From positions 1 through 64,000 of the forward strand of contig NW_024468266.1 of assembly GCF_002104995.1 (NCBI RefSeq): a DNA stretch of 64,000 bases. The letters are read 5' to 3'. The position numbers and the translations under genes were made by a program. This DNA comes from Linderina pennispora. Its lineage: Eukaryota > Kickxellomycota > Kickxellomycetes > Kickxellales > Kickxellaceae. The notes under the pieces are model-generated. The model had not been told where the DNA came from and did not search any database. It saw only the letters and a list, made by a program, of their open reading frames with translations. Shown here piece after piece: positions 1 to 64,000 of the stretch (positions are counted from its first letter, which is position 1; every line of letters begins with the position of its first letter).

Positions 1-2562
1 ATGACCACTGATACTGCGGACAAGGAGCAGCGTGACAGACTCGCAGGGTTGTACGAGACCGATCATCATCAGAGGTCTATTGCCAGGCAGGATATTGACC
101 GGCCGCTGCTGATCGTCGCAGGCGCCGGATCTGGCAAGACCAACACACTGTGTACTCGGGCTATCGAGATGATCAAGCAGGGAGTGGCGGCTGAGACCAT
201 CATGGTCATCACGTTCACGAATAAGGCTGCAGGTGAGCTGAGTGAGCGCATTGGTAAGCTCATGGAGGCTAATGGAATGAAGGGTGCATCGCCACCACAT
301 TCATCAACCTTCCACTCGTGGTGCTACAAACTCATAAGGGAGTATTATGTTAAGCTGGGACTATCAGAGGCCCCAGATATTGTTACTGAGGATGGTGATC
401 TCAAGCTCGCACTCCATCTTGGGTTGTCTTGCTCGACGACTGCCACATGCTGGTTCAGTGCGAAACCATGCTCGCTATCCCGCCTCCAGACAGCCGTGAT
501 GGCCCAGGTGGACAGGGCATGATCCTGAAAAAGGACCGCCTGAGGCGCTGGGATGCTGTCAAGGCGCAGGCAACCGACAGACTGGACTGGCAGGAGCCTC
601 CTGCGGATCCAGCACCGGATGGTGGCGTGGAGCAGAATGTTAGAACTAAGCTCAACAGCACCATGCTGAAAAGCGACTTCGCAGCCCATTCTGTGCTGTA
701 CCACTTCCTGCGCGGCCATTTCCACAGGATCAGAGGGCTCCGTGACATCACTGCCAGACCACTTGCTCGTCCGCTGCATCCTCCGGCCATTCTGGCTTCG
801 CACAGTCCGATGCTTACTATGCATATCATTTGGGATTTGTTCAATCCAGCAAGACGCGCGGATACCTGGCTACGAGCTACGACATCCAGAAGCGGTCCAT
901 GATCGAGGCGTACAATGCGGTTCTGCGTATGGCTAACGTGGTGGACTATGATGACATGTTGGCAATGGCCAACGACGTGCTCAAGAGCCCGACCATCCTG
1001 CAGATCACACGCGAAAAGTACAAGGTACCTGCTGATCGACGAGTTCCAGGATCTTAACACAGTGCAGATGGATCTGGTCATGCTCCTGCAGAAGGACGCT
1101 GGCCGCGTCACAGCAGTCGGCGACGAGCGACAGAGCATCTATGGCTTCCGTGGTGCCACATGCAAAAGCAACTTTAGCAGGTTCCTGGAAAACTTTGTTG
1201 ATGCCAATATGGCCAACACCAACAATGTGCCCAGAAGCCTCGTTGGAAGCATGGAGTCGCTAGTCATCAACTACCGGTCGCACCGGAGCATCGTTGACCT
1301 AGGCAATATCGTTGCTACTGCTGTGAATACCAATAGCGAGAATCTGCTGACGCGGCTGCGTGTTCCGTTGCAGGTACAGCCGTCTGTGCCCATGATGCCT
1401 GTGGTGGTATCTAGCAGCGAGACTGCGGAATCTGAGGCCAGATTGATAGGCAGGGAAGATCCGGTCGCTAGTCCACTCCAGAGCGTGCCAACCAAAGGAT
1501 ATCGCGGTGCTGTTCCGGGCGCTCAAGCTAAAGCGCCACCGGCCGTCAGCCTGCCTGGAAATCGAGCTACTGGATCTAGGGATTCCATATGTCATCCGTG
1601 GCGGTGCATCGTTCATTGGAGGCGCATCTGTTCAGAACCTTCTGGCGCCGCTGAGGCTAATGGTTGATCGCACAGATGACGCTGCCATGCGTACTTGCCT
1701 CAGTGAGTTTGTACCGAATATTGGACCAAGGTTCATAGAGCGCATCTGTGCCATGGAGCCTGACGCTAGCGGCGACAGTAGTGTGTACGGAAAGGCAGAG
1801 CGTGTTCTGGACACGAAAGTGCTACCGAAACATGCACGGGCCAGCCTGAAGCAGTTCATGGATACCATCGGGCAGTGGGATCAGGGCATAGGTGAAATGA
1901 CGCTGCAAGAGCTTGTGTCCACTGTCTGCTGCGAGTACGCCGTTGATGGCCTCGCCATGGCCATGGCGGAGCTTAGCATCACCAGTGCTAGGAGGTCCAG
2001 GAGCGATGGGTCTGGCAGCGAGCAGAACTTTGGCCAAAAATCCATCACCACGATGCTGCGCAATACCGTCGCTATCTTTTTCTCTGGACGCGTCCAAGGC
2101 GCTGCCGCGGTGAAACTGCGGTTCAAGGACAGCGACATGTGCTCACACGCGATGCTGCGTGCGTTCCTGGCCTATGTGTCACTGATGGCCGGGATTTCCA
2201 AGGACACTAGCTGGGCAGGCGTGGATGCGGTGGTTATTTCGACTGTGCACCAGGCAAAGGGCCTGGAGTGGGAGCACGTATTCATTTCGAACTTCAACGA
2301 GGGTACATTCCCGATGAAGTACCGTGGTGACCCAGATGCGGTGACGGCCCGACTAGACCGCCCTGTGGAAGAAGCAGACTCGGCTGAGAAAAACTACTAT
2401 AACGAGGAAAGCAATATTGCATACGTCGCCATCACACGGGCCAAGCGCGGTCTTTATATTTCGGTTATTGAGACTAATCCGTTCTACGGGATGGCCAGGT
2501 CATCTGGAGTCAGGGCTGTACCGTCACGATACTTACCCGTGGCCATGTGGCCGCTAAAGTAG
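1..2562 (+). CDS. UvrD/PcrA-like (superfamily 1A) DNA helicase, interrupted by indels
   Basis: ATP-dependent 3'-5' DNA helicase of the UvrD/Srs2 type, expected to act in the nucleus (or mitochondrion) on recombination or repair intermediates. Visible in order: Walker A GAGSGKT (about residue 41), motif Ia ITFTNKAAGEL, Walker B LLIDEFQDLN (near 1035), motif III VGDERQSIYGFRGA, motif IV VINYRSHRSI, motif V STVHQAKGLEWEHVF (near 2245) and motif VI AYVAITRAKRGLY (near 2430). These lie in three reading frames, with switches near 410-530, 680-830, 1025 and 1480-1510, while the motifs themselves are intact. That pattern suggests assembly indels more than decay. The ATG at base 1 is the first in-window start; the true start could lie upstream. 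Subfamily (Srs2 versus a bacterial-like UvrD) was not decided. Confidence 0.85.
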
Positions 2563-2873
2563 AGCAGGCAAATGCTGACCAGGGTGTTACTGTCATGTTT
2601 CAACTTTGTATATCAGTACAGCACTTTCCCAATTAGAGGCACTTCGGTATTATTCCTGTTGACTCTTAGCGGTCGTATCCATCTCGGCGGGATTTTGGAA
2701 CACGTATGCATCTTGCGATCTATCTGGTAGCACTGCTGGTGCCAAGAATATACCATACCCGATATTTGTAGTATAAAACCAGCAACCAAACACCAGTCTT
2801 CCAACATCTACCCAGTATCAGCACTCAATAGCTTCAACAGTCGCATTAACATTCCATTTAAGCACGTTTTAAA
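2563..2873. other. Intergenic: promoter region of the small secreted protein gene
   Basis: No gene seen. The region holds the TATA box at 2772-2778 and the presumed 5' leader of the next gene. Confidence 0.5.
2772..2778 (+). promoter_or_regulatory. TATA box of small secreted protein gene
   Basis: TATAAAA followed by CCAGCAACC, about 100 nt before the ATG at 2874. The downstream CCAGC-type flank resembles those of the TATA boxes at 61184 and (minus strand) 51213. Confidence 0.5.
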
Positions 2874-3397
2874 ATGATTACCTTATTCCGTCTCTCTCGC
2901 CATCATTTCTGCTCTGGCCGCGCTTGCGCAATCTGCCAGTGCTACGGCCGGCCCTCAGCCTGAGCTTACCCGCCGCCAGTTCTACGGTGCCTGGGGCTGG
3001 TATCCCGGCTATACAGCCGGCTTTGGAATCCCGGGAGTAACCTCTGCACTGGCATTTCCAGCTGTGAACAGTGCTGTGGTTTCCTCGGCCACATCTGCTT
3101 CGACCGTTCCATTTGTCGATCCGGTTGCAGCTGCATCGGTTGCAGCTCCCGTTGTTCCGTTTCTGGCCAAGCGCCAGTGGCGATATGGCGGCTATGCGCT
3201 ATGGCGGCTATGGCGGGTACAGTGGGTACGACGGATGGGGCTGGGGGTTCCCACTTGTGAGTTCGTTCAGCAACGTGTTTGACCGTGCCTCTAACCGCGC
3301 CAACTTCAACGAAAACACCTTATATAGCAACAACATTAACGCCAACCAGGCAAACGATGCTGTTCACTCCAACATCAGCAGCTTTGTTTCGGGATAA
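2874..3397 (+). CDS. Small secreted Gly/Tyr-rich protein with dibasic (Kex2-like) sites
   Basis: No family recognised. The ATG at 2874 opens a signal-peptide-like stretch once one indel near 2885-2893 is allowed (hydrophobic core LAIISALAALAQSASA). It is followed by TRRQFYGAWGWYPGY, an Ala/Val/Ser/Pro spacer and AKRQWRYGG. A second indel near 3190 leads to a Gly-Tyr repeat (YGGYGGYSGYDGWGWG) and an Asn/Ser-rich tail ending at the TAA at 3395-3397. Both aromatic segments sit directly after dibasic RR or KR followed by Gln, as expected for cleavage in the late Golgi by a kexin. Total about 170 residues. Secretion and processing are inferred from sequence only; a cell-wall or extracellular structural role would fit the composition. 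Confidence 0.6.
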
Positions 3398-3678
3398 ACA
3401 GCGTTCCATTTAGATAAAACTCTAGCCGTCCAGAATATACGCATGAACCTGCCACCATCTGTCGCAATGCCATGTCGTTAGCATGATAGTCGTAGTGTTC
3501 GTGACATCCAGTTGGGAGTATGCTTGCTTTTGCAGCATCTATACAGCATGGCTTTGGAATAGGCCTCACTCCATAATCCTAAAGCTGGTGTTGCTGAAAG
3601 CCAATACACGAAAAACAGCGGGTCTGCATTGGATCTAGCCTGCCTGCCCTCCCCCTTGTATAATAGTCCTGCACACCC

Positions 3679-5004
3679 ATGCTCAAGCACCTCAGTTTCA
3701 TGCAACAGATCCGGAGGCATACCTCCACGAAAGCAGGCGCAGCATGCATGCGCAAGAAGCGGCACCAGTGGCTGCCAGCCGAAGACGCGCAGTTGCTGAG
3801 CATAGCCAAAAAGCACAAGCACCCATGGAAGACAGCCAAGCAGCAGATGGACCTGGGCATTGGACACATGAACTACCGGCGGCGATACGAGGTTCTGACC
3901 GGCCAGAACCATGGCATATGGACCCTGGCCGAAGTAAGGAAGCTGCAGAGCACGATCAATGAGCTGAAGCACGATGGGCACCGCGAGGGCTCGTACGGCT
4001 GGTGGGTGCTGGTGGCCGAGCGGCTGGGCACTGGCCGGACGCCGCGCGCCTGCAACATGCGGTGGAACAACGCAGTCAAGCTCCTGCGCGGCACCAAGCA
4101 GTCGCCGGTGATTCTCTTGGGCAAGCGCATCAACGAGTGGAGCGAATCCGAGAAGGCGCGGCTGCGGGACGCCATCCGGGCAATCACAGAGACACAGGGT
4201 GACAGCACCCAGGCTGTGGCCGAGCGTGAGCCCTGGCTGGTGTTCTCTGTCGATGTCCCCTGGACACTGCCTATGGGGTTCTGGATGCGGGTCGCGGACA
4301 TGGTGGGCACACGCACAGCACAGCAGTGCCGCACAGCGTGGGAGGCACAGTGCAATGCCTGGCCACGCATGTCGGTGGGCGAGATCCGCACGATGATGGC
4401 GGCAGTGCGTGAGCATGGGCGGCGGTGGGAGTTCATCCGGGCACACTATCTCCCACATGTGTCGGCAGCCAAGATGCGTGCGCTAGACCTGCAGTGGCAT
4501 GCGCTGCAAAGGACATGCAGGCATGATCTGCTGTCGCTGGACCCAGACGAGGTGCTGGTCGACTATGATGGGGGAAAGTCGGCGCTGCGACGCACTGGCA
4601 CAGACGGGCTCTACGACCCACACGGCAGCCTCCAGCGGATCGCAGTCAGCAACAGAATGTCCGACATGATGCCGTTCCGGCTGGCTTTCCATGACGTCAA
4701 CAGCAAGCCCAGACGGAATAGGCCCAGGGTGAATGCAAACTGGATCATCGAAGCGAGCAGGCGCGAGAAACTGCCGTTTGCGCTGATGCACAGTGTCGAG
4801 CTGTATGAGAAGGTGCTGCGCGCGGAGAACAGACACAAAGGCGATTGGGCTGCAGTCGGCAAGGAGCTGAACCTAGCGCCAGCTGCATGCTACAACCTTG
4901 CCAGGCGGATCTCAGAGCTGCTGCCAACTGTCAGCTTTGTGCCTCCCGATGAGGTCGATATCGAGGTCCTTGCTCATCAGCACCCGGTTAATGAACAGTT
5001 ATGA
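3679..5004 (+). CDS. Myb/SANT-repeat protein (441 aa)
   Basis: A single uninterrupted frame encoding a probable nuclear DNA- or chromatin-binding protein. At least three to four Myb/SANT-like units can be seen by their spaced Trp residues: QWLPAEDAQLLSIAKKH (about residue 30), GIWTLAEVRKLQ ending in RACNMRWNN (about 80-130), an unusual unit around GFWMRVADMVGTRTAQQCRTAWE (about 200), and a last pair near 240-290. The layout resembles multi-repeat Myb proteins such as SNAPC4, but no exact family was recognised. The N-terminal start is the first Met in frame; the downstream Met codons at 3718 and 3745 are possible alternatives. The C-terminal 150 residues show no domain I can name. Confidence 0.7.
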   Translation: MLKHLSFMQQIRRHTSTKAGAACMRKKRHQWLPAEDAQLLSIAKKHKHPWKTAKQQMDLGIGHMNYRRRYEVLTGQNHGIWTLAEVRKLQSTINELKHDGHREGSYGWWVLVAERLGTGRTPRACNMRWNNAVKLLRGTKQSPVILLGKRINEWSESEKARLRDAIRAITETQGDSTQAVAEREPWLVFSVDVPWTLPMGFWMRVADMVGTRTAQQCRTAWEAQCNAWPRMSVGEIRTMMAAVREHGRRWEFIRAHYLPHVSAAKMRALDLQWHALQRTCRHDLLSLDPDEVLVDYDGGKSALRRTGTDGLYDPHGSLQRIAVSNRMSDMMPFRLAFHDVNSKPRRNRPRVNANWIIEASRREKLPFALMHSVELYEKVLRAENRHKGDWAAVGKELNLAPAACYNLARRISELLPTVSFVPPDEVDIEVLAHQHPVNEQL

Positions 5005-5871
5005 AGCACGCACTGTTACTGACATAATTAATTCATCTTCTCATCACAAGAGGTTTTGGGTAGCACTGTATCCATATACTCAATAGTTCGAGCAAGAGTA
5101 TTATTTTCTATGTGCCATAGACCTGTGTATTCATTTGTGTATCTCCTAGCCGTTCCGATGTGGTCGGATTGATTAGTATTTGCGTTCCAATTATAGGTAT
5201 CTATCTGACACTCTACAGGAGATGCTTCTGAGCTGTAGAGTTTACTCCTAGATCTTGATGTAAACACAGCTTTCATGGATGTCCGCACAAGCGACACCAG
5301 TCTAGCACAGCATGCTTGGGGGATCACGAAAGGGCAGACATGGCCACCACCAAAAGCCTCTTTTGAGCACAAATCGTGCAATTTTCGACCCTCATAATCG
5401 ATCAACACTATCCATGATTAAGAGCCAGCCTTGATTAGCGCGGTCAATTTCGCATTTGCTTCAACGCCTGGTAGGGCTGGTCGATATAGTCGGCGGCCAT
5501 CAGGGGCGGCTTGGTGGCTCCGCCTTTCTAACTGCAATACCCGAACGGCGATTAAAGGTACACATTTCATATTTTTCAGAGTTTTGGATCGAGGAAGGAT
5601 ACGCACGATGGATACGCACACGATCATGGGCGGATTCAGTGGAAAAGCGGCACCAGTGTGATAAGGGCGGCCCCCGAATTTGGAATCAGTCGCGGATTTT
5701 CAGACATTCGAATAACCGAATGGAGTGCGAAACTTGAGAGCAGCTCAGCAATTCCAGTGGTGGGAGGGGTCGCCTGAATCCGAATTCGCATGCGAATTGA
5801 GCAAAAGCGAGGAAACATTTGCACTAAACCCGGGCCAACCTACCACCTCCCCTTCCATTTGCTATAGAATC
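5005..5871. other. Intergenic region before RPS10
   Basis: No gene recognised. A 126-codon open frame on the minus strand (5028-5408) and short plus-strand frames near 5431-5740 have no recognisable domain and no promoter context. The last 100 bases should contain the RPS10 promoter. Confidence 0.4.
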
Positions 5872-6422
5872 ATGTATATTCCCACTGCCAACAGGAAGTT
5901 GATCTACGAGAACCTTTTCAAGGACGGTGTCCTTGTTGCCAAGAAGGACTTCAACGCCCCCCGTCACCAGGACATCAACGTCCCTAACCTCCAGGTGATC
6001 AAGGCTATGCAGTCGCTCAACTCGCGTGGCTTCGTCAAGACCCAGTTCTCGTGGCAGTACTACTACTACACCCTCACCGATGAGGGCATTGAGTACCTGC
6101 GCGAGTTCCTGCACCTCCCCTCGGAGATCTTCCCTGCTACCTTCAAGAAGGTTGCCCGCGCCGCCGCTCCCCGCCTTGGTGGACGCCCTGGTATGTATTT
6201 TTATTGGAGAGATCAGACTGTTACATGTGCATTGGTGGTTATGTAAGGAGTATGTATTGCTAACCGGTGTTTGTTCATCTTGTTGTAGAGCGCCCCGAGG
6301 GTGGCTTCCGCCGCGAGCGTGACGACTACCGTCGCCGTGACGATGGCAAGAAGGAGGGTGCTTCGGGCGACTTCCGCCCTGAGTTCCGTGGCGGTTTCGG
6401 CCGTGGCCGCGCCCAGCAGTAA
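5872..6422 (+). CDS. RPS10: 40S ribosomal protein S10 (eS10), two exons
   Basis: Component of the small ribosomal subunit beak. Exon 1 (5872-6190) starts [19 protein letters not shown], the highly conserved eS10 N-terminus, and runs through the winged-helix domain ([16 protein letters not shown]). A 98-nt intron (6191-6288) has a GTATGT donor, a GCTAAC branch-point-like sequence near 6259 and a TAG acceptor. Exon 2 (6289-6422) gives the usual basic, Arg/Gly-rich tail [18 protein letters not shown] and ends AQQ-stop. The spliced length is exactly 453 nt (150 residues), normal for the family. No indels. The start is fixed by family conservation. Confidence 0.95.
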
Positions 6423-6559
6423 AAAAAACATTGATTTGGGAAGCGGAATCTTGTCCTTTTTATATCTCCATATCTTTATGTCGTGAGACTAATAAGACGA
6501 GATGCTCTTTTGAAACCTCGAAATTGCAACCGGAAAAGAAGACGAGCCTATGTTACATG

Positions 6560-7559
6560 TTATTTTGCGTAGTGCGCAAAGTACGACTTGCGCAGCTTCT
6601 CGTAAATGACAAAGGTGATGACGAGCTGTGGGCACAGCCTGACATACGAGGGGACCCAGCCCTTGAAGAACGCGCCCACGCCCTCCTTTACATAAATATC
6701 TCTGCAGATCTGCCAGATGCTTGGCTCCCGCATGCCTTTCAGCGCAGTGCCTGGGGGGCTGCGCAACGACGCCATCGCCCGCGACTTGACGACATCTGCG
6801 GGCGAGCACACGGTGGTGGCAACAATGCCGGCCAAAAAGCTAGCAGCGAAATGCACGCCAACTGAGTCTCTGCACCCAGCCTCCAGCAGCCTCGCCTTGG
6901 CAATGTCGTACGAGACAAACTGCGATCCGGTCGCCAGGGTCGCGCGCACCAGGCTCGGCCCCAGGCCAATCGCCAGCGCCCTTACCCCTTCCTCCCTAAC
7001 CATGCCTACCAGCCCATGTACTGCGCTGCGGTAGTTGCGCCGCAGGTGCCTTGGCAGCGCCTGGTCATTCTGCATCCGCACGTTCACGATCTCGCCCGGA
7101 TTCCCCACCACGCCGCCCGCCACGCCCGACAACAAGGTTGCCAGCACCAGCTGCCAGGTGTTTAATGGTGTCCCGTTGCCCAGCTGCTCTTTCGCCAGGT
7201 CGTAGACTGCAAATCGCGTCATCGTGTAGGTGCCTTGCCGGAGCAGCGCTGCTGACAGCCCGTTGTAGAGGCCCAGGATGCCGGTCTCTTGGATTACTGC
7301 ACGCGTCGCCTGGATCGCAGACTTGCGGGTGCGTGCGGTGGATGTCTGCAGATGCACCTTGATCAGGTCCAATGGGTGCGTGAAGCACGCGGCGGTCATG
7401 GCAGCAACACCTATGAAGTGCGCACATCAGCTGTCTGGACATATGTATGACTGTTGGTGCTCTGCTGCAGCTGGCATGCTTACCTCCACACCAGAACGGC
7501 ACGATCGGCTTCTTCCTTGTCTGCATTGGTTTCGACACGATGCTCATGTTTGCCGTCAT
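6560..7559 (-). CDS. Mitochondrial dicarboxylate-type carrier, copy 1 (two exons)
   Basis: Mitochondrial inner-membrane solute carrier (SLC25 family), closest in my reading to yeast Dic1: FWCGGVAAMTAACFTHPLDLIKVHLQ, VNVRMQND and CSPADVVKSR carry the three carrier signatures (PxDxxKxR-like). Three repeats of two helices are complete. Exon 1 is 7559-7484, the 73-nt intron is 7483-7411 (GTAAGC donor) and exon 2 is 7410-6560; the spliced length of 927 nt gives 308 residues. The intron splits a Gly codon in phase 1. The neighbour at 7805-9615 is a paralogue on the same strand with an intron at the same codon and phase. The substrate (malate/phosphate exchange in Dic1) is inferred from similarity. 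The frame is intact. Confidence 0.88.
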
Positions 7560-7741
7560 TTGATAGCAAAAAAGTTATTACAGCTTGAAGTATGAAAAGA
7601 AAATATGCTTTCAGGATAAGGAAATCACGGAAGCCAAGAAGTTCCCAGAACTGATGAACGCACAGTCCACTTTATGGCGCCGGGCTTGATCGCAGTCCTC
7701 CTCCTGCCACACGGCATAGGCTCTCACAGTATCGCCAGGTG

Positions 7742-7756
7742 TTTTTTTTTTTTTTT
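7742..7756. repeat. Homopolymer T15
   Basis: Run of 15 T between the two carrier genes, read as poly-A on their coding strand upstream of copy 1. A likely place for length errors. Confidence 0.8.
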
Positions 7757-7804
7757 GAAACTGGCGAATGGTATTTTGTAAATAGGCAAAAATGGTATAT
7801 TTTA

Positions 7805-9615
7805 TTACTCGTAGCGAACCTTGTTGGCCTTGGCCGTGCGGTCCCAGTAGATGCTCTTGAACTGCTCGAGGAAGATGAAGGTCAGGATGGTCTGCGGGGC
7901 CATACGGACGAACGACGGAGTCCATCCCTTGTACAGCGCCATCGGGCCCTCCTCCTTGGCAATCAGCACCATGGCTTGGCAGCAGGTTCTTGTAGGGCGA
8001 GCCCGGGACCAGCGTTCATAATGCGGGTCTTGACGACATCGAACGGCGAAGTAATGGTAGTAGCAACGAAGCCGGCCAGGAACGACGCCGAGAAGTGCAG
8101 CGGCAAGCCCTCCTTGAAGTAGCCCGAGTTGAGCAAAAGGTCCTTGAAGGCATCGTACTGAGCACAGCTGGGCGGCAGTCATCAGCATGGCGCGGGAGAC
8201 GTTCGGCACGGCGCCCTTGAACAGGCCCGAGACACCGTCCTCGCGCGCAATCCGGAACAGGCCGTCGAAGGCGTTCTTGTAGTTGCGGCGCTGCTCCACC
8301 TGGCAAAGAGCCGTCGTTCTGCAGACGCACGAGCACAATGTCAGCCGGGGTGCCGGCCACGCCGCCAACGGCTCCGGCGACAACACCGGCGAATGCCATG
8401 CGGTAGAATGGCAGCGAGCCGTCGGGGATTCGACAAATGCTTCTTGAGCGTCTCGTAGGTCGAGAAGCGTGCCATCGAGTACGTCATCTGGCGAAGCACG
8501 GCTGCCGAAATGCCGTTGTAGAAGCCGAGCGCTCCTTGCTCAGTGTAGATCGCCTTGACCACGGTGCCCAAGGCCATTGTTGCCCGCACCCTTCATCGTC
8601 TGCAGGCGCACCTTGAGCAGATCCAGCGGGTGTGTGAAGAAGTTGGCCGCGCAGGCAGCGAATCCTACGGATTTAGAACAGAAATCAGGATGTGGGCATT
8701 GGCGACCAGAGATTGCAGCTGATTGTGCATGATTACGCATTGTCGATGTGGGGAGAAGGAGCCAAGCGCGATCCCCACTTGACATCTTCTTGTTGGCACA
8801 TTGACTAATGGATACGAGGCGGATCCGAGGGGCGGCACGCCATCAGAGATGTGCGGAACATTGGCAGATAAAGATGATCTGCGGCGAGGAAGTCGAGGAA
8901 ACGCCGATGGGAAAAGCGACATTGTCATGTCTTTTCTGGGGCAAAAAAGCGTGGAAACACACAGCCGGGCAAGATCAGCAACGGAGAAGTTAATTACTCA
9001 CACGCTGATAAGCAGCATAGAAGTGAGGAACTGCACCCTCGGGCATGCCGAGACCGGACACGAGGGAAAGAAGAGCACCAGCCAAGCGCCAGCTGTGAGG
9101 AGCATGCAGAAAGGGAGAGGGAAAGATAACAGTGCACCAGCAAGAGTAGGGGGGGGGAGCGCTTCAGAGGTGCACGCCCATGTGGTCGTAGACAGACAGG
9201 GGCATGCAGTTTCAATTGTCAGTGCAGTCTGGCCAGTGCTTCCAGTAAAAAAAGAATATTGGTGTGCACTCATGACCAACCCGCAAGGACGAACATCCCC
9301 AGCTTTCGCTCCTTCTCCTCCGGCAATCCCTCACTCCTGGCCGTTCCGAAGCGGCCTGTTGACAAGATACGGAGTCGGCAGACCGGGTAATCGGACTATG
9401 CCGGTGCGTCGTGCGCACAAGCCAGCAATAAAGATACAGCTCCCAATGGGAGGAGAATCACAAGGAGATCCAAATGAAAAAATGCGGTGGTGCAAAAAAG
9501 CAAACTTACCTCCAAAGTAGAAGGGCGCGTGGGGTTTCTTGACCAGCGGCCAGTTGGCCTTGTCATCGGTCTTGGTAGCAACAGCGACAGTGGGAGAGAT
9601 CTTAGCCTCGGCCAT
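7805..9615 (-). CDS. Mitochondrial dicarboxylate-type carrier, copy 2 (long first intron, several indels)
   Basis: Second SLC25 dicarboxylate-carrier paralogue. Exon 1 (9615-9511 plus one base at 9510) encodes MAEAKISPTVAVATKTDD and ends in HAPFYFGG. The intron runs 9509-8665 (845 nt, GTAAG...TAG), far longer than the others resolved here. Exon 2 begins at 8664 with FAACAANFFTHPLDLLKVRLQ. Carrier repeats continue through AGTPADIVLVRLQNDGSL and a third repeat to the end FIFLEQFKSIYWDR. Reading frame changes occur near 8585, 8440, 8310, 8160 and 7990 within otherwise conserved sequence, so consensus indels are likely. The intron position matches copy 1, showing a duplication after intron gain. 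Function is inferred to be malate/succinate-phosphate exchange. Confidence 0.82.
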
Positions 9616-10417
9616 TATAGAACTGCTATACACGTTAGGAACAAAATTACAAAGGGAAAGGGGTGGAAAAGGAGGGAGAAACTAGAGTGTTCTTTCCACT
9701 GAGGAATTGCAGCAATAAAGAGAAACAGGCATTCAAGCGAGGGGGCCCGGCTCCTGTGGGTTTTTATACTCAATCGTCTAGACTTGCGCACGGGAAGGTA
9801 CGGGGGCAACAAAAAAAGAGCGAGCTCAGTGACAATAGCTGCTTCGCACGCCATTTACAAGCAAAAGGGGTTGGGCGAGGGGTTCACAGCCCCCCTGTAT
9901 CTCCAAAATAGGCGAAAGGTACCCCAGGCGTGATCATGGCGCTTCGGCGGCAGTTTAATCGATCGATGCCATCGCTACACATAGGTGGAAATGTGCTTGC
10001 ACGTTACGTGGGAACTAGAGTTGCTCCTCCGCGGTTGTGCATATTGTTTACGCAACAGCAACGGAGCGGGGGGTTTAGAAGAATGGTGCAGTCGTCACCA
10101 GAGTCCAAAGTAAATAAAAACTCGCGATTTCACCGCACACATTTCAATAAAAAAAATACCGGCCATACACACAGGTGGTGGTGAGGGGATCTGTTATATC
10201 GCGCACCTGGCACGTTCCTTCCATAGTCACATCCCTTCTGTCCCCTTCAAGAGGGCACGGTTTGTGGGTGCTTTCGTGTGACTGCTAAAAAGGACATTGT
10301 CTTTATCCTCTGTGCTGTAAGTTTTATCGACTCTCGCATATAGGATAATTCGACTGTTCTAAGAAAAAATCTCCCCGCCAACAACGGCCCTAAATTCCTT
10401 GCCATCGAAAATATCCT
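9616..10417. other. Intergenic: promoter of carrier copy 2
   Basis: No gene seen. Contains a minus-strand TATA box at 9761-9768 and, further out, AT-rich sequence with short A runs. It lies between the carrier start and the 3' end of the TRAPPC10 gene. Confidence 0.5.
9761..9768 (-). promoter_or_regulatory. TATA box of carrier copy 2
   Basis: TATAAAAA on the minus strand, about 146 nt upstream of the ATG at 9615. Confidence 0.5.
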
Positions 10418-13400
10418 TTAGACGAGAATGGGCACTGTATACACCGAGGGCACCTTGTCGTTGGCAAGCACACATGGGCTCGCCTGCCCATATGATGTCC
10501 AGGTATGGACAGGACGGTAATTCGCGCCCTCGCGGTCATTAACCAGACACACAACGCTGGGCAGCTGCAAATATCCCACCTGCAGCGGAACCAGCACATA
10601 GCGAAGCACAGCAACCTTGTCCTCCTAGCGCAGCATCCTGGGTGACAGCGCCCGCCACCAGCCATTGCTCCTCATCGACAGTCAGCACGACCCGCAAAAG
10701 CACGGGACTGGTCATCGGGCATTTCGATACGAACAGTGATAGGCACAGGCTCGTAGACGGAGCTGTACTTTGGGCCATCAAAGGACATGGAGACGGCGGC
10801 AAATTTGCGCACCGCCGCCTGGGAGAACTTTTGGCGCACGCGGCGCACCACCGACTCGTCCGTGGAATCGAGTAGCAGCGGGGCTGATTCCAGCTGGTGC
10901 TGCAAGGAATTGCACATTCGCCGCATTGACGCGCGCAGCGCACCCGTGGCATCGGCGCTGGCTACCACCCACAGCGACCCAAGTGGCTCAAACACCAGCT
11001 GCGACGAGCGCAACGTCGCATCGACATCCAGCGTGCTGCGCATATGCGCCATGACCAGCCGCGAGATATATAGCGAGTGCTGCGCAAGCCTGTGCTCACA
11101 TGTGGCCTGGCGAACACAGGCATCCACTGCTTGATGCACCACAGAGAACAGCGGTACAAAGGCGACCTCGGCATCCAGGTCGATCTGCGAGACGTTCTGG
11201 CCGAATTCATACACGTCAGTCGCAAAGTCGCCCAGCTGCAGGAACCCGCGCACCGCCGTGGCGGTTCTGGGCAGCGGGCGCACTGGCCCAAGCGACAGGC
11301 ACTGCATGCGCACCTGAACTATGGATTTGGTGCTCAGTGCGCTGAAATGCGCTGAGACACTGACTGGCAGCGCTAACTCGACCAGCTCGCTGTTCAGAAA
11401 CAGCCGCGGCTGCGAGTCGGACCGGTACAATGCGTACACGGTGATGTGGTCGGTTGCGTACTGGTCACTCAGCTCTACCTCCACGCTCACTGTGCAGGTT
11501 CGGCTCAAGCCCGTCGGCCAGTACAATGGCGCCATCGGCAATCGCCCAGTCAGGGGACCCAGAACCACCAGTGTTGCTAGTTACAGTGCACTGCGGATCC
11601 AGCAGCGGTGCGCCCTGCGAGCTGAACACGCGGATTGCCAGCCCACCATCGATCTTGTGGCCACGCGACTCGACTGCAATGCGCATGCAGCTCGGTCCAT
11701 CGCTCTGGACGCTCGCTGCTGGCTCGATTGCAACGAATGCGTTGGCCGGGTGTTCGTTCAGCCGGACAACAAAGTGCGCACTGGGTGGCGCGCAGTAAAA
11801 CACAATCTTGCCAATGCTTATCTCGACCAGGCGCACTGCAAACTGGCCTGGGCACGACACCGAGTCAGTTGTGAGCTGGATCCGGTTAGAGCCGCTTTCA
11901 ATTGGAGTGTCATTGTACGTCCATGTCAATCTCCAGCTGCCCGGAGCCGGTGTTCGCCAGGACAACACGCACGCTAGGCTGCCTGCACGCATCGCGGAAT
12001 GGCCGACGTGAGGCTCGACAACAATGCCTAGCGACTCCGTCCAGATCTACAGTCTCAACTGAGCTGAGCTGAAACACTGACGCTGCATCGATGCGGTGCT
12101 CGCGCTGCAACATCTCCGACATCTCCACAAGCTGCTCGGCATAGAGCGCCTGGGTTTCTGCGTCCAGGAAACGGGAATGCACCAGCAGGACTGAGCAGGT
12201 AGCCCAGACATTTCTCGTGGTTCCCCAGGTTGCGCTCGCACACCGCCAGGCGCTCCACCAAGTGCACGTCCATGATACCCAGGTTGCTGCTTGTCTGCTT
12301 GGCAATCAGTGGGCGCAGCACCTTGGTCGCCTCGAGCCAGCGCCCGCGACAGATGTGCAGTTGCGCAATGTCGCCCTGCAAGACCTGGGCGAAGCGCTTG
12401 CGCGCACACTCGTTGTAGTACTGCGTCGCCTGCTCGCAGGTGCGGATGTATATCTGGTCGAACCTGTTATCGCTCGCTAGCGCTTCTGTCAGTACCGGGT
12501 TCGTGATCTGCACGCTGCCCACAAACTCGCGGTACCGCTCCGCTGCGCTGCTCGACCGCTTGCGCGCCCGCTGCAGCTCCGCAATCCGGACCCTTCTCGT
12601 CCTCCGAGTCGCTTGCATCCGGCGTCTCCAGCAGCTTTGTCGGGATGTAGGTGTATGTGCTGGCCTTGCGCAGATACGACGGCGGCAGGCGGTCGTGCAG
12701 CGTGCCCAGAATGTCCAGCTGCCGTCTGGCGCTCGTCAGGAACTCGGCCTTGGCTGCTGACAAGAGCCGGTTCGTGTTGTTGGTGTTGGCTCGGCCATGC
12801 GCGTGCGGTGACTGCGCGACCAGCACGCCCTCGCATACCTCGACGAATGTTCTGGCATGTGCTGTATGTCCACGACGCAACAAACGCCAGCGACAGGCCC
12901 GTGCCCGGCGCCCGCATCGCCTTGGCAAACGTCGGCACAAACCGCTCTGCCCGCTCAATGAACTCAGTGTACCGCTCCAGCGCAATCAGCAGCTCCGACT
13001 GCCGCCCAAACAGGTATATCCGGAAATCAAACATCGAAATCGTGTTCTCCACCATCTGCTTCCGGTACTGGCTTCCTGCCAGCATCCAGGATGTCTGTAA
13101 AGTCATCGCCAGGCTCGCCGCCGCCAAACCTTGTGAACCACGACAGCGACTTGTGACTCTAAGAGCTGGAAGAACGCCTGCCTCCAGCTCGTCGTACTGC
13201 GCCAGCGCTTCCTCATTCAGCCCCATCAGCCGGTATAGCCTCACCAGGCCCTCCTTCAGGACGAAAAACTTGCAGTAGTTCCACCCTGGCAGCATGCGGT
13301 TTGCGTCCATTCGCCGGATCTCCTCCGCCAGAGCCGCCACGCGGCCCTCCAGCGCCTGCACCACGCGCTCACGGATCACAAGAAACACCGCGTTCCAGCT

Positions 13401-13901
13401 CTCAATCAGCGATGGGTGCAGGGCAACCACGCGCTCCACGTCCTTTTTGCTCTGGAAATCGCCCTTGAGCTTGTCAAGCACTGACGTCCGCATGTTCAGG
13501 AACTTGGCCGTCGCCATGCGCGTGCCCTCGCTGTCGTTGGGAAGATACACCACGAGCCACTCCTCGCCCTTGCGCTGCGACACCTTGTCTACCCAGTTCT
13601 TGACCCGCGGTTTCGTTATTGACTTGTACGTATCGGCCTCGCTGTCCGTGGACTCAGCCAGGTAGATGTTCAGCAGCGGGCTTGTCTGCAGCGCCGATAT
13701 CGGCAGCGTGTCGCGGTCAGTGGCCTCGTTGGTTGCCACCTTGATGTTCAGCTGCTCGACAAACCGCGACGACTGGCTCAGCCCGCCCTTCCAAATGAGG
13801 TTGCGCAGCGGCAATCGAGACGTGAATTCGCTCGATATGCGGCTCCATGTGTCATACTCGTCATGCACGCTGAACGTGAGGTGCTCCGACCCTGGCATCA
13901 T
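10418..13901 (-). CDS. TRAPP II complex subunit TRAPPC10/Trs130, interrupted by indels
   Basis: Subunit of the TRAPP II tethering complex, which activates Rab11/Ypt31 GTPases at the late Golgi. The N-terminus (MMPGSEHLTFSVHDEYDTW, then SRLPLRNLIWKGG, PLLNIYLAESTDSE and WLVVYLPND) is the diagnostic Trs130/TRAPPC10 trunk domain. The middle contains helical-repeat segments, and the C-terminus ends in the beta-rich tail VLRYVLVPLQVGYLQLPSV before the TAA at 10420-10418. The ATG at 13901 is chosen because an upstream codon in frame is only TTG. Frame changes occur near 13150, 12870, 12600, 12190, 11980, 11530, 10690 and 10620, with protein similarity resuming each time. The 3' end of COA8 lies only 105 nt upstream. 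Confidence 0.85.
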
Positions 13902-14006
13902 TTGAAATGGCAATTAAAAAAGGGGGTGCAATTGGAGAGCAAAACAGGAAAGACAAAAAGAAAAAGCAAGGGCACACTGCGGGGCTCCTCCCATCAGCCG
14001 CACTCT

Positions 14007-14672
14007 TTATTCGCCTTCTAGAGCATATGCCGAAATGCTGCCTAGTAATACGACTTGAATCTTCTCCTCCCGCCGGTCTACCCCCTGCTTCTCCCGCTCC
14101 GCCTTCCTGCCTACGGGCTTGTCGTTCTCGAAATATCCCTGCTCTGCATGCCGCGCCAGCCCGTCCGTCTCGCGCCGCTCCCTCCTCCTGACGCTCTGCC
14201 ACCATGCCCTGATGCCCGGCACAACCATTGCCAGATTCCGCCTCCACACATACCGGTTGTATGCCAGGTGCCGCTCATATGCCTCCTCCTGGTACTGCTT
14301 GTAGTACACTGACAGGTCGTCCAGCGTGCATGCGCCAGTCTGCCGCACGGTCTCCTGCTCAAACGCCGCCTTGCCGGCCTCGAACTGCGTGTTGTTGTCG
14401 AGCCAGAACAGATGGTCGCGCCTGCACGCATCCTCGCGCAGCTCCCGGTACGCCTGCTCCTGCGGGGTCTCGTCGGCAGGCACGTAGAACTTTATTGGCC
14501 GGATGTTGCTGATCGCGTGCGGCGGGCCAACGAGGAACTGGCCAGGGAGCAAATTGCTCTGGTTCAAATCGGCCTTGAACCGCTCGGTGCCCTGCCAGGC
14601 CGACGAAACCGTGAACTGCCGCCGGCAATGTGTCGAGACAATCGGTCGTAGGCGTTGAATTGAGTGTGACAT
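14007..14672 (-). CDS. Cytochrome c oxidase assembly factor 8 (COA8/APOPT1-like)
   Basis: Mitochondrial protein needed for assembly or protection of cytochrome c oxidase. Met at 14672 begins a basic presequence (MSHSIQRLRPIVSTHCRRQF). The conserved COA8 core follows: VGPPHAISNIRPIKFYVP, then ETPQEQAYRELRED, FWLDNNTQFEAGKAAF and the YYKQY...HLAYNRYVWRRNLAM block that matches the human FYKEF...YYNRDWYKRNFAI region. A charged Arg/Glu-rich tail of about 55 residues is longer than in animals. An in-frame upstream codon would add a hydrophobic extension, but the presequence favours 14672. Single intact exon; 222 residues counted by coordinates. Confidence 0.85.
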   Translation of the reverse strand: MSHSIQRLRPIVSTHCRRQFTVSSAWQGTERFKADLNQSNLLPGQFLVGPPHAISNIRPIKFYVPADETPQEQAYRELREDACRRDHLFWLDNNTQFEAGKAAFEQETVRQTGACTLDDLSVYYKQYQEEAYERHLAYNRYVWRRNLAMVVPGIRAWWQSVRRRERRETDGLARHAEQGYFENDKPVGRKAEREKQGVDRREEKIQVVLLGSISAYALEGE

Positions 14673-14747
14673 TTTAATTGCGAAGAAAATATTTGTTGAA
14701 ACAAAAGAGATAGCGATCGGAGTCAGAATCAGAGCCAAGTGATAAGC

Positions 14748-15770
14748 CTACTTGTTAAAGGCCTCTGCTGCTGAGCCGCTGCTTCCCGAAGCCGCTGCTG
14801 CCGCCGACGATGACGCTGTGTCCATGTTCTCGAGCCGCGCCTCCAGCGCCCTCGCTGCCAGCGCCCGCCGCCGGTCCTTATCGCTCTCCTCACCCACCAG
14901 CACTTCGCCTGTCTCCGGATTAGTCCTCACAGGCACGCCCGACTCCAGATCAATGGCCTGCTGGTACCCTTCGTCGGACATAACCAGCCTGCACTTGACT
15001 GCTGCCCAATACACGCCATTCGCAATCCGTCTGACCACCGGCTGCACGAACTCGGGGAAAAACGTGCCAAACGCAAACGCGTCGCTGCGGTCGCCGTGGA
15101 TCGGCCCGTCGCGCTTGTAGAATCTCAGGTAAACGAACGCTTCAAAGAAACCGATGTTCACCAGCAGTACGCCGCCCAGGCTGCCCAGCAGCGTAAACAT
15201 GATTGGCGCCACTAGCGTGTAGAATCCGGGCAGGTCGTTCATGCGGAACCCGATTGAGCCGCGGAACAGCTTGACGTTGTAGTCGGGGATCAGCTGTTTT
15301 AGACCCACTGCGAACCCCGAGACCATGGCCGCCAGCCCGCCAATCTGCGTTGTATACAGCAGCGTCGAGTCAGCCCGCACTGTGCACACAATAATCACCG
15401 CCAGGACCGCTGTGACCACGGGCACCGCTCCAACCACCAGGAGAAACAGCGCATAGTGCCGAGGCCCCCACTGCCGCTCCAGGAAGCCGCCCACCGTCAC
15501 CAGGACCGCCAGCCCGCAGAGCATAAAGACAATGTTGGGTTCTACAAACGCTGTCGTCACCACTGTCCACGGGTAGCTGATGATGAACCCGGGGCGCAGC
15601 AGCAGGAACCGCGCCGGGTCGAGTCCTGCCAAATGTATAGGGTCATCGCTGATTACTGGCTCCACTCGTAACCGCAGCAGAAGCGACGCCGAAGAAAACA
15701 CAAAATACACTGCTGCCGCCGCCTTTGTCACCAGCGGCAGGCCGCGTGCATGCTGCACCAGATTGCTCAT
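14748..15770 (-). CDS. TMEM115-like rhomboid-fold Golgi membrane protein
   Basis: Homologue of human TMEM115 (DUF1751), a rhomboid-fold pseudoprotease of the Golgi involved in retrograde transport and O-glycosylation. Met at 15770 (MSNLVQHARGLPLVTKA) is chosen over upstream in-frame codons because it precedes the first transmembrane helix. Six to seven hydrophobic segments span about residues 15-210. The family hallmarks YPWTVVTTAFVEPNI, GGFLERQWG and YLRFYKRDG...DAFAFGTFFPE are present, followed by a cytosolic tail rich in Ser and Ala. No catalytic Ser-His pair of rhomboid proteases is seen, as in the family. Intact, 340 residues. It diverges from the SAICAR synthetase gene across 293 bases. 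Confidence 0.9.
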   Translation of the reverse strand: MSNLVQHARGLPLVTKAAAAVYFVFSSASLLLRLRVEPVISDDPIHLAGLDPARFLLLRPGFIISYPWTVVTTAFVEPNIVFMLCGLAVLVTVGGFLERQWGPRHYALFLLVVGAVPVVTAVLAVIIVCTVRADSTLLYTTQIGGLAAMVSGFAVGLKQLIPDYNVKLFRGSIGFRMNDLPGFYTLVAPIMFTLLGSLGGVLLVNIGFFEAFVYLRFYKRDGPIHGDRSDAFAFGTFFPEFVQPVVRRIANGVYWAAVKCRLVMSDEGYQQAIDLESGVPVRTNPETGEVLVGEESDKDRRRALAARALEARLENMDTASSSAAAAASGSSGSAAEAFNK

Positions 15771-16063
15771 TGCTAGATTGTTGAAATAATTATGCGGAAG
15801 TAGGGGAGGGAAAGAGGAGGAAATCGTCACCAGCCCCGCTCAGGCTCAGTGCCTGGCCACCCACACCTAACCCCCTCGCCTCAGTGGATCACCACAGGTG
15901 AAAAGGCTGGCTCGGGTTTTTTGGGGGCTAGAAAAAATTTCGGGACTATCGATCGCCTCTGCCTTCCCACTCTAGCTGCCCGTATCTTCTCTCCTCTGCT
16001 TTTCCCTCCCTTGTTTCTTCACATTAATTGCCACTCTTTCTTTACTTCCCGTCTACCTCCCCG

Positions 16064-17050
16064 ATGATTGAGACCCTGTTCGAGAGCAACTGCCCGGATC
16101 TGCAGCTTATTGCGCGCGGAAAGGTCCGCGATCTGTACAAGGTCGACGACGAGTCGCTGCTGTTTGTCGCCACCGATCGCATCAGCGCCTACGACGTTAT
16201 CATGAACACGGTAAGCGAACTTGGTACCACTTTCCTTGTGTGATCATACCAAGCAGCGGGTTCTGAAGCTGTTTTCTCTCCCCTCCCCTTTATCTAGCCG
16301 ATCGCTGGCAAGGGCAAGATCCTGACCCAGATCTCGGTGTTCTGGTTCGACTTCCTCAAGGACATCATCCCGAACCACCTGATCACAGCCGACATCTCGG
16401 CGATGCCGGCCTCGGTGCAGCAGTACCGTGATCAGCTGGAGGGACGCAGCCTGCTGGTCAAGAACGTGCAGGTTCTGCCCATTGAGGCGATCGTGCGCGG
16501 GTACATCACGGGCTCGGGCTGGAAGGAGTACAAGAGCCAGGGCTCTGTCTGCGACATTGAGCTGCCGGCCGGCCTGCGCGAGTCGCAGAAGCTGCCGTCG
16601 GCGCTGTTCACGCCCAGCACCAAGGCCGAGTACGGCGACCACGACATGAACATCCACCCGGACAAGTGCGCCGAGATCATCGGCAAGGAGCGCGCCGACG
16701 AGATGGCCAAGACCGCAATTGCCCTGTACACCAAGGCGGCCGAGTACGCTGCCGGCAAGGGCATCATTATTGCCGATACCAAGTTCGAGTTTGGCGTCGA
16801 CAAGGAGGGCAACATGATTCTGATTGATGAGGTGCTGACGCCTGACTCGTCGCGCTTCTGGCCGGCTGCCACGTACAAGGTTGGCGCGGCACAGAACAGC
16901 TACGATAAGCAGTATCTGCGCGACTACCTGACCAGCATCGACTTTGATATGAAGACCCAGATCGACCTGCCGCCCACCGTGCTCGACAACACGATCAAGA
17001 AGTACATCGAAGCGTACGTCAAGCTGACCGGCAACCGTCCTGAGCTCTGA
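16064..17050 (+). CDS. ADE1: Phosphoribosylaminoimidazole-succinocarboxamide (SAICAR) synthetase, two exons
   Basis: Cytosolic purine-biosynthesis enzyme that joins CAIR and aspartate using ATP. Exon 1 (16064-16210) has the nucleotide-binding start [20 protein letters not shown] and the DRISAYDVI motif. The 87-nt intron 16211-16297 (GTAAGC...TAG) falls in phase 0 after Thr. Exon 2 (16298-17050) contains [33 protein letters not shown] and [15 protein letters not shown], the substrate-binding signature. Spliced length is 900 nt, 299 residues, which matches fungal Ade1. No indels. Confidence 0.95.
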
Positions 17051-17351
17051 AATGCAGTTCTATAATAAAAATTCCAGCGATTCGCGCCTTGGCCAATCAG
17101 ACGCGCGCATGATTTTTTGGCGCTTTTAGCGCATTTCTTCAAACAGCGCAGGGGTGGAAAAATTATTTTGCAATTTCGCTCTCTTTTTTCCTCGATTCAG
17201 TGTCCATTTTCTTTCTAGCCCTCCCACTCCAATCCCGCCCCCTTTCTTCGGATCCCCTTATAGCTTCTGCTACTTATTTCGCTTTCAATCGGCACCTGAA
17301 CATTCGAGACCCACGCACATACGCGCACCTCTGCTGGTGTACACAACACAA

Positions 17352-18877
17352 ATGGTTCTAAAGAGCGACGAGGTAAACTACCTGGTGTACCGGTACCTCA
17401 AGGAGTCCGGGTTCCTGCACTCGTCGTACGCCTTCCAGTTTGAGTCACAAATAAGCAAGCTTGACCAGGAGATTCCCAACGTCGAGCCGGGTCTGTTGAT
17501 ACAGGTGCTGCAAAAGGGCCTGCAGTACATGGACGTCGAGACACATTTGAACGAAGACGGCACAGCGCGCACGTGCTCAGCGCCGTTCTCGATCCTAGGC
17601 AAGCATGTGTGTTCGGCCCAGACGGACAAGGGCAAAAACAAGCAGCACACGCAGGACGACAGCAAAGCAGCGCACGGTGGACACACTTTAGTGCATGAGG
17701 CAAGCAAGCGGCTAAAGGCGCGCGACGCAAACCATGACGACGAGTCGGATGAGATGGACGTGGATGTGCCGGATACAGAGAAGGAGTCGCGCAAGCCGTC
17801 GTATGCGGAGCCTGGGAAGGGCAGGAAGGCGCGGATCATCGAGCGGGTGCAGATGCTGCGTGGGCACGGCTCGCCGGTGTTTCTGTGCACGTGGAATCCT
17901 GTGACTGCAAATGTCCTGGCGACGGGTGCAGGCGACGGCACAGCGCGGATCTGGGATCTCTCGAAGGGCAAATCGGACCCGGCGTACATGGCTGTGTTGA
18001 AGCATGATGCGCTGGCGAATGGCTCACCAGTGGATGTCACAGCACTGGTGTGGAACCCGCAGGGCTCGCTGCTGGCCACTGCCAGCTTTGCCGGCCAGCT
18101 GTGCGTGTGGGCAGGCTCAGGCGAGCCCAAACACGCCTTTGCCCCGCGGGCCGTGCCCATTATTGCACTGCGGTGGAACAAGAAGGGGAACTATTTGCTC
18201 AGCGCGTACCTGGATGGCATCGTTGCGTTGTGGGATATGGGCGCGGGCCAGCTGAAACAGGAGTTCCGCGCCCACAGCACCTCAGGCCCTGGACATCGAC
18301 TGGAACGACAACACGACGTTTGCGTCGTGCTCTGCGGACAAGTCCATCTTGGTGTGGCGGGTCGGCGAGTCGGCGCCCATACGGTCGTTTGTGGGCCACA
18401 CGGGCGACGTCAATTCGATCAAATGGCACCCGGGCGGAAAGTACCTCGCCAGCTCGTCCGATGATGGAACCGTCAAGGTCTGGTCCATGGCCAGCGACAC
18501 GCCTGTGCATGACTTTGTCGGCCACGCGCAGCAAGTATATGCAGTGAAATGGCTGCCGCGTGTCGACAAGGCCATTGTCGCATCGGCGTCGTTTGACGGC
18601 ACCGTGCGGGTGTGGGATGTGCATTCGGGGTCGTGTCTGCGGAGTGCTGTCGGCACACACCGAGCCCGTGCATTGCTTTACGTTCAGTGCCGACGGGCGG
18701 TACCTGGCCAGCGGGTCGTTCGACAAGAAGGTGCGTGTGTGGAGTATCAAGGATGGCACGCTGTTCAAGACCTTTGCCGCCGAGGATGGCATACATGACG
18801 TGCAGTGGGCCAGCAAGGGAAAGATTGCCGCCGCCATTGCCAACAATGTTGTGGCGGTGTTTGATCCAATGTTGTGA
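17352..18877 (+). CDS. LisH-WD40 corepressor, TBL1/TBL1XR1-like
   Basis: Nuclear WD40 protein of the TBL1/Ebi/Sif2 family, a subunit of histone-deacetylase corepressor complexes. Residues 4-35 form the LisH tetramerisation motif (SDEVNYLVYRYLKESGFLHS). A charged linker follows (about 90-150; DESDEMDVDVPD), then about eight WD repeats beginning with RGHGSPVFLCTWNP and including GTARIWDLSKG, HTGDVNSIKWHPGGKYLASS and GTVRVWDVHSG. Two frame changes, near 18288 and 18655, lie inside repeats whose sequence continues in the next frame (SADKSILVWRVGE; LSAHTEPVHCFTF), so they are probably sequence errors. Stop TGA at 18875-18877. It lies 300 nt downstream of SAICAR synthetase on the same strand. Confidence 0.88.
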
Positions 18878-19396
18878 GCAAAGAAAACCCCCTCTCCTTG
18901 GTTGTTAATTGGCATATCCTTGTGTGTATCTTTCTCGCCCCTTTCCCTCCTACCTTTTACTTCCAACATTTTTCAATTATTCCACCATCATTGTCCTAAT
19001 TCTTTTTTATTCTAGCGGTGTATTTCACAACATAGGGCTATCATTTTTGCGTGCTATCACGCGTTAGCCGCGCTTTGATCATGCACAGACTCGAACTGAA
19101 ACCGCATCGATGCGGAATCGCACTTGTTGTTTTTCGTTACGCAAGACCTCCGAGCGATTTCCACCCACTCAGTGTGAAGCGGTGTCGTGTTTCTAATGGG
19201 AAATGCCCCCGCCCTTCAGGATCCGGGGATGTAGCAATATTGGTCAGCATGACACCATCGCCATGGCAATATAAACCTCACCCCGCTGCCCAAGGTTCTT
19301 CGGGCCATCGAAATCGCGCCTTTCTTTGTTCAGCAAGTCTTTTCTCTCACACATTTCTCTCTTTAACAACTGTAGCTTTCTTATCAAAAAACCACC
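18878..19396. other. Intergenic: promoter of the flavoprotein gene
   Basis: No gene seen. Contains a TATA box at 19270-19275 and a pyrimidine-rich leader before the ATG at 19397. Confidence 0.5.
19270..19275 (+). promoter_or_regulatory. TATA box of WrbA-like gene
   Basis: TATAAA about 125 nt before the ATG. Confidence 0.45.
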
Positions 19397-20012
19397 ATGG
19401 CCAAGGCAAAGGTATTCATCATCTACTACTCGACCTACGGTCACATCCACACCGTCTCCAAAGCGGTCCAGGAGGGCCTTGAGAAAAACTCGGATGTCGA
19501 TGTCGAGGTCTACCAGTTCCCCGAGACCCTCTCGGATGAGATCCTGGGCAAGATGCACGCCGCGCCCAAGCCCGACATCCCCGTGATCACCACGGACAAG
19601 CTGACCGAGGCCGACGGCTTCCTGTTTGGCTTCCCGACGCGCTTCGGCAACGCGCCCGCCCAGGTCAAGGCCTTCTTTGACGCTACCGGTGGCCTGTGGG
19701 CCAAGGGAGCCCTGTACGGCAAGGCCGCCGGGTTTCTTCTTCTCGACTGGCTCGCAGCACGGCGGTCAGGAGACCACCGTTATGACCTTTTTGCCCAATC
19801 TGACCCACCACGGAATCGTCTATGTGCCGCTTGGTTTCAAGAACCCGAACCTGTCGGATAACTCGGAGGTGGTCGGTGGGTCGGCCTGGGGTGCTGGCAC
19901 GATTGCTGGTGGCGATGGGTCGAGGCAGCCGAGCGAGAAGGAGCTTGAGCTTGCAAGCTATCAGGGAGAAGAGTTTGGGAAGTTTATTTCAAAGCTCACT
20001 GCCTCAGACTAA
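19397..20012 (+). CDS. NAD(P)H:quinone oxidoreductase, WrbA/Pst2-type flavodoxin-like protein
   Basis: FMN-binding quinone reductase of the WrbA family (yeast Pst2, Ycp4, Rfs1; component of eisosomes and oxidative-stress defence). The N-terminal phosphate-binding loop IIYYSTYGHIHTVSKAV, the FGFPTRFGNAPAQVKAFFD motif and the C-terminal GAGTIAGGDGSRQPSEKELELA block are diagnostic. One frame change occurs near 19730 within the conserved FFSTGSQHGGQE segment, which is complete in the second frame. About 204 residues if joined, normal for the family. ATG at 19397 follows a CCACC context. A G10 homopolymer lies 45 nt after the stop. Confidence 0.9.
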
Positions 20013-20808
20013 GGTCATTATAGTATTAACTAGCAGAGTTCTTCAACATCATGCAATGGGGGGGGGGTGTTGGTATATACAGGGAGGGGTTGTGCCGTTA
20101 GTGGGATACATAAGTCGCTGAAATTGCACTCAGCTGTTGCCAAGGCTACTCGGCCAAATGAAGCCGCCGGGCCACCACATTTCCACTGGTCATATCATCT
20201 GCTCCTCTCCATATATATCCCCGAAAATAAATGCCTATCCTTTTGTATTCCTGGCTGCCGGTGGGTTTCCTTCCTACACGGGGAAGAGAGAGGACGTGGT
20301 GCGACGTGTCGCTCATATAGAGAAAAACGAAAGCGTACGTACGCCACCATTAACCCCTCCTTCCTCCACCCAACTGCACTTGCATGCATGGATGCAAAAA
20401 TGGAGGCAGAGGATAAAGAATTATATTATCACTACACCTTTTTTTGCAACAGATAGTAAGCGTGTCGTTGCGCGTAGGTCAGTTTTATTTCTTTTCCATG
20501 CAATACTAAAAACTGTCGATATTTATTATTCCCTTTCTTTGAACATAAACACCCGTGTATTATTTTGCTATATATACTTTGTTGCCACGCACTTGCCTCC
20601 GGATTTGTCTATGTGGATGTAGCCGACGCACACGCTATCTACTTTCCATCTAAAGCCATTTATATCAGACCAAATAGAAAAGCTAGCCAAGAACACAAAC
20701 GTACAAAAGTGAGTATTCTGAGCACTGCCCGAAGCGTAGCGCGAAAACTCCCAGCTTGCAACTCAAAAACACTTAATTCTATAGTCGTTTGACGGAAAGC
20801 AGCACGCA
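20013..20808. other. Intergenic: leader of the receptor-like gene
   Basis: No gene seen. Begins with a G10 run at 20058-20067. Near the end, a GTGAGT at about 20708 and a CTATAG at about 20784 could bound a 5'-UTR intron of the next gene. Confidence 0.4.
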
Positions 20809-22657
20809 ATGGAGGACGATGGTTACAAAAGCGTATTGGACTTGACAACGTTCATAGTTCAAATAGTCTCAGCTGTCTCCGGATTTATCATGTTCGCCAG
20901 CGTTCTATTCCTTGCGAAAATGGCATCCACCAGTAGCCTACACAGCAACCTTTCGCATCAGCCTATGGATAGGAATCCAGTCGTTGATATCGCATTCGGC
21001 ATCGGCTGTCTCGCTGCGACTGTCGGATGCGAGCACGGACCTGCAGCGCAACGAGCACCTGATACGGTTCCTTTTGTGGTCGCAGTTCGCCATGCCGCTG
21101 TGGTTTGTGTTTCTCAACGTTGCCATCGCAACCGACTTTATGCTCACACAGCTAAAGCAGTGGTCGAGGGACAAGGTCGAGCTGGTGCGCCAGTGGTACG
21201 TACCAGTGGCCACCGGTGTTGCTTTTGTGCTCACCCTGCCCCTGCTCATCTACCACTCAGGGTACCAGACCAAGCCAACCACATCCTTCTCGGTGCAATT
21301 CAAAAGCAAGCGTGCCGCCACCATCTACTACATCATGGCCTTTGACCTGTGGGTTGCCTTTGGAATCATCTACTGCTTTGTCATTATCCTCTTGGTCGCA
21401 GGCAAAATGGCCAAAAGCATTGCCCTGAGCCGCCGGTACCGCGCCCACCTCGCCCGCGCCTGGCCTTCTCAGCTTGAAAATCTTATTGTCACCGACGTCG
21501 ACATTATTTCCGCCAGAAGAGGGAGACAACAACGCCATTGAGCGACAGCGCAGTACTCGGGATATTCGCGGCGATGAGTGTTACCGGCAGCCATAGTAGA
21601 GTGCCTCAATCACGGAGAGTCGTGGAGTTCATCGATGTTGAACATGTCCGCACATTCACCAGCAGCAACGCGGTGGTATCAGAAACATCAGGCAGCCATA
21701 CAGAACCAGGAAAAGAACTGATGAAAGGCACACGGTCACCAAGCACCGGTCATTTATCCCAGCTGCGACCGGGTGAATTATCCTCAGATACACCGTGCAG
21801 AGGAAATCGAAATGGCGGAGCAGACTCGCACCACTGTCAAGCCCACCGATCCAGGTATTATCATTTGAAAATGCGCCTGGCGACACATTGGTTGATATGG
21901 ACGATAGGCTGCTGTCAGCAATCCAGAGCCTGCGCATATCCAATGTATCTGGTACCACTAAAGCCGACAAATTGCTCTCGCAGCTTCCTGCCCCACGGCA
22001 AAGCGTACAGACTGATATGCCCACTCAGCAGACACTCAATGGCATCGACGAGTACATTTCCCCGACTAGATGATAGCACTGGAAATCGAAGCAGCAGAGG
22101 CTGAACTTCAGGCTCCTCAATGTCTATGCCAGTGGCACAACAGCTATTCGAAATTCCGCCTACAATACACTTTGCAGCACACGCCAATGACCATCACGTC
22201 ACGGCCACTGTGCGCGTTGGACGCTATCCTCATCCGGTAGTAACTCTGGGACCAGCAGTCCGCACACAAATCCTCGCAATGTTCGTCAAAACCGACGGCG
22301 ACCGAAACTGCGCCTGGAGAACCTAACTGCTCCTCTGCATTTCCGACATAGCCGCACAGGTATGCATGGGAATTCACCCGGAAAGCAACGCGCCATTCGC
22401 TATCTCACCTATGGTGCTGGTGCGCATGCTGCTCTACCCACTGATTCCGATCTGCACACTGACTGTAATGTGTGTGGTGCGGTGGCTCTATTTGCTAGCC
22501 AAGATCTCGTCGCAATTCATTCCATGTCAACGAGGCGTCGGGCATGCTAAAGGCCATGCAGGGGTTTCTGTGCCTAATCGTGTTCTTACTCAATCCGGCA
22601 CTTAACCGCTCCTTCCGTGAGATCAGGAAGCGCAGTACACCTGTGTTCTCTGATTAA
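20809..22657 (+). CDS. Candidate seven-transmembrane receptor with long third cytoplasmic loop
   Basis: Probable plasma-membrane G-protein-coupled receptor; exact family uncertain (layout resembles fungal Gpr1/Git3-like or cAMP-receptor-like proteins). From the ATG at 20809: TM1 (FIVQIVSAVSGFIMFASVLF), TM2 around DIAFGIGCLAA, TM3 (FAMPLWFVFLNVAIATDF), TM4 (VPVATGVAFVLTLPLLIY), TM5 (FDLWVAFGIIYCFVIILLVA). A Ser/Thr-rich loop of roughly 290 codons (about 21420-22370) follows, then TM6 (VLVRMLLYPLIPICTLTV) and TM7 (LCLIVFLLNPALNRSFREI), with an NP motif near its end, to the TAA at 22655-22657. Frame changes occur near 21010, 21530, several times in the loop, and near 22545. The loop is the least certain part and may hide introns. 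Confidence 0.6.
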
Positions 22658-22862
22658 TGGGCCATTCTGCTGGCCGAGGGAGGTAGGTAACCCAAGTTAT
22701 CCTCGTTCCATATAGCGTCAACATCGCCAATGACTAGACAAATTTCTGCTTGTATAAATTCTATTTACTAAAAACCGTGCTGAGTAGGCACACAACTGCA
22801 TGGATCAAGGACAGGATGGCCCGAAAGTGATAGTTGAGGCTAATTACATTGCGCCGTTCCCC

Positions 22863-25475
22863 CTAGTCGTCCTCGGAATACTCATCTTCTTCGTCCATGT
22901 CGAAGGGCCACCACTGTCGTCCGCACTTCTCAATTACCGCAATGCATCTCCTCCCCTTTGCTCCATTGCTAGGATAGCGCCATTGGGAATTCTGATGAGG
23001 CTCCATTCACAACCTGCAGTCTGGAAAATACCAATGCCTACATATAATTGCGAACCACACGTTAGGCATTGAATGCACAAATCTACAAATGTAGTGGACA
23101 GCCATTACGTCACGCATGTAATTACTATTCTGTGCTTACCTGCGTATTAGTGGGGTGAGCTTATAGCGCTGTAGCCGACTACCAGCGGGTTCCGGTATTC
23201 AATGGCACCCAGGAGTGGCGTGTCAAATCCTACATAGCAGACTGGGAGTTATAAGCAACAGCATAGCATGATATAAATTGTGGTCTATGGCCCTCCACGC
23301 CAGCTTACCTTTGACAGTAAACACGATCCCAAGCAAACGGTCATCAAAGAATGAGACTCCAGAAGCAATAATAGGAAAGCTCGATACAGTGCTGCCTTCA
23401 CGAACTTGCACAGCTAGTTCTATCGCTGCGGTTGACGACTGCTCGGCGATAGCAGAAAGGCACGATATCTGTAGGGTCCTTCCATCTCTCACAGTGCTTG
23501 CTAGGTACACCTCAGGCTGCTGGATGTGTGCTACTGCTGACCTTGTGCATATCCACCAACTGTTCGCCTTTGGATCCGTTTTCTGTGTACAAGGGAACGT
23601 GGTCCGCATCCCACTGAGAAACGTGGCTCAATGTTTTAGACGACCAACTCAGTGCCTCATCAATAAGACTGCGAATGGCATGGAGAGTCTCCTTGGCACG
23701 TTGGCGGAGCATACAAGCCAGCCTCTTCGTCAGGCACACCAGTACGCTGAAGAGCCTGTTTAAGGATATCCCTTGGAGTGGAAACACGAACTGAGAAATC
23801 GGCTTGGGCTCCGAGCTGATGGAGCTTCCTGCCCCTGTAGTAGCATGTTACGACCAAAACATCGATATAGACGTCAACTAACTCTCGAGTTTCGTGCTTG
23901 CGATCCATGAACACAATGTCGGATATCGAGGATTCTCTCACATACTCGCTTTGCGGTCGACGGAATGCGCTGCGAATGAATCTGAGCAGCAGCCTGTAAT
24001 CAACATGTGGGCGCACCGGTCGCGCACCCTCATCCTCGTTGCGCTGCTCGTCACGACTCCCAGATCTGCTGGATCCCCCATTCTGCCAGATGATATCCTC
24101 AATAGTTAATAATGCCCAGTCGACAAATTCCTGATTCTCCCGCTGCTCTTCACACACAGCGAGCATAAACTCGTCGACACGAGAATACAGCCAGGCGAGC
24201 ACAACGACCACCCTCTGCAGCTGACAACAGACACGCTGCTTCCCATCGCAGTCATCTGTATCAATTTCGGTGTTGACTATGCGCAGAAGGTTGGTGACTG
24301 CTAGCATAGTGCGTTCAATAGCCGGCAGTGCGTGCTGGTAAGCGAGTCTGGTGATATCTACCGCACCTAGGACGTCCTGCACTTTCCCAGCTTTTCAGAC
24401 GAGTTATCTTAAACTTGTTCAGCAGGAACTGCGACGATGAATCCGTGGCACGGCCAGTCACTGCAAGACGAGTTAGTTCAGCTTCAGGGCTGGTTACCTC
24501 CTCGATACCATGGTCTCGCAACACACTCTCAAAGCTATCGAGCAGCGTTTGGCGTGAAGACCCTTCATTCCGGGTCACACATTCCTTGGCAATCGATTCG
24601 ATAACATTCCCCAGGTGCAAGCAGAGACCTGACAGGTGCGCAGATGATGAGGCCAGCTCGCTCAGCAGAGGCGATGATACCGCCAGCAACGACGTGTCCA
24701 GGATAGACAGCTGGCTTTCGTGTCTGTCGTTGGAACTGGTCACAATAAACAGCTTTCTGGTGTCACTGCTGATACAAGCGCGCACCACTGTGCTGTCAAG
24801 GGTTGCTACCCTCTTTAGCGGCAGAGCAAATGTCCCGTAAAGACTCATCCAGACTGTGCCGTGGCTCGTTACAGCAATCATAGCTGTCAGGTCCTCTGAA
24901 GTCGACGGGTTGATGTGCCCAGGGCCGTCTTCGCCTTTTCTCAGCGGAGCCAGCCTTGGCAATGAAAGCTGCATATCCATAGTCTGGTTAGGCATATGGC
25001 TATTGGATTCAGAGCTCATGCATTTGACCCACTGCAAGCTCACAACACGTTCATCGTCGTCGAGATTGATCTTCGCCTCGTGTATGATTTCGCCATGTGC
25101 CGGCTCGCGCTGTACCACTCGACCATCGGCATAGACAACTGCGATGTATCTGCCTGCAGGGTGCCATGCCAATGCGCTGACAAGATCAGGGTCTGTAGCC
25201 GATTTCTTGGCATCTGGGGCAGCATGTCGTGGGAGGTGATCCTGTGGGAGCCGACGCCATACCGTCTGCCCACCGCTTAGCCGCACTAGACGTAATGCAT
25301 GGCCCTCCGGGATAGCAAGAACATCAAGTGTAGGGCACCACTGTGGCGAAGCTGAGACTGCATGTTTGAGTATGTTATCAGACCGCAGACAAAGCGTATT
25401 TTTATCCGAGAGTGACTGGAATCCGTTTGTGCTATATGGTTCTCCAGATGGAGATAGCAGCAATAATGGTGCCAT
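22863..25475 (-). CDS. Anaphase-promoting complex subunit 4 (APC4), multi-exon with indels
   Basis: Scaffold subunit of the APC/C ubiquitin ligase. ATG at 25475 starts the N-terminal WD40 domain (NTLCLRSDN, then SPQWCPTLDVLAIPEG, QTVWRRLPQDH, SALAWHPAGRYIAVVYADG). The helical APC4-long domain follows (LGAVDITRLAYQHALPAIER, DYRLLLRFIRSAFRR). A C-terminal WD part ends in the family-typical NGAKGRR segment and an acidic tail, WPFDMDEEDEYSEDD, stop TAG at 22865-22863. Introns: 23308-23230 (GTAAGC...TAG) and one between about 23136 and 23025 (ends CTGCAG). Frame changes occur near 24370, 23740, 23560, 23150, 22972. The gene start is 111 nt downstream of the Sen15 stop. Confidence 0.82.
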
Positions 25476-25586
25476 GGCAATAATGAAAGAGAGATAAGTG
25501 CGTGAAAGAGGTTACAAGGCTGTGGTTCTGGTTGTTGGTGAATATGTTTTATGAAATACTTCTGGTTTAAATAGGAAAGGCTGCAC

Positions 25587-26107
25587 TTATGGTGAAGGTG
25601 AGTCTTCAGGCTCCGTCGGTAAAACCAGCCCCTCGCTGATTTTGTAGTAGACGATAGTCGAATCGTTGTCGATAATAGCAAGATGAACACTATATAGCCA
25701 TGGTGAAGTTAGGACTAGTTATATGTGTGTCTACCATGAGAGTTTAAGTATGCTGTCTATATTTCTACTAACCTTTCTAGACTTTCTGGCGCAACGCATG
25801 TCTGACAATCTCGAAGGATATCGCCTAGAAGCTTAATCGAAATGTCTTCTGCTGCTGATACCGGGACAAAAATATGCATTTTTTGCTTATTTGTGGGTGC
25901 GGCAGATGTAAGTACTGGTAGCTGTGTATTCTCTAGCACTTCCATCTTGACGCTGTCATGTCGCTGTTCTAGTTGCATTTTTCTCGATTAGTCAATACCC
26001 TCTGGCTGCACATGTGTGAAGTTGAACTCTGGAAAGCTCTTACCGTATTTGACGTTCATGTATGCCTGAAACAGTATTCGAGCACGACGCGGGAACTGCC
26101 CACACAT
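25587..26107 (-). CDS. tRNA-splicing endonuclease subunit Sen15, three short exons
   Basis: Structural subunit of the tRNA intron endonuclease. I assembled it from splice signals: exon 1 26107-26044 (MCGQFPRRARILFQAYMNVK), intron 26043-25969 (75 nt, GTAAGA, TTGACTAAT branch site, TAG), exon 2 25968-25773 (MHIFVPVSAAEDISIKLLGD), intron 25772-25690 (83 nt, GTTAGT...TAG), exon 3 25689-25587. The exons total 363 nt (120 residues). Exon 3 carries the family signature VHLAIIDNDSTIVYYKISEG and LVLPTEP before the stop. Both junctions keep frame. A slightly longer N-terminus is possible through an in-frame region at about 26143 that is blocked by one TAG and could be an indel. Confidence 0.8.
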
Positions 26108-26417
26108 TGATGCAGCCTCCTTGAACTACTGTTGCATGTCCATTTTAGTCGTCCATCTCATCAAATACACATTATGCACTAATATATCTTGCCTTTGGAT
26201 GGGAGTTCATTGTGAAGTGCAGTACATGTTCAAGACACACAGCGCTTTTATTGAGTCCTGTTCTAGGATCTCATGAGCACCATATAAATCTGACAGATAT
26301 TATGGCACACGCGCCTAGGCACAGGAAATAAACTTATGTTAGGATGAGTGTAACCCGAGGGTGAGTAGTCAGGGGTATTTATACAAAATATGCTAAGCTG
26401 GGATATCGGGCAATGTA
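26108..26417. other. Intergenic between Sen15 and USP7-like genes
   Basis: No gene seen. AT-rich; should contain the Sen15 promoter and the USP7-like 3' end. Confidence 0.4.
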
Positions 26418-29185
26418 TTAGAAGATCGAGCCTTCAGCTCTATCGTTCAGATCCAGCCCCAACTCCTTTGCCCTTCGTGCATAGAACCCAAGGGCAGATC
26501 TCTCGGGAATCTGACCAGGTCCGCTGGTGTTTGATTTTAGCTCGAAGCAAAGTACATCGCCGACTAGTATCTGCGAAAACATGAACGTGCGCTCCGGATC
26601 CAGCCTATTGACCTTGCCTGGGCCCACCTCCTCATATACCACAAACGAAGCTCCTAAATCAACTTTGGCCATCTTTCGCACTATCGAGAAGACTGACTTG
26701 ACCTTCTTCTCCAGATCCACATAGAGCAATCCAAGCCCAACAATGCGGTCCAGCTGGCGGTTGTAGAATTTGATGCAGATAGCACAGAGATCCGCGGGCT
26801 CGGTGAAGGAAAGAAACGCGCGCGGAGTGCGGATTTCGCCGACTTCACAGTAAAAGCGCGCCAAATGGGGATCCCGCGAGTACATGTCAACCACTTCGCC
26901 TAGGGTCTTTTCTGTGCGCGACTCGATTGTATGGTTGCAGCGGATTGTGCCGTTGGGCCGCTGCACCAGGAACCAGAGACGCATGGATGCCTTGTTTACA
27001 TGCATGCACATTGCATAAAGCTGGCGCAGCTCGCTCAGCAGGTAGTTGGGCGGCAGCTCCATTTCCAAGGGCTGTTTGGCTGGCGGTGAGGGCGGGCAGT
27101 CAAAGTTGTAGAGATCGAAGCCCTGGTGAGTCTGGAAGTGGGCACGGCCGACAATGCGCACGGATATCATCTGCGGCTTTTGCTGCTCTTCGGCTACTGG
27201 GTCGGTCAGAACTCCCGAGTCCATCGTCTCCTCTGCCTTTGCCTCAGGACCACTAGAGCTGGTTTGCGATACAACGGTTGCAAGACTCTGGGTATCTGTT
27301 GCTGACACTTCACTCAGTGGGCGATCGTTCAGCTGCAGCTTCGCAAGCGGTATGTTGTCGTCTGCATCACCCAGCGATGTCATAAGGGTAGACCGTGCTC
27401 TGAGCGCCTGGTTGAGTCGCCACGATTCATTGGAGTTGATAACAATATCGCGAAGGTCGTCGCGAATATACATCAGCATACAGACCCTGTCAGCCTTGTT
27501 GAATGGGACCAGCGGTTCTCCTCGTGCAATCGGCACAGGATCAGGCTCGTGATCAAGGGAGAGCACATCGTACTTGCGGATCGGCACCACTGTGTGCTCG
27601 CCAACCCAGAGCCACTTTCCTGGCGGGCCAGCAGCGATGTTGGAGACAAATACTGGCCTTCCTGCACCACGTACTGTGTAGTAGTATACGGCGTACAGCG
27701 AGTATGTCCACGTCTTTCGGGCCCCAGCGTCATTGGGCATAAACTCGCTGAGGTCTATTGTTTCTGGATATTCGAATCTGTTTGGGTTGCCAACCACCTT
27801 CCTTTTGACGTGGTCCAGCTTGAATCTGTTCAAGTGGATGTGCAAGACCGGTGGAAAGCTTTCAAAGCAGATGCTCTGCAATGCGTTGACCCGTTCGCCA
27901 GGCTGGAGACCCGGAATGTCCTCTGGCCGCATCTGCTTTGTCTTGCAGTACTCGTCCAACGCGCTGCTCAGGCTCCCGCCGTCCCCGATCTGCAGCGCAA
28001 GATCAAAGTACTCGTCTACTCTGGTCTCTGAAAACGGGATATCGGGGTACGCAACAGTCCGGCGTATCTGACCAGAAAATAAGCGGCGAGCCATGCCCTC
28101 GGCAACAGTGTCCAGGGTGGCATCAGCGATTTCTCGGCGTACCGCACCACAAAGCTCACGGGTGTGCGTGGCGGGTACTGCGCCAATGCTGTTGCTCCTC
28201 AACACCTCGACCAAGATTTGGTGGCTGATCGGCTTCCCATCGCCAACCTCAAGTGCCTGGAATATCTCCTGTGCCGCGCGCACTATCGACGATTTTGCGT
28301 CCTTGTCGAATGTTGGAACCGCATAGATGTCATTGCGGAGCATTCGCATGTGGTAGTACGTCTGGAGCAGAGAGTTCAGGAACGGGTAGTCTGCAGTACC
28401 CGTAGATCCAACTGGATCGGCCGACGGGTAGACATCGGCTTTATCTACATCTTCCCAAAGCGTACCGGCTTCATCCTCGATTACGCGCACATACGCGCTG
28501 ATCCGCACGCAGTTGTTTTCAATGATCGGCCGGCCGTGCTGGTGCTGGGCTGTGTGCAGGCGATTCTGGTTGGCAAACTCGGTCTGGCCCATTTGGATCT
28601 GCTGTGGCGTAAAGCGGACCTCAAAAGCCTGCTTTTGGTTGTACAATGGGTCTGTGAAATTCGACATGACGAGGCTGAAATACGCACACAGATGGGGGAC
28701 AGAGCCGTCGGTCTCAGTGGGCATGCACATGAGGTACAGAGAGACATGACTACCAGCGTGGCCGTCGTTCCTGTGGACAGTTATCTGAAACTCCTGGCCC
28801 GCAGCCATAAAGGTTGGACTGCACGCGGCACTGGGAAGGCCAGTCCAGTTGTCGACTTCCCAGTGATACACGCTATGGCCCTCTTCGACATATCCTTTGT
28901 ATAACGGCACATACTCATCCAGCAGCCTGCGGTCTACAGAGGGTGTAGCTGCATGTATCTTTGAATACGTTTCCCATGGTCTAAGCAATAGTGCGGTGCC
29001 TGCAGTCACGTACCTTCAGCCGAAGAAAACCGCTTGCGTACTAGTGGCTGGGTTCCCTGCTGTCTCTGGCTAGCAACTGGGGGTGGCACGTATGTGTTTT
29101 GCGACGACGCTGGGGCCGGCGCCGATGAATACAACCCCTCGTACTGCGGGGGAGGACCAAGGTCACCATGGTAAATATGAGACAT
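26418..29185 (-). CDS. USP7/Ubp15-architecture protein lacking deubiquitinase catalytic residues
   Basis: Homologue of USP7 (HAUSP)/yeast Ubp15. From Met at 29185 a Pro/Gln-rich start (MSHIYHGDLGPPPQ) leads, across a one-base or 33-nt discontinuity near 29000, into an 863-codon open frame. Domains in order: MATH/TRAF-like (SVYHWEVDNWTGLP, about residues 45-175 of the long frame), USP fold (200-510; SLLQTYYHMRMLR, SFPPVLHIHLNRFKLDH, NRFEYPETIDLSEF) and ubiquitin-like/ICP0-binding region (560-860; VVYEEVGPGKVNRL). The Cys box reads GTADYPFLNSLLQ where active enzymes have GATCYMNSLLQ. The His box reads GAGRPVFVS where they have GGHYVVY, and the following Asp is also absent. It ends before the C-terminal UBL4-5 and activation tail of USP7. 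Inferred to be a non-catalytic binding protein. Confidence 0.88.
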
Positions 29186-30549
29186 AGGTGAAAAATATGA
29201 ATTCGAAATGAGGGCAATGGCGGAAGAAAACTGCAGTTCCGCCCTTGCCCACCCAACGGCTGCTATTTATAATAACCCTGTGATTAGCTCATGGGACGCG
29301 GGTGTGCGTGCCAATATTTCTCTCAGCCTGACGCCAAGTCCAGTGCTGAGTGATCAAAATGTTGACGGATTGCCCACTGTTCCGTTCTTTTCTTTAACCA
29401 AGACTACGCATGACATCATACCACGACCGCTGGCTGGGCTAGTAATCTGATAATCAATCTGTATATCTTAATACTATTTCTTAGGCGACTGAGTCTTCGA
29501 TACCTACCATTTCTACCAGACTTATGGCGCTCGCGATGCGAGCTCGGCTAGTCAGTATGGTTTAGACAGTCGATAATGTGGCAAGGAGGCTGCTACGGGG
29601 CTTCATCGCCTGAGGCCGATATACTATATATGTAAGATGCTAGTGGCACTGAATGTCGCCATTGCGATTTCGGCTGGATTCTTTGTGTGGTTCCAAATCC
29701 TCATGGTTCTAAGAACCCATGGATCAAGACTCCTAGGCCACAATGGCCAGCCATATTATTCCAGGACGGGCCGGCGCCACTACTTAGACCGGACACCCGC
29801 CTTTTTCACCTGGTGATTCCTCACTCCTTCTTCCATATAGCATATTTCATACGTTCCAATATACGTCGTGGAAAGGTGCTTGGAGAGTAAACATATTCCA
29901 GACAGTTGCAGGAGCCTATCTATCCAAGTGTATCGCACCTGAGATACAGCACATACTAATCGAGTCATACATCGCTTCGGAACTTCTGACACTTCGCATC
30001 ATTTGCTCTCCTAGAAGCACAGCTGCAAAAGTTGAAAACCAGCAACCCTTGAAGGCCAATAGCCATAGTTACTTTCAGGTGGTTAGGATAATTGAACTAG
30101 ATTAAATATGGCATTGAGATATTTGTTATGTGCCGGCTGAGGTGGGCATCGCTGCCGAGATATGGCCAATGACTGAGATCGATAGTCGCTCTTTTTTCTT
30201 TTCCTTTTTCTCTGTTTTCACATATCTTCATATCTCCAAAAACCACATAATGGCAAATCCCCAACCACACCGGTATCAACTAATATCAATACTCACCTAC
30301 CATGTTGTTATTTGCGACAATACAGTGAGTATATTTGAGTGTGGTGATGTATGAGAGCATCTGGTACATTGGGCATCGCCAATGCATAATCTGGAATAAT
30401 TAGAGCAACAGATCATCCAGTAAATCAGGATGTGTGATTACAAAACTTGGTATTCTCCAACTTTTTTTTTTTCCAGCTCAACAACCTCTTCAATCCCTTT
30501 CAGGCGACTCTCTCTACTTTTCTACTTGCACATTCACTATTGTTTTAAA
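29186..30549. other. Divergent intergenic region (1.36 kb)
   Basis: Separates the divergently transcribed USP7-like and Enp2 genes. AT-rich; no gene, tRNA or repeat recognised. A T13 pyrimidine tract ending in CCAG lies near 30463-30478 before the Enp2 leader. Confidence 0.45.
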
Positions 30550-32359
30550 ATGGTCCTCCCGGCGACGAGCACAAACAACGTCAAAGTATACACGGTCTCG
30601 GGCAGCAACCTTTCGCGGAAGATCCCCGAGTGGTTGGCGCGGCGCAAGCGGCGTGAGCTGCAAAAGGACATCGAGTGGACGACACGGATCGAGCTGATCC
30701 AGGATTTTGGGTTTCCCGAGGCCTCGATGCGCATAAAAACGACCAAAGACGGTGAATTCTGTATGGCGACGGGCGTGTACAAACCACAGATCCGCGTGTA
30801 CGAGTTTGCGCACATGTCAATGAAGTTTGACCGGCACACGGACAACGAGAACATTAACTTTCTGCTGCTCGGCGACGACTGGACAAAATCAGTGCACCTT
30901 CCAGAGCGACAGGTGTCTGGAGTTCCATAACGAAGGGCAAATGCTGCACCGGGTACGGATTCCCAAGTTTGGCCGTGACCTGGCCTACCACTCGCCGTCG
31001 TGCGATGTGCTTGTGGGGGGCGCGTCAAGCGAGGTGTACAGAGTGAATGTCGACCAGGGAAGGTTCCTGAATCCATTCCAGACGCAGAGCTCGTCAGGCA
31101 TCAATGTGGTCAGGGTGAACCCAGCGCACCAGCTGTTTGGGTTCGGCACACAGGACGGGTCGGTCGAGTTCTGGGACCCGCGCGCGCGCAACCGCATTGG
31201 TGTGCTGGAGCCAACGATCGCGAACGTGATCCAGCCAATTGATGGGACGCGCAGCGGCGTCGAGATCTCGGCGCTCGAGTTCCGCGACGACGGGCTGGGC
31301 GCGGCAGTGGGCACCTCGTCTGGCCACGTCCTTCTCTACGACCTGCGGCAGACGCGGCCGTGGCAGATCAAGGACCAGCAGTATGGGTTGCCAATCAAGA
31401 CGCTGAAATGGCTAGAGCCGGTTAGGAACACGTACAGTGGCGAGTCGGCAGATACGGAGGGGGCGAAAGATCCTGAGCGCCGACTCCAAGATCATCAAGC
31501 TGTGGTCGGTGGAGTCGGGCAAGCCGTTTACGTCGATTGAGCCGCCAAACGACATCAACGATGTGTGTGTTGTGCCCAACAGCGGGCTGATGTTTGTGGC
31601 CAACGAGGGCATGGAGATCCAGAGCTACTTTGTGCCGCAGTTGGGCCCGGCCCCGCGCTGGGCGCACTTCCTTGAGAACCTGACTGAGGAGATGGAGGAG
31701 ACGCCGCAAAAGACCGTCTACGATGACTACAAGTTTGTTGTGCGCAAGGAGCTCGATGCCCTGGGCCTGTCGCATCTTGTCGGCACGCCTGTGCTGAAGC
31801 CGTACATGCACGGGTTCTTTGTTGATCTCAGGCTCTACGAGCGTGCCAAGGCCATTGCCAATCCGTTCGCGTACGAGGAGTACCGGCTGCGTCGCGTCCA
31901 GGAGAAGCTGGCCGAGGCCCGCTCCAGCCGCATCCGCGCCACCACGAAGCTCCCCAAGGTCAACCGTGCCCTTGCTCAGCGTCTGCTGCAGCTACAGAAG
32001 GCAGAAAAGTCCAAGCGCCAGGAAGAGGACGCTGAGGACGAGGACAGGACGAGGATGAGGAGGTGTCGCGTGGAGGTAGCAAGCAGCGCAAGAGGGCCAA
32101 GGCCAAGGCTGCTTCCGCCAGCGCTGTTCTCGAAGACAGCCGGTTCACGGACATGTTTGCCAACCCCGACTTCGAGGTTGACGAGGACGAAGAAGAGTTC
32201 AAGCAGCTGCACTCGCGGCTGCCCAAGAAGGCCCGCAAAAGCCAAGCAGCAGCCGTTGCTGATGACTCGAGCGACGACGACAAGGCGGTGGAGATCCGCC
32301 AGGGCGCCATGTCGCACAGTATAGACGACGAAAACTCGGACGACGAGTTTTACCAGTGA
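30550..32359 (+). CDS. Nucleolar protein Enp2/NOL10 (WD40, ribosome biogenesis)
   Basis: Nucleolar protein required for 18S rRNA processing. ATG at 30550 opens the family start TSTNNVKVYTVSGSNLSRKIPEW. WD40 region: KTTKDGEFCMATGVYKPQIRVYE, CLEFHNEGQMLHRVRIPKFGRD, GTQDGSVEFWDPR, DSKIIKLWSVESGKPF. The NUC153 segment follows (EDSRFTDMFANPDFEVDEDEEEF) with a Lys-rich, acidic C-terminus ending DDENSDDEFYQ. Frame changes occur near 30900, 31460 and 32045, each flanked by continuous similarity; the third is in a GAGGACGAGGACAGGACGAGG purine run. About 600 residues, typical of the family. Confidence 0.9.
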
Positions 32360-32965
32360 CGACGCGGCCCGTTTCCTTTAGAATACAGTTCCTTCCATTG
32401 CAATCAAGAACGCATGCAGAAGCCGAAACGGCAGTATCATAGCTGCCAAGTCTGAGCTCTGCAAAGGCTGTCTGAGCATTCCTCTTTTTGGCCCAAACAA
32501 ATAGAGCAGGCAGAGTGCACCGTTTAATGGCCTCTCCTCTGCTTTGATCCGTCCAAGTCTGCATGGGACGAAAAAAGTGGAGCAGTAGGTTGAAAACATC
32601 CATGCCGTGTCGCCCCGTCAGAACAGCCGGTCATGCTGAGCTGGCTTGCCTGCAGATCTCGCTGCCGCTTGTTTTCCTCCTGGGGCTGTATACAAAAATG
32701 TGCTGCTACGCCTTTTCTCTTCCCCGAATATTTTCCTAGTTGCACACGCTCCCATTTTTCTCCCTCTTCTTCGCTCCGGGCTTGACACTTTTGAATTTAT
32801 ATTTTTGCTCACTATTTCTTGTTGCATTTCGCCTCAGCCTACTCCTCCTGCCTGCGCTCCCGTGCTAGAGCGTTTGAGCCAGCTCCTACCACACGAACGC
32901 ACAGCCCAAACCACGTATACATAGATCGTAGCGACGAATATCCTGGGTCCGCGTGCATATAAGCG
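32360..32965. other. Intergenic: promoter of the HECT ligase gene
   Basis: No gene seen. The last 200 bases are pyrimidine-rich and resemble a leader. Confidence 0.4.
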
Positions 32966-35900
32966 ATGGTGACGCACTTCCTGTCGCCCCTACGGACACT
33001 CAAAAAGAAAGCCCGTGGGCGACTACACGGCAACAACAATAGCTGGAGCGACTTCGAAGACGATGACGATGACGACTCCATTGTCAACGCGTCAACAAAA
33101 ATACCCACAAAGTCGGACAAGGCAAGTGTAGACTCCAATACTGGCTGGTGCGGAGAGTCATGCCTTTTTTGTGTTGTGGTCCGGCCCACACTATGTATAC
33201 TTGCCCGAAAGGTTTTCGACAACTGACCGCATTCCGGGCCATTCTCCTCTGGGTACTTTATCCATATGTAGGTTACGGAAATATGCATATGCTGCGGGAG
33301 GTAAGGTGGAGCATGGGCTCAGAGCACTCTTTGTGAGTAAAGCGCATTCAATGGATTGACTCCTAAGTTCCTTTATGTAGCAAGACAACCATTCCGCCGA
33401 CAGTAACGTGCTACAAATGCTCGGCTTGCGAAACAGTCAACGACCTGCATCCAATGGAGCGTATAGAAAAGATCATGGAGAACGGGCAGCTCAAGACGAA
33501 GCCACGGATAGCCCCGCCACCATTGACCCTGGATCGCCTCAAGGCTGGCGTCTTCGCGTTCAAGAAGCACCCGGAGAAGCAGAATCTTCTCGAGGCAATG
33601 ATCAGAGAGTCTTTTGGCAACTGGGACGTCCTCAATGTGTCGTTTCCGAATGGCAGTGAGGTGACAAGCGACGACCCCGGCATTTCGCTTGTCGAGGTGC
33701 GCACAGCATACAAAATTATTCTGGGACTGGTAAGTTGCAGGCTGATTGGGGATATCACTGGTCTTTGGGGAGCAAATGACGTTCTAAAAATACAAGAGCC
33801 CGCTGTTGTGTAGCCGCCGCCCTTTATTCGGGCATTGATGACGGGAACGGAGCAGATTCTACACAGACCAGGACGGTAAGTAGACGGACCGTGGCACAGA
33901 AAGCTGCTTCCTGGCATCTAGATCGACACAAATTGCACATCTGCGGTACCAGACAGCCACCCCCACCTTTTCGCAGGCATGCTCTGCGGAATTCCTCCTT
34001 GTCGATTATTTTTGGACACCCAGCACTAACACCGAAGGATGTGCTACTAGGCGGCTCGAGACGAAGGATGACATCCGGTTCCTGCTCATTATTGTTGAGG
34101 TAAGAGGCTATTTCTGTGCACAGCCGGCCCATCTCATTCAACGGCGCTTGATCTACGCTTGACATTGCGAGTTGCTGGCGATTCTCAATCTAAAAATACC
34201 TACACTATCCCGCGCACAACGTAGAATCCGCTGCTTCTACAGCAGAATTTCCCGCAAGAGTCGGCATACCACCACCACATTGCCAAAAGCATCATTGGAT
34301 TGCTGGCCAACCTGCCAAACTCTGTCCACTACACCCTGGTTCTGTGGCTCACCCAGCACAGCACCTCATCGCTGAGCCGCAAAGTCGCCCTGGTCAACCA
34401 ATTCCTCTCGTTCCGACTCGAAAAGTATGACCGCGCGCGCAAGCGCAGCCAGGCGACGCAGCGGCCCGTGCCATTGACATCGTACTCGTCGCAGTCCAAC
34501 CAGACAGAATTGCCAGCGTTCCAGCAGCGTGGCAGGAGCATTACGTATGCGCCTTCCATTGCTGCTGGCAGTCGCCAGGCGCTGCAGAAGCGTTCTGGCG
34601 ACAAGAGCCGCAACAGAGCGCACACGCACTCGCCAGGGGTCCAGAGCCCGCGCGATGAAAGCCCATCGGACGGGTCCGCGACGCCCGGCGGCAGCGGCGC
34701 GAGTACGCCTCGCAGCATGATGAGCGATATTGAAAACGACCCCCGCGTGATCAACGGGATTGGCGGGAGTCTGGCTGCCCGGCGAGCCCTAAAGCCCAGC
34801 AACACTGGGGCTCAGCGGGCAGGCACAGTGGGCGCCGAGTCATCGCGCACCTGGAAGCGACAGCCATTGAACTCGGTGCAGTTCGCCGACTCTGATATGC
34901 AATCGGACTTTGATACCTCTGAATCGGCTGATATTGCAACATTTGGTGGTGCGCAGGACTCGGCAAGCAGCGTTGGGCTGGGCATCTCGGGACCGCGCGT
35001 GCGGGCACCCGAGTTCCCGTCGCTCAGCAGCACCCCGCCCGATGCGTCGCCGAGATCAGCAGTTGAAAGCATGCGTCAGCGACTAGCACACATGGACACG
35101 CCGAGCCCGTTGCGCGTGCCCGAGCAGGTCAAGTTTGAGCCCAACGACCGGATTGCCAACAAACGGCGCAGCCGCACCGTTGGCGCCTACGACATGGATG
35201 CTCGACCAACCATCGCCAGTCTGTCTGCAAACCCGTCAGCAGTCCTGCCTGCGCCCTGGCGCCTGGGCAAAACCGAGTCACCCGGATCTCCAAGCTCGCC
35301 GACGCACAGTGACTTGACACCACCGCCTATGGCCCATGCTCGCGACACCCAGTCTAGCGGTATCGAGGATATGACCAGTGGATCAGACACGAATTCCAGG
35401 TACAGCCAGTACGTACCGCTCAAATCGGGCGGACCTAACAAGAAGGAGCCACTGGCGCCTGGATCGCCGATACCGCTGGGCGGAAGGGCAATAAACAGGC
35501 TCAGGCAGCAGACCGAATCCATGTATGAGTCGATGATGACTACGTTCATTCCCATGCGCCGAACTGCACCTGAGCCTAAGCCGACCACACAGACGGCCCC
35601 TGCATCGCGCATGGTGTTCCCGTCACCTGAGCCCAAGCCTCCAACCAGCCCGTTCCGGTCCATGCGCGGACCATCCGCGGCATCCCGCCCACGCACCGTC
35701 AGCATGTGCATTGAGGGGTTTCAGGCCACGAGTGGCAGGCCTGATGCTACGGGCGATGCCCATGGATTTGCAGACTAGCGAGGAGCCGTCGGTGCGCCCC
35801 GCCCGCGACTCGCTGTTTGGCGTGCTTGACGGGACCGCTGAACCTGGCAGTCCGTCAGGCAGCGTCATGGCGCGCAGCTCGCTCACCCGCACACGATCGA

Positions 35901-37822
35901 GTTCTGAGGCGCCAGCTCGCAGGCGTCGCGCCGACGCCGAGCTTACTGTTGCCGCGGGCCCGCCCGTTCAGCTCTCTGGCAAACGACTGGGGCAGCGGCG
36001 TGGACTTCGACGACTACTATGTGGGTGCCGACGGCATATTCTATCCAAAATCCAGCTCGCTGGTCATGTACCAGCACGACTGGCGCCTGGTGACTGCTGC
36101 CAAAGTCATGGCGCTCTTGCACGCTGCCAACCTGCTCTTGTCATCGCGATCGCAGTTGCCTGTTGAGGCGTTCTACGTACAGGCGATTGACAACATGAAC
36201 CTGATTGCAGACTACGACGCATGGCGCGCACAGTACCCGGGTGCCTTTTCGTTCTGCCAGTACCCGTTCCTGCTCAGCCTCAGAGCCAAGGTGCAGATCA
36301 TGCAGGTTGATGCTGCTCGCCAGATGCAGACAAAGGTCAAGGAGGCCGTGATTTCAGGCCCTCTTCCAGTCATCACTGTCTCGGCGCGCGAACCAGGCAA
36401 ACCAGCCGCATCTGAAGCTGCTGGTCCGCCGCAAATGCCTTGTCGAGGATTCCTTGCACCAGCTCGCGTCGCACGAACAGGACCTGAAGAAGCGCTTGAA
36501 GATTGAGTTTGTTGGCGAAGAAGGCATAGACGCTGGTGGCCTCGCCAAGGAGTGGTTCATGCTGCTGGTTCGTGAGCTCATGAACCCAATGTACGGAATG
36601 TTTAGGCGTGAGTCGGACGACTCCAGCCTGGCCTCGGAGGAGAACACCGAGTGGGGCGGCGCATACTGGTTCAACCCAGCGTCGCTTGAGACATCCAACC
36701 AGTACTTCCTTGTGGGCATTGTAGTTGGGCTGGCACTCTACAACTCGACCATTCTCGATCTGAACCTGCCACTGGCTGTGTTCAAGAAGCTACTGCGCAC
36801 CAAATTCTACGCAAACCCAACTGCCACGTCTTCCGTGCTTGCGAGCGCCAGGGCCACAGGCAGCCAACCGCCGTCGATCGTCTCAGGCACCCAGAGCCAA
36901 CCGCAGACACCTATCACGGCCACTGGCAACGGCCCCAGCACGCCCTCCAAGGGCAAGTCCAGCAGCTCAGGCAAAGCCGCTGCTGGAAAGACCGGCAACA
37001 AACCGCTGTCCACAGCCTCTGGATCTGCCGGTAGTGTAGCAGTGCATGCTGCACATGGCAACGAGAGCAGCTCGCCGATATATGGGCTTCTGAGCGCCTC
37101 GGCACAGATAAAGTACCAAATCAACGAGATGCTGGCTGACGTCGCCGAATTCAGACCGCAGTTTGCCCGTGGTCTGCGCCAGCTCCTTGCATACCGCGGC
37201 CAAGACGTCGAGGATGTGTTTTGCCTGACATTCGAGGCAACATACAACGCCTACGGCGACGTCATCACTGTGCCGCTAGTCCCTAACGGCTCCAACATCC
37301 CTGTTACTAGCTCCAACCGGGTCGAGTACGTGATGCGCTATCTGCAGTGGATCTTGAACGACTCGATTGCTAAACAGTTCGAGCCCTTCAAGCGTGGCTT
37401 CTTCTATGTGTGTGGAGGCAATGCCCTGTCGCTGTTCAAGCCCGAAGAGGTTGAGCTGATGGTGCATGGGTCCGATACTGACTGGGATCCAAGGATTCTG
37501 CAGAAGATCACAGAGTACGCCGGATTCGGCGACTACGAAGAGATGCTGACTTCCTGGTTCTGGGAAATTCTGAATGACATGGCGCCAAAGGAGAGGCGTG
37601 CTTTCCTGGCATTCGTGACCTGGCACGGATCGCCTGCCGATGCTGGCGGCTGGATCGCAACTGAAGCTGAAACTAGTGCTGCTTGGTGATGACTTCCGCC
37701 GGCTGCCGGTTGCCCACACGTGTTTCAACCAGCTGGGCATTTGGTGTTATCGGTCCAAGGATGAGTTCCGTGACAAGCTTGCCATGGCCCTGACCGAAAG
37801 CGAAGGGTTTGGGCTGCAGTAA
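32966..37822 (+). CDS. HECT E3 ubiquitin ligase, Hul4-type, multi-exon
   Basis: E3 ligase forming a ubiquitin thioester before substrate transfer. ATG at 32966 starts an acidic N-terminus; the first exon's end is unresolved. Later exons: about 33380-33729 (zinc-ribbon-like TCYKCSACETVNDL, then FAFKKHPEKQNLLEAMI), 33814-33875, 34051-34099 and 34225 onward, joined by introns with GTAAG donors that keep frame. A long Ser/Pro/Arg-rich region covers about 34400-35950. The HECT domain starts near 36480 (KKRLKIEFVGEEGIDAGGLA), includes NQYFLVGIVVGLALYN, and ends LPVAHTCFNQLG with the catalytic Cys near 37725, then FGLQ-stop. An extra Ser/Thr/Gly-rich stretch (about 36820-37080) interrupts the N-lobe. 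Frame changes near 35750, 35960, 36420 and 37670. Confidence 0.87.
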
Positions 37823-37935
37823 ACAGTGTTTGTGTTAGTACCATATCCATGTAACTGAGGTTTTAATGTGTGCATCGTGCGTGAGTGTATTTTGTGTATT
37901 CGCGTTGTCAGCTGCAGTATTTCCACATTGTGACG

Positions 37936-38694
37936 ATGGACGATCATTTGGAGGCGCCGGGTGCAGTGAGCGGCGGATCGGCAGGCCCATGCAGCGATTG
38001 TTCCGACAACGACGACTCTGAGTACCTGTGCCCCATCTGCTTACAGCCAGTGACACACCAGAGCTACGTAGAGCCCTGCTACCACGAATACTGCTACTTG
38101 TGCATTTGCCAGTGGATCGAATTCCGCCCCCATTGCCCGCTCTGCAATGGCAAGGCGCAGTCTGTTGTCCAGCAATTAAAGTCAGGCAAAATCGTCAAGA
38201 CCGCGGTTGCTAGTGAGCCTGGCAAGCCAGTCGAGGTCCACAGTAGGCGGCTACGGCAGCAGACAAGGGTGTATGGATGGCCTGAGGACAGCCAAAAAGA
38301 CTCCGAGCAAGGGCACCGCAAGCGCATGGCTGTGTACTCGCGAAGCCTGCGCCGTGCAGCGTTCCTTTCTGAAACCAGTACTCGCACACGTGTCTCGAAA
38401 TCCCCGGAACTCGTAAGACAAGCCATTGTCAGTGGCCGGTGCCGAGCGTGGGTGCAGCGGGATATTGCTGTAATTTTGGACACCTCTGACACAACAATAC
38501 TAGAGGAACTGGTTGTGTCTATAATTAAGGATTCAGGAACGCTAGACAACCAGGTGGTCGGGCCGCTGATTGAGCCAGTGCTGGGTTCGCACACCGGAAT
38601 GTTCGTTGATGAGTTGGCCGCGTTCATGGACTCGACGCTGCCGATGGCAATGTACGACCGGTATATCGTTTATGACACCGCCAATCCGGAATAA
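37936..38694 (+). CDS. RING-finger protein, TOPORS-like
   Basis: Probable nuclear E3 ubiquitin (or SUMO) ligase. Residues 31-75 are a C3HC4 RING: YLCPICLQPVTHQSYVEPC, then HEYCYLCICQW and CPLCNG. A basic middle part follows. The C-terminal 90 residues (AWVQRDIAVIL, LEELVVSIIKD, LIEPVLGSHTGMFVDELAAF, MYDRYIVYD) resemble the conserved helical block of TOPORS that ends in an AYDRHxxY-like motif. Intact single exon, 252 residues. Start at 37936 is the first Met after a short 5' region; the gene follows the HECT ligase stop by only 113 nt. The TOPORS assignment rests on the RING plus this C-terminal block. Confidence 0.72.
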   Translation: MDDHLEAPGAVSGGSAGPCSDCSDNDDSEYLCPICLQPVTHQSYVEPCYHEYCYLCICQWIEFRPHCPLCNGKAQSVVQQLKSGKIVKTAVASEPGKPVEVHSRRLRQQTRVYGWPEDSQKDSEQGHRKRMAVYSRSLRRAAFLSETSTRTRVSKSPELVRQAIVSGRCRAWVQRDIAVILDTSDTTILEELVVSIIKDSGTLDNQVVGPLIEPVLGSHTGMFVDELAAFMDSTLPMAMYDRYIVYDTANPE

Positions 38695-39871
38695 TGGTTT
38701 TTTTTTCGTGCTGACTGGCAAAATGTTTTCTATGTCATTTTTTGAATTAAGCAGCTACACTTCTGTCTCACGTTGGGTGAAGGGGATGCATATATGAGAT
38801 TGCACCACATGCCAGGTCTCTTTATTCGATATGGTGTGCACTCCATGTGGGCTGGGTGGACAGGGCTAAATTTGAAGTTGGCGCGAAGGGGAAGTGGGGC
38901 TCAGGCTTGTTTTTTGTCTGCTTGGAGTTTACAAAGGAGTATTCGAAGCTTGGCAAAGCCCGGTAGCGCCTTTCCTGTGGTAGCAGAACGCCAAGGGAAC
39001 CCTGGCGCATAGTGCTGGTGGTGGCGTAGTCATAATATGCCTCCCCAACACAGCACAGCCTCAGCACCTGTCAGGTCCACCGCCTGCTATACTCATGCGC
39101 ATGTATTGATACTTCAAGGGGCAGATACGGCGAGCTTGGCCAAGCCAAGGCGAGCGTTGATGGACTCTGATACTTGTTAGAACCGGCTCTATCCGGATTT
39201 CGGAGAATTGCACACTGGTGACACCATACTGGGCCTGCCCAGGGTGGCGGAGCAGCATCGGGCGACAGTTTGCACAGGGTTGGTGTTGACGAAGCGCATG
39301 CATTTGTCCAGGGCACAGATTATGTATCGCAGCTCTTCACTGCCGCAACAATGCGTCACTGTAGAGCATCAGAAATGCAGCAGGCTGGCGCGGATCGGCT
39401 AAAGCACTGAGGCTGGTCATTGCCAAGGATGGTAATGCCGGGCCAATTTGACATCGTTCCTAGGGGGCTTAGGAATCAGGCTCTGCAAATATGGTAGCAG
39501 GGTAGGAGCCCAATGCAAGAAAAATGCGCCTCATTATTGTCGCCTATATCTTGCGACGGGGTCCACCCAAAGGCGTTGTCTCGCCGGCCATCTGTTTTCC
39601 ACCGCTCCCGCAACAACTACGCCCTCTATCTCTTTATTGCTTTGCTTTCTCCTCTTAATGAACATTGTTGTTGGCAAAGCTCGTGGTGGAGATTAACTAT
39701 TTTACTTGTAACTGACGACACCACCATATATCTGTTTTCATGGTTTTCATGTCCCTTTCGCTTTGTAACACTGTAACATACGCTTAATCACCTATATTAT
39801 TTTGCCTCGTAAGCCGCGGTTTGGAGAAGAGCCTCCATACTATATTATTCACGTGGGAAAGCTGATTCTAA
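38695..39871. other. Intergenic region (1.18 kb)
   Basis: No gene recognised. Short open frames on both strands have no domain. T8 run directly after the RING stop. Confidence 0.4.
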
Positions 39872-41489
39872 ATGACTGTGTATACCGCAGCTCATGGTAG
39901 ACGACTGCTCGCTTTCACATACTGCATACTTCTCATGCTCGCTGGCCTTGCGCATGGTACAATCACGGTCGGAGCACAATCGTTTGATAGCTTTAGGTTT
40001 TTCCAGGCGGACAAAAACACAGAGCTCGACGGTACATTCGCCCCGGTACGGCTTAATATGCAGCATGGCTGCACTGTCAAAATGGCAAATACGACCAGAG
40101 TGGATACAGAAGTGGTGGTGCTGGCGGCGTGGCAGGAGGCGATGGTCGCCGGATGCTTTTCATATGCACAGGTACGGCTGAGAACCAGGTTGTGTGTATA
40201 TGCGCTGGCCACCATGATATCTGTACTAAACACATGGCATCTATATAGATTATTAGTGCATTTGCACAGGTTCCACTTCCGCAAGGTACAGTTGTGCGCG
40301 GGATGGTGTTTAGCAGCAGCATTGCGGACGACACGCTCCCGATGGGTAGTCCGATGGTCGAGCCCTATGGCTTCTACAAGTCTGTGGAGACCAGCGCATG
40401 CCTAATACTCACCCGTCCAGCAACGCTGGAGCTCATGTCGCAGTCGCCGACAGTCCGCGTAACCGCAGTCTCGGGACCATGGAACACGCTTGAAAAGTCC
40501 CGCGGATACGCTGCCCAGCGCTATCTATTCTTTACCATCTCCATCCTGCTGATACTGTACATATTCCTGGAAATCGGGCTAATGCTATGTACGCAGACGG
40601 TGTGGAACAAGCGCATGCTAATGTACGTGGCGGCTATTACGTACCTGTTGATATTCACGCTGCTGCGGCCATACGTCATGAACAACAAGGCAGCGCAGAT
40701 GACGGTTTTTGTGTCGTGGATCGTCGGATACATGAGCTTCACTATATTCATTGTTGCGTGGGGCTCACTAGTCGGCAAGATCCACCGGTACCGGCGGACT
40801 TCTGACGCTGCACAACACCGTGCACTACACTGCAGCAGGGATGTTTGGCGTCAGCATGCTGTTCAAGACATGGGCGTACGCAGCTGAGTCCCATGGCCTG
40901 GTGCAGATTGTCAACACCGTGCTGACATTCGAGATGCCAGTGGTGTTTGGCGTGCAGACGGTCCTGCTGGCCATGCTGATCACAGCATTCCTGACGCGCA
41001 CATTCCGAATCGCCATATCGCGATATACAAAGGCAGTGCTCCGCAATGTGGCCATCATGTGCTCAGTAGCACTGCTTGGATGCCTGTGCATCCTTGGGCT
41101 CAGCATCTTGCTGGCCACCAACAGGCCCGCTGTATGTGTCTGGGTATATGGCTGCAACAGTCCTGTACTCGCTTGGCCAATGCCTACTGTTCTTTGCAAT
41201 CTTTGCAGCGCTGTGGATCCGTGACCATGCGAAACGCACTCGGCCAATGTTCCACGAGCACGAGTTTTACGTGGACATTGACGAGTCCGAGCACCGCACA
41301 ATTCCGCTGGAGCCGCCATCGGCTGCCCGGTTCACCGACGCCGACGACACATCGGCAGTGATGCCGCCTGAGGTGTTCGATATGTATGACGAGAGTATAT
41401 TTGACCACGAGTCGCCGCGACAAGTGTCGCCGGCCGCAACCATCGGCTCGCAGCTTTCCCATGCGAGTGTTTGGTGCTGTGAGAAGTAA
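39872..41489 (+). CDS. Multispanning membrane protein with signal peptide and Cys-containing ectodomain
   Basis: Family not recognised. A signal peptide (LLAFTYCILLMLAGLAHG) precedes an extracellular domain of about 190 residues whose APVRLNMQHGCTVKMA and VAGCFSYAQVPLP segments faintly resemble a protease-associated (PA) domain. Seven hydrophobic helices follow (LFFTISILLILYIFLEIGLML; MLMYVAAITYLLIFTLL; VSWIVGYMSFTIFIVAWG; MFGVSMLFKTWAYAA; and three more to LGQCLLFFAIFAALW). The cytosolic tail is acidic (ADDTSAVMPPEVFDMYDES). Intron 40172-40269 (98 nt, GTACGG...CACAG, phase 0); an alternative acceptor near 40248 also keeps frame. Frame changes near 40805 and 41130. Topology suggests a receptor or sorting protein like the lung-7TM/GPR107 layout; that is inference. 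Confidence 0.6.
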
Positions 41490-41836
41490 CGGCGGCGCAG
41501 CGGCGAGTCTTGCCAGGAAAACAAGTCAGCGCCACGTCTTTGTGCCCCTGGCGCCAACCATTGCCCAGCATCGCCGGCTGCAAACTACAAGCGACAGCCA
41601 ATAAGTTTTTCCGCAGATGGCTTATTAACAAAATTGAATGCGTATATTGCCCTGGCTCATTTTCTCTCCTCGCGTGCATTACGTTATCTCGCTCCCTCTA
41701 GCCTGGGTGTGCAATTAGGAGGGATATATGTGGGGTGACGGGGATATGAAAATTGAAGGGTTGCTTAGAGGATTTTACCGAATATGAAAAAGAGAAACGA
41801 CATCGAGATTGGCGGGCAGGGGGACATTAGCGCCAT
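41490..41836. other. Intergenic between convergent genes
   Basis: Holds the two facing 3' ends; no gene seen. Confidence 0.4.
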
Positions 41837-43034
41837 TCAGAAGAAGAAGTAGCCGACCAGGAAAGCAACTAAGGCCACAGCAACAACCGACTGCGACGAG
41901 AACCCATCGACGCTGTGCTGCTGCTTGACGGCCACCCGCGGCGGCTGTTGCTTGCGCGATGACGACGCAGCAACCTCCTCGCTGGCTGCCAGCCGCCTCT
42001 TGGCATCGCTCAGCTCCTTCTCCAGGCCCGCAATGGTGGCATTCGCCTGCGCCAGTTCCGTCGCCATACCGTCCTTGGCCGGGGATGCACGCGCGGCAGC
42101 AGCAAAGGCGGCAGCAGCCGGCTTGGGCGCGTCCTCAATCTCGTGAGCGTACGTGGTTGTATCCGCAGGCGACGACGCCGGCGTATCCTCAAACAGGCGC
42201 GGCTTGGCCAGCGTGCTGTCAACCGACCGCTCGGCAGCACCAATGGACGTTGCCAGGGTCGTTACCGGCGACGACGGCTCGGGGCTCTCCTCGCCCGCCG
42301 ACTCCAGGTGGTCGATCGACTTGGCCAGTGGCGACGGGCCAGGCAGCTGGCGCGTGGTGGCCGGCGACGCACGCACTGGCGCCGGCTGCGGCTTGGTCGG
42401 CGACGCGGACTGCTCGTTTGTCACACCCTCCTCTGGCGCGGCCGGCGACGCTGTTGGCTGCGCAGGGAGGTATTTGACGCGCAGCTTCTTCTCGTTGATC
42501 GAGCCCTTGGCCTCGCGCTCCACCATAGCCCACAGCTCGCTCATGGGCATCGAGTCCATCTCGGGCGTGATCTGGATGCTCTGGATGAGGAACTTGTCGC
42601 GGCACTTGTGGTCGGCCGGGAACTCCTCCTGCATCGGCTGCAGTACAACTACAAAGGAAACACGTTTTGAGCTTGGTGGTCTAGTGTGACCAGCTGACCA
42701 CCCTTTTCCACTTGGCATGGCCGCCCTTGAGGGGGAGCTATACTTACTCTGCACCTCGACCGCATCCCCAGACTCGATGCGCCCCGCGTTGGGACGCACA
42801 CAGTACTGCTTCGGCGCCGTCGTCTTGACCTTGAAGGCCACCGGCGAGTTGTTTTTGTTTGTCAGGCGCAGGACGTCCTGCGTCAGCGTTTTGAACGGCT
42901 CTACAGGGAGGAGATATGTGAGGTCAGGGCTGGGCTGCAATGCGACGTCGCATCTGACGAATGAGGCTCGGCTTGGCTTTGCGTCACTTACGGCGAAAGA
43001 CAAGCGCGTCTCCGGGTTCATATACAAGTGCCAT
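41837..43034 (-). CDS. VAP/Scs2 family ER membrane protein, three exons
   Basis: ER tail-anchored protein that tethers FFAT-motif partners at membrane contact sites. Exon 1 43034-42992, intron 42991-42899 (93 nt), exon 2 42898-42748, intron 42747-42649 (99 nt), exon 3 42648-41837. The MSP domain reads NPETRLSFA/PFKTLTQDVLRLTN, FKVKTTAPKQYCVRPNAG and VLQPMQEEFPADHKCRDKFL. A Pro/Ser/Ala-rich linker, a short coiled coil (ATIAGLEKELSDAKRRLAAS) and the anchor VVAVALVAFLVGYFFF follow. Exon 1 is 43 nt; removing one base restores MALYMNPE, the canonical VAP start, and a total of about 334 residues, so a one-base insertion in the TT near 43025 is likely. Both introns remain open when translated. Confidence 0.9.
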
Positions 43035-43809
43035 TTTGGTGTCTGCGAATTGCGACGCTGCGTGTGCTGAATTAAGAAAAAGGAAAAAGTCACAGGCTTT
43101 GGAGTAGAGGAGGAAAGGAAGAAGGGTGACGGAGGTTGCTGCTCAGCTTTCATGCTTCAAAAATAAAAAATAAAAAAGAAGGGTGGGGCTTATTGTCTGT
43201 CCACACCCTCAGCTCAGCCAGAGCCCATACTTTTTGCGTCGGGCCTAATAGCGGCACGGCCAGTGCGGAGAATCAGCGGCAGGTACCAGCAGGTCTTTGA
43301 GCAGCCTGCATATGAATGGCCCAGGTATGTATGGCACCAGCGAGCGACGTGTCGTGCTTTGGCAGCCCGTTGCTCGTGGCCGCACAGAGGATACCCCAGA
43401 CTACACTCAGCAGCATGCACAGCTATAGCTATTGATGAGCGCTGATCTAGATCTGCTCCCCCAGCTCCCCCACACCGAGGTCCTGGATTCAAGCCTACGC
43501 GGTCGGACGACCCGTCCTGTGGCTAGGCGGCACCCGTCACTGGCCTCCCTTCTGCGTGGATGCCAACGCGCTTCGAGGCGGACCGGACCCATCTGGCAGC
43601 TGCGATCCCGGGCTATTTCCAGGCTCCACGCTGTGCGGACATTGGTGATCGAGAGGGGTTTGGAGACTGGGTCCGCCCGCCCCAGCATTTTGAAAATTTT
43701 TTAGTACTTTCATACGCCTATGCGCTTCATAGCCTCGCCTCTTTCTTGCTTCTTCGAATTCCAACAGACTTTTCCCTCCCTTTTTTCCTCTCTTCCTCTC
43801 GCCTTCCTT

Positions 43810-43835
43810 TTGTTGTTGTTGTGGTTGTTGTTGTG
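43810..43835. repeat. TTG microsatellite
   Basis: Imperfect (TTG)n run interrupted by one GTGG, in pyrimidine-rich non-coding DNA. Confidence 0.8.
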
Positions 43836-44241
43836 TCTTTCTCGTGTACTGCTACTACTTTTTTATATATTTTCATTATCGATTTTCCTTAGCCTTGTAC
43901 TTTTCAACCTGTTCAATTCACCGCAAAAGAGAATAGCCCATTCTGCCCAATTCCACGCTGCTGGTACAGACGAAGAAAGCTGCACTCGCTCCTCGCAACT
44001 ATATTACTCTTACAGCGCCCGGTCAGCAACAAGCAACACGCTGGCGTGAACAGAGGAGCCCGTCTCTACAGAGGTAAGAAAGGAGCGCCGCAATTCAGCA
44101 GCCTGCCCCTCCCCGAATCGGGGAAGCAATAGTAGCACACGCTCCGAGCTTATTATCCAAAAAGCCTTGGCGTGCTTGGCTGCCGATTTTCCCCCACTAA
44201 CCAGTGGGAGCCTTCCAGACTGCCCGCCGCACCATGCTTGC

Positions 44242-44267
44242 AGTGGGCAAAGTGGGCAAAGTGGCAA
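44242..44267. repeat. 9-bp tandem repeat upstream of first Rho gene
   Basis: Unit AGTGGGCAA twice exactly, then once as AGTGGCAA. Confidence 0.85.
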
Positions 44268-44339
44268 AGTGCGCTTTATTTTTTTGGGAACAGCGGCTCC
44301 CCAGGCGAACATCAATTTAATCAAGTCTATTTATAGTAG

Positions 44340-44346
44340 TATAAAT
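44340..44346 (+). promoter_or_regulatory. TATA box of first Rho gene
   Basis: TATAAAT about 80 nt before the ATG at 44424. Confidence 0.4.
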
Positions 44347-44423
44347 CACGCCAACCGACAGGCAGCTTCGAAACAGCGCGGAATTCCAGACACGCACCCT
44401 AGCCTGTACATACACAAGGACAG

Positions 44424-45026
44424 ATGGCAGCAGCGATCAAGCGCAAACTGGTGATCATCGGCGATGGTGGGTGTGGCAAGACCTGCCTGCTGCACGTATA
44501 CCGCGAGGGCGAGTTCCCGCCGAACGACCAGTACATCCCGACTATCTTTGAGGAGTGGGTGGCCGAGCTCAGGATAGATGGGCGGGCAGTGGAGCTGGCG
44601 CTCTGGGATACAGCGGGACAGGAAGACTACGACAATGTGCGGTACCCATGCTACACCAACGCCAACGTGGTGGTGATCTGCTTCAGCGTCGACTCGCCCG
44701 ACTCGCTCGAGAACGTGCAGGAGAAGTGGATCGGCGAGGTGCTCGAGTACGCACCTGGCGTCCCAGTACTGCTGGTGGGCCTGAAGGAGGACCTGAGGCG
44801 CGACGAGAACATCATCCGCCAGCTGGCCAAGGACGGGCAGCAGCCCACCACGCGCGAGGAGGCCCTGAATGTGGCCAAGGCGGTCGGCGCCCAGCTGTAT
44901 CTGGAGTGCTCGGCCAAGGAGAACCGCGGCGTACGGGAGATCTTTGATGCAGCAGTGAGGTGCACGCTGAAGGCGCAGAAGCAGGCCTACGGCTCGGAAG
45001 ACTCGGGCTGCTGCATCATCCTCTGA
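44424..45026 (+). CDS. Rho-family GTPase, tandem copy A
   Basis: Small GTPase of the Rho family, expected to cycle at membranes controlling actin or cell-wall growth. P-loop GDGGCGKTCLL, switch I YIPTIFEEWVAEL, switch II WDTAGQEDYDNVR, G4 VGLKEDLRRD, G5 ECSAKENRG and prenylation box CIIL (geranylgeranylation expected from the final Leu). 200 residues, intact, one exon. The residue after FEE, equivalent to RhoA Tyr42, is Trp, and the loop differs from the FENY of Rho1 and FDNY of Cdc42/Rac. The catalytic Gln of switch II is kept, so GTP hydrolysis should be possible. No polybasic stretch before the CAAX box. Confidence 0.92.
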   Translation: MAAAIKRKLVIIGDGGCGKTCLLHVYREGEFPPNDQYIPTIFEEWVAELRIDGRAVELALWDTAGQEDYDNVRYPCYTNANVVVICFSVDSPDSLENVQEKWIGEVLEYAPGVPVLLVGLKEDLRRDENIIRQLAKDGQQPTTREEALNVAKAVGAQLYLECSAKENRGVREIFDAAVRCTLKAQKQAYGSEDSGCCIIL

Positions 45027-45620
45027 GTAGCCTGCACCGGCTGCCATGCGCTCAGACACCATCTAAACCCCTTCTATCTTTCTTGCTCCTCACCAGAATC
45101 AACATTTTTGAAGTACACAGCATTCTCCCATTTACCGGTTAGGAAATGTGTCCGCAAGTGACGTATCCTGCAGCATGCTGCCAAGGCCGCCTTTGGCTGC
45201 GGGCGCGCATTTTCCAGGCTGATTTTGCGTCCCCCACCACTGGTTGCGCCCGGCTTCTGGCCCGTCCCCTGCGACTCCCAGACACCTAGTCGCTATCCAG
45301 CGGGCAGTCGTCCATGCATCTCTACCCTCGCTGTTGGGTAGTGTAGTGGTCAGGTTTTGAGCTGGAAAAAAGCATGCACATGCGTCTTGCGGCCCCTTGA
45401 TTTCTGGCCGAAAAGGCCGGTGGGGGCTAAATTTACACCCTTGAACACGGTCGAGCACCATATACCGGAAAAGTGACAGACAGGAATGGCGCAGGTCATG
45501 GGGAAGGGCCTGCGGGAAACAAGCGAACAAAAAGCCTGGAGGGAGGGTGCACACCCCTCTTCTCCTTCGACTCGCACTACACTTTCCTTTCTCTTTTCGC
45601 CCACCCTATTTTTTAACAGC
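45027..45620. other. Intergenic between Rho copies A and B
   Basis: No gene seen; the final 80 bases are pyrimidine-rich and end in TTTAACAGC just before the ATG, which could also be an acceptor site of a 5'-UTR intron. Confidence 0.4.
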
Positions 45621-46241
45621 ATGGGAGACTACAACAAGAACATTCTCCAGCGCAAGGCCATCGTTATCGGCGACGGCGCGTGCGGCAAGACCTGCCTCTT
45701 GCATGTATTCCGAATGGGCAAGTTCCCCGAGGACGACCGGTACATCCCCACAGTATTCGACGCATGGGTGGCGGACATGGAGGTCAACAACCAGCCGGTC
45801 GAGCTGGCGCTCTGGGATACCGCTGGGCAGGAGGAATTCGACCGGCTGCGGTTCCTCTGCTACCCAGACGCATCAGTTGTGGTGATTTGCTTCAGCGTGG
45901 ACACGCCCGACTCGCTCGACAACGTGGAGGACAAGTGGTATGCCGAGTCGTCGGTGCAGGCCGCCGGCGCGCCCGTCATCCTGGTCGCGCTTAAGCTGGA
46001 TCTGCGCCATGATCAGCGCACCATTAACGAGCTGGCCAGGTACAGCCAGCACCCGGTCACTATGGCTGAGGGCCAGCGCATGGCCGAGAGGATTGGTGCT
46101 GTGGCCTACATTGAGTGCTCGTCGATTCAGAACCTCAACGTCAGGCAGGTGTTTGAGTTTGCCGCCCGGGCGGCTGTCGTGCCCAAGGGAAAGAGGCGGA
46201 TGGGCGACTCGGCCAGCTCCAACTGCTGCGTGATCCTGTAA
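45621..46241 (+). CDS. Rho-family GTPase, tandem copy B
   Basis: Second Rho-type GTPase. Met at 45621 (MGDYNKNILQRKAIVIGDG) is chosen because the upstream in-frame extension is pyrimidine-derived and not Rho-like. P-loop [11 protein letters not shown], switch I YIPTVFDAWVADM, switch [16 protein letters not shown]4 VALKLDLRHD, G5 ECSSIQNLN, CAAX CVIL preceded by a short basic patch (KGKRR). 206 residues, intact. Like copy A it has Trp where RhoA has Tyr42, with FDA in place of FEN. The three copies share strand and single-exon structure, consistent with tandem duplication and divergence. Confidence 0.92.
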   Translation: MGDYNKNILQRKAIVIGDGACGKTCLLHVFRMGKFPEDDRYIPTVFDAWVADMEVNNQPVELALWDTAGQEEFDRLRFLCYPDASVVVICFSVDTPDSLDNVEDKWYAESSVQAAGAPVILVALKLDLRHDQRTINELARYSQHPVTMAEGQRMAERIGAVAYIECSSIQNLNVRQVFEFAARAAVVPKGKRRMGDSASSNCCVIL

Positions 46242-46921
46242 GCCCCGTTGTCCTTTTGTTTATTTATTGTCTACATAATCGAAATGTTCCCCTTTCAATA
46301 ATACTGCGCGTCTATATTCGGAAAGCCCCGATTGGTGATACAAAGTACATGGGGGATCAAAGGGGCAGCCAGTCTCCACATACCGCATGTGTCTAATGGC
46401 CATGTACCATGGAGAACTGGCGTGGCATGTGCTGCCCGGCCCTAGTGTCCCCAGCTCATGCGCAGTACGGTGCTGGCAGAGGAAACCCAATAAGGCTGGG
46501 ACGCACAACACTCCCGGAAATTGCTCCCCACTCGCGGAGCAAGGAGAGGAAGGAAAATCCATGCTGCTGCTAAGCGTGCCAATCCACCGCCGTCCTCGCC
46601 CCGTTCCTCTTCTGCGCGCATTTTGCAGGCCGATTCGCCTTTCCCCCCATAGCGTCCATTTAATTTCCATAGGCGTGCTATGCGCTCACGGGCAACAACA
46701 ACAAAATAGCAGGTCGGTCCAGATAAACCTAGGGACAAAAAAGCGGTCTGCCAAATATGCACGCTGTAGGAAACAACAACAACTAGAAAAAAATTGACAG
46801 CGCTCGCCCCTTTTTTTACCTTCTCCAGTCTCTTTCAGCCCCGCCACATATTCTTGCTATTGATAACATAGTTTTTTATATTCACAACCCCATTTGTACT
46901 TTTTTCTTTCTTATCAGCATA
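46242..46921. other. Intergenic between Rho copies B and C
   Basis: No gene seen. AT- and pyrimidine-rich leader in the last 120 bases. Confidence 0.4.
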
Positions 46922-47538
46922 ATGGCTCCGAGACACGGCGCGCAGTCACTAAAGATGATTGTGGTTGGAGACGGCGCGTGCGGCAAGACATGCCTGTTGT
47001 ACACGTTCCGCGAAGGACAGTTCCCGCCCGACAACCGCTACATCCCGACAGTGTTTGACACGTGCGTGGTGGACATAAGAACGCAGGGGAAGCGCGTCGA
47101 GCTGTCGCTCTGGGACACGGCGGGGCAGGAGGAGTTTGACCGGCTGCGGCTGCTGTGCTACCCGGGCGTGGACGCGGTGATTATCTGCTTCAGCGTGGAC
47201 TCGCCGGACTCGCTCGAGAACGTCACCACCAAAGTGGTATGTCGAGGCATGCAAGCAGGCGCCCAGGGTGCCGATTGTCGTGGTGGCGCTCAAGGCCGAT
47301 TTGAAGACCGACCCCAGCATTGTCGCGCACCTGGCCAGGTACAAGCCAGACGCCCGTCACCTACGAGCAGGGGCGGGACACGGCCGCCAAGATTGGCGCC
47401 GCTGCCTTTGTCGAGTGCTCGTCGATTAGGAACCTCAATGTCAAGGAGGTGTTTGAGACCGCCGCCGCTGCTACGCTGGAGACCAAGGAGGTGGCCCCAC
47501 CAACCCCGGCTTCGGACGGGTGCTGCATTATCCTGTAG
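46922..47538 (+). CDS. Rho-family GTPase, tandem copy C (two indels)
   Basis: Third Rho-type GTPase. ATG at 46922; P-loop [11 protein letters not shown], switch [14 protein letters not shown], switch [15 protein letters not shown]. The frame then changes near 47235 (continuing as [17 protein letters not shown]) and returns near 47340 ([17 protein letters not shown]), with G5 ECSSIRNLN and CAAX CIIL. Both changes sit between conserved blocks, which suggests consensus errors. About 205 residues if joined. The position equivalent to RhoA Tyr42 is Cys here. Copies B and C share ECSSIxNLNV, so they are probably each other's closest relatives. Confidence 0.88.
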
Positions 47539-48350
47539 CCCGCTCGCCCGCAAAATCAGCAACGCTTGCAGCAAGCAATAGTCGCTTTTCTTAGCTCGTT
47601 CCCTCCTCGTTCCCTCCCTCGTTCCCTTCTCCCCCCATCGCTGGGCAGTCGTTTTCTAGATGCAAAAACAAATAACATTCTCCTCCTTCTCCATGATCTG
47701 TCCCTGGGACCGCCCAACAGGTCCTCTCCGGGTGTATTTTTAGAAAAGCCTGTCGGCCGTCTGGGTGAAGGGACAAGCTTGCACTGATGTACCTTGGCAC
47801 GGTGAGCCCTGTGGGGGGCTACTGCACCATAATTTCCGTGCATATGCCGCGGATCGCGCGCTTGGGCAGCGTTCCTGGGAAATCTCCTAAACCTCGAATG
47901 TTTCGGTCTCGACGCGCTCCATCATTGCTTGGCAATGACTTGAATAAGCTACTGCTCTCCGTTGCTTCTGCCCTTTATTTTCTTTCTTAAACCATCACCC
48001 ACTCACTCGCCTCTGTTTTATCCCGCTCCAGACAGTACCCTCCGCTGTTTGCAGCAGTACATTTCGCACCACACCCCCTCATTTGACTGGCCGTCTCACA
48101 TTTCAGTCGCAATTGTCCGCTGACGAGCAAAGACAGTACGGACATATACATATAAGCAGTGCTCTCCAGCAGGGACACCTGGGCTGACAACCAACGCTAG
48201 TATTCACTGTACACCACAAGGCACATCGACTCCACGCCCCTGTAAACACCCACCTTTTTCTGCATACGCATCACCCCTAGTCTCCCTCTCTCGCATACGC
48301 ATCATCCCTGCAACACCCCACTCCTCCCCATTCTCCCCGTATAGCATATC
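47539..48350. other. Intergenic before the ZIP transporter
   Basis: No gene seen. From about 48200 the sequence is C/T-rich with two near-copies of CTCGCATACGCATCA-like sequence in the leader. Confidence 0.4.
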
Positions 48351-49596
48351 ATGCAGGCAGTATTTCGGCTGGTGCTCGAGGGCCTGGCTATGTTTGCTGG
48401 CTCATGGGCGGCCGGCTGCATCCCGCTCTATGTGCGCATGGAGGCATCGCGGTTCAACATCATAGCACTGTTTGGCGCTGGACTCCTGATCGGAGCATCC
48501 CTGGCAGTGATCCTGCCCGAGGGAGTCGAGACGCTGATGCGTGCGCTCGACGCCAACAATGGGCAAGGGCAAGGGCGGCAGCCCAGACTCGCTGATTGAC
48601 ACAATCAACAACACGATCGGCTGGTCGCTGGTGGCCGGGTTCAGCATCATGTTCCTCATCGACAACGCATTCCCGTCGCACCACGCACATAGCGAGAGCG
48701 ACCACGACCAGTGCCCGACTGCGGCCCCGGCAAACGACAGCGCCGCATGCCTGGATCAGATCCAGCTGTCGGCGCGCGGGGCCAACTCGGAGTACACGCT
48801 GCACGATGCCGGGTTTAGAAGCCAGCAGCCGAACGATGCGCTGCCGTTTGTTGTTGGCGACGAGAGGCCGCGGCGCGTCGCCGCTTGACTCGGCGAGCCA
48901 CGACCGGAGCAGCCACGAGTGGGTCCGGCCTGGGTATGCGCAGCCCAGATGGCGCCGCATGGTCGGCCAGGTTGGATCGGCCCTGGCTCCTCCGGTCGCT
49001 GCCATCGACGCTAATTGGCATCCTGGTTCATTCGTGTGCCGACGGCCTGGCGCTTGGCGCAGCTGTGGCTGCGGCCTCGGCGGCAGTCCAGAAGAAGCCG
49101 GCGGTCGGAAGCCCCAGCGCTGTTGCAGCCGACGACCACACGTCGTCCTCTCGAGATCATTGTGTTCCTGGCTCTGCTGCTGCACAAGGCACCGGCGGCT
49201 TTTGGCCTCATCACGACACTGAAGCAGCAGGGGTATGCGCCGTACAAGCTCAGTGTTTGGCTGACGGTGTTTGCTGCATCGGCCCCGCTGGCTGCCCTGG
49301 TCACCTATGCCGTCTTCTCGATCTTTGCCAGCCCAGCCCCAGGCCACCACAGCGAGGCCCACCCGTGGACAGGCACAATCATGCTGTTCTCGGCAGGCAC
49401 CTTCATGTATGTGGCCATGGCACACACCCTGGCTGAGGCTATCCACCAGGCCAAGGCGCTGCGCGCGCGCGAGAAGGCTGCGCGCCAGGGCGGGTCAATG
49501 GCAAACGTCGTCGGATCGCTGAGCCTGGTCGACATTGTCGTGCTGCTGTTTGGCGTCATCCTGCCGCCGCTCGTGTCCAAGGACCATGACGACTAA
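48351..49596 (+). CDS. ZIP metal transporter, ZIP9/Atx2-like, with indels
   Basis: Membrane transporter for zinc or manganese into the cytosol, expected in the Golgi by similarity to SLC39A9 and yeast Atx2. ATG at 48351; TM1 AMFAGSWAAGCIPLYV, TM2 ALFGAGLLIGASLAVILPEGVE, a His-rich loop (SHHAHSESDHDQ), TM4 GILVHSCADGLALGAA with the HxxxDG metal site, TM5 LALLLHKAPAAFGL with HKxPA, and three further helices ending VVLLFGVILPPLV. Frame changes near 48560, 48885 and 49115, all between conserved blocks. Stop TAA at 49594-49596. The 3' end faces a small zinc-finger gene 77 nt away. Confidence 0.88.
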
Positions 49597-49673
49597 CGGG
49601 AAGCCAGTGTATACGCTTTATTTTAAAATTACAAGAGTCTATAAGTCGGGTCTCCCTCGGTCAATGTGTGATG

Positions 49674-49928
49674 TTACAGGAGGGCGTTGGTGGGGTCGGG
49701 CAGCACATCCTTGGCAAAGGCGCTTACTGTATGCTCAACCTCGCTGTCGGAGCCGGCAGTGGAGGACGATCCTGCGCGCGGCCGCATGCGACGGTGCCGA
49801 GGCGAGTCGGGCTGGACCAGCTCCTTCCTGTCCTTGGAGTAGCTGTCCGGGGATGCGCAGGCAAAGAGGATGTGGTCGTAGTAGCTGTCGGCCGAGGACG
49901 CGACAAAGCTGCAGTTGGTGCACTCCAT
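49674..49928 (-). CDS. Small CxxC-x12-DH single-finger protein, member 1 (84 aa)
   Basis: Member of a small-protein family seen three times in this window. The N-terminus begins MECTNC followed by SFVASSADSYYDHILF, giving C-x2-C-x12-H, with a Cys five residues after the His as the possible fourth ligand. The rest is polar, with Arg/Ser-rich and acidic segments (RHRRMRPRAGSSSTAGSDSE). Single exon; the ATG is the only start before the first Cys. A TATA box lies about 170 nt upstream. Zinc binding is inferred from the ligand spacing. No known family recognised, although the spacing is close to a C2H2/C2HC finger. Confidence 0.7.
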   Translation of the reverse strand: MECTNCSFVASSADSYYDHILFACASPDSYSKDRKELVQPDSPRHRRMRPRAGSSSTAGSDSEVEHTVSAFAKDVLPDPTNALL

Positions 49929-50634
49929 AGCTTGTGGTGTTAATGTACAGAATTGATGAAAGGGGGATATAAAGAACTATGTGCTGTTTGTATGAGGTGG
50001 GAGGGAAGTCTTGGGCGATAAATGACGGTGTTTGCGGCAATGTGAAAAGGGGGCTGGAATATCCTTGACTCCGTCGCAGCCGGGCGATGGGGCCCTTGCC
50101 TATTTATATGAAAGCAAAACGAATTCGAAAATGAATAGAAAAAAAAAGCCTGATCGGTAACAGTCGCCCGCTGCAACCATCGATAGCCCATCGCTGCACA
50201 ACAAACACCAGGGCGTCACCAGTCCTGCCATTCGGCAGCTGATACAGCGCACCAGGCGCCCGTTTATTGGCCGACACTCGACATTGCATACCTGCCCCAT
50301 CGGTCGAAAAGGTCCGTCCACTGCTGGTGGACCTGGAGCAGCATGACTGGCAGATGACCTTGTGCCGTGTTTGCGTCCTTGGGGGCCACCACCTGCCTGA
50401 TTACCGAAGAACGCAACCCGCGCTGCTGGCCAAATAGATAAAGCTGCATGGAATGCGTGGGCGGGAGCTGACCTGTTCTCACGGCCAGTCGGCGTTGAGG
50501 AAACTGGTGGGCCAGTCATGCGCAAATCTCTGTTGGCTGTGTGCACCTGCCAAAAGCAGGCTCGCCAGCTCCGAGGCTCGCCAGCTCCCAAGTGCAACAG
50601 GCGCACCTGCCTCCCACTGAGCGGACCAATTAGT
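49929..50634. other. Upstream region of microprotein member 1
   Basis: Contains the TATA box at 50101-50108 (minus strand). No other gene seen. A tandem copy of a GCTCGCCAGCTCC-like segment lies at about 50560-50590. Confidence 0.45.
50101..50108 (-). promoter_or_regulatory. TATA box of microprotein member 1
   Basis: TATAAATA on the minus strand, about 170 nt before the ATG at 49928. Confidence 0.45.
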
Positions 50635-50968
50635 TTATTTGCCAGTTCTCCTGAAACTGCTATAGTCTGCTGATGATAGTGATAGCGCAGGAACTCCTGC
50701 AGATATGCCGCCCCCTTTGCACCTCATATCCGGCTCCCGGAGCACCTGCTTGAGTGGAACAGAAAGGCAGGACTCATCGTCGAGTGTCAAGCCACAGCCA
50801 GCGCAGAAGAACCCGCGCAGCTGCCGCCTGGCCGCTGCCGACTCCCTTGGCTGCATGAGTATCTGGCGGATCTGCTCTCTCTCGCTATCGCTCAAATCGA
50901 CTGGCTGTTGAATGAGCTCCTTGTGGTGCTTCTGGTGCAGCGGCGCTAATATCCAAGTGTGTGCTCAT
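50635..50968 (-). CDS. Small Cys-containing hypothetical protein
   Basis: No family recognised. From Met at 50968 (MSTHLDISAA) one indel near 50938 leads into HQKHHKELIQQPVDLSDSER, then a long open frame: helical EQIRQILMQPRESAAARR, a possible zinc-knuckle FFCAGCGLTLDDESC (C-x2-C...C) and further PDMRCKGGG. About 110 residues. The C-terminal end after KGGG may be disturbed by another indel. A TATAAAA on the minus strand at 51213-51219 lies about 250 nt upstream, supporting expression. It differs from the CxxC-x12-DH family. Confidence 0.5.
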
Positions 50969-51212
50969 GCTGGGCGCTATATGCTGGGCCAGTTCTTTCT
51001 TGTTGCCAGTAGAATATAGTGGCCGTTTTTAGACAGGTTTCAGATCCTTCCGGAGTGTAAGGCAGCTATGATGTAGAGAGAAGCGCAACAGAATGAGTGG
51101 AGTGATTCTTGATACCAGTGCTGTTGGAAGAAGAGAGGGAAAATTTTTCTTGTTGTTTTGCAATATCGCCGCGCTCTTGTCCCATCCCACGGCCCGGCGG
51201 CTTCTTGCTTGC

Positions 51213-51219
51213 TTTTATA
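51213..51219 (-). promoter_or_regulatory. TATA box (minus strand) of small Cys protein gene
   Basis: GGTATAAAAGCAAGCAAGA type element, nearly identical to that at 61182-61200. Confidence 0.5.
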
Positions 51220-51718
51220 CCGCAAAATGCTCCCTTCTCCATCCTGGCGCAGCGGCTATTTTTTTTTTTTGCTTCCCATGCCAGCGCAGCGGGTGACAGT
51301 GATTCGTCGCCACATGGCCAGCCGACCATCCCGCAAGCTGCATGTGTGCTTTCAAACCCCCATGCTCTCGGTCCAGCGCACACGCGCAGCTCGAACCGTG
51401 CTGCCAAGCGAATGCAGGTGGTGTTTTGGTAAAAGCTGCTAGATCCCGGTGGCTTGCTGCCCCTCCCTGCTGTTCTCACGTGGAGGTGGACCCGCAGGTT
51501 GTCCGCCCCCCGCAGTAGCTGTTGCTTGGTAACCGCCAAGCTAATGACAGGGCGATGAGCAAGTTGCCGGACAGATCTCGCTGATATAGCCCGCAACAAC
51601 CAAAAGACCAACTGGGGTGCGAGAATGGTGGGCGCTCAGCAAGCTATTGCAGGCTTCGTTGTGCAGGATATTTCCTCAGCTCCAATATAGACATACCGCC
51701 ACTAACGCCGTATGCCGC

Positions 51719-51728
51719 GGGGGGGGGG
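51719..51728. repeat. Homopolymer G10
   Basis: Run of ten G; similar G-runs occur at 20058-20067 and 9149-9157. Confidence 0.8.
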
Positions 51729-51799
51729 TGATGCACTAGTCTGCGGGGGGCTTCCCAGGCTGTCGATTTGACGTGATGCATTTGGCAGCATGATTGCCA

Positions 51800-51830
51800 A
51801 TGCAGTATTTGCTGGCTACAAATACTGCAT
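51800..51830. repeat. Perfect 12-bp inverted repeat, 7-nt loop
   Basis: Arm ATGCAGTATTTG (51800-51811) and its exact complement CAAATACTGCAT (51819-51830) flank CTGGCTA. A smaller repeat TGGCA...TGCCA lies just upstream. Confidence 0.9.
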
Positions 51831-52766
51831 CCGAGTTTAGAGGCTGCTGCTAAACCAGGTGCATATTCGGGCAGGACGCACCAAGTCCGAGGCAGATCAC
51901 CGCAGGGCTGCAGCGTTTTCCCATTTACGCGGACCGGGTGGAGAACATCGCGCGTAAAGGCATGCTACAGCGCTCTATCCTGAAACCGCTCTTTCAAAAG
52001 CTGGCGCATTCGCCTGGTGTGTGTGCATAAGGATGATGCGGTTGATTGAAACCGGTTGGACTGCGATGCCCATGTCGGGCTATCTGCGCCGAAGGTTCTT
52101 TTCAATATGCACTGTCTAAACAGAAACACGTCGTTGGGCAAGCACTTTGGTCAAGTATCCTCTGCCGCACTCCACAAATGGACATACTGCAAGCCCTCGC
52201 ACCCAGCTTCGTGAATAAACGGTCCCCAAAATGCAGCAACAGCGAGCCCTCATGAGAGGGTGCAGCGATCACCGCCTCTGCTGGCCGGCAACACGTCCAA
52301 GAGCAAAAAAACATTTAGCCAGAAGGCGGCATCATCACGACTGTTTGGCACCGGGTGAGCAAGAGGCAATCGCCCCTCTTGGGCTGTGCCGAGCCGTTTA
52401 AAGCGCAAGGAGCATCTATCCCCCGCTCGCATTTCCGTTTGTCTTGCATTCTATGGCGCGCATTGGCTGGCACCACGCACATCCTCCAATCGCCCATGCG
52501 CTCAACAGCTTCACAATTATACACTTGTAATTAATTAGCAAGCTGCGAGCGTGGTGGGACGATGCGCCCGCTACAAAAGGCAGCGGCTATGCTGCTGGTA
52601 ACTGAACTCTCCTTCCCCTCCCCTCACTGCCTCCACTTTGCCTTGTTTGTCTGGTACCTTCCTACCTTCCGTTTGTTCTGCATTTCTATAATTAAGCTTT
52701 TCCCGCACCTTTTACTACTTGTCCTTAATTTTTGATTTCTGTTTACTTGTACTCACCCGCCGGACC

Positions 52767-54903
52767 ATGTCGGACAAAGGCTCTGAATCCCAAGAGCTAA
52801 TGCACATCGAAAAGAATACTGCCGCTGCTGTGATGACCGAAGCATCTGTAGGCGACGACAGCTCGGAGCCAGCTTCTGAGCACCACGGTTAGCCAACTGT
52901 CCGGTGGCAAGGTGCTCACCCGCAAGGAGCTCTGGGCATGGTACATCTATGGCGCCGCGGTAAGTAATCCCTGGTGAGAAGTCCTAGCTGGCACTCTGGC
53001 ACCCTGTTTTCTGTGCATGGACTGCGGAAGCTGTTGGCATCCCTGTTTATTTCCCCTTTGTGCACATTGGCGTGTCCTGTTCCTGGTCGGGGGCACCTGT
53101 TTTGCTTTCACCAATGTTGTACGAGTTGCCAGAGAGCAGTACTTTGCTATGATCACCGACCAGGGACAATTTAGATCCTGGTGTCTGTATGGTGGATTTC
53201 CCTACGCTCTGTCGGCAGCCGCAGCCAGATATGGCCTTGCTTAGAAAAAAAGAATGCCCTCATGAGTGACAAAACAAGCGAGGCATGGTTTCCACATGTG
53301 AGTGCATAGACATATGCGGATCGACATACTGCATTCCTAAGACTTGTTTTCCGACACGGAGCTCACAGGCCAGATAGTGCTGTTAAATGTAGACTGAGCC
53401 GTTCAACACCAGCGTCATCGGCCTTTATATGTCGACAGCGCTGAATCTGATGGCTGCCATGGAGGGCTACGAGCTTGATCACACAACCAGATGTGACTAC
53501 GATGTGACCAACTACAAGTGCGACTTTTGGTGGGCTGGGGGCTGGATTGACACAGCCAGCTTCCCCCTGTACATGACAACCATCGCCAGTCTCCTCCAAG
53601 CATTGCTCTACATTGGCCTTGGAACACTCGCCGACCACTCAAACTACCGCAAGCGCTTCCTGCTGTCTCTTTGCTGTGCTCGGTGGTGCATCGTGTATCT
53701 GTCCTGTTGGGCGTTCGGCAGTCGTCCTTGATTGCTACTGCCGCTGCTCTATATATCCTGGCAAGCATCGGCTACGGCTGCTCGCTGGTCTTCTACTACG
53801 CCTACATCCCGCTTCCTGGCACGTGCCCACCCAAGAACCATCTACCGCAAGCTGACTGAGGCCTACAACGGACTAGCGATCCCCGAGTCGCTGGCCAAGA
53901 CAAAGCTGCTGAAGCAAAAGAAGGCTGACAAGGATGCGACACATAGCCCTGTTATCGTGGAAGAGTTTGTCACGAACAAACTCTCGGCACTGGGCAACCT
54001 GTGGATGAACCTAGCTGCCATCATCGTGCTTGGCATCGGTGTTGCGGTGCTGTCGGTGATGGAGGACCAGATGTATGCCATGATGATTGGCAGCGCTGTA
54101 GTTGGTCTGTGGTGGCTCCTGTTCACTGTATATCCAGTGCTCCAACTGCAGGAGCGCCCTGGTCCCGCCGCTCCCTGCCGGCACCAACAAATGGATGTTC
54201 CCGCTAAAGTCATTCAAGCAGACGTGCCTGGATGTGTGGAAGCTGCCCGAGACACTCAAGTTCCTGGTTGGCTGGTTCATGCTGGCCGATTCAATGAACA
54301 CGAATCATGACTGTTACTAGCTTGTTTGCGCAGTCGGTGATCAACATGGATGAGACGTCGCTGGCAATTGGCGTGCTGATCGCACCGATTACCTCGATGA
54401 TCGGTGCATTTGGGTTCTCGCTACTGCAGGAACGGTTCAACTACCGGACACGCACGCTCATTCTTGTCGTTATCTTCATGAGCTCTCTGCTGGGCATCTA
54501 TGTTATTATCGGATTTGGCACGACTGCCTGGGGATTCAACCACTCGGCCGAGTTCTATCCACTTGTCGCATACTTTGGAATAATCAATGGTGCGTCGATT
54601 GCACTGACACGTGCCCAGTTTGTCGAGCTGTGCCCGCCTGGCATGGAGGCAGAGTTCTTCTCGCTGTTCCGCATCACCGACAAGGGGTCGGCGTTCATCG
54701 GACCGCTGGTTGCTGCTGGGATCAACACCGCCTCGCACAACCTGCGCTACGCCTACGTGTGGTGCTTTGCGCTGTTTTTCGTCTCTGGTGTGTTCTTCTT
54801 CTGGTGCAACCCTAAGAAGGGGCGCGAGGAGGCAATCGAGCTGGGCCGGCAAAACGGCTTCAGTGAGGAGAATCTGGGTGCCAAGCCCAAGGCGTTCTTG
54901 TAG
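52767..54903 (+). CDS. Atg22-like vacuolar transporter (major facilitator fold), with indels
   Basis: Multispanning protein of the Atg22 family, which exports amino acids from the vacuole after autophagy. ATG at 52767 begins a hydrophilic N-terminus (MSDKGSESQELMHIEKNT). The signature KELWAWYIYGAA/TEPFNT spans an intron at 52960-53392 (433 nt, GTAAGT...TAG, phase 0). Helices follow: WWAGGWIDTASFPLYMTTIA, MNLAAIIVLGIGVAVLSV, LAIGVLIAPITSMIGAFGF, YPLVAYFGIINGASIALTRA, and FSLFRITDKGSAFIGPL to the end AKPKAFL. Frame changes near 52885, 53680, 53850, 54160 and 54300. A damaged second copy lies directly downstream. Substrate is inferred from the family. Confidence 0.85.
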
Positions 54904-55382
54904 AGACTACTCCCCCCCAAACATTTCACCTTGTTACCACTAGTTTTAAGCACACTGTTGCGCCCCTACCAGGCCTGCCTACTGGGCGCTGCCAGGGCTG
55001 TTTCCTGAGTTATAAAAAACATGCGGGTCTTGGGTTTCCTAACACAGCTGCCGACTATCTTTTGTATGTGGCGAGCTGTAACCCCAGCGGGTGGTCCAGG
55101 CCGATGTCAAACCTGACTGGCACCCAAATGCAATGGTCCATCATTGGTCTGCTCCAGACCGTCCGAATCATGGCCGCGGAATGCACTTGCGAGATCCATA
55201 CAGGACTGACGCCTTGTAAGCCAGTCTGAAGCTATGGACTGCATATTTCCCAGTTTAAAGTAACTTTTCCATCCAAAGTAAAATGCAGCACTGTCCGATT
55301 TCGCTTCCTTGTTCAATTTGGCATTTTTCATCCCTTAGAACTACAATCTTTATTTGCAAAAGGTCTCTTTCTCAGCAGCCCC
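54904..55382. other. Spacer between Atg22-like gene and its relic
   Basis: No gene seen and no counterpart of the first exon of the intact copy. Confidence 0.4.
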
Positions 55383-56955
55383 TGGCCTTGCATCTATGGC
55401 ATTGCGACAGAGCCGTTCAACACTACCATTGCTGGTTTGTACATGTCGACAGCACCGAGCTTATTGGCGGCCATGGAGGGCTGCAAGCTGGATCACATAA
55501 CCCTGTGTGACTACAATGCAGCCAACTACACGCGCGACTACAGGTGGACCGGGAGATGGGTAGACACCACCAGCTTTCCGCTGTACATGGCCACCATCGC
55601 CAACCTGATCCAAGCCATTTCTGTACATTGCGCTGGGCACAATTGCCGAATCTCTTAAGTAATCGCAAACGCATGTCGCTGGCCTTTGTCCGGACTCAGC
55701 GGCGCGTCCATGCATCTGCTTGCTGAGAGTCACAAAATCATCAGTGACTAGACACTGCTGCTGTTCTATATATCCTGGCAGGTATTTGCTACAGGCTGCT
55801 CGCTGGTATTCTACTATGTCTACATTCCACTACTGGATGGGTGCCCACCCGGGGGCTATCTACCGCAAGCTCACTAACTCATACAGTGCCACTGCGGCAC
55901 CCTTACACTTGACAAGGACAAGGTTGTTGAAGCCCCCAAAATGGTCGAGCACGATGCACACCACCCAGCGCCAATCGTTGAGGAGTTTGTCACAAACAAA
56001 ATATCGGCGCTCGGCAACCTGTAGACTAAGTCCAGTAGCCATTATCGCAGTTGGTATTGGCATTGGCATTCTATCGGCCATGGGTGACAACCAGCTGTAT
56101 ACCATGATGATTGGCACCGCCATCGTTGGCATCCTTGGTGGTGCCTGTTCACCAGTATATCCAATGTCTCGAACTCAAGGAGCGTCCCAGGTCCGCCGCT
56201 CCCTGCCGGCATCCAACAGGTGGCTGTTCCCGCTAAAGTCGTTCAATCAGACGTGCCTGGGATGTAGCGGAAGCTGCCCTGAAGCATTCAAGCTCCTTGT
56301 TCGGCTGGTTCATGGTGGCTGATTCGATGAACATGATCATGACTGTCGCCAGCCTGTTTGCACAAGCCGTGATCAACATGGACAAAGACCAGATGGCAAT
56401 CGGTATTCTGATTGTCCCAATTACCCCGATGATCGGTGCATTCGGGTTCTGGATGGTGCAGGAAAGGGCTTTAACTACCGGACACGCACCCTAGCCTTGG
56501 TGGTGGTTGGCATGTACGTAGTGCTCAGGTGCCTATCGTGATGATTATATTTGGCACTGCCGCCTGGGGACTCAACTACTCGACCGAGTTCTATCCACTT
56601 GTCGCATACTTTTGGAATAATCAACGGTGCCTCGATTGCACTGGACACGTGCCCAGTTTGTCGAGCTGTGCCCGACCTGGCATGGAGGCAGAGTTCTTCT
56701 CGCTGTTCCGCATCACCGACAAGGGGTCGGCGTTCATCGGACCGCTGGCTTGCTGCTGGGATCAACACCGCCTCGCACAACCTGCGCTACGCCTACGTGC
56801 GGTGCCTGTCGCTGCTGTTCCTGTCAGGTGTGCTCTTCCATTGGTGCAACACAAAGAAGGGCCGTGAAGATGTGCCCAAGATGAGCACGCTTTCTGGTGT
56901 GACCAGGCGACGATCCTGCTGGGAAACCAAAGGCGTTCTTGTCATCGAAAAATAG
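55383..56955 (+). pseudogene. Decayed, 5'-truncated tandem copy of the Atg22-like gene
   Basis: Similarity begins at YGIATEPFNTTIAGLYMST, which is the exon junction of the neighbour but with no intron between the two halves. It continues through TAPSLLAAMEGCKLDH, WVDTTSFPLYMATIANLIQA and further blocks to FSLFRITDKGSAFIGPL and a tail ending FLSSKN-like. The first 60 codons of the intact copy have no counterpart. There are at least eight frame changes, and the codon matching TGG in GNLWMN is TAG (near 56023), a substitution and not an indel. The block 56645-56800 is almost identical to 54606-54760, while the 5' part is much more diverged. Probably non-functional. Confidence 0.75.
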
Positions 56956-58132
56956 ATCTTCCAAATTGAATAGAAATTTGAAAGTCCGAATCTCGCTTAT
57001 GCGTGTGTCTGCACCAGGAACATCAGTCTTGACACCATTCTATGCACCCAATTAGATCTGTCGATGTACGGCATCATGCCCGGGCCATGCAGCCTCGGAA
57101 CGGAGGTTTTCCACACACCAAAAACTTTCCCATCAGGCAGGCATCGCTGATAAGGGATTATATGGCGGATAGCATGTGCCATGGGCGATAGATAAGGTGT
57201 TCTCCGCCCCGACTCAACAATGCACAGCAGCAAGCTGGATGGCGTTGCTCAAATCACATGGCGGAGGTGCGCTGGGCGAAGCCTCCCACATGATGGCAAG
57301 CACCGTCATTGTATTGGCATACAGCGCCCTTCATTTTTCAGAAACACAGGCCAGCTATTGCCAAGGAGGAGGTGGGAGGAGGTGGCAGGTGCAGATCCTT
57401 TTTTCGTGTGGAGGATGGGCCACAAACGTGCTTTGACATTTGAAACCCCGGCCCGAAGCAGGATCCATTTTCTTCTTAGGGACGTGCGATTGTCGGAAGG
57501 AGCTGCTGCATGCGCGATGTGCGGACCATTCGGAACATAGCCGTACACGAGTGGTTTTTTGGGTCAGTCGCGAAGCTTTTTCAAATGCGAGCGAGGGGCG
57601 GCGCTGCAGGAGGCCAATTACACTGCGATCTTCGGCAAAAGCTGGGTTATAAATAGGTGCTTTTATGTGGCCGTGCCATACCATGGAAGGACCCACCTCG
57701 GTCTGTCTCCCAGATACATGTTGACGATCCGCCATGTGTTTGTTTTGACCAGCAAAGGGTGTGGGGTGCTGGCCAGCTTTGTGATTACGTAGCAAACAGG
57801 GAGAGAGCCTGCTGGCCTCAGATGACACGAAAGGGGGCTCTGAGAAAACCACCTGTGGCCTTCATCTACGCACATCCCCCTGGCCACACAAGGTTTGCAT
57901 CCGCCACATGAATGGCACCACCTAGGCGGGATTTTTATCTGTCAACAGGAAAATCCTTGCAGGCGTTGTTTACGATTTCGGCATTCCCCGGCATGAGAAA
58001 AAGCTCCAGGGTACATAAGGCAGGGCTGGTGGCGAACAGGAAGCATGCTCCCCACTCTTCCCCTTCCCCTCTACGCTTTTATATAGCACCATTTTAGGCA
58101 TCTTACATATTTTAGCCACACTTTCATACACC
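56956..58132. other. Intergenic region upstream of microprotein member 2 (1.18 kb)
   Basis: No gene recognised. A TTATAAATA at about 57643 on the plus strand has no evident downstream gene other than the microprotein nearly 500 nt away. TATATA at 58080-58085 lies nearer. Confidence 0.4.
58080..58085 (+). promoter_or_regulatory. TATA-like element of microprotein member 2
   Basis: TATATA about 50 nt before the ATG; this is close for a TATA box, so it may instead be in the leader. Confidence 0.35.
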
Positions 58133-58312
58133 ATGAAGTGCAAAACCTGCGAGTTCGAGTGTGCCTCTGCCGACCTCTACTTTGACCACCTCCTGTTTGA
58201 CGCCCGTCACCACGAGATCCTCCAGCAGCGGATGGAAGAGCTGGAAAAACACGAGTCGACATACATGCGGCCGGCCAAGGCATACAAGCGCGCTAGCCTG
58301 GTTATTATCTAG
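58133..58312 (+). CDS. Small CxxC-x12-DH single-finger protein, member 2 (59 aa)
   Basis: Short gene found by reading for the family motif. It begins MKCKTCEFECASADLYFDHL and continues LFDARHHEILQQ, giving C-x2-C-x12-H-x6-H-H. A charged helix (RMEELEKHEST) and a basic C-terminus (RPAKAYKRASLVII) complete it. ATG directly precedes the first Cys as in the other two members; stop TAG at 58310-58312. The polypyrimidine leader (TCTTCCCCTTCCCCTC) and TATA-like sequence upstream support transcription. Function unknown; a small zinc-binding regulator or adaptor is conceivable. Confidence 0.68.
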   Translation: MKCKTCEFECASADLYFDHLLFDARHHEILQQRMEELEKHESTYMRPAKAYKRASLVII

Positions 58313-58796
58313 CTCCATCCAGTGCCCTTTGTGTATATGACATCCAACCCCTCGCAAAAAAACCACCTCTCATGTGTCTCTTCACCCTTTCATCTGTACA
58401 ATCATCATCCAGCTCCCTTCCGGCTCCCTTTACCCAATTGTATACCTTCACTGACACTATCCACTGATATCAAGAACTACTTCTTTTTTTCTTTTAAAAA
58501 AACAAATCAGCATCTTTCACCACCAACATCCTGACTTCTTTTTGACTGGAGTCGCAGGGAGAAGGCAAAACAAAAACACTGATCACGCGCCTGCCATCCT
58601 GCATGTACTGACACCTGCTTTCAAAAATGACGTGTCCGACGAATTAAACATGTTTGTTCTGCAAGCCATTGTGCATGCCACGCGCATGCCTTTGTGCATT
58701 GGGCATACCAGTAGTGGAGGTGTGTATGCGCATTTCAGATATATGGCAAAAATTGGAAGGCGATGAGGGGCAAACCAACCAAAAGCAGAAGATAGT
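58313..58796. other. Intergenic between convergent genes
   Basis: No gene seen; pyrimidine-rich with A runs. Confidence 0.4.
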
Positions 58797-59427
58797 CTAG
58801 CAATAGCCTTCGCCGTAGTACGCCTGCTCCGGCTTGCTTGTGTCCGAGTCCGATCCAAAGTCCTGGGTCCACTTTCCGTTGACATTCGACACGCCCATAT
58901 ACGTGACGTTCGGATCAACGATATTCTCGTAATGCGGCGGGTCTTTCATCCACATATCAAACACCTCCTTGGCGCTTGCAGCGGGCGCATCAGCAATGTT
59001 TTCAGGCAGCTGCTGCAAAGTTGAAGCCGTTGTTGCGCAGTCGCTCGCCGACGGGGCCGTAGTTCTCATCGCTGTGGGTCATCTCGCCAACGCGTGCCTG
59101 GTACAGCGAGTGCTCGTGGGCGGCCTGCGTGACAGCCGGGTGCAGGGCAAGCGCGTTGAGGCCGACGCGCCGGCGCTCCTTGTTCACAAGGCAGAGGATT
59201 TCGCGCTCGTAGTCGGCACCAGCACTGCCGTGGTGCGAGGGAGTGTCGTGGGAGGCTTCGGGACGCCCCTGCGAGTTGCCTGCTCGGTGTGTCTTGGATC
59301 GCCATACAGAACATACTTGATTACCTGGGTGAGGTGGTCCCGGCGGGCCAGCCGCAAGGGGTGCCGCCTCACTTGAAAGCGCCATTAGAGTAGCTACTGA
59401 GGCACTAGCCAAGATTGAGAGCTTCAT
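58797..59427 (-). CDS. Secreted CAP-superfamily (SCP/PR-1) protein
   Basis: Extracellular protein of the CAP family (yeast Pry-like; lipid or sterol binding in characterised members). Met at 59427 begins a signal peptide (MKLSILASASVATLMALSSEA). A Pro/His/Ser-rich segment follows, then the CAP domain: ILCLVNKERRRVGLNALALH, AHEHSLYQARVGEMTHSDEN, NNGFNF and after one indel near 59015 ENIADAPAASAKEVFDMW, MGVSNVNGKWTQDFGS. The THSD...ENIA pair corresponds to the CAP cavity motifs. A 45-nt GT...AG segment near 59305 is in frame and may be an intron. About 205 residues. TATAAA on the minus strand at 59571-59576 lies about 145 nt upstream. Confidence 0.85.
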
Positions 59428-59570
59428 AATACTTCAATACGGGATACCGTCAAAGCAGAAGGAGAAGGGAGGGGAGGGGATATGCGAGGATGGTGAGGAG
59501 TAGCTACGAAAATAGTGCAAGGGAATAGATAAATCTATTTCCAAAAGAAACAAAAGAGGGAGTGGGATGG

Positions 59571-59576
59571 TTTATA
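59571..59576 (-). promoter_or_regulatory. TATA box of CAP gene
   Basis: CATATAAA on the minus strand, about 145 nt before the ATG at 59427. Confidence 0.4.
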
Positions 59577-61183
59577 TGGACAGGAGGGAGACGTAGGTGT
59601 TTGTCGATGTCTTGAAGGCCCGAAGAGGGAGGATGGCTTCAAATGTAGTGCGAAAAAGAGGGAGGGGAGGAAAGTAATATTTTCATTTTGTAATGCTGGG
59701 TCATATAAGGACCGCCAGCAAGACACAAACTGGCCACGGCCAATTCCTGGAAGGCAAATAAACGAGGGATTTGGATAGTCGTGGCGGAGCAGCAGTCTTG
59801 TTGGCTTTTAGATGATACAATATGAGATGTGCACAATAGAGAATATCTTGTCTGGATACATCGATTATGTGCACAGAACAAACGGACCATGCGTCGGCGC
59901 CAAAAGAGGGAACATATTGAGCAGTCCCAGTCTGGCCTGGCTGCGGGCATAAGCAAAGTCAAGGCATGGCGTTGGCTTGTATTTGGTAACTGTCTGCGCT
60001 GGATGTATGTTGAAAAATGGTCATTTTTCCAAGCGTGGCCTACAGTGTAGATGTGTGGGGACAGCAAGGCTTCTGCCGCCTCCGAGCAACGTTGTTGTGC
60101 AGTAGCGCCGCACAGGTGTCGTCATGGCGGGAGCTCGGGCAGCGGCCAGCAGTAAAGCGAGCCAGGCGCCGTGCCAAAGCATGGAAAGAAAAAAGTAGGG
60201 ACCAGCCGCCTTGGAGAGCGACATTCGCCGGTCTGGGAAGGACTTGCAGAGCAGCGTATTGGACGCCACAGCCGGGCGCAATTTCCGCCACAGCCCAGGC
60301 GCTGTGATTCGATCGGCTCAGCCCTCGCTTCAGTTTTTTGGGGACCAAGGAGCCAGTCGGAGCACGACTGCACTGCGATGGGTCTACTAGGAATTAAAGG
60401 CGCTCCGAGCCCACCACTCGGCCTCGCACTGCTGCAGCTGCACGATAGCCGCGCAGCAGGAGCCTGAAAGCAAAGGCAAGACTGGTCCAGTAACACGTGA
60501 ACGCGGGGCCAATGCTGGCAAAAGAATTCCCGGAAGGGGAATTAGCAGCGAATCGCCGCCCGCCATCGCGGTCCTGGCTGCAGGTGGCTTTTGGCGCGGC
60601 GGGTGCATAATGTGATCGTGTATCGGGGACATGAGCATGCGGCCCAGACCAGGAAAAAACGCTCGGGACGGCGAATATGCATTGGATTTCAGATGTCAGC
60701 ACGTAGCAGGTGCGTGTGGGGCAGGTGAAAAGGAAAATATCCTGCCAGTGCGCCAACTAGAAGCCGCATATTTTTGCAGCCTGGGACGGTGCTTTCTGCA
60801 TTTGGCCAGATGGACTTCAGAAAAAGAGACAGCATGGGATTTTGGCGGGCGGAGGATTGCGCACCCGTGGCCCACCAAAAGGGCTTATCAAGAGTGGGGG
60901 CAAAGTGTCAAACGGGAAACGTGGGATCGACTGTTTGTCCTGGGAATAATAATGCCGTACGCTTGTAGGCGCGGACCAGTGGTTGGGGGAGCGAGGCGCC
61001 AGCAGTCCTGGTAGGTGTGTGGGCAGCACTTCAAGCAACACGGGCCAATTGCGCGCTCCGGTATGCCCTTTTTCTGGCTCCTTGGGCATGGCATCTGAAA
61101 GACGCGTAGGAAAGGGGGCGGGGTTAATATGCGGTCTGCCCTTCCGGCTTTCCACGAGGGCTGGCCTCCTTTGGGCGCTTTGG

Positions 61184-61190
61184 TATAAAA
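61184..61190 (+). promoter_or_regulatory. TATA box of microprotein member 3
   Basis: GGTATAAAAGCCAGCCAGA, about 115 nt before the ATG. Same extended form as at 51213 on the other strand. Confidence 0.55.
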
Positions 61191-61301
61191 GCCAGCCAGA
61201 GCGATCTCTGCGGCGAAAGAGCGCCCACCCTTTTGTCCCCTTTCCGCCGCATTCTCTGCTGACTTTTGTCTTTCGATATCTTCACAAACTTTTCCACAAA
61301 A

Positions 61302-61544
61302 ATGATCAAGTGCGAGTGCTGTGGATTCGAGTGCGACTGTATGGATCTCTACTACGACCATATCATGTTCGACAACCGCCACCACCTGCTGGCGCAGAAC
61401 GAGCTGTACAATACAAAGAAGAAGCGCAGGTCCGCTTACAGGTCCGCCTATAGCTCGCGCAACTCGAGCACCAGCACCAGCAGCGTGCAGGCCGAGAACG
61501 CCATCAGCGCCAGCCACAGCTACCTGAACGCCGAGGTCTACTAG
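61302..61544 (+). CDS. Small CxxC-x12-DH single-finger protein, member 3 (80 aa)
   Basis: Third member of the family: MIKCECCGFECDCMDLYYDH, then IMFDNRHHLLAQNELYN, again C-x2-C-x12-H-x6-H-H, with two extra Cys (positions 6 and 13) that could alter metal binding. The C-terminal half is a basic, then Ser/Tyr-rich low-complexity tail (KKKRRSAYRSAYSSRNSS...). ATG at 61302 in an AAAA context, one residue before the start position of the other members. Clear TATA box and pyrimidine-rich leader upstream. Intact; stop TAG at 61542-61544. It is most similar to member 2 in the DNRHH/DARHH block. Confidence 0.72.
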   Translation: MIKCECCGFECDCMDLYYDHIMFDNRHHLLAQNELYNTKKKRRSAYRSAYSSRNSSTSTSSVQAENAISASHSYLNAEVY

Positions 61545-62263
61545 GACAACCCACCCGCCACCGCCGCCCTGTACCATAGCAACCCATCCTTTCCTCACGC
61601 ACATATACTCTAGCTCTCCCTCGTGGCTGATAGAGCCCGCACAGCCCTGGCCAGCGTGGGACATGTTTCCCACGCTTTCTAGATTGGCTCTCCACGCTAT
61701 TTTTGTACAGTATTTCCAATAATATTTCAGACCCAGGCCCCTGCTGTATATGTGGTGTTATGCCTGCGCGGGGAATATGTGTTTCTTCATTTTCTCGCCA
61801 GGTCGTCTGGTCTCCGCCCATCGCACTCCCAGGAAGACTGGATCGTGCATTGCGCGCAAAATAGGCTGTCACCTGGCCAGTGTGTGACAGGTCCAATATG
61901 CGGAGTGACTATGCGCGAAAAATGCCCGTGCCACGGTCACACAAAATGATAGATAAGGAGTGCGTCTCGTGGCAAGGCAGAGCCCAGCTGATAACCCCAA
62001 ATACGAGGCCAGGAGCCCATATGCGGTTCCTGTTCCTGTGCTACCGGGTAGCTCCGGTGTAGGCTGAAACCCGCAGAGCTGGCGGGCGCACAAAATGGGC
62101 GCTTGAGTGGTCAAAAGGGGGTTGATGTAGATCTGTGTCAAGATTTTGCCATAGAGAAGGTTAGGAAGATATCTCGGCTTTGGCTAGCGTAGCACCTGGA
62201 CGCTCCGAGCACGGCTCTCCTCGCTGTCGCTGTCGCTGTCGCGGTGGCGGCCAGGCCCCGCAC
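61545..62263. other. Intergenic between convergent genes
   Basis: No gene seen. Holds the 3' ends of microprotein member 3 and the Ufd2 gene. Confidence 0.4.
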
Positions 62264-64000
62264 TTACTTGCTGGCGTAGTACTCTTTGAGCTTGGCCTCG
62301 CGCCACCGACGGATCTCCTCCTTGAGCTCGGGCATCGGCTCCAGCATGTCGACCGTCAGCGGGCTGCGATTGAACGGGTCGCGCGGGTCGCTCAGCAGCT
62401 GGCCCTTAATCGACGCCAAGTCCATGATGGTGTCCGAGGTTGGCAGGCGGACTGGGTCGGTGATCAGCGAGGCCAGAACCGGGTCAAGATACGCATCAGG
62501 CGCCTCGTCCTCAAGGAACTCGATCGCATGCGAGTCGACCTTGGCCTGCTTGCAGTTCTCAGCAAACTCGAGCAGGCGCGCCAGCGACTCGGGGCTCTTG
62601 AGCGAGATGCGCTCCAGGATCCCGTAGGCCTTTTGGAACAGCTCCACCGAGTACGAGCGGTCGTCCTCGACCACGGCGGTGACAAACCGGTCAATGGCTT
62701 GCTGGTCCTCGGCATCGGTCATTGCGTCGTCCGAGCCGTCAGATTGGCGCGGGAGTCCAAGGTGAATGTACACACTGGTGAGCTCCGAGAGCAGGACGCG
62801 CGGATTGAATGAAAACCGCTGCTGCATATCGCGCACACGTAGGTTCGAGCACTTGGGGCCAGCAAGCTGGTCCAGGTTATAGTTGAGCATGGCTGCCAGA
62901 CGATCGACGACTTCGCCAGCCTGGAATGGCCGCGGCACCTGCTTGACTGAGGAACGCCAGCATATGCACCGTCTCGTGGGCCAACGACACGTACGACCTG
63001 GCGATGCGCTCGGCATCCTGCAGACGCTGGGCACGGTCCCCAGCCTCGTCTTCGCCAGCGCCTGGCTGCTGCTGGCTCGGCTGGCTGCTTCTCGAGCTCG
63101 CGGATATCCTGCCAGCTTGCTCAGAGACTCGTCGAGGAGATACGTTGTGTCGGTCATCAGACGCGGCCACAAACTGCTCAATGACCTGCTGGTCACGGTA
63201 TGTGCTGCCAGTCGTCGCCGCAGTGCTGGATTCACGGTGGCTCTGCGAGAAGAACTGCTTGGTGGCCACAACGTGGCTGCGTCCACGCGACCACAGCGAC
63301 CGTAGCGTACGTGCGATGTAGTATCGGATATTGAACTTGTCGTAGAACTGAGAGCTGGCGCCTGTCTGTTCAATATCCACGTAGAACCGCAGCAGAGCTG
63401 GTACCAGATACGCCTTGGCAAACCGGTTGCTGTCGAGGATGTCGCGGAACTGGTAGACTTGCTGGGTGCACCCACAGGTCATCGCGGGGCAGATTGCCAC
63501 CCAGAGTGTCAACATAGTCGTCGTCCTCGCGCGGATCACGGTACGTCAGCATATGCAGGACATCCACCAGCTTTCGCCTTCAGATACGGGTTCTTGATGT
63601 ACGCTGGGCGGGCCAGGAACGTAATCAGGAACAGGGGGATGATGTCGTCGAATGTGCGCAGCTCGCCAACACCCACCTGCGCCGTGCTGTCAGTCAGCGT
63701 GTCAGGGTGATACGTGACGATGAACACGATGAATTCGATCGGGTCCTCCTGCCAGGAATTCCGGCAGCATGCGCCACGCCTCTGGAACCGACGCCTCGCC
63801 CTCATCGGTGGGCATTGCAAACGGCCTGTGCGGGTACTGGCCATTGGCATCAACCTGCCGCAGCAGGAACGCCATGGCGAATCTGTAGAAAATGACCATG
63901 CTATTGAGTCGCCGCGGGTCAAGCACCTGCGCATCCATCGCGATCTTTTCGCGCTTCATGCCCTTGAGCTGCTCCTTCCACCGCTGCATCGCCAGCGGCA
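62264..64000 (-). CDS. Ubiquitin conjugation factor E4 (Ufd2/UBE4), 3' part, with indels
   Basis: C-terminal portion of a Ufd2-type E4, which extends ubiquitin chains on substrates handed to Cdc48. The 5' part lies beyond the right edge. Visible: RLNSMVIFYRFAMAFLLRQV and core helices (DDIIPLFLITFLARPAYIKNP, FAKAYLVPALLRFYVDIEQT, MLNYNLDQLAGPKCSNLRV) and the C-terminal U-box: DAYLDPVLASLITDPVRLPT, then DLASIKGQLLSDPRDPFNRS and LEPMPELKEEIRRW, stop at 62266-62264. Frame changes near 63750, 63560, 63470 and 62945. The U-box residues contacting E2 (Ile/Leu near LITDPV, Pro near DPFNRSPL) appear normal. Confidence 0.9.

Follow-up and report, generated by a model that had tools for sequence, protein, structure and literature searches.

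Three short genes of one family lie within 12 kb of a 64,000-nucleotide stretch of DNA from the soil fungus Linderina pennispora, which we refer to as the window. We call them gamma, beta and alpha, in the order in which they occur. Their positions, their finger segments and the TATA-like boxes upstream of them are as follows.

49674..49928, minus strand: gamma gene, 84 aa, apparently a diverged copy; intact ORF, finger C3-x2-C6-x12-H19-x4-C24
49857..49922, minus strand: gamma finger, residues 3-24, from the translation
50102..50108, minus strand: TATA-like box TATAAAT of gamma, with the ATG 180 bases further on
58080..58085, plus strand: TATA-like box TATATA of beta, with the ATG 53 bases further on
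58133..58312, plus strand: beta gene, 59 aa; intact ORF, finger C3-x2-C6-x12-H19-x6-H26, tail ending in KRASLVII
58139..58210, plus strand: beta finger, residues 3-26, from the translation and the fold prediction
58286..58300, plus strand: K-R-A-S-L of beta, residues 52-56, a basophilic-kinase-like site
61184..61190, plus strand: TATA-like box TATAAAA of alpha, with the ATG 118 bases further on
61302..61544, plus strand: alpha gene, 80 aa; intact ORF, finger C4-x2-C7-x12-H20-x6-H27, Ser-rich basic tail with a C-terminal Tyr
61311..61382, plus strand: alpha finger, residues 4-27 (first Cys codon to last His codon), from the translation and the fold prediction

The three ORFs described in the initial annotation are free of stops at the claimed coordinates and lengths. 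Its proposal that they are single-exon genes also holds in Linderina, because the annotated L. pennispora proteins (EC988_000027, EC988_000031 and EC988_000033) have the same lengths as the ORFs. The annotated proteins correspond to ours almost letter for letter; they differ at four residues, all in the tails, of which alpha has two and beta and gamma have one apiece. GC3 is 0.82 in gamma, 0.77 in beta and 0.89 in alpha, and five ORF stretches of the window taken as a reference give 0.64-0.88. Short, single-exon ORFs of this kind can arise by chance or be non-coding, but here the coding-like GC3, the conservation across four genera, the annotation in other assemblies and the absence of the shared motif from random windows (see below) contradict that explanation, and we consider its probability negligible.

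The three proteins share an N-terminal motif, as had been claimed, and six-frame translation of the window recovers it in gamma, beta and alpha. The pattern M-x(0-3)-C-x2-C-x-[FY]-x5-D-x-[YF]-[YF]-D-H-[IL]-[LM]-F occurs three times in the six-frame window and in none of 100 windows generated by a first-order Markov model. On its own, the loose pattern C-x2-C-x12-H has 10 occurrences in the window, where 8.9 are expected. Because this loose pattern occurs near expectation, the part of the motif that is not due to chance is the part beyond it. The spacing of the one putative metal site is as proposed in the initial annotation, with C-x2-C-x12-H-x6-H in alpha and beta and C-x2-C-x12-H-x4-C in gamma. 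C2H2-type ligands fall in the range C-x2-4-C-x12-H-x3-6-H or -C, with x6 at the edge of what is usual. The last ligand can change: His27 (alpha numbering) is Cys in the orthologue P0036, and gamma has Ser at 27 and a Cys at x4 instead.

The Linderina proteins belong to a real family, known to date only from the Kickxellales. Protein searches with the profiles A1, A2 and A3 gave 23, 22 and 33 listed matches, together 34 distinct proteins, and all 34 among the matches listed come from Coemansia, Kickxella, Martensiomyces or Linderina, genera of the Kickxellales. The homologues in close relatives on which the initial annotation had made its claim depend are thus present in four genera, and the family is apparently undescribed, with no Pfam model covering it among the 33 aligned proteins, P0017 and delta. 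A literature search found no paper on this single-finger family. The protein searches see only proteins whose length is 0.55 to 1.75 times that of the query and which share 5-residue words with it, and the second is bounded by its candidate list as well; for this reason, absence outside the Kickxellales stays unproven.

The count of three members in 12 kb is correct for the window but not for the genome of L. pennispora (26.17 Mb in 222 contigs), where we found a fourth paralogue on another contig.

G000:C157:1323008-1323241, minus strand: delta, fourth paralogue, C-x2-C-x12-H-x6-H

We read the start of delta as the second Met of a 92-aa ORF. Its matches to the other members are individually weak (E 0.004 to 0.09), and we place it in the family because of the shared motif.

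The genomic arrangement of the family may be old. Alpha and beta are 3.0 kb apart in the window. The alpha and beta records of Coemansia reversa carry the tags 82262 and 82264, both on a contig of 322,458 bases, and both Martensiomyces records are on a contig of 148,861 bases; we take each pair to lie on one contig because the contig sizes are equal. From these records, the alpha and beta orthologue groups look linked in three genera, and they could represent an old linked pair of the Kickxellales. Gamma, found only in L. pennispora among the matches listed in the protein searches, would be a copy that diverged locally, with delta as a distant paralogue. One explanation built on this history is that the genes are lineage-specific linked duplicates serving a trait of the order, for example spore or merosporangium formation, with a biochemistry like the one we favor below or a different one. 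The confinement of all listed matches to Kickxellales genera and the apparently kept linkage are consistent with such a role, but the confinement rests on searches bounded by length and shared words, and we regard this explanation as improbable.

The surroundings of the genes are not gene-poor as a general statement, since neighboring genes lie near gamma and between beta and alpha. Plus-strand ORFs with weak matches to ZIP transporters converge on gamma, and the gap to the end of the gamma ORF is 77 bases. Further neighbors are as follows; we claim no shared function for any of the neighbors.

54307-54903: ATG22 match; a shorter one at 56541-56867
Between beta and alpha, minus strand: CAP-domain gene
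Beyond alpha, minus strand: Ufd2 U-box gene

In each of the window's three proteins the finger begins at a Cys in position 3 or 4, which, judged by eye, seems to leave no room for a signal peptide.

The finger is far better conserved than the tail. We stacked 34 rows on D-x-[YF]-[YF]-D-H: 30 matches from the protein searches (P0004-P0006 and P0017 were left out), the three window proteins and delta. The alpha group has 24 rows, including the window's own, and the beta group has 8. In alpha, pairwise identity averages 0.79 over the core and 0.35 over the aligned tail; in beta, the averages are 0.83 and 0.47. D15, Y17, Y18, D19 and H20 make up the stacking anchor D-x-[YF]-[YF]-D-H, a pattern that every one of the 34 rows contains. 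Outside the anchor, C7 is present in all 32 rows that reach it and C4 in 28 of 30, F23 is in every row, D24 is in 33, and H27 is in 32, with Cys in one more. Cys11 is found in 31 of the 34 rows; the exceptions are P0037 (Cys-9 and Tyr-11, the pair exchanged), gamma (Phe and Ala at 9 and 11) and delta (Arg and Met). This variation at 9 and 11 fits a residue 11 that belongs to the hydrophobic core of a C2H2-like fold and is not required as a ligand, which only partly accounts for the strong preference for Cys. The aromatic residue of P0037 is shifted from two to four residues past the second Cys, and C2H2 fingers carry an aromatic at one or the other of these places.

The predicted structure is also C2H2-like. 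AlphaFold2, run with the 33 aligned rows, gives alpha two strands (residues 2-3 and 10-11) and a helix (14-23) in a beta-beta-alpha arrangement. Mean pLDDT for alpha is 86 over residues 1-10, 91 over 11-20 and 65 overall (pTM 0.36); for beta, the values are 81, 86 and 73 (pTM 0.40). At E <= 10, Foldseek returned 6 matches with alpha and 17 with beta, and none of them was significant. Among them are fingers of ZNF750 and ZNF406, U1/U11 snRNP chains and Dbf4, all of which we take to be C2H2 or U1-type fingers; the list also has DNA polymerase chains and further large proteins. In a Pfam scan of the 33 aligned proteins, P0017 and delta, no C2H2 model reached its cut-off, in keeping with the view that the motif belongs to no existing Pfam C2H2 family. 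The nearest approach was that of delta to zf-met (PF12874), with a sub-threshold 16.3 of 21.2 bits (E 0.012). Delta was also sub-threshold to zf-C2H2_9 and zf-C2H2_4, with all of its matches within residues 1-25, and the only other protein for which a C2H2 model appeared was P0033 (zf-C2H2_ZN142, 13.1 of 27 bits). Scores of the alpha and beta profiles against fingers of their own genome lay inside the range obtained with permuted columns and the ligands kept, which counts against kinship with C2H2 fingers. Because both the spacing and the predicted fold are C2H2-like, the family is probably a variant that has diverged within a known fold and not a new kind of finger.

The family differs from each known class of finger that it resembles. 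The zf-met or U1-type C2H2 fingers (PF12874; U1C, Dbf4) are alike in C-x2-C-x12-H and in the predicted beta-beta-alpha fold. The last spacing is H-x5-H in U1-type fingers and x3-5 in classical C2H2 fingers, whereas alpha, beta and delta have H-x6-H, on which ground we rejected U1-type or zf-met membership; the aromatic at +2, the acidic helix and the single finger are further differences. Fingers of the FOG/U-shaped type, which bind proteins, have C-x2-C-x12-H-x4-C, and gamma resembles them in spacing; protein binding is also the role that we propose here. However, FOG proteins are large and multi-fingered, whereas the proteins here are small and have one finger.

Classical C2H2 proteins have tandem fingers and read DNA bases through helix positions -1, 2, 3 and 6. 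In our family these positions, numbered backwards from the first zinc-binding His, hold Cys or Ser in 34 of 34 rows, Asp in 34, Leu in 32 and Asp in 34; together with the single finger, this led us to reject a classical DNA reader. Still, single-finger proteins with basic flanks can bind DNA or RNA, and a regulator in which the finger and the basic tail together contact nucleic acid would be consistent with the C2H2-like spacing and predicted fold, the weak U1 and U11 snRNP chain matches, and the tails, of which all but one of the 34 have a net charge (K+R minus D+E) of +1 to +9. The finger itself argues against it: the core has a net charge of -2 to -5 in all 34 rows, the base-reading positions are filled as above, and the window's three proteins lack a second finger. 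We consider such a regulator unlikely. The acidic finger and the residues at the base-reading positions argue instead for docking on protein.

A high content of Cys in alpha could indicate a metal buffer or a thiol redox sensor, in which the alpha head would bind zinc or Cu(I) or form a disulfide switch. The L. pennispora alpha head reads C-x-C-C-x3-C-x-C; five Cys precede His20 in 14 of the 24 alpha rows (three others are 5'-partial), and the frequency of Cys11 and the convergence of gamma on an ORF that weakly matches ZIP transporters point the same way. But of the 23 alpha rows that extend to Cys6, 7 have Ser or Gly in its place, the beta finger has three Cys in 6 of 8 rows (the P0020 model has four and P0034 is partial), and delta has two. 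In addition, the upstream kilobases of the three genes contain no exact Zap1-like element, and the conserved acidic, aromatic helix would need another reason. This role seems to us rather improbable. Metallothionein-like proteins have Cys-x-Cys clusters along most of their length; we rejected this class, with Cys clusters confined to alpha heads and so few Cys in the beta finger.

The tails, which the initial annotation described as unrelated, have common endings when orthologues are compared. All eight beta rows contain K-R-x-S-[LIMF], with the Ser fifth to seventh from the C-terminal end, a site similar to the one preferred by PKA-type kinases. Alpha rows end in Tyr or Phe in 21 of 24 cases, and 17 of 24 contain [RK]-x(0-2)-S-S-[LM]. 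Of the 34 tails, 18 have the pattern [RK][RK]-x-S-[LIVMF], whereas 1000 shuffles gave 1.7 on average and never more than 7; the looser R-x2-S is near expectation (28 against 21.8 by shuffling, 34 tails). Because the sequences are related and hence not independent of one another, the excess of the stricter pattern indicates conservation and not selection for phosphorylation.

Based on these results, we favor a reading in which the family consists of small proteins with a C2H2-like putative zinc finger that docks on a protein partner and a tail that is regulated by a kinase, and we put its chances at about even. The proteins would be intracellular, with one N-terminal finger followed by a short tail of little structure. 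About 25 residues would fold as beta-beta-alpha around a zinc ion bound by two Cys and two His (in gamma, Cys replaces the last His). The helix, whose acidic and aromatic residues are invariant (D-x-[YF]-[YF]-D-H-x2-F), would dock on the partner and not on DNA, and the basophilic-kinase-like site in the tail (K-R-x-S-hydrophobic in beta and R-x-S-S-L-like in many alpha proteins) might switch or tune docking.

The Magnaporthe effector AVR-Pii offers a lead for the docking surface. AVR-Pii is described as a ZiF protein with zinc ligands C-x2-C-x12-H-x-C, closest to LIM fingers, and its Exo70 interface includes Tyr64, Phe65 and Asn66, immediately before the zinc ligand His67 (PMC9618136). Its zinc motif is reported to be required for stability and target binding (PMC11213319). 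AVR-Pii is like our family in being a small fungal single-finger protein with C-x2-C-x12-H, and the Tyr-[Tyr/Phe]-Asp-His edge of our family occupies an equal place relative to the zinc His. The aromatics before the zinc His are Tyr in 33 rows and Phe in 1 at -3, and Tyr in 25 and Phe in 9 at -2, a resemblance of residues only, these positions being part of the stacking anchor. When profile A3 was compared with solved structures, AVR-Pii was the second of two matches, neither significant (E 1.6). AVR-Pii is secreted, whereas the window's proteins have no visible signal peptide, and we rejected ZiF membership as defined in PMC9618136, with Met, Leu, Ile or Thr two residues past the His in all 34 rows. 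Because the last ligand differs and the fold may differ, we treat AVR-Pii as a lead and not as a relative. By analogy, the family might be a non-secreted counterpart of the zinc-finger Exo70 ligands, in which the Tyr-[Tyr/Phe]-Asp-His edge docks on the fungus's own Exo70 under the control of tail phosphorylation. An Exo70 gene is present in Linderina, but we think this version very unlikely; if it were true, the Kickxellales would own a private exocytosis switch.

The family described here is small in protein size, strongly conserved and outside Pfam coverage, in an order on which, to our knowledge, there has been little functional work. The finger, some 25 residues long, keeps its acidic and aromatic face constant from genus to genus while the tail diverges, which makes it well suited to a search for a partner protein. 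If the docking reading is true, the family would provide a minimal, possibly kinase-controlled protein-binding finger. If it is wrong, the family would still be a marker for the order.

The fourth member of the single-finger family, delta, lies 1.3 Mb into contig C157 of the same genome (minus strand; L003:1406-1642), and its tail is without the basophilic kinase-like site (K-R-x-S-hydrophobic in beta tails, R-x-S-S-L-like in many alpha tails). A search of the L. pennispora genome with zf-met (PF12874) gave paired matches of equal score, each pair made up of one long and one short contig (C13/C199, C1/C103 and C146/C220), as if some regions were present twice in the assembly.

Other genes in the window, around the family genes alpha, beta and gamma, are as follows.

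45477-47581, plus: two adjacent Rho-type small GTPase genes (by eye, ORF list)
48351-49596, plus: ZIP zinc transporter-like ORF pieces (weak model matches)
53017-54903 and 55283-56867, plus: two adjacent ATG22-like transporter genes (ATG22 matches and by eye)
58797-59427, minus: CAP-domain (PR-1-like) protein, between beta and alpha (Pfam)

The Rho-type genes resemble each other in sequence by eye. Matches to the ATG22 model cover 54307-54903 and 56541-56867, the remainder of both genes being assigned by eye; the second gene, which appears broken, could be a duplicate undergoing decay. The CAP-domain protein is encoded by two overlapping ORFs, one above the Pfam cut-off and the other slightly below it, and the gene is likely spliced. 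The ZIP-like pieces, whose end is 77 bases from gamma, match the ZIP model with E values of 2e-5 and 0.0016, each below the model cut-off, and are probably a single spliced gene.
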